DNA of 22,231 bases. It comes from a virus. Both the position numbers and the translations under genes were made by a program. The stretch spans positions 1-22,231 of the IMG/VR virus record IMGVR_UViG_3300009506_001451. One strand, written 5' to 3'. Within the stretch, counting starts at the first letter, position 1, and each line of letters starts with the position of its first letter. The notes below the pieces were generated by a model. It made no database searches. It was not told where the DNA came from and saw nothing but the letters and a program-made list of their open reading frames with translations. Of this stretch, positions 1 through 22,231 are shown one piece after another.

Positions 1-197
1 GCAACGCGGGCGGTATACTCCTCCTCCGTCGGCACAAGCTGCACATCGACGAACACCCCGTGGCCGGGGTCCACGTGGCTTTCGCCGAGGGCAAGGGCCA
101 GCGACACCCACGTTCGCGTGTCTACGCCTGGCCCGCGAACTAGGTTGGCCAACCTAGCCGCGTCTATGCTTCCCGCAACCCTAGACTTGTTCAGCAT
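1..197 (-). CDS. Baseplate structural protein, N-terminal part (runs off the left edge)
   Basis: Only the first 65 or so residues are visible; the frame is open to base 1, so the C-terminus lies outside the window. The protein begins MLNKSRVAGSIDAARLANLV and continues with a PGVDTRTWVSLA stretch and a GVFVDVQL stretch. The GxDxRxWVS pattern, as I remember it, occurs near the N-terminus of phage baseplate proteins encoded just after the hub. The ATG at 197 was chosen because a GAGGT Shine-Dalgarno lies about 6 bases upstream and the hub stop codon is only 7 bases away. Position after the hub gene suggests a central spike or baseplate wedge component, but the domain that would decide this is not in the window. 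No other start fits better. The coding sequence contains an 18-bp perfect palindrome. Confidence 0.7.
   Translation of the reverse strand, partial: MLNKSRVAGSIDAARLANLVRGPGVDTRTWVSLALALGESHVDPGHGVFVDVQLVPTEEEYTARV
140..157. repeat. 18-bp perfect palindrome inside a baseplate gene
   Basis: The sequence CTAGGTTGGCCAACCTAG is its own reverse complement over all 18 bases; the next flanking bases (a at 139, c at 158) do not pair. It lies about 40 bases after the start codon of the partial baseplate gene, within codons for A-R-L-A-N-L-V. It could be a protein-binding site or an mRNA hairpin close to the start, or chance. Confidence 0.5.
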
Positions 198-204
198 GCA
201 GACC

Positions 205-1944
205 TCAAGATGGTATCGGCACCAAGGCCGGTATGTCCACCTCGTCCTCCAACGCGTACCGCGCCTCTACAAAATTTTGAAAGTCGAACGATATGCCAAG
301 CCCGCTGTTGCAGTTCCAGTCGAACTTGACGTTGGCCGTCCTGAAGATCCTCTGCATGTCGGCCACCTCCCCGCGATTTGCCGCTACGAGGGCCCGGGCC
401 AGCTGTTCGTCCCCAACCTTTTCCCTGACCGCCTTGACCTGCTCCTCCCTCGATCTTGCGTGCTCGCTGGTAAGCTCCGACGCTGGCGGCGGTTGAACAT
501 TCAGCCCGCTGGAGTCAACGCGGAACTCAATCGGGTCTCCTGGGCGCAGCTTGATGAGGTCGGGATCCTGGTTGCTCCCTCCGAACGATGACAGGTTCCT
601 CGTCTGAACGGATCCACCGATCTCCTGCCTGCCGACTTCCTCGTAGAGATCCTTGGCGATCTCCAGTAGCTTTTTCTTGTTCTTCACGCCAGGGACGTTG
701 ACCCGTATTGGGTTGGTCGCCGGTGCCTTTCCGCCCGCCCCGGTGTTGGTCGTGCGGGCTTCCTTCTTGGACTCTGGTGGGAACTGCATCTTGACGAGCT
801 TCTTCTTCTCGCTGTCCCAGCTGACCGCCTCTATGACTGGCACCTTGATCCCGGCCAGCTTCCGCTCCATGCTGTAGTGGAGTATGTCCCGGCCGAACAC
901 GAGCCTCCTGAACGCGAACCTCTCCCGCTTCGACACGAGAGGCTTCGACACCTCACGCCGCAGCCCGTCCTTGAACGGCGTCGGAAAGTTCTGGTCGAAC
1001 GCTACCTCGTTCAGCCTCTGGTCGAACAGGTTCCTGGCGGGTCGTATGAACAGCCTGGACCCTACAAAGTACGGGACGGCGCCGACGAAGAAGCAATAGT
1101 TCGTGATCAGGTCCCAGAAGCTGACCTTCTGCGCCTCGCCTTTTGTGCTCGGGCGCACGGCCTTCCCGATCGCATTTAAGTTGGTTCGCGTCACATCGTC
1201 GAGGGTCCTCGGAGATGGAAGGGATCCACCTGGCCACTCCTCCGGCTTCACCACCACCTCGATCTTGCCGCCCTGCGGGTGGAGATCTTGCACTATCTGC
1301 CGGACTACCTCGGATATCGGCTTGGTCACGTCAAGTTTCTTCAAGGTCTCGATCGAGATCGGGAGGTCCAGCATTATCCCGCGTAGGTCGCGACCTCCAA
1401 TCTTCACCAACGACCCAGACTTTGTGTGCTCTACGTAGATCGTGTCTGCCAACCCAGCCAGTACGATATTTTCTGGCGTCGTCTCGATGATGCTTTTCCG
1501 ACGCTTTCCTGAGTCGAAGCTTCCGGACCCGTAGTCCAGCTGCACATCGGTCATCCCTGATGCAAAGTCGGGCGCTGGAACTGCTCCGAGATGTACGGCA
1601 ACGCCGATGGCCCGGATCACGCGGGGGTCCAACGGGAGGTCTCGATACTCTATATCGAAGTTGAACTTGCCCGCCTGCCTGTATGCTGGAAGCTCTATGG
1701 AGGCGGATCTAGGGACAATGCCAACCAGGTGCGACAGTCCGTCGCCAGCTTTGCCGGACGCCAGCACCTCGGGGCCCTGCGTCGTGGGCGTTGCTGCGCC
1801 ACCAGCCTGCGCAAGCTCCTCCGGGCTCTTCGGGTCCCCCAAGCTTTTCCTTCCCTCGTCCAGGCGCAGCTGCAAGTTCACGACCATGCTGGGGTAGAAC
1901 ACCGACTTCGGAATCCCGAGGTCCAGTGCGGAGGACGCGCTCAT
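205..1944 (-). CDS. Baseplate hub protein (gpD/gp27-like)
   Basis: 579 residues. The protein probably forms the trimeric hub at the tail tip, connecting the tube to the spike. Around residue 184 it has GRDLRGIMLD, the G-x-D-hydrophobic pattern found in gpD/gp44/XkdQ-type hub proteins, preceded by predicted beta strands (residues 90-180). The middle includes an aromatic stretch (ITNYCFFVGAVPYFVGSRLF) followed by a charged region rich in K and R. Residues 395-420 are a low-complexity Thr/Gly/Ala linker, and the C-terminus is acidic and beta-rich. It overlaps the LysM gene upstream by an ATGA junction, and the order tape measure - small protein - LysM protein - hub matches PBSX xkdO-xkdP-xkdQ. 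Family assignment rests on motif and position, not on a search; another large baseplate protein is the alternative. Confidence 0.7.
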   Translation of the reverse strand: MSASSALDLGIPKSVFYPSMVVNLQLRLDEGRKSLGDPKSPEELAQAGGAATPTTQGPEVLASGKAGDGLSHLVGIVPRSASIELPAYRQAGKFNFDIEYRDLPLDPRVIRAIGVAVHLGAVPAPDFASGMTDVQLDYGSGSFDSGKRRKSIIETTPENIVLAGLADTIYVEHTKSGSLVKIGGRDLRGIMLDLPISIETLKKLDVTKPISEVVRQIVQDLHPQGGKIEVVVKPEEWPGGSLPSPRTLDDVTRTNLNAIGKAVRPSTKGEAQKVSFWDLITNYCFFVGAVPYFVGSRLFIRPARNLFDQRLNEVAFDQNFPTPFKDGLRREVSKPLVSKRERFAFRRLVFGRDILHYSMERKLAGIKVPVIEAVSWDSEKKKLVKMQFPPESKKEARTTNTGAGGKAPATNPIRVNVPGVKNKKKLLEIAKDLYEEVGRQEIGGSVQTRNLSSFGGSNQDPDLIKLRPGDPIEFRVDSSGLNVQPPPASELTSEHARSREEQVKAVREKVGDEQLARALVAANRGEVADMQRIFRTANVKFDWNCNSGLGISFDFQNFVEARYALEDEVDIPALVPIPS

Positions 1945-3269
1945 GAGCCCTCCAACGTGCTCAATGGTGGGATAAGCACCACCTGCCCCGCCGTCAAGCG
2001 GCTATCTGCCAGGTTATTATACAGGAGGAGTCTCTTCCACTCGTCCTGCGAGCCATAGAAGATGGTCGACACGTCTCGCAGATCCTGTCCTTCCCTGACG
2101 CTATACTGCTTGACGTCGGGGACCTGCTTGGTCTGCGCCAGGAGCTGCTGCTCGTAATCCGACGCCACGGCCCTCAAGTTGCGGGCTGCGGCTCGCAGGT
2201 CCCGCTTGTACTTCTCGGCGACCAGCGCCTCCTCGTGAGTTATGCCATCGATGCCCCGCGACCGTGCTGCCACGGCGTCCGCCTGTGCCGCTGCCAGGCG
2301 AGTAGACTGGGCCACCTCGGACCCACCAGCACCCGATGCCCCGCCAGCGCCTCCCTCCGTCGTTTCTCCTGACGGCTCTGCAGAGCCCTCCACGGCCGGC
2401 GATGCGTTGGCAGCATCTTCTTCTGCACCCGCTATGCGCTTTGGGGCCGTGCGCACGTCCGCCTCTATCCGCAGGGCGCGGGCTGGGACAGACTCCAACG
2501 TGTCCGCGATCGATTTGGTCTGGTCCTTTATGGTCTGGACGGACGCCAGCACGATCTCGGAAGCCTCGAACGGTGCTAGGATCCCGCTGGCGACTTTGTC
2601 GGCCACCTCGTTGATCGCCGCCAACGCGGACTCTATGATCCCGACCGCAGCATTTATCAGTCCCTTGATGCCCTCAACAACCGCGAACACCGCGTCCACT
2701 ACGTCTATGACAGCCTGTACGGCATCGTTGACGGCATTGGCAACGTCCTGCAGGTTGAAGCTCGGGCCGAACAGGATCTTAACGGGCGACTTGCGCTGCG
2801 CAACCCACCCGAACTCCATCTCCCACTCGACGTCTCCGCGGCGGAGCCATGTGTGACGGAACCGCGTCATGATACCCTGACGAATGATCGGGCCCCAGCT
2901 GAACTTGATCAGCTGGCCCCGCTGGCGAAACTCATCCACGGCTTTCACGATCGACACGACGTCCAGGAGCCTCTCTCCGTCCAGGTACACGCCCCCCTCC
3001 CCACCTGCGAACCCGATCCCGAACACGCTGGCCACCGTTATGAAGCGGTCCTTCCACATCCCGTTGATCGTCGTGGCCTTCTCGTCGCTTCCGAGCATCT
3101 GCACGGTGGCCGTGGGGTTCCCTGGGTACCATGTGAACTCCGCCCTCATCCCACCTTCAAATGAGACAGGTCTGTACGGGAGCGCGCGGCCCACCAGCTC
3201 CAGCTTGTGGGGTGGGCTGCCCGTCTGCTCCCTTATCCACAAGGATGTTGGGTCGGAGAACACGCTCAT
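1941..3269 (-). CDS. LysM-domain baseplate/tail protein (XkdP-like)
   Basis: 442 residues. The C-terminal domain (residues 387-436) is a LysM fold: it starts YSVREGQDL, has the aromatic and Asn positions (FYG, EWKRLLLYNNL) and ends AGQVVLIPP. In contractile tails such modules sit in the small protein beside the hub, where they are thought to help hub or tube-initiator assembly. The N-terminal 160 residues look beta-rich (LVGRALPYRPVSFEGG, FTWYPGN) and may contact the tube. Residues 170-265 are an unusually long run of Ala/Val/Ile helices, and 285-320 is a Gly/Ser/Ala linker. The gene joins both neighbours by 4-base ATGA overlaps. At 442 residues it is about twice the usual size of XkdP-like proteins, the extra length being the helical insert. 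Confidence 0.75.
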   Translation of the reverse strand: MSVFSDPTSLWIREQTGSPPHKLELVGRALPYRPVSFEGGMRAEFTWYPGNPTATVQMLGSDEKATTINGMWKDRFITVASVFGIGFAGGEGGVYLDGERLLDVVSIVKAVDEFRQRGQLIKFSWGPIIRQGIMTRFRHTWLRRGDVEWEMEFGWVAQRKSPVKILFGPSFNLQDVANAVNDAVQAVIDVVDAVFAVVEGIKGLINAAVGIIESALAAINEVADKVASGILAPFEASEIVLASVQTIKDQTKSIADTLESVPARALRIEADVRTAPKRIAGAEEDAANASPAVEGSAEPSGETTEGGAGGASGAGGSEVAQSTRLAAAQADAVAARSRGIDGITHEEALVAEKYKRDLRAAARNLRAVASDYEQQLLAQTKQVPDVKQYSVREGQDLRDVSTIFYGSQDEWKRLLLYNNLADSRLTAGQVVLIPPLSTLEGS

Positions 3270-3511
3270 GGCTGAATCAACCCCGCCGCCTTGGCGTGCA
3301 TGTCCATCTTCATCATCTCAAGGTATCCGACGATCTCGGCATACGATATGTCACCTGCATCGTGCAGCATCGTGACCTCTTCCTCGTTGGTCCGCACCTC
3401 GGCGACCAAAAGAGCCTTGATCTTCCCGTCCTTGACCCTGTGACCGAGGGACTCCAATAGGTCGAACAGCTTCTGCTTGCGCTCAAAATCTGGCTGGATA
3501 GCCTTGATCAT
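3266..3511 (-). CDS. Small unknown protein between tape measure and LysM protein
   Basis: 81 residues, no recognised domain. It is mostly helical by composition, with a charged first half (ERKQKLFDLLESLGHRV, then VRTNEEEVTM) and a methionine-rich end (YLEMMKMDMHAKAAGL). It overlaps both the tape-measure stop and the LysM start by ATGA junctions, so it is translated as part of the tail-tip unit. Possible roles are a chaperone for the tape measure or a small baseplate initiator; nothing in the sequence decides between them. Confidence 0.75.
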   Translation of the reverse strand: MIKAIQPDFERKQKLFDLLESLGHRVKDGKIKALLVAEVRTNEEEVTMLHDAGDISYAEIVGYLEMMKMDMHAKAAGLIQP

Positions 3512-5430
3512 CTTACCACCCCTATTGGGGCCAGCGCACTCTGGACCTTACGCTCCCCGAGCGTCGCCAGGTCGTTGGAGAAGGCGACGGCTATGCGGTC
3601 CGGATCAAAGCCTTCCGCGAAGCTCTGCTTGATGTCGAAGCGGCTTCCCCTGAAATCGTTGTACGGCTGCTTCTGCCGCTCTACCGGTACGCCGATGCCT
3701 GGTGCCGGTGGGGGCTTCTTCATGTCCAGCTCGATCTTCTTGAAACCATCGCCCATGAGGCGCTGGGCCTCGAACGCTGCGTCCGTGAATAACTCCAACG
3801 GCGACAGCAGTCGGCGGGGGTTTTCGACGACCCTCTTGACCATGATTATGATGATCTGGACGAGGTTCATGATCCCATCGACAGCCATCCCGATCATGTT
3901 GATCGCCGTTAGAAGCACAGATGTGAAAAACTGCCCGACGGCCCCGTTGGCGCTGAACAGCCCACCGATGGCGTCGAATACCGGCTTGACAAGCTTCCAG
4001 ATGACCATGGCGCGTACCTGGATCTTCGTGAAGATGTCCGTCACAACTTCGCGAAACAAGTCGAAGTGCCCACGGATAGAGTTGTAGACTGTCAGCACGA
4101 GCCCGATGATCGCCGCTATGACGATCCCGATCGCGGAGAACTTCCCGACAACCATTCCGAACTTGGCCAGCGGTGGCCCCATAGCCGCGAACAGTGGAAT
4201 CAAGCGGTTGAGGAACGGGACGCGCTTGAGTCCGGAGACGATCAACGAAGGGATCCCCTTCAGCTTGGCGAACAGGGGGGCTGCTGGAACCGACGCCATG
4301 GCCGTGGAGGCCTTCTGAAGGACGGTAGACACTGGCTTGAAGCCGTGGGCCACTTTCTGGGCCAGCGAGGGTGCGAACTCTGCTGGGATGGTCATCCCTG
4401 CCCTCTGCGACCTCCACGTGGCCGCGTAGCGGGCGGCGTATGCCGCGGAGGCCCTCTCGCCCCCGCCTGCCATGAAACGGCCTCCAGCCGCCTGAATCCG
4501 GCCCACGCCCCTGGTCACGCCCTCCCCCATGCCGAACCCCATGGCCTTCTGCATGGCGAAGTTGGCGGCCATTACCTTTCCTATGAGGATCAGCTTGCTC
4601 AGGTGGGAGTCCAGGAAGTCTGCGACCACCTTTCCCCACTCCGACGCCTTAACGGACCACGTGTCCAGATTCTTGGCGACTTTGTCCAGCACGCTGGTGA
4701 TGATCGGGTACACCTTGCCGGCCACCACGATGAATATGCGGTCCCACGCCGACCTGATCCCGATCTGCGCGCGCTCGAACTGTGCAAACGCCTCGATGTT
4801 GTCAGCCGTAACTGCGATCCCGCGCTTGCGTAGCGAGTCCATGATCCTCGTGATGTTCTCAGGCCCCTGTTGAAGCAGCCGGATCAACTTGGCCGCCACC
4901 GTACGTTCCATCTCGAACCCGATCACTAGCTCCGATAGCCCCAGTTTGTTCTGCTTGGCAAGGGTGGCCATCCGCTTGAAGGACTCCTCCGGGCCCATCC
5001 TGGCAGTTATTCCCATCTGCTTGATAATGCGGGCAGAGTCACTCTGAGCGGATCCAGTGCGCTCCACTTCCATGCGATACCTGGACATCTTGACGGACAT
5101 GACTGTGATGGCGTTCTGCGCCTCCATCGCGCCTATGTTGACCGTCTGCATGGCCTCCAAGATCCCGTCGATCTGGTCGTATGCATACCCTGTGGCCTCG
5201 CCGATATCGCGGACAGTGCGCAGGTACCTGTTGGCTCCTATGATGGAGGACGTCACTGCAAAGCCGCCGGCAGCCGCTGCTGCTATCCCACCGAACTTCC
5301 CGATCACGCCGGACGCCTTGTCGAACGCGCTGGTTATGGACGCGGCCGCAGCCTGCATCTGACGGATCGGAGCCGTGGCTTTGTCCGTGGCTGTGAAGAT
5401 AGTCTCTACGTGGCGCTGCACGTCAGGCAT
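3508..5430 (-). CDS. Tail tape measure protein
   Basis: 640 residues. The protein fills the tail tube during assembly, sets tail length and usually helps DNA pass the inner membrane. Sequence signs: a helical, Ala-rich N-terminus (residues 15-65, with AAAAAGG), long amphipathic helices, and two strongly hydrophobic segments (431-449, containing AIGIVIAAIIGLVLTV, and 501-531, containing QIIIIMV) that could insert in membrane. The C-terminal tail is Pro-rich (KKPPPAPG) and then charged. No peptidase or lysozyme domain is visible. It starts immediately after the chaperone extension (TAG directly followed by ATG) with a GGAG about 7 bases upstream. Using the usual 0.15 nm per residue, the tail would be roughly 95 nm; this is an inference. 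The position after the tube and chaperone genes is the canonical one. Confidence 0.9.
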   Translation of the reverse strand: MPDVQRHVETIFTATDKATAPIRQMQAAAASITSAFDKASGVIGKFGGIAAAAAGGFAVTSSIIGANRYLRTVRDIGEATGYAYDQIDGILEAMQTVNIGAMEAQNAITVMSVKMSRYRMEVERTGSAQSDSARIIKQMGITARMGPEESFKRMATLAKQNKLGLSELVIGFEMERTVAAKLIRLLQQGPENITRIMDSLRKRGIAVTADNIEAFAQFERAQIGIRSAWDRIFIVVAGKVYPIITSVLDKVAKNLDTWSVKASEWGKVVADFLDSHLSKLILIGKVMAANFAMQKAMGFGMGEGVTRGVGRIQAAGGRFMAGGGERASAAYAARYAATWRSQRAGMTIPAEFAPSLAQKVAHGFKPVSTVLQKASTAMASVPAAPLFAKLKGIPSLIVSGLKRVPFLNRLIPLFAAMGPPLAKFGMVVGKFSAIGIVIAAIIGLVLTVYNSIRGHFDLFREVVTDIFTKIQVRAMVIWKLVKPVFDAIGGLFSANGAVGQFFTSVLLTAINMIGMAVDGIMNLVQIIIIMVKRVVENPRRLLSPLELFTDAAFEAQRLMGDGFKKIELDMKKPPPAPGIGVPVERQKQPYNDFRGSRFDIKQSFAEGFDPDRIAVAFSNDLATLGERKVQSALAPIGVVR

Positions 5431-5676
5431 CTACGTCTCCGTCTTCATGGCATCGGCCTCCTCCCGCATGAGGTCGGCGACGGCCGAAGAAAGCTCCCGC
5501 AGCTCGCTTGTCGGCATCGACAGGCACATGTCTGCCTGCTGATGTCCGTAGCGTCCCAGGAACGCCACGTGCTTCCACACGCGGCTCCTGTGGTCCGCCA
5601 CGCTGCCGAGCCTGCCTATGGAGAAAGCCAGCTGGGCCAGGCTCAGCCCACGTCCACCCTCTGGCTCTTGAGGAAA
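5431..5676 (-). CDS. Tail assembly chaperone, -1 frameshift extension (gpT/E'-like)
   Basis: This frame stays open from inside the end of the upstream chaperone gene to a TAG just before the tape-measure ATG. From LSLAQLAFSIGRLGS onward it reads as a natural helical protein (WKHVAFLGRYGHQQADMC, then SMPTSELRELSSAVADLM). It has no plausible start of its own: the only in-frame ATGs lie far inside it. It is in the -1 frame relative to the upstream gene, as in lambda G/GT and P2 E/E', so it is best read as the C-terminal part of a 201-residue fusion. Slippage at either of two candidate sites gives the same fusion length. The product should bind the tape measure and tube during assembly. The exact junction is not known. 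Confidence 0.7.
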   Translation of the reverse strand, partial: FPQEPEGGRGLSLAQLAFSIGRLGSVADHRSRVWKHVAFLGRYGHQQADMCLSMPTSELRELSSAVADLMREEADAMKTET

Positions 5677-5690
5677 GCATCTATGTCGGC
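5643..5690 (-). other. Candidate -1 programmed frameshift site
   Basis: On the minus strand the sequence reads GAGGAGGCCGACATAGATGC followed by TTTCC. The zero-frame codons GCT TTC CTC allow the Phe tRNA to re-pair from TTC (5675-5673) to TTT (5676-5674), and a GGAGG lies about 13 bases upstream, a stimulator arrangement like that of dnaX. A second possible slip is the last sense codon, G GGC TGA (5649-5643), where Gly could shift onto GGG at the stop. Neither is a textbook X XXY YYZ heptamer. Confidence 0.5.
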
Positions 5691-6035
5691 CTCCTCCGGC
5701 GCATGAAGGTTTCCGTACGCCGTCATGACAAGAGTTCGTACCTTCGGCGGCATCTGGTCCCACGCGGTGTCTACGCTTCCATCCGCGCTGCTGACCCTGT
5801 CCCCGTTGACCTCAACAAGCGATTGCTTAGCCAGCTCGTACGCTAACCTGTGGGTGTCGTTGCGGGCCCGCTTCGTGGCCTGCAACTCTTCACTGCTGGT
5901 GAGCTGTACCAATCCCACCTTGGACACTCCTGCCGCGGCAAGCGGCGACGGTATGTCGTACCTGTAGATGGGCCTCGCCTGCGCCTTCGGCTTGGCACGC
6001 TCCGTGAGCGCAGAAGCGCTCTCTGTCATAGTCAT
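5643..6035 (-). CDS. Tail assembly chaperone (gpG/E-like)
   Basis: 130 residues, between the tail tube and the tape measure, where contractile and long-tailed phages encode the chaperone that coats the tape measure before tube polymerisation. Assignment is by position plus the overlapping -1 frame that continues to the tape measure gene; I do not recognise the domain by sequence alone. The N-terminus is Ala/Lys/Arg-rich, residues 45-75 are charged and helical (SSEELQATKRARNDTHRLAY), and it ends DAFLKSQRVDVG. The first of two close ATGs was chosen because GGAGGTGACAG stands 6 bases before it. A role as an unrelated structural protein cannot be excluded, but the frame relationship makes the chaperone reading the best one. 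Confidence 0.75.
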   Translation of the reverse strand: MTMTESASALTERAKPKAQARPIYRYDIPSPLAAAGVSKVGLVQLTSSEELQATKRARNDTHRLAYELAKQSLVEVNGDRVSSADGSVDTAWDQMPPKVRTLVMTAYGNLHAPEEADIDAFLKSQRVDVG

Positions 6036-6057
6036 CTGTCACCTCCGTATGTGATGG

Positions 6058-6489
6058 CTACAGGACCGACAAGTCCTCAGCCTGGAACTCCAACCCTACC
6101 GTCCCATAGTCGCCTCGGGACGCGAAATTGAGCGGGACTTCCCCGAAGAACGCGTTGTTGATCATCACGCGGGGACGGTCCCCGTTCGGGAAATTCAGTG
6201 TGGCCTTCACGTTCACCTGCGTTCCTGCCTCGCGCCGCTTTGCACGGTCGATTACCGACGTCAAGAAGTCGAAGATGTCTTTGTTATCGAGGTGAAGCTC
6301 CATGCGCCCTCGAACGCCGTTGAAGATCTCGTCGTAGCGGTTGGTCGCCTCCCCGAGGTAACCCTCCTCTTTGATCTCCAACTTAGCCGCGACCTCGAAA
6401 GATCGCACGTCGGTAATCGTCTCCTGGACGACTCCGTCGACTATGAGCAAAACGTCCACTTCCTGGCCTTTAATTCTTTGAGATGCCAC
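6058..6489 (-). CDS. Tail tube protein
   Basis: 143 residues, the expected size of myovirus tube proteins. It would form stacked hexamers inside the sheath and carry DNA at injection. The start GQEVDVLLIVDG and the stretch FEVAAKLEIKEEGYLGE are typical of tube proteins (beta strand, then an E-x-x-YLGE loop), followed by FNGVRGRMELHLDNKDIFDF and a beta-rich C-terminus ending in FASRGDYGTVGLEFQAED. The gene lies directly after the sheath and before the chaperones, as expected. An AAGGAGA ribosome binding site lies about 6 bases upstream and is partly contained in a hairpin. The leader also contains a terminator, so expression of this gene and those after it may be separately controlled. Confidence 0.9.
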   Translation of the reverse strand: MASQRIKGQEVDVLLIVDGVVQETITDVRSFEVAAKLEIKEEGYLGEATNRYDEIFNGVRGRMELHLDNKDIFDFLTSVIDRAKRREAGTQVNVKATLNFPNGDRPRVMINNAFFGEVPLNFASRGDYGTVGLEFQAEDLSVL

Positions 6490-6497
6490 GGGTGTCT

Positions 6498-6519
6498 CCT
6501 TTTCCCGAAACTGAAAAGG
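6498..6519 (-). promoter_or_regulatory. Hairpin covering the tube-gene ribosome binding site, alternative to the terminator
   Basis: On the minus strand CCTTTTC (6519-6513) can pair with GAAAAGG (6504-6498) across an 8-base loop. The second arm contains part of the AAGGAG ribosome binding site of the tube gene. The first arm uses the U-tract and last CC of the terminator stem, so the two hairpins exclude each other. A regulatory role is inferred. Confidence 0.45.
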
Positions 6520-6549
6520 CGCGCACCTGACCTAAGTCTGATGCGCGCC
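6514..6549 (-). terminator. Rho-independent terminator between sheath and tube genes
   Basis: On the minus strand the 10-bp stem GGCGCGCATC/GGTGCGCGCC (one G-U pair) encloses a 12-base loop and is followed directly by TTTTC, then AGTTT. The U-tract is short, so partial termination is likely, which would set the ratio of sheath to downstream tail transcripts. It lies 64 bases downstream of the sheath stop, in the 123-base gap 6490-6612; the rest of that gap holds no credible gene. Confidence 0.75.
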
Positions 6550-6612
6550 CTATCCTCTGCCTGAGCAAAGTGCGGCTTGCATTTAAGATGCTACTTCAAG
6601 GAGGCTGGATCG

Positions 6613-8601
6613 TCAAGTGACGGTTACCTCCACACCCTCGCCGACCTCCGTTTGCACGACGAGGAAGTCTCCCGTGGCCAAAGTGCGTACTTTGGATATG
6701 ACTACGAAGATCCCCTTCGCCTCAAGGTCCGGAGTATTCCCGCTGACGTCGTCGACCGTATAGCCGGCGATCCTCTGCGCTGGTGGGTTGTTTGGGGATA
6801 GCAGCTGGTTCAGGAACGCGTCCGTCTCCCCAACGACGGCATCCTTGAGCGCATTTGACAGTGGCTGCTTGCTGAACTGGTTGTACCGCGCGGCAAGGCT
6901 ATCCTGGATGAAGTCAGCCATGCGCCTGCGGTTGATGTTCTTCTCACCGCTGATCAGAGAGGAAGTCACGCCGCTCTGGAAGATCGGCCCTGACGTCCGG
7001 TCGATCCGAAGCGCTACCACGCCCTTGGCACGGAACTGCTTGTACTGCGTGATCCCGAGTCCCGTCACTCCACGCTGGATCCCTTGCACAGGTGCCATGA
7101 CCGTCGGAACGGGCGCGCTTGCCTGCCCAGGATTCCTCTCAGGCGCAAGGTTGGACAACAGGCTTGCGAGCCACGCATCCATGTGCTGGTCGAGGATCCC
7201 ATCGTCCGTCGTGAGCCCGTCGGCCGTGCCCAAGGCATAACCAACAGCTTCCCGGACAAACGTCCGGCAGCCTGGCCATGCATAGAACACGCGCTCTGAC
7301 CTCGTTGCGCCCACCCCCGGGGCGGCATCGCCGATGATCGTGCTGACGGTCTGTTGGTCAAGCTCCGGGCTGATGACGGCCACGCGGCCGACCCCGAGCC
7401 CGCTCGATTCGAGAACGTGCGACTTGAGCTTCGTTCGGATCGTGCTGCTGTGCCTCGACGCGAACACGATGTTGACCTCGCGCTGCGGAAGCTCCTCCCC
7501 CAGAAGCGAGTCTACGGCAGTGTCGTACAACGCATCTAGGTCGGACGAGTTCGCCGCGTTCTCAGCCTGCACAGCCGCCGTGTAGGTGAGACCGTTCGTC
7601 GGGTCCGTCCTCAGCGTGAGACCGGACAGCGGATCCCAAGATGTCGCCGTCGGTGCCGGAGGCGTCAGGGTTGGTGACAACGAGGTCGCTGTCGCGATCG
7701 TTGCATCCAGCGGCCTGGCAGGAACCAAGTACCCAGCAACCTCAGACAGTTGGTGGTCCGCACCTGTGTCCCCGTCGCTTGCGGGATGGATCCGGAACGG
7801 AAGGCTTGCGATCGTTGTCCAGTCGAAGCTGGCCCCGTCGAGCTTCTCGACCGTGAGTTGTGTGTCCACCGTGGCGTCGGCCGTCACGCGGTACGTGTCG
7901 GCGTTCGCTCCCAGTCCGCCAGCACCACCGATTTGTCCGAGCACCAAGAGATCGCCCTCCTTGACCGGGCCTCCGTCCTTCGCCGTCAAGAAGCCACCCG
8001 TCGCTGACGAGAACATCTGGGTCACGGCGGCGCCGACAGCTGTGACGGATCCGTCAGTCCCTTGCAGGTACTCGCCATCGCCTGTGAACGCGATCGGGGC
8101 TGCCGTGCGTACGCGACTGGTACCAGTCTTAAACTCGCGCCCCGCTCCGACGCTAGCGGCGACTAGGTCGACGGCCGGTGTAGGATCGGTGGATCCGTTG
8201 TTGGTCGGGAGCTGCCGCCACAGCCGCGCCCCGAACCCGGATGCCAAGTTGATCGGGACTGCCACCAATCGGCTGAACCGTTTGTTGCGGAGGGACGCAT
8301 ACCCGTTCCCGCCAGCCTTCCCAAATTCTCCTAACGTCTCGTCGAATCCGCCGACCTTGTCGATCATATCCTGCGAGGAGAAGATCTCCACGGGGATTGG
8401 CTTCGTCGAGACGGCTCCCGTGGCCGGGTTGACCTCCACGGCGTATGTCATGTCGACGAACTCTCCGACGATCGCGGTGGTGCCCACGCCTACGCCGTTG
8501 ACGGCACCTGGCGGGGGAAGGTCCACTATGACGACGCCTTCAATCTCTGTGATGACGTCAACTGGTGGAAAGAAAGAGAACCTTCTTATGAATCCGGCCA
8601 T
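6613..8601 (-). CDS. Contractile tail sheath protein
   Basis: 662 residues, about the size of T4 gp18 (659), much larger than the core-only sheaths of P2 or Mu, so extra outer domains are present. It forms the sheath that contracts to drive the tube into the host. The C-terminal third carries the conserved core: YKQFRAKGVVALRIDRTSGP, then SGEKNINRRRMADFIQDSLA, then NPPAQRIAGYTVDD and a final strand with VQTEVGEGVEVTVT. The middle (residues 150-320) is Gly/Thr/Ala-rich and probably the variable protruding domain. An AGGAGCG ribosome binding site lies 6 bases upstream, and the tail-terminator gene ends 12 bases before the start. The identification as sheath, and hence the myovirus morphotype, is secure from C-terminal pattern, size and position before the tube. 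Confidence 0.93.
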   Translation of the reverse strand: MAGFIRRFSFFPPVDVITEIEGVVIVDLPPPGAVNGVGVGTTAIVGEFVDMTYAVEVNPATGAVSTKPIPVEIFSSQDMIDKVGGFDETLGEFGKAGGNGYASLRNKRFSRLVAVPINLASGFGARLWRQLPTNNGSTDPTPAVDLVAASVGAGREFKTGTSRVRTAAPIAFTGDGEYLQGTDGSVTAVGAAVTQMFSSATGGFLTAKDGGPVKEGDLLVLGQIGGAGGLGANADTYRVTADATVDTQLTVEKLDGASFDWTTIASLPFRIHPASDGDTGADHQLSEVAGYLVPARPLDATIATATSLSPTLTPPAPTATSWDPLSGLTLRTDPTNGLTYTAAVQAENAANSSDLDALYDTAVDSLLGEELPQREVNIVFASRHSSTIRTKLKSHVLESSGLGVGRVAVISPELDQQTVSTIIGDAAPGVGATRSERVFYAWPGCRTFVREAVGYALGTADGLTTDDGILDQHMDAWLASLLSNLAPERNPGQASAPVPTVMAPVQGIQRGVTGLGITQYKQFRAKGVVALRIDRTSGPIFQSGVTSSLISGEKNINRRRMADFIQDSLAARYNQFSKQPLSNALKDAVVGETDAFLNQLLSPNNPPAQRIAGYTVDDVSGNTPDLEAKGIFVVISKVRTLATGDFLVVQTEVGEGVEVTVT

Positions 8602-8613
8602 CGTTGCGCTCCT

Positions 8614-9330
8614 TTAGCAGTCTCCATCTACTATCACATCCAGGCCTATCGCGGCCAGCTTGTGAAAAGGTTTTGCGTCCGGGAAGCTGACGAGCCTTAC
8701 CACAGGCACGCTCGCCTCGAACGTGAACAATGCCTTGCGTGTCCCGGCTATGACGGACGCCTCGTCGTCCATGTAACCCATCTGCGCAGGCGAGAAGCTC
8801 GCGCGCACATTGTGGTAATGTGGCAGCTCCAACGTGAACCCATACTTTCCTTGGCCAACGAACGGGTTAAAGGCATCCTCCAGCATTGCCACGATCGCCA
8901 TCCTCTCTTCGTCTCGCGTGCACCAGACCTCCACCGTGACGGTGGTGACGTATTCCGCCGGCGTTATCACGTAGCGACCGTCTGGCTCCGGGATCTGTTG
9001 GTCCTTGGACGGGATCGACGTGAACCCGGAAGAGTCGTACGTCCCAGGAGTCGTCGTGTACACGATCGCGCTGGGATACTCTGCCTGCTCCTCTGGCGTA
9101 GCCCAGTTCTCGAACACTTTCTGAAAACGAAGACGGGCCCCGTGATACGCTTCTCCACTTATCGTAAAGACGTACTCGGCGAGCCCGCGCGTCAACGCCG
9201 TGCGACTGTCCGTCTCCTTCACGGCCGTGTGGACCGGCTGCGCATCACCAGGGGACACCAAGCGGGTCCTTCCAGGAGGAGACGCGACGGTATACTCGTC
9301 GCCGCCTGGGGGTGTGACGTTGACGCTCAT
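8614..9330 (-). CDS. Tail terminator / tail completion protein
   Basis: 238 residues. It probably caps the end of the growing tail and joins it to the neck. The central part (YVTTVTVEVWCTRDEERMAI followed by VAMLEDAF) matches the strand-helix pattern of tail terminators, in which an alpha-beta domain forms a hexameric ring on the tube. The first 40 residues are Pro/Gly-rich and probably unstructured. The second half is beta-rich (KYGFTLELPHYHNVRASF; ALFTFEASVPVVRLV). It overlaps the preceding neck gene by an ATGA junction and sits immediately before the sheath, as terminators do. At 238 residues it is longer than the usual 130-180. Confidence 0.65.
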   Translation of the reverse strand: MSVNVTPPGGDEYTVASPPGRTRLVSPGDAQPVHTAVKETDSRTALTRGLAEYVFTISGEAYHGARLRFQKVFENWATPEEQAEYPSAIVYTTTPGTYDSSGFTSIPSKDQQIPEPDGRYVITPAEYVTTVTVEVWCTRDEERMAIVAMLEDAFNPFVGQGKYGFTLELPHYHNVRASFSPAQMGYMDDEASVIAGTRKALFTFEASVPVVRLVSFPDAKPFHKLAAIGLDVIVDGDC

Positions 9331-9845
9331 TTCTTGCCTAACTCCAGGTCAAGCTCGCGGAGCATCTCTTCTTCCACGAGCTTCACGAGGCGCTTCTCGT
9401 CGCCCATCATGACCTCCCTGGCGTCTAACCCCCGCTGTTCGATCTTCTTCGCTATAGCAAACGCGGCGCTTCGCGCCTCCTTGTCGTTGAGTTTCAACTT
9501 GCGCTTGGCCCACGCTTCGAGGTTGACCCTTCCTGCACGACCGACCTTCTTCCTCCGCCTGCGGCCTTTTTCAATAACGGCGGCGTAAGATCTCATATTG
9601 AACACCTTGGATCCATTGTGGACCGACGCACTCCTCCACGCTGCCTTGTAGAGCCCTGTGTCCAAGGCCCCCGTCGTTCCTCGCGGGCTAGCCGCCTTCG
9701 CCTGCGATGTTCGCGTTTGTAGGTACGGAATGCACCGCATGGCACCTGATACGAGACCGCGCCTGGCGGCATCCATGTACCTGGCACCCAGCTTCTGCAT
9801 GTAGCCGTTCCATTGACGCATGTCCATCTTGATAACGTGCGGCAT
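9327..9845 (-). CDS. HK97 gp10-like neck/tail completion protein
   Basis: 172 residues. Residues 87-94 read YAAVIEKG followed by a run of arginines and lysines; the YA-x-x-(V/I)E-x-G motif after a TGALDTG stretch is the signature of gp10-like head-tail joining proteins, which usually also have an N-terminal helical segment such as MDAARRGLVSGAM here. The C-terminal 60 residues are charged helices (DEKRLVKLVEEEMLRELDLE). The start codon overlaps the previous stop (TAATG), and the end overlaps the tail-terminator start (ATGA). It acts between the portal complex and the tail. Confidence 0.65.
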   Translation of the reverse strand: MPHVIKMDMRQWNGYMQKLGARYMDAARRGLVSGAMRCIPYLQTRTSQAKAASPRGTTGALDTGLYKAAWRSASVHNGSKVFNMRSYAAVIEKGRRRRKKVGRAGRVNLEAWAKRKLKLNDKEARSAAFAIAKKIEQRGLDAREVMMGDEKRLVKLVEEEMLRELDLELGKK

Positions 9846-10408
9846 TAGCGTGGGTCTCCTTGTCTAGTACGATCCTCCTGCGCCCTCTCAAGCCGGACCG
9901 ACCATTGGAACCTGTTCGCGTCGTAGTGCGGGGCCCCGCGGAGAGTGAACCTTCGCATGACGTCGCCGCCGCTGCCGTCGGGCTGCGGATACTCGATCTC
10001 GTAAAAGATTTCTTCGTCAGGACCGGGCTGCTCTCCGTCGTCGTCGAGGTACCGGAGCTGGTCGTCCGTGAACCTTCCGCTGATCTCGCTGACGACAATC
10101 GTCCCAGTCTCATCCATGCCGATCGGCTCTAGGACCTCCGTCAGAGCATTGAGGTCGTCGACCAATGGTGTTGGAAGTAGATCCTCTTGGCGCGCGATGT
10201 GTGGAACACCTCTTCCCCTCCTACCACCCGACCACTTTACCCGGACAATCCTGATCTTGTACGGCCTCAAACCGAATTTCGTGAACAGGTTGCGCACGTT
10301 GTCGACCACAGGGATCAACTTCTGGCCAAGGGTTCCCTTCAAGTCCATGCGCGTAGGGTCGTCGAACCTTCTGTCGCAGAACTTGGGGTCCTTGTTCCGA
10401 CTCCACAT
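9845..10408 (-). CDS. Neck-region virion protein, unknown fold
   Basis: 187 residues from the ATG at 10408, which has an AGGTAG ribosome binding site overlapping the previous stop; an upstream in-frame ATG at 10450 lies inside the preceding gene and lacks this. I do not recognise the family. The first half is basic (FGLRPYKIRIVRVKWSGGRR, RGRG); the centre is Leu/Asp-rich (TPLVDDLNALTEVLEPIG); the second half is acidic then beta-rich, ending with a basic FQWSVRLERAQEDRTRQ. It lies between a predicted connector and the gp10-like protein, so a head-closure or neck ring role is the simplest inference. Confidence 0.7.
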   Translation of the reverse strand: MWSRNKDPKFCDRRFDDPTRMDLKGTLGQKLIPVVDNVRNLFTKFGLRPYKIRIVRVKWSGGRRGRGVPHIARQEDLLPTPLVDDLNALTEVLEPIGMDETGTIVVSEISGRFTDDQLRYLDDDGEQPGPDEEIFYEIEYPQPDGSGGDVMRRFTLRGAPHYDANRFQWSVRLERAQEDRTRQGDPR

Positions 10409-10412
10409 GGTG

Positions 10413-10814
10413 CTACCTGACTGGGATGGACCCTGCCGACGGTCCGGCATTCCGGTACCGCGTGGAGTACGCGTATATGGGCACGCCCAACAAATCCGCG
10501 AGACGCCAGCCCCACCGCACGTACTCGCGCTCTAGTTGGTCTGGCTCACTGTCCCTCAACGTGATGCCGTCTAGCACCTTGGCAGCCAGCCTATCCTGCG
10601 CCTCGCACAGCTTGCACTCTATTCCGTCCATGACGCTCAAGATACTGCGTACCCTTGGAATGGCCGTCTCCATCACGTTGTTGAGCGCCGTTTCTAGAAG
10701 GAACATCGTCTGCAGGGGACGCGGGATCCCCAGCTGGATAGAAGCCGCTGACTGCACGTTCAGGTATCCGAGATGGTACCTAGCGCGCTCTTTTTCCTGA
10801 TCATTGAGGGGCAT
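10413..10814 (-). CDS. Probable head-tail connector (adaptor-like) protein
   Basis: 133 residues, almost all helical: KERARYHLGYLN, then IQLGIPRPLQTMFLLETALNNV, then a third helix VRSILSVMDGIECKL, and a C-terminal REYVRWGWRLADLLGVP. A compact helical protein with the RYHLGY start and a LADLLG-P end, placed after the capsid gene and before the neck proteins, suits the adaptor ring that binds the portal. The family is inferred from helix content and place, not from a search. A very good ribosome binding site, GGAGGTGACCC, precedes the ATG. Confidence 0.65.
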   Translation of the reverse strand: MPLNDQEKERARYHLGYLNVQSAASIQLGIPRPLQTMFLLETALNNVMETAIPRVRSILSVMDGIECKLCEAQDRLAAKVLDGITLRDSEPDQLEREYVRWGWRLADLLGVPIYAYSTRYRNAGPSAGSIPVR

Positions 10815-10829
10815 GGGTCACCTCCGGTG

Positions 10830-11180
10830 TCAATCCTTGACCTCCTCCAACTCCACGCCGAGCCTTTTGAGGCCATCGATCCCAGGCATGCCACCGTAAC
10901 CGCGTGGGTTGATGATCCGTCCCTCCGCAAAATGTGTGATAGTCCCCTTGATAGATCCTCTCCAAGCTCGCTTGACGCGAAACTTCGGGAGCTTTACCGG
11001 CATGGTCATCTCAAGAATCTTGGGCTCCGGAGACTCACCATCCTTCAATGGCTCTTCGGGAACCACAGGCTCGGGCCCCTTCTTCACTGACTCAACGGCA
11101 TCAGATCCTTTCCCAGCAACGTCATCCAACTTGTCGTCTTCCGACCCTTCCTTCTTCGCGTCCTTCTTCTTGAGTGCCAT
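10830..11180 (-). CDS. Unknown protein with lysine/acid-rich N-terminus
   Basis: 116 residues from the ATG at 11180, chosen over the in-frame ATG at 11276 because AGGAGAG lies about 6 bases before it. The first 55 residues are low complexity: lysines, then alternating Asp/Glu/Pro/Lys (VPEEPLKDGESPEPK), probably disordered. The C-terminal 60 residues look folded: MPVKLPKFRVKRAWRGSIKG, then FAEGRIINPRGYGGMPGIDG and LGVELEEVKD. No known domain is recognised. As the first gene after the capsid-downstream gap it may be a head completion or decoration protein; that is inference. Confidence 0.7.
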   Translation of the reverse strand: MALKKKDAKKEGSEDDKLDDVAGKGSDAVESVKKGPEPVVPEEPLKDGESPEPKILEMTMPVKLPKFRVKRAWRGSIKGTITHFAEGRIINPRGYGGMPGIDGLKRLGVELEEVKD

Positions 11181-11190
11181 ATGATCTCTC

Positions 11191-11463
11191 CTAGCAGTTC
11201 GATCCTTGCAAAGTAAGAGGCGCGGCACTTGCAATTGACCGGACGTACGATCCCCGCCCGTAAGGGTTCGCGCCACGCCCCGCTCCGCCGCCAGCCTGGA
11301 TTCCCTGACCGATGGGACCCCGGACCATCAACAGCGACGGAAGACAAAACCCCCCAGGTTGCACGGCCCCGCACGACGGAGCCCCTGGGAAGTCGACCAC
11401 CCCTCCGGTGCCCCGAAGGGAGAAGCGCCCCACAAGGGCGCCGTGATCTCGTGAAAAACACAT
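11191..11463 (-). CDS. Possible small Gly-rich protein (uncertain gene)
   Basis: An open frame of 90 residues whose TAG stop overlaps the AGGAGAG ribosome binding site of the next gene, the same junction style used elsewhere here. The last 45 residues (GPIGQGIQAGGGAGRGANPY onward) are Gly/Ala/Arg-rich and plausible as protein; the first 40 are less convincing. A GAGGAG lies 11 bases before the ATG at 11463, rather far, and only 3 bases before an ATG in a second frame that would encode MVPCVFHEITAPLWGASPFG and stop near 11328. So either this gene, the other frame, a frameshifted combination, or no protein at all is possible; the region also folds strongly as RNA. Confidence 0.35.
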   Translation of the reverse strand: MCFSRDHGALVGRFSLRGTGGVVDFPGAPSCGAVQPGGFCLPSLLMVRGPIGQGIQAGGGAGRGANPYGRGSYVRSIASAAPLTLQGSNC

Positions 11464-11469
11464 GGTACC

Positions 11470-11498
11470 ATAATCTCCTCGGACCGCCGCCGCGTCAA
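11470..11498 (-). promoter_or_regulatory. Candidate sigma70-type promoter downstream of the capsid gene
   Basis: Minus-strand TTGACG (11498-11493) and GATTAT (11475-11470) are separated by 17 bases, matching 5 of 6 and 4 of 6 consensus positions. It lies just after the capsid-downstream hairpin, so it could restart transcription of the neck and tail genes. The -10 overlaps a GAGGAG that could instead be a ribosome binding site. Confidence 0.3.
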
Positions 11499-11534
11499 CA
11501 CGACACGACGACGGCCCCGGAGGTGCAGATTCAA

Positions 11535-11559
11535 AGCTTCTTTTTTAATAAAAGAAGCT
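11535..11559 (-). terminator. 10-bp hairpin after the major capsid gene
   Basis: Arms AGCTTCTTTT and AAAAGAAGCT pair perfectly over 10 bases around a 5-base loop, 25 bases after the capsid stop. On the minus strand it is followed by TTGAATCT, not a full U-tract, so it may be a weak terminator or an mRNA 3'-end stabiliser. It stands out as A/T-rich in GC-rich surroundings. The 404-base stretch 11181-11584 contains this hairpin, the candidate promoter, further stem-loops (11425-11441; a CCC-TTCG-GGG tetraloop at 11411-11420) and one doubtful gene. Confidence 0.5.
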
Positions 11560-11584
11560 CACCTGCAAACCATGCGACCAAGCG

Positions 11585-12982
11585 TCACTCCCCGTGCTCG
11601 ATCACGAGGCAGCGCTTGAACCTGGAACCGTCTCCTGTCGTGGCATCGGTGCGAACAGGCCAATCCCCGATGAACTTCCAGCTCGAAGACACTTGGTCTT
11701 GAAGCCTGTTCAACGGACTGCGAATGAGCAGCTGCACGCGATCAGTCATGATCTCGATGCCGTTGTTCGTGATCCTTGGCTCGCCCACGCGTCCTGTAAC
11801 ACCGGCCTCCGTGATCAACTGGGACAGGTCTTGGTAATACTCGTGCATCAGGCCTTGGCCAACGAACAGCGGTCTGTGGATCGTGGTGTTTCCGCCGCTT
11901 GGGGCAGCACCGTCGCTCGTCATCTCACCGGCAAACGGGTCTTCGTCCGTATATGTGGCGGTAAGACCACCCTCCACAGTCTCAGGAACAGGGCACTCGC
12001 TGTTGCGGAAAAATACGGTCCCGAGAAGCTCGCCGAGGGCGAACTGTTTGTACATATAATAATCCGGCAACGAGGTCAGTAACCGCTGAAACTCTGGATC
12101 GCCAAACACCTGCGCCTGCGAGGTTGGGTCGAGGTGACAGTGGAACCTCCCGTCGACGTGCTCAGGAACGTTTTGCTGCCAGAACCGCGACACCGCAGAT
12201 CGGATCGCGGACAGGTTCAACAAGTCAACGCCGCTGATACTGTCAACGGAGTCTCCACCACCAATGCGGACCAACGAGGTACGGTCTACGGCAAGGACTG
12301 CGTCCCTGTTCAACACGGTAACGGCAGCGTCCAACGTGAGGATCCCAGGGCCCACCTCGTCCCCGGCGATCGTCGGGGAAAACCCGATCACGTTGACCGG
12401 GGTTCCGGCCGCCAAAATCGGGAGTGGATTGTTTGTGCTCACGGTATCGAACCGGACTGGGCTTCCTGCGGCCAAGTCTGGACGACGCGCCCTGGTAAAG
12501 CCGTTGAGCCTCTTGACCAACAGCGTGGTCGTTGGGCCTTGGGCTCCGTCTGCGACCGTGTGGCCTGAGAGGGCCGCATTATACATGCGGTTCCTCGGGA
12601 TCCTGTTCAAGGTCTGCCCTGCGGACAGGCCGAGCTGCTGCGCGTTGCGCAGGAACAGGTTGGCGATCGCGGTGATACTCGACGGCATGTGGGTGTCAAT
12701 GCTGTCAGCATATTGCTGCAACTGGGCCAGCCACTGCTCTGTCGAGTAGGTACTTGGGGTTGGATCCTGCCCGGGCTGAAGTGGCTTCAGCTTGGGCTTG
12801 ATCAGGCCTGCGCCCGTGAACACCATCTGGTCGCCGACGTTGGCCGGCCATACCTGGGGGGTTCCTTCCCCTCGAAACATGAGCCGCGGAAACAAGGCGT
12901 CGTGGAACGCACGCTCCAGGGTGTTCTCCTGTACGAGCGCACGGATCTCGGGTGCTTGAAGGATTGTGCTGAAATCTGGCAT
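11585..12982 (-). CDS. Major capsid protein (P22 coat / N4 gp56-like)
   Basis: 465 residues. It forms the icosahedral shell, with an HK97-type fold expected. Residues 1-60 hold the N-arm (FSTILQAPEIRALVQENTLE; FHDALFPRLM) and a strand with DQMVFTGAG. Residues 100-135 are the long spine helix region, and about 145-245 look like an inserted beta domain (AAGSPVRFDTVS, AAGTPVNVIGFSP, ILTLDAAVTV), as in the I-domain of P22 coat. The remainder (FHCHLDPTSQAQVFGDPEFQ, then LGELLGTVFFRNSECPVPE, and a C-terminal strand ending SSWKFIGDWPVRTD) matches the axial-domain pattern of the N4-gp56/P22-like group. AGGAGC lies 6 bases upstream. The scaffold-like gene lies just before it, and no protease gene is seen, so the shell is probably not proteolytically matured. 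Confidence 0.9.
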   Translation of the reverse strand: MPDFSTILQAPEIRALVQENTLERAFHDALFPRLMFRGEGTPQVWPANVGDQMVFTGAGLIKPKLKPLQPGQDPTPSTYSTEQWLAQLQQYADSIDTHMPSSITAIANLFLRNAQQLGLSAGQTLNRIPRNRMYNAALSGHTVADGAQGPTTTLLVKRLNGFTRARRPDLAAGSPVRFDTVSTNNPLPILAAGTPVNVIGFSPTIAGDEVGPGILTLDAAVTVLNRDAVLAVDRTSLVRIGGGDSVDSISGVDLLNLSAIRSAVSRFWQQNVPEHVDGRFHCHLDPTSQAQVFGDPEFQRLLTSLPDYYMYKQFALGELLGTVFFRNSECPVPETVEGGLTATYTDEDPFAGEMTSDGAAPSGGNTTIHRPLFVGQGLMHEYYQDLSQLITEAGVTGRVGEPRITNNGIEIMTDRVQLLIRSPLNRLQDQVSSSWKFIGDWPVRTDATTGDGSRFKRCLVIEHGE

Positions 12983-13007
12983 CTGGTTGCTCCTGTGTTT
13001 TTCTCTG

Positions 13008-13022
13008 CGCGCTCGAAGCGCG
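13008..13022 (-). promoter_or_regulatory. Hairpin in the capsid-gene leader
   Basis: CGCGCT and AGCGCG form a 6-bp GC-rich stem with a 3-base loop, about 26 bases upstream of the capsid ATG and just after where transcription from the candidate promoter would start. No U-tract follows on the minus strand, so it is unlikely to terminate; a 5' mRNA-stabilising hairpin is the likelier role. Confidence 0.4.
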
Positions 13023-13033
13023 AACTCTCACCG

Positions 13034-13061
13034 ATTATGGCCAAAACGGGCCAAATGGGAA
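13034..13061 (-). promoter_or_regulatory. Candidate promoter for the major capsid gene
   Basis: Minus-strand CATAAT (13039-13034, 5 of 6) has TTCCCA (13061-13056, 4 of 6) 16 bases upstream, in the 109-base gap 12983-13091 before the capsid gene. The weak -35 keeps confidence low; a dedicated promoter would suit the high copy number of the coat protein. Confidence 0.25.
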
Positions 13062-13091
13062 GGAAAAAACGCAGAAGCCCCAAGATACTCG

Positions 13092-14099
13092 TCACACGCC
13101 CAGGTTCAAGCCCCTGCTCTGCAGATGCTTGAGGTATTCCTCCCTGGACATCTTCCTTGCATCAACCTGACTTCCCTGCGCGGCACTCGCGTTGACCGCG
13201 CCCGGGTTTGGGGTTCCTGGCGCGTTGCCCGCACCGTTGCCCGTAGTTGCCGGCTTCTTAACCTCTCCGAACAAGTAGGGGTTTGAGTCGCGCAGGCCAC
13301 GGAAGAATTCCACCTCGTCGAACTTTGCGATCTCATCCTCGGACAGCCCTTTGACCTTCTCAGACAGGAGGTGCATGGCGAACTTCTCGTCCTTTATGCC
13401 CTCCCTGACAGCCGCCAGGCGAATGTCCATCTCGGCCTCCAGCGCATCCCTCTCTTGGACGGCGCGCTTTCGAGCAATTGCTTCACGCTGCATCCGCTTG
13501 GCCAGGTCGGCGTTCTTCGTCTCATAGTCCTCCAAACGCCTCTCCATCCTGCGCATGTCACGGCTGACCTTCTTGGACTTGTCTGCACTGTCATCTGAAT
13601 CAGTCGCGCCCCCGTCAGTTGCATCGTCGTCAAACTTCCGCTTCTTCGTGGAGGTGCTCACGTCAGGCTTTCCAGCACCCTTGCTGCGGCGCTCGTTGCG
13701 CCTGGTAAAGGCTGCCTTCATGTCCTCGGCTGATTCGAACCCATTCTCCTTGGCGAAGTCTTCCAGAGCAGCCTTTGCACCCTTCTCCCGCTGTTCTTCT
13801 TTCAATGACTTGAAGGCACTCTGGGAGATTATGAAGTTCTGGCCCCCGGCCGCCGGCCGCACACCTTTGTCCCCGTTCCCGCCAGGAACGGGTTCATCTG
13901 CCGCACTGTTCTGCGGTTTAGCCCCGTCATGCGGAACCGTCTGGTCCGTCGGTGTTTGGATTGATGGTGGGTCTGCCCGAACCTCGGTCGGTTGCCCGAC
14001 AGGTGGTTGGACTGTTGCCTGGTTACTCGCGTTCCCTGCTGTGTTCTCTTCTGGTGGCACGGCGTCGCTCCATTTTGTAGCCCGTGTCCATTCGGTCAT
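13092..14099 (-). CDS. Scaffolding-like protein
   Basis: 335 residues, directly before the major capsid gene, where scaffold genes usually lie. The first 85 residues are disordered (Pro, Thr, Gln, Asn-rich). Residues 90-150 include a helical FAKENGFESAEDMKAAF segment, and 150-180 is an acidic/lysine stretch. Residues 178-235 form a long charged coiled coil (MRRMERRLEDYETKNADLAK and on). After a Gly/Asn/Ala linker (285-315) the protein ends with a short basic helix, MSREEYLKHLQSRG, like the C-terminal coat-binding helix of P22-type scaffolds. The start lacks a strong ribosome binding site (GGCGG is the nearest), so a different start remains possible, though no other ATG lies before residue 127. 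The alternative is a minor head protein. Confidence 0.7.
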   Translation of the reverse strand: MTEWTRATKWSDAVPPEENTAGNASNQATVQPPVGQPTEVRADPPSIQTPTDQTVPHDGAKPQNSAADEPVPGGNGDKGVRPAAGGQNFIISQSAFKSLKEEQREKGAKAALEDFAKENGFESAEDMKAAFTRRNERRSKGAGKPDVSTSTKKRKFDDDATDGGATDSDDSADKSKKVSRDMRRMERRLEDYETKNADLAKRMQREAIARKRAVQERDALEAEMDIRLAAVREGIKDEKFAMHLLSEKVKGLSEDEIAKFDEVEFFRGLRDSNPYLFGEVKKPATTGNGAGNAPGTPNPGAVNASAAQGSQVDARKMSREEYLKHLQSRGLNLGV

Positions 14100-14172
14100 C
14101 CGGCTTTTAACCGCCGCCGTGGGCGTAGGTCAGGAGCCGAGCTGGTCGATGGCGCACGCCCGTCGAAATTCA

Positions 14173-14192
14173 CCTGCAGCACCTGCTGCAGG
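14173..14192. repeat. Inverted repeat upstream of the scaffold gene
   Basis: CCTGCAGCA and TGCTGCAGG pair perfectly (9 bp) around a 2-base spacer, in the 114-base gap 14100-14213. The gap holds no gene that I can see. On the minus strand a TTTTTT run precedes the repeat rather than following it, so it is not a standard terminator; an operator-like protein site or an mRNA hairpin is possible. Confidence 0.45.
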
Positions 14193-14213
14193 CTACGTTG
14201 AAAAAACCAAGCC

Positions 14214-14624
14214 CTACTCCGACTCGAACTTCGCAGTCAGATCCTGCTTGGGCACATACTGAATGATGAAGCCAGTGACGCCGGCCTCAAACGTAACGGT
14301 CTTCCCGTCGTCCGACAATGTGGCGAGAGTGGCAGAAGGTGTGTCCAACGCGTCGGACATCTGTCGAATGCCTGCCGCTGCCGCCCCGGCCGTCACGCGC
14401 AACACGGAAATAGACAGCGCCGCCGGAAGCTTCTGCCCGGACACATCTGGATCGTCGATCGTGGTGAGGTCAAACGATGCTGCAGAAGTGAGCCCTGTCA
14501 AAGTCTTTTTCAGGCCGGCCAGCGCATCCCCCAACTTTGCCAGGGCCGCTGCATCCGCCAACTTGTTCGGGTTGGACTCGTTGAGCACGTCTTGGATTGT
14601 TTGCGATTTGCCTGCTGTTGTCAT
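14214..14624 (-). CDS. Probable virion protein, Ala/Thr-rich
   Basis: 136 residues; family not recognised. Residues 20-45 form an Ala/Leu-rich helix (LADAAALAKLGDALAGLKKT), followed by predicted beta strands (ASFDLTTIDDPDVSG, LPAALSISVLRVTAG, KTVTFEAGVTGFIIQYVP). A beta-rich small protein in the capsid gene cluster could be a head decoration or head-fibre base protein. A strong AGGAGG lies about 8 bases before the ATG, fitting abundant expression. It stands next to another beta-rich protein of similar size, with which I see no convincing sequence similarity. Confidence 0.75.
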   Translation of the reverse strand: MTTAGKSQTIQDVLNESNPNKLADAAALAKLGDALAGLKKTLTGLTSAASFDLTTIDDPDVSGQKLPAALSISVLRVTAGAAAAGIRQMSDALDTPSATLATLSDDGKTVTFEAGVTGFIIQYVPKQDLTAKFESE

Positions 14625-14676
14625 GTGACGATCCTCCTATCGGATGATGCTTTATCGAACATGATCGGCGTCCGCG

Positions 14677-15060
14677 TCAACCTTGTTCTCCCAAAATCAC
14701 CTCTACCTCAGTCTCGGTGGCTGGAGTTCGGGTCAGGTCGATCGCCGTGATCGGGTTCTCCATGCTCATCAGTATCAGATACGTATCGAACGGAATACTC
14801 TGTTCAACACCCGCAGCGCTCGTTATCCTGGCGCGCACGGATGCCCCGTAAGTTACCTTCAACAAAACGATGTTGGCGTTGGCCACACCGCCAAATCCCA
14901 CGCTGACGGGCGCGTCGACGTCCAATGTCACGGTGTCGACCATCTTTTTTGTGAGCTGAGTCGTCTCGTCGATCGGCGCATCAACGTTCGGAACGAACGA
15001 CAACCCGCTTCCAAGCGGGGTCATTGTGTACCCGCCCGACAGCTGGAACCTGTATGCCAT
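14677..15060 (-). CDS. Probable beta-rich virion protein (decoration-like)
   Basis: 127 residues with no recognised family. It is predicted beta-rich throughout: MAYRFQLSGGYTM, TVTLDVDAPVSVGFGG, ANIVLLKVTYGASVRARITS, SIPFDTYLILMS, TEVEVILGEQG. The alternation of short hydrophobic strands and Gly turns suggests a beta-sandwich, as in phage capsid decoration proteins, but this is inference from composition and position before the scaffold and coat genes. The ribosome binding site is weak (GGTAG). The gene starts 8 bases after the preceding small gene. Confidence 0.72.
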   Translation of the reverse strand: MAYRFQLSGGYTMTPLGSGLSFVPNVDAPIDETTQLTKKMVDTVTLDVDAPVSVGFGGVANANIVLLKVTYGASVRARITSAAGVEQSIPFDTYLILMSMENPITAIDLTRTPATETEVEVILGEQG

Positions 15061-15068
15061 GTGTTTTT

Positions 15069-15263
15069 CTACCGACCACCGGTCGTCATCGGGCCCATTG
15101 TGAATGGGTCAGGATCCGGTGCTTTCGGAAGCTGCGATTGGGGAAGGCGCTGCTCTGTTGGCACTGCATCAACGGCATCGTTATACTTCCCATGATCTGC
15201 ATCATGAGCCTCGACCGCATCTTTGTATGTGCGATCTTGTCCTACCGTGTTCGGGTCTACCAT
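15069..15263 (-). CDS. Small protein 4 of a PF-tail family
   Basis: 64 residues, unknown. The segment VGQDRTYKDAVEAHDADHGKY (residues 7-27) is closely similar to residues 12-32 of the neighbouring 61-residue protein, so the two are paralogues. The C-terminus reads DPFTMGPMTTGGR, sharing the PFT motif seen at the ends of the three genes before it. AGGAG lies 6 bases upstream. Hydrophilic throughout, with no signal peptide or membrane segment. Confidence 0.75.
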   Translation of the reverse strand: MVDPNTVGQDRTYKDAVEAHDADHGKYNDAVDAVPTEQRLPQSQLPKAPDPDPFTMGPMTTGGR

Positions 15264-15276
15264 CTCTGTCTCCTGA

Positions 15277-15462
15277 TCAACCCTTCAAAGTAAAGGGGCT
15301 TGGCTGGTTTGGGAGGGTTCCTGGGCCAGCATTCTTCGGCTTGGCCATCTTAGCCCGCGACCCGTCGTACTTCCCCTTCAAAGCATCGCACATCTCAGTC
15401 GCGTCTTTATACGTCTTGTCCTGCCCTATGGACAGGGCTTTCTCTGCATTGGGGCTCGGCAT
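15277..15462 (-). CDS. Small protein 3 of a PF-tail family
   Basis: 61 residues, unknown. Residues 12-32 (IGQDKTYKDATEMCDALKGK and a Y) match the neighbouring 64-residue protein. The tail is basic and Pro-rich (AKMAKPKNAGPGTLPNQ) and ends SPFTLKG. GAGGAG lies 6 bases upstream. It is 13 bases from the next gene. Its small size, strong ribosome binding site and repeated tail motif argue that it is a real, probably virion-associated protein. Confidence 0.75.
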   Translation of the reverse strand: MPSPNAEKALSIGQDKTYKDATEMCDALKGKYDGSRAKMAKPKNAGPGTLPNQPSPFTLKG

Positions 15463-15463
15463 G

Positions 15464-15691
15464 TCAAGCTCCTCTCATGGGGCCGAACGGGCTCCCTTGG
15501 ATTGCGGGTGTCGGCACGCTGCTGACGGCCGGCTTGGGCTCCTCGTGCATGTCTGCAGGCATGTCCGGTGTGATCGGATGCCCTCCTTGCGGACAATAAG
15601 GAACGTCATCAACGAAGCTTCCGGGAGCTGTTCCGATCTCTAAAGCCCGCTTCCTCGGGCTCCTCAAGCTTCCTGGTGATGCTTGCGGCAT
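15464..15691 (-). CDS. Small protein 2 of a PF-tail family
   Basis: 75 residues, unknown. The N-terminus is basic (SPGSLRSPRKRALEIG), the centre is Pro-rich with a single Cys and His residues (DDVPYCPQGGHPITPDMPAD), and the C-terminus ends SPFGPMRGA, a diverged form of the PFT tail. The ribosome binding site AGAGGT contains the stop codon of the preceding gene. Likely largely disordered. Confidence 0.7.
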   Translation of the reverse strand: MPQASPGSLRSPRKRALEIGTAPGSFVDDVPYCPQGGHPITPDMPADMHEEPKPAVSSVPTPAIQGSPFGPMRGA

Positions 15692-15694
15692 TGT

Positions 15695-15886
15695 CTACCT
15701 CTTCAGCGTGAAGGGCACGCCTGAGTGAGTAAGGGATTTTGGACCAAAGTCCTTGACGTCCTCCCAACCAGAACCCGAAGACTCCGACCCTTTTGCATCG
15801 GTTTTCTCTTGATCTGGAGCCCTCGCATACTGATCTGGAAGAATCCGACCAAGGTCCATCTTCACTGGGGTTCCGTCGTTTGGCAT
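15695..15886 (-). CDS. Small protein 1 of a PF-tail family
   Basis: 63 residues from the ATG at 15886, unknown. Hydrophilic, with an acidic/Gly/Ser middle (GSESSGSGWEDVKDFGP), ending VPFTLKR. The tail is nearly the same as the SPFTLKG end two genes downstream, although the rest of the protein is unrelated by eye. The frame continues open upstream, but the earlier ATG at 16030 lies inside the preceding gene. A GAGGG stands 12 bases before the ATG, farther than usual, so the start is less certain. Confidence 0.65.
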   Translation of the reverse strand: MPNDGTPVKMDLGRILPDQYARAPDQEKTDAKGSESSGSGWEDVKDFGPKSLTHSGVPFTLKR

Positions 15887-15921
15887 CTTTGAATGGTACC
15901 CTCGATAAATCGGGCCGTCAA

Positions 15922-16356
15922 CTAGGAGTGCTTCACAGCTTGTACGAAACCGGCAAACCTCTCTGGGTTGGAGGTCCCGATCTTCTCCCCGAGCGCAACG
16001 AAGTCTTCCCAATTGTGCTCCTTGGCCCACGTCTTGAAACCAGACATCATTGCTGCCGGAAGCTTTGCCCGCATTCCGGCCAGGCCCTTGGCTGGTTGTG
16101 TCGGATTACCGCCTGTCGTGTACTCCTCAACAGCGTCGTCAAGGAGGTCCACGATCTCCATCAAAGCATCTTGAAGATCCTGAACGCTGACCTCCTCGTC
16201 GAGACCAAGCTCGTCCTCATACCCCTCATCGGGTTGCTCGTCCATCGTCGTCTCATCGTCGACCATGGATTCTTCATCGTACATGGCCGGATTGTTGAAA
16301 GGACGCATCTGGTTCTGCTTGGTTACGAACGCGGAAAGCTTCTTGGGCTCGATCAT
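15922..16356 (-). CDS. Acidic head-cluster protein of unknown function
   Basis: 144 residues. Residues 27-75 are strongly acidic (DEESMVDDETTMDEQPDEGY and on through ELGLDEEVSVQDLQD), followed by a helix ALMEIVDLLDDAVEEY. The C-terminal third seems to be a small helical domain (FKTWAKEHNWEDFVALGEKI; ERFAGFVQAVKHS). GAGGAG lies about 7 bases upstream. Its position beside the gp7-like gene suggests a minor head or internal capsid protein; acidic stretches are common in proteins packaged with or displaced by DNA, but there is no direct evidence. Confidence 0.75.
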   Translation of the reverse strand: MIEPKKLSAFVTKQNQMRPFNNPAMYDEESMVDDETTMDEQPDEGYEDELGLDEEVSVQDLQDALMEIVDLLDDAVEEYTTGGNPTQPAKGLAGMRAKLPAAMMSGFKTWAKEHNWEDFVALGEKIGTSNPERFAGFVQAVKHS

Positions 16357-16409
16357 GTCGTTCTCCTCTCAGACCCCTATTAGTTACATCCTGGAAGGCC
16401 CCAAGTCCA

Positions 16410-17405
16410 TCACAATTGTACCACCCGACCGTTGACAAGTCTCCAAGCAGGTATTCCCCAGCCGGGACGCCATGGCTGGACAGAACTGCGATCGTTTGGG
16501 CGGTTCGGAGGAGATGCCCATTGCTGCCCGCCAAACCTGGACACCACCTCCCCCCACGTCTCTACACCCATTGCCCCACCGGGCCACTTGTACCTGCGCA
16601 AGGTGCTGGGCACTTTTCTGGGCCTGGTTCTCGGAAACGTAAACACACCTCCAGGGGACGTGACCTGCCCGTGCATCGCGATTGAGTCGAGACTGACCCT
16701 GGCATCCAAAGGCTTCAACGACTCATCGTCTACATATTCAACCCACCGGACCATCATATCAGGCAAAGCTTCAGAGGACTCCTCTATCCCACGCGCCTGG
16801 GTTAAGTTGAACGACGCGATCGACTCCGTCCTGGCGATCCTCTCTGCTTGGTACCATTGGACGTCCCCCGTCTTCATAACGCGGTCAATCATCCCACCCA
16901 GGTCTTCCCCTATAGCCAGCGAGATCGACATTTGATCCTCAATCTTCCCGACGATGCGGGCGCCGAGCCTGGCCATCGTGTCCTTGTGAACGCGCATCAA
17001 AGACTTGTCGACCCCCCGCAATACACCGCGAAACTTCCCGGCCTCCTCCACAGGGAGCACGACGTCTGCCCCGGTGTAGATCTTTTCTAACTGAGATATG
17101 TCACGGATCAGGCCGCGGAGTGCCTCAGTTTGGGCTGTCTTATTCAAGTCTCCAATCGCCCCAGACAAACGCTGTGTAATCAGCCGCAAGCCTTGCCTCA
17201 ACTGAGCTTTGGCGATCCTGTACTGATGCGACGTGAACGAATCCTTCATGCCACCTGGGAGGCCCTTCAGCTTCTTCTCCAGATCCCGCAGGGATTCCTC
17301 GTACAACCTCTTGAGCCCGCGAAGCCCCTGCTTCTGAGTAACGCGCAGCACGCGAGCGCGGTGCTCGTCTAGCGTCTGCTTGTATGCTTTCTTCGGGGTG
17401 GGCAT
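16410..17405 (-). CDS. SPP1 gp7/Mu gpF-like head morphogenesis protein
   Basis: 331 residues from the ATG at 17405, which overlaps the previous stop (TGATG); a TTG at 17408 would add one residue. Minor head protein that binds the portal and enters the capsid in small numbers. Residues 1-170 are charged helices. Residues 186-208 contain QAERIARTESIASFNLTQAR, the ARTE helix characteristic of this family. The C-terminal core follows the family layout (D-R-V...HG...G...P, then PPNRPNDR and W-x-P), but the usual cysteines and the HPNCRC-type end are replaced by Ser and Asp (DARVSLDS; NRPNDRSS). So a metal-binding or disulphide role usual in the family appears lost. No toxin domain is fused to it. 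It is the usual neighbour of portal genes, here separated by five small genes. Confidence 0.85.
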   Translation of the reverse strand: MPTPKKAYKQTLDEHRARVLRVTQKQGLRGLKRLYEESLRDLEKKLKGLPGGMKDSFTSHQYRIAKAQLRQGLRLITQRLSGAIGDLNKTAQTEALRGLIRDISQLEKIYTGADVVLPVEEAGKFRGVLRGVDKSLMRVHKDTMARLGARIVGKIEDQMSISLAIGEDLGGMIDRVMKTGDVQWYQAERIARTESIASFNLTQARGIEESSEALPDMMVRWVEYVDDESLKPLDARVSLDSIAMHGQVTSPGGVFTFPRTRPRKVPSTLRRYKWPGGAMGVETWGEVVSRFGGQQWASPPNRPNDRSSVQPWRPGWGIPAWRLVNGRVVQL

Positions 17406-17698
17406 CAAAGTTCAGGCGTAGAAGAGCAGTTGGTACAAGCCACGATCGGGGTCCCTTTGCGCAATATGACGGTCAGCTCTCCGCCTCCGCCGCACAACCC
17501 ACATCGAAACCCACCTCGACGAAGGATCCCAAGCGCGCATGATGGGGCCAGACGAGAACCGATCGGGTAATTAAACTTGACGTTGCTCCTAGCAGCCTCA
17601 CGTTCGAGCCTCCTCAGTGCACCCTGCTCCTCCGGCCGAAGCATGATGCGCCTTCGCTCGTCGGCCGCCCGCATCAACTTAAAGAGGGCCTGCGACAT
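17405..17698 (-). CDS. Small protein with zinc-ribbon motif
   Basis: 97 residues. Two Cys pairs, CGLC (66-69) and CTNC (88-91), separated by a beta-hairpin-like stretch (ELTVILRKGTPIVA), form a probable zinc ribbon at the C-terminus. The N-terminal 40 residues are a charged helix (MRAADERRRIMLRPEEQGAL). AGGGGA lies about 7 bases upstream. It probably binds nucleic acid or protein; the target is unknown. It overlaps the gp7-like gene start. Confidence 0.75.
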   Translation of the reverse strand: MSQALFKLMRAADERRRIMLRPEEQGALRRLEREAARSNVKFNYPIGSRLAPSCALGILRRGGFRCGLCGGGGELTVILRKGTPIVACTNCSSTPEL

Positions 17699-17699
17699 G

Positions 17700-17837
17700 T
17701 CATTTCCCCTTGTGCTTGAAGAACTGCACCTGCCTCTCGCGCTCCAGAGCCTTCTTTTTGGACGGGTACGGCCCGCCTAGCTTCTTCTTCCCGTCCTTGG
17801 AGTATAGCACGAAGCCGCCTTTTTGCTTGCGGATCAT
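17700..17837 (-). CDS. 45-residue basic phage protein
   Basis: Translated by hand: it begins MIRKQKGGFVLYSKDGKKKL and contains GGPYPSKKKALERERQVQFF, ending KHKGK. The pattern of a FVLYSKDG strand, a GPYPSKKKALERE turn-helix and a final QVQFFKHK is common in tiny phage proteins of unknown function. It starts in an ATGA overlap with the upstream gene and stops one base before the next ATG. The high Lys/Arg content suggests nucleic-acid binding, which is inference. Confidence 0.8.
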   Translation of the reverse strand: MIRKQKGGFVLYSKDGKKKLGGPYPSKKKALERERQVQFFKHKGK

Positions 17838-18241
17838 GGGATCTCCCCGGGAACTGCCGCCGAGACCCTGTGAGAGCTGCTCAGCCCCTTCCTGTCAATC
17901 TCCACCACAGCCCAGCTGGGGCCGTTTGCAGCGGCCCGCTCGGCCTCGACGCGGCACATATCGCAGGCGCCTACGTCACTGATCTTCACCATGCGCCCCT
18001 CCGTTGTGCTGATCGTCGGGACGTATTCCCCATCAGGGTTGGACATCATGATCGCGACTGCCAGCTCGTGACAGTCGCGCATGAAGTCATCATACGGGTA
18101 CAAGACCTTGATTCGTATGGCCGCCGGCTGCCCGCACACGTAGCAATCCTTGCGGATGCCATATGCCCGGTGTGCCTCGTCCGGCGTCATTTTCCCGTCC
18201 ATGAACTTCTTGACGTGCCTGATCTTTTTTTCGTCGCTCAT
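17834..18241 (-). CDS. Small protein with two CxxC motifs, probable zinc binding
   Basis: 135 residues from the ATG at 18241, which has GGAGGAG a few bases upstream and an ATGA overlap with the HAD gene; an in-frame ATG at 18361 lies inside that gene and is rejected. CYVC (33-36) and CDMC (93-96) flank a central helical part (DFMRDCHELAVAIMM) and a strand pair (GEYVPTISTTEGRMVKISDV). The two knuckles probably join one zinc ion. A predicted N-terminal helix is Lys-rich. Function unknown; it overlaps the next gene by ATGA. Confidence 0.75.
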   Translation of the reverse strand: MSDEKKIRHVKKFMDGKMTPDEAHRAYGIRKDCYVCGQPAAIRIKVLYPYDDFMRDCHELAVAIMMSNPDGEYVPTISTTEGRMVKISDVGACDMCRVEAERAAANGPSWAVVEIDRKGLSSSHRVSAAVPGEIP

Positions 18242-18696
18242 CTGCTCCTCCGTTGATCTCCGTACTCCTCTGCCATCTCCAGCCAGCTCATCGCTCCAGG
18301 ACCATGGCCTAGCCTGATAGCCTTGTCGTCTATGTACAGGTCGGCGCTCACCTTCCCGCACAAGCCGTCGTCGACGGAATCTACTATGTCGCCCAGGTAT
18401 CTGTCGATGAACTCCAACATCTGAACATATCGCGCTTCATTCAGCTCCCTGCTACGCTGAAACGCTTCACCAACCTTCACCAACTTTTTCCCTACGCGGG
18501 CCAGCGGATCTAACCTGGGATCTTGCCTCAATGCCAAGTTGGCACGCGCAGAGTAAACGATGATCTGGTGTCCGGCATCTTTCAACGCCCGCAAAGCCTC
18601 AAGCGCGTCTGGCATGAAACGCAGCGGCGTTGTCAGATCTTCATAATCCCTGTCCTGGCTAACGATCGTTCCGTCGAAGTCAACGGCGATGATCAT
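18238..18696 (-). CDS. HAD-superfamily hydrolase (probable phosphatase)
   Basis: 152 residues. The N-terminal MIIAVDFDGTIV is HAD motif I, with nucleophile Asp6 and acid/base Asp8. Motif II is the IIVYSAR strand (Ser49), and the C-terminal acidic motif is YIDDKAIR (121-128). The small insert (residues 60-90, lysine and charged) and the size fit the phage and bacterial small HAD group that dephosphorylates sugars, nucleotides or nucleic-acid ends. The substrate cannot be told from sequence. It starts in an ATGA overlap with the RyR gene and ends in an ATGA overlap with the CxxC gene. Its place between portal and head genes is unusual for a metabolic or end-repair enzyme. Confidence 0.85.
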   Translation of the reverse strand: MIIAVDFDGTIVSQDRDYEDLTTPLRFMPDALEALRALKDAGHQIIVYSARANLALRQDPRLDPLARVGKKLVKVGEAFQRSRELNEARYVQMLEFIDRYLGDIVDSVDDGLCGKVSADLYIDDKAIRLGHGPGAMSWLEMAEEYGDQRRSR

Positions 18697-19148
18697 GTCT
18701 TCCTTTTCCGGCGAGCCTTCTGCTTCGGAGGATCCTCCTCTACCGCTTCTTCCGGTACATGGACAGAACCGCTAGGGTACTTTCCGGGGAACGTCAGCGG
18801 GCGTAGCGCTTCTACGACGGACACGAACAGAGCATCTTTTATCCTCTGCGAGTCCGGCAAGTCATGGTACGGAACCATACACGGGTGCTCTTTTTTCTCT
18901 GGAGCCTTAATCGGTCCATGCTTCCAGCCTGCGGCTTGCTTCTCAGCCAGCCACCCCTCGTGACTGTCTTTAGGGGTTCGGCCGGGGTTGTCCAAGACGG
19001 CCACAACTCCGTTGACGGCACTGCCCTTCTGCCACTCGGGAGCCATGTCCCACGTAGATTGGCTGTGGTCCCCGATGCTCATGCAGTACGCCCTATTCGC
19101 CTCGTGGCACACGCGAGCAATCTGCTCCTCGTTCAGAACTACCTCCAT
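18693..19148 (-). CDS. RyR-domain protein
   Basis: 151 residues. Residues 8-115 form a complete RyR domain, named for repeats in ryanodine receptors and found widely in phages and bacteria: VCHEANRAYCMSIGDHSQ, W-x-MAPEWQK, NGV, SHEGWLAEKQAAGWKHGP and KKEHPCMVPYHDLP are all present. The domain's role in phages is unknown; a ligand- or nucleotide-binding role has been suggested for other members. The last 30 residues are acidic then strongly basic (KQKARRKRKT), possibly a nucleic-acid contact. A GGAGGAAGC ribosome binding site precedes the ATG. It is the first gene after the portal and is joined to the HAD gene by an ATGA overlap. Confidence 0.9.
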   Translation of the reverse strand: MEVVLNEEQIARVCHEANRAYCMSIGDHSQSTWDMAPEWQKGSAVNGVVAVLDNPGRTPKDSHEGWLAEKQAAGWKHGPIKAPEKKEHPCMVPYHDLPDSQRIKDALFVSVVEALRPLTFPGKYPSGSVHVPEEAVEEDPPKQKARRKRKT

Positions 19149-19164
19149 CTGCTTCCTCCGTTTC

Positions 19165-21093
19165 TCACTCTGTTGGGCTGGCCTCCAGCCACTTCATGAG
19201 GTTATCGCGCAGGATGACGTACTTGTTCCCGACCTTGTTGCCAGGAAGCTGCCCGCGCTTTATGGCGTTGTGGATCGTGTTCTTGGACACGTTGAGAAGA
19301 GACGCTGCCTCGTCCGAAGACATGGATGGCGGTGCGTCTTCGACCCTCTCCATGCTTGCCTCGACGTCCTCAACCTCCTCTATCGTGGCCTCCTCACCTT
19401 GCTCTTCACCCGACTGCTCCGGGCTCGACGGAATACCAGGGCTGCGGAGCATTCCAAGCGCCTGGGAGGCCAGGTCCTCCTGCTCAAACTGGGCCTCCCT
19501 CTGGATGTTCCCGAGCATGGTCTGAACGTCTTTGACGTTATAATGTTCAGCCACGTACTTGACAGCGTGCTCCTGATCGATGAGGTGGCCAGCCTTGGCG
19601 GCGATGGCGCTGCGGGTGGCTAACTCTACGTCGGATAGCATAGGCTCGAAATATTTTGGCCATTGGAGCTTCACGATCCCGCCGTGCCCAAGCTCTCTCT
19701 GCACGAGAACCTCTTCCCCAGTCTCTAAGATCATTTTTCGTGGGGGGAGGTCGATCACACCGCGGACCCTCAAGCCGGTCTCCTCGTCGATCCCACCTCC
19801 CTGAACTTTTGGGACTGCGGCAACAACCATCTCTAACAGGTCTTGTATTCCCTTCTCGCCGTACTGCTCGCGCATCACGTCAGCCTTGGCAATCATGGAC
19901 GAGTATACCCGCTCGATCTCCGTTGCAGTCCTGTTACTTACGTCCGGGTGCTCCAGAACGCACTGCACTACCTCTAAGAAGTTCTTGCGGAATTCCTTGG
20001 CAAGCTCCATGGCCGACCTTGGACCGCTTCCCGCGATCTCGATGTAGTTGGCGCTTCCCTCCGGAAGCTTGATCGCGTTGTCGCTCCCCTTGCGGATCTC
20101 CGACATCTCCGCCTTCGTCACGAGGACCAGCGTGGGATCGCAGTTAGCCACCACGCCCTTGTTGGACTGCGACATCAATGCATCGATCGCCTCCAACGTG
20201 TCATACCCTCCGAGGCAGTCTGGGTCTCCATCAATATCGTCCTGGACAGGCGTGTTCTGGATCCACACTACTGGGCAGAACCCGAACCCATGGTTGACAA
20301 CTTTATCCTCCTCCCACGCAGGCTCCGTCCCATCCCCGACCGAAACAGGCTTAAACAATACATCCGACTCGTCAGAGATAATGCGCCTGTGCCAGTACCA
20401 GTTAGTTACGTACTTCGTCTTGGACTCGTCCAGCTCGTCTACTGGGTACATGTAGCGCTTCTCCAACGACCGCAGCTTCAGCCGCGCGCGATCGATGAAG
20501 ACGGCCTTGCACCATCTGGGATCGTGTACCTCAAACTCGATCTTGCCGTTTACGAACTGGAAGCCGATCCCAACGGTCCCCATGGCGCCGCCGTATGTCC
20601 TGGCCATGATCATCTGTGGCCACAACCTTCCGACTCGCGCTATGGCCTGTAGAAAATCCTCCGTGTCAGGGTCGCCGTCCACGCGTATTTCAGGATGATG
20701 CCGCTCGCTGAACAGTAAGCCGGTAAACCTGTCGACGACTACCTTGCACAATGCGTATGGGGCCGTCGGCTTCCTGAACTTGATCGGAAGAGTCTCGCCG
20801 GCATCGTAGAACCCAGGCGGTATGAACCCGGCATGGGCGACGGCCTCGTGTTCAAGCGGGTCCAATATTGGAGTGCCGTTCCAGTCCAGCTTCCTGTTGG
20901 AATAGTTCTCGCAGCGGTAAAACGACCACAAGCGGTTGAGCATCATCTGACGCGGGGTCATTCCAAGGTTGCTTATGCGCTGGATGGCCTCTTGGATGTT
21001 CTCTACGCGCTTCCCGCCTGCCTGCAGTTTCTCCGCCAGACCTGAGATCAGTCTTTTAACTGGACCTGGATCGTACCTGGTTCCGCTGCTCAT
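19165..21093 (-). CDS. Portal protein with C-terminal excisionase-type helix-turn-helix
   Basis: 642 residues. The dodecameric portal is the channel for DNA packaging and exit and the binding site for terminase and connectors. Core signs: FIPPGFYDAGETLPIKFRKP, VVVDRFTGLLFSE, an Asp-rich LGGYDTLEAIDALMSQSNKG segment, the stem/tunnel-type region ELAKEFRKNFLEVVQCV and a helix with NRTATEIERVYSSMIAKADV; the order and size fit SPP1-type portals. Residues 545-590 form an acidic Glu/Ser linker. Residues 591-642 (19323-19168) are a near-complete HTH_17/AlpA-type domain: SSDEAASLLNVSKNTIHNAI, then KRGQLPGNKVGNKYVI and LRDNLMKWLE. The frame is continuous, with no stop between. An ATG at 19353 (Met581) with GAGG 5 bases before it could also give a separate 62-residue HTH protein. 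The DNA-binding function of the tail is inferred from the motif. Confidence 0.9.
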   Translation of the reverse strand: MSSGTRYDPGPVKRLISGLAEKLQAGGKRVENIQEAIQRISNLGMTPRQMMLNRLWSFYRCENYSNRKLDWNGTPILDPLEHEAVAHAGFIPPGFYDAGETLPIKFRKPTAPYALCKVVVDRFTGLLFSERHHPEIRVDGDPDTEDFLQAIARVGRLWPQMIMARTYGGAMGTVGIGFQFVNGKIEFEVHDPRWCKAVFIDRARLKLRSLEKRYMYPVDELDESKTKYVTNWYWHRRIISDESDVLFKPVSVGDGTEPAWEEDKVVNHGFGFCPVVWIQNTPVQDDIDGDPDCLGGYDTLEAIDALMSQSNKGVVANCDPTLVLVTKAEMSEIRKGSDNAIKLPEGSANYIEIAGSGPRSAMELAKEFRKNFLEVVQCVLEHPDVSNRTATEIERVYSSMIAKADVMREQYGEKGIQDLLEMVVAAVPKVQGGGIDEETGLRVRGVIDLPPRKMILETGEEVLVQRELGHGGIVKLQWPKYFEPMLSDVELATRSAIAAKAGHLIDQEHAVKYVAEHYNVKDVQTMLGNIQREAQFEQEDLASQALGMLRSPGIPSSPEQSGEEQGEEATIEEVEDVEASMERVEDAPPSMSSDEAASLLNVSKNTIHNAIKRGQLPGNKVGNKYVILRDNLMKWLEASPTE

Positions 21094-21099
21094 GGGACG

Positions 21100-21399
21100 C
21101 TACCTTATCACCTGGCTGCCTGGGTTTGAACACGAAGATGACGGATCGATCGGTGACATCTTCAACGCCTGCGCGGCCGTGTCGATCAACCATTCTATCT
21201 GAGCCTTCCATTCTTCGAAACAATCTTGTTTCTCAACGATCTCCGGGTCCATTATCTGTATCATGGATTGGATGCAGGCAAGCGCCACGCGCACGAACGG
21301 GTCACGCTTCCCATCGTCCATGGCCAACGACATGGCGCCTTTGATGGCCTCGTCGTGCTCCAGGGCCTCCTGCAACTGCTCGTCCGTCATCCCTTCCAT
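21100..21399 (-). CDS. Small unknown protein between terminase and portal
   Basis: 99 residues. The sequence is helical and acidic: TDEQLQEALEHDEAIKGAMS, a central hydrophobic helix with VRVALACIQSMIQIM, then KQDCFEEWKAQIEWLIDTAA, and a Ser/Pro-rich tail (SPIDPSSSCSNPG). No known domain. It starts 1 base after the terminase stop, and its own stop TAG lies in the AGGTAG ribosome binding site of the portal gene, so expression is coupled to both. It might be a small terminase-portal adaptor; this is inference from position. Confidence 0.75.
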   Translation of the reverse strand: MEGMTDEQLQEALEHDEAIKGAMSLAMDDGKRDPFVRVALACIQSMIQIMDPEIVEKQDCFEEWKAQIEWLIDTAAQALKMSPIDPSSSCSNPGSQVIR

Positions 21400-21400
21400 A

Positions 21401-22231
21401 TTACCTGTCCATCAGTGAGAGGCGCCCGAACTCTACCTGTCCGCTAGAAGTACTCATCCTGGAGCCCTCTCTGGCAAACCAGGAGGCCATCAACCGGTCT
21501 CCTGTGTGGGCGTTTGGGTCATAGTAGAGCATTTCGTTGATCCACGCAGTAACCTCCGGGTCCAACGTTCCATCCCCAGGATTAGGCACGATCCACTTAC
21601 CACCAGCCATTTCCGCAGCCAAGGACTCGACGCCGAACTCAGGGTGCGCTTTATTCCGCCCTGTCGTAAATGGGTGGATAGGAAAAGCAGCCCCTTGGTT
21701 CGCAAACTGGATCAAGAAGTCCTGTGCTGCATTATTCTCAACTACGAATATGGCCATGTACCGCCTGTGGTTATCGGCAATCCTGTTCAGAATCTCAGGC
21801 CCCGACCACTTGCCGGATTCGATGTTGATCACCTCCCGATCCCCGTTCGGGTGGACTATAATCGTGAACAGCACCGTGGATCCAGATGCCCGATGTTTCT
21901 GAACGCCCAAGTCAACTCCGCTGTATACCTTGCAACCAGTCGGAAGCGACTCTATCGCATATGCCAGCTTACGACCTTTTCCGCGCTCTATAGCCTTGTC
22001 GATCCACTCCTTCTTGAACCTGGACACACTCTCGTCCCTGGCCATGCATAACATCTGCCGGGCAAATTCAAGCGGCCCAAGCTCGGAACGCCTCTTCTCG
22101 ATCCGCTCCATCGGCCACCGTTCCGGCCACCTAGACCGGCCCGTCTTCGGGTCTATGATCGGATATCGGACGGCCTCCCAACCGTCCATGCGGGCAAACC
22201 TGTGCAGAGCATCATCAGGATGAAATGCGGT
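21401..22231 (-). CDS. Terminase large subunit, C-terminal part (nuclease domain)
   Basis: The frame is open to the right edge, so the ATPase half lies outside; 276 residues are visible. It starts within TAFHPDDALHRFAR, the loop between ATPase and nuclease domains that in this family carries a similar H-x-DD motif. The nuclease core follows: Asp in YSGVDLGV (visible residue 107), Glu in FVVENNAAQD (165) and Asp in HTGDRLMASW (245), the RNase-H-like acidic triad that cuts concatemeric DNA. A TerL linker-type EFARQMLCMAR helix is present before it. The C-terminus (STSSGQVEFGRLSLMDR) is short. No small terminase is in the window; it should lie further right. Confidence 0.93.
   Translation of the reverse strand, partial: TAFHPDDALHRFARMDGWEAVRYPIIDPKTGRSRWPERWPMERIEKRRSELGPLEFARQMLCMARDESVSRFKKEWIDKAIERGKGRKLAYAIESLPTGCKVYSGVDLGVQKHRASGSTVLFTIIVHPNGDREVINIESGKWSGPEILNRIADNHRRYMAIFVVENNAAQDFLIQFANQGAAFPIHPFTTGRNKAHPEFGVESLAAEMAGGKWIVPNPGDGTLDPEVTAWINEMLYYDPNAHTGDRLMASWFAREGSRMSTSSGQVEFGRLSLMDR

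Follow-up and report, generated by a model that had tools for sequence, protein, structure and literature searches.

Introduction

Portal proteins are among the most conserved machines of phages. Their contacts with DNA are usually viewed in terms of channel electrostatics and packing at the crown, not of dedicated DNA-binding domains, and the recognition and clamping of genome ends are assigned elsewhere, to the terminase or to internal proteins. In the SPP1 portal gp6 (PF05133; PDB 7z4w, 2jes), the crown leads the DNA into the capsid interior, and residues 471-503 are unresolved in the structure (PMC9701221). In many podoviruses, the portal is extended past the crown by a C-terminal barrel that lies within the capsid (PMC7617512). 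Single-domain winged helix-turn-helix (wHTH) proteins of the HTH_17 type, to which BldC, Pukovnik Xis and RdfS have been assigned, often coat DNA cooperatively in a head-to-tail manner with a loose sequence requirement (PMC11963761).

Here we describe a phage portal that ends in such a domain. It is encoded on a partial viral contig of 22,231 nucleotides (IMG/VR record IMGVR_UViG_3300009506_001451), called the window, which was analyzed over its whole length. As far as we have seen, the protein is an ordinary portal plus an extra module that is new to portals. The fusion seems not to have been described before, in agreement with the initial annotation, which treated it as unfamiliar among well-studied portals. 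No portal fused to an HTH DNA-binding domain was found in the open-access literature searched, subscription papers being outside its scope, and among the matches listed for three portal tails in phage records, none lay in a feature annotated as portal. A recurrent DNA-binding head on the capsid-facing end of the portal would open a way to test how the DNA end packaged last is retained near the portal, and it marks the portal C-terminus as a site where small modules (HTH, LNGAQ-type, NE[VA]R-type) may be swapped.

The portal gene and the fold of the portal body

The 642-residue portal is encoded by a single unbroken frame (21093..19165, minus strand), the C-terminus of which reads ...MSSDEAASLLNVSKNTIHNAIKRGQLPGNKVGNKYVILRDNLMKWLEASPTE. 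It lies between terminase and head genes, in the order TerL, portal, head morphogenesis, scaffold, capsid, and the genes named by the PHROG search in this partial contig are mostly for head, packaging and tail. Upstream of the portal is the C-terminal part of the large terminase (21401-22231, minus strand; phrog_38, 70 bits), truncated by the contig end and separated from the portal by a small ORF from the ORF list (21100-21399, minus strand) with a weak PHROG match.

The portal body, residues 1-545 (19459-21093, minus strand), matches the PHROG portal families phrog_145, phrog_104 and phrog_64. With PF05133 it scored 18.9 bits, under the cut-off of 25.5, and a PF05133 match at E 0.01 or better was obtained for 19 of 47 members of the window's portal family; PF06074 (Portal_Mu) gave no match to the window portal in the Pfam search. 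When the PDB was searched by sequence alone, using the family profile, no portal came up, unlike in the search by fold. The AlphaFold2 model built from 47 sequences had a mean pLDDT of 81.6, with a confident body up to about residue 550, and Foldseek returned the SPP1 gp6 connector 7z4w as top match (E 4.3e-14). The structural alignment by VIA paired model residues 44-541 with gp6 residues 39-470 (Z 23.2), and many solved portals matched over about 300-410 residues at Z 18-26. The predicted structure has all four portal regions: clip, stem, wing and crown. We therefore class the protein as a portal by predicted fold and gene context, not as a member of PF05133.

Whereas the body fold is like that of gp6 at a sequence identity of 13%, the two proteins differ past the crown, where gp6 has merely about 33 unresolved residues and the window portal has an extra linker and a wHTH domain. 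Because the linker starts where the gp6-like crown ends, the HTH should, by homology, lie inside the capsid. The proposal of the initial annotation that the tail sits just past the crown, and hence in the capsid, is supported by the AlphaFold2 model, Foldseek and the VIA comparison with gp6 (PMC9701221). The ring is expected to have twelve subunits. The location proposed here is also that of the podovirus barrel, but the window extension is a predicted DNA-binding domain that would fold independently on a flexible tether.

The C-terminal winged helix-turn-helix domain

Residues 591-638 (19180-19323, minus strand) match PF12728 (HTH_17) with 51 bits (cut-off 27, E 1.8e-13) and the NCBIfam excisionase model TIGR01764 ('excise') with 44 bits (cut-off 28.8). 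In the full-length AlphaFold2 model, the tail consists of a strand (590-592), two helices (593-600 and 604-612), two wing strands (618-621 and 624-628) and a last helix (629-638). This E-H-H-E-E-H order is that of a wHTH fold, with pLDDT mostly 80-90 across residues 590-638. The same elements appeared, with pLDDT about 90, when the tail was modeled alone from a small alignment. A chance resemblance to HTH domains is ruled out by the two profile scores together with the predicted fold. The profile search and both predictions therefore uphold the in-frame fusion of a portal to an HTH_17 domain that had been read from the letters. The domain had been placed at 19168-19353; its HTH core stands, but this span also takes in ten residues of the linker and the four C-terminal residues (639-642, SPTE; 19168-19179, minus strand; pLDDT <50 at 640-642), which fall outside the HTH proper. 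From these sequence matches and the predicted fold, we conclude that the portal frame ends in a true HTH_17/excisionase-type wHTH.

In VIA comparisons, the neighbors of the tail were BldC (Z 7.2), Pukovnik Xis (Z 6.9), RdfS (Z 6.2), the DNA-binding domains of viral packaging motors 7lwr, 7lxs and 7lw0 (Z 6.3-6.9) and lambda gpNu1 (1j9i, Z 5.2), values of 5.2-7.2 being those of a small common fold in which subfamilies are not separable. CbpM (3ucs) was also among the matches. The MerR-like single-domain proteins BldC, Xis and RdfS share fold and family with the tail, but they are free proteins acting at promoters or att sites, whereas the window domain is tethered to a portal. Likewise, the small terminase (TerS) domains of the gpNu1 type (1j9i, with the packaging-motor entries 7lwr, 7lxs and 7lw0) share the wHTH fold class and have a role in DNA packaging, but they belong to separate proteins that recognize cos or pac, whereas the window domain sits on the portal.

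The linker (residues 546-590; 19324-19458, minus strand) is strongly acidic, with 13 D/E and 2 K/R, and mostly predicted to be disordered (pLDDT <50 at 551-580). The net charge of the tail, counted as K/R against D/E, is just +2. An ATG near the linker end (Met581; 19351-19353, minus strand) had been suggested as the start of a separate 62-residue product. This is not supported: the codon reads AAG (Lys) in L001, the single sibling portal (described below), and a stand-alone product from Met581 was rejected on that ground. Met591 is conserved in the sibling, and no ribosome-binding site was found ahead of it.

Conservation and distribution of the tail

The sibling, L001 (IMG/VR 3300017963_007099), has a portal whose identity to that of the window is 74-76% across the full 642 residues; it carries the same tail in frame (83% identity in the tail). 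This independent contig stood in for resequencing and rules out a frameshift or chimeric assembly as the source of the fusion, the first of which the initial annotation had allowed for. For this one pair, pN/pS was 0.24 for the body and 0.23 for the tail, with the linker as the least constrained part at 0.34. The tail value resembles that of the body, and the tail is under purifying selection, as measured on the single pair. A drop of pS in the tail was not significant (Fisher p 0.41, window vs L001), and a packaging-site function overlapping the tail codons was rejected for this reason.

A survey of related portals for the same tail, as had been proposed, found it in L001 and not in the other 90 of 91 further distinct complete family members in IMG/VR. 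Consistently, Pfam detected HTH_17 in two of 47 family sequences, the window and one other. According to an HMM built in this analysis and simple patterns, on which the counts rely, 22 of the 91 portals bear an LNGAQ-type module at the C-terminus, 5 have one of the NE[VA]R type, and 63 have neither these modules nor an HTH. No Pfam family matched at the LNGAQ-type and NE[VA]R-type modules in the members tested. Judged from these sequences, small modules are generally accommodated at the C-terminus of the portal. The portals of L044, L060, L069, L078 and L305 are among those bearing these recurrent C-terminal modules.

The tree of portal bodies pairs the window with L001 as sisters (support 100) adjoining the tail-less L006, and their branch is nested in a group with good support whose other portals either lack a tail or carry the LNGAQ module. 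Because of this nesting, the simplest history suggested by the sequences is that the HTH was gained once, on the common branch of the window and L001. In bacterial genomes, no relative of the window portal passed confirmation and a scan with the tail returned only non-portal HTH ORFs; no match was found in plasmids. Among annotated phages, just two portals were related to that of the window, distantly, at 25% identity.

A second fusion in Mu-like portals

Scanning with the 52-residue tail alone led to L083, a Mu-like portal with a C-terminal HTH_17 domain (Portal_Mu 115.7 bits, HTH_17 45 bits). Its relative L085 has the same composition (Portal_Mu 59.6 bits, HTH_17 33.5 bits, PHROG portal 205 bits), and in both the layout is that of the window protein: portal body, linker, C-terminal HTH_17. 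These two are the only HTH-tailed proteins among 115 complete Mu-like portals. Those other matches of the tail scans that were read as ORFs were non-portals, mostly small stand-alone ORFs.

As the window body has no PF06074 match, the window-type and Mu-like fusion portals are unrelated at the sequence level. The same kind of module was thus placed at the same portal end at least twice, since most relatives in both families are tail-less and the window tail is confined to a nested branch. L216, the nearest relative of L083 (59% body identity), ends where the HTH of L083 would start, so that the two sequences can be read as the before and after of a junction at which the module was gained or lost. 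L216 retains the end of the L083 portal linker (NIVPIK / NVIPIQ) and stops at the HTH start. In the AU test, L083 and L085 were rejected as a single clade (p 0.0004). A third independent fusion origin is only suggested, because long branches surround both proteins.

Possible functions of the tethered domain

The best-supported reading is that of a tethered DNA-binding head touching DNA at the inner mouth of the portal. A portal resembling SPP1 gp6 would have gained, past the crown of its C-terminus, a BldC/Xis-type wHTH on a flexible acidic tether of about 40 residues, and twelve such heads would surround the inner mouth of the channel, hanging inside the capsid. With this many flexibly tethered heads at one place, a local DNA-binding cluster is expected. 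Like other proteins of the fold, the heads would bind the phage's own DNA as a cooperative cluster of low specificity, and the portal-proximal DNA, which is packaged last and leaves first, would be kept in place or in order while packaging proceeds and afterwards. That the acquired domain binds and holds or orders portal-proximal DNA inside the capsid is, in our estimate, about an even call. The computed elements in its favor are the fusion itself, its conservation in the sibling, purifying selection, the predicted fold, the ending of the body at the crown and the recurrence in a second family; that there are twelve copies, that they lie inside the capsid, and that they bind DNA and hold or order it, we infer. 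What counts against it is that a wHTH fold can mediate protein-protein contacts too, as in CbpM (3ucs), and that the tail has a net charge of only +2 next to a strongly acidic linker. Since the portals of nearly all relatives work without a tail, the tail would not be needed for packaging in general. A bolder version, in which the twelve tethered heads in the shell read sequence and clamp the phage's own genome end, having arisen independently in at least two portal lineages, is rather doubtful.

The presence of other small modules at the C-terminus of related portals (LNGAQ-type in 22/91, NE[VA]R-type in 5/91) makes protein docking a serious rival to DNA holding. The wHTH would then be a protein-protein module for a scaffold, capsid or other internal protein in procapsid assembly, and CbpM (3ucs) is a case in which the HTH/MerR fold binds a protein partner. 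The tail, however, is clearly HTH_17 and its top structural neighbors are DNA binders, so we consider such an assembly tag unlikely. The chief rival that is itself based on DNA is genome selection: the tail HTH would read a pac or cos packaging signal and take over part or all of the work of the small terminase, for instance if it tethered free portal rings to the genome prior to procapsid closure. Packaging-motor domains (7lwr, 7lxs, 7lw0; Z 6.3-6.9) and gpNu1 among the fold neighbors point this way, as does the L001 terminase, for which no TerS homologue was found within the 1.3 kb on its upstream side, but a head on the crown side would face the capsid interior, away from DNA awaiting recognition, and synonymous sites in the tail show no significant conservation (Fisher p 0.41).

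Genome selection loses further ground on the evidence for separate small terminases. A TerS-like gene is located upstream of TerL in some 40 related loci, including L006, the nearest tail-less relative, and L083 combines the fusion with a separate TerS candidate (phrog_2538). The TerS-like assignment in the related loci is putative, from position and apparent layout. The absence of a homologue from L001 is uninformative, as its upstream flank covers 1.3 kb and the gene of L006 is 2.7 kb from the terminase; the window, too, stops short of such a distance, ending within TerL. Its HTH belongs to the portal reading frame and does not form a gene of its own upstream of TerL. Replacement of the small terminase by the portal tail is thus disfavored; recognition of the packaging site, which the initial annotation had offered as one function, is weakened, and genome selection in general is improbable. 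The TerS-like gene (L006 2198-3034, L018 87-716, some 40 loci) is conserved yet highly divergent, and it is named by no Pfam or PHROG profile.

Phage proteins of the HTH_17 kind are commonly annotated as regulators or excisionases, which would fit an autoregulator: the structural operon would be repressed through an operator, either by unassembled portal subunits or by a tail translated on its own. Neither candidate internal start favors this, as Met581 is not conserved and no ribosome-binding site precedes the conserved Met591, and there is no apparent reason why two unrelated portal families would choose the same partner; we regard it as very unlikely. No more can be said for neutral capture, in which a stray excisionase-like gene became fused to the portal without function. 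The rarity of the tail (the window and 1/91 relatives; 2/115 Mu-like portals) would agree with it, but purifying selection on the tail (pN/pS 0.23) and the recurrence in a second family make it the least probable of these explanations.

Neighboring genes

Immediately after the portal, the window encodes an RyR-domain protein (18693-19148, minus strand; PF02026, 38 bits), with a homologue of 56% identity at the same position in L001. Among the head genes, a small protein (18238-18696, minus strand) matches phrog_1238, annotated as phosphoheptose isomerase, and, weakly, polynucleotide kinase families; it also has a homologue in L001. Further on, a run of four small ORFs of 61-75 residues (15069-15886, minus strand) has homologues in many related phage loci. 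Two of the four are paralogues (GQD[KR]TYKDA), and all carry a PF(T/G)-type motif at or near the C-terminal end, possibly a common docking peptide.
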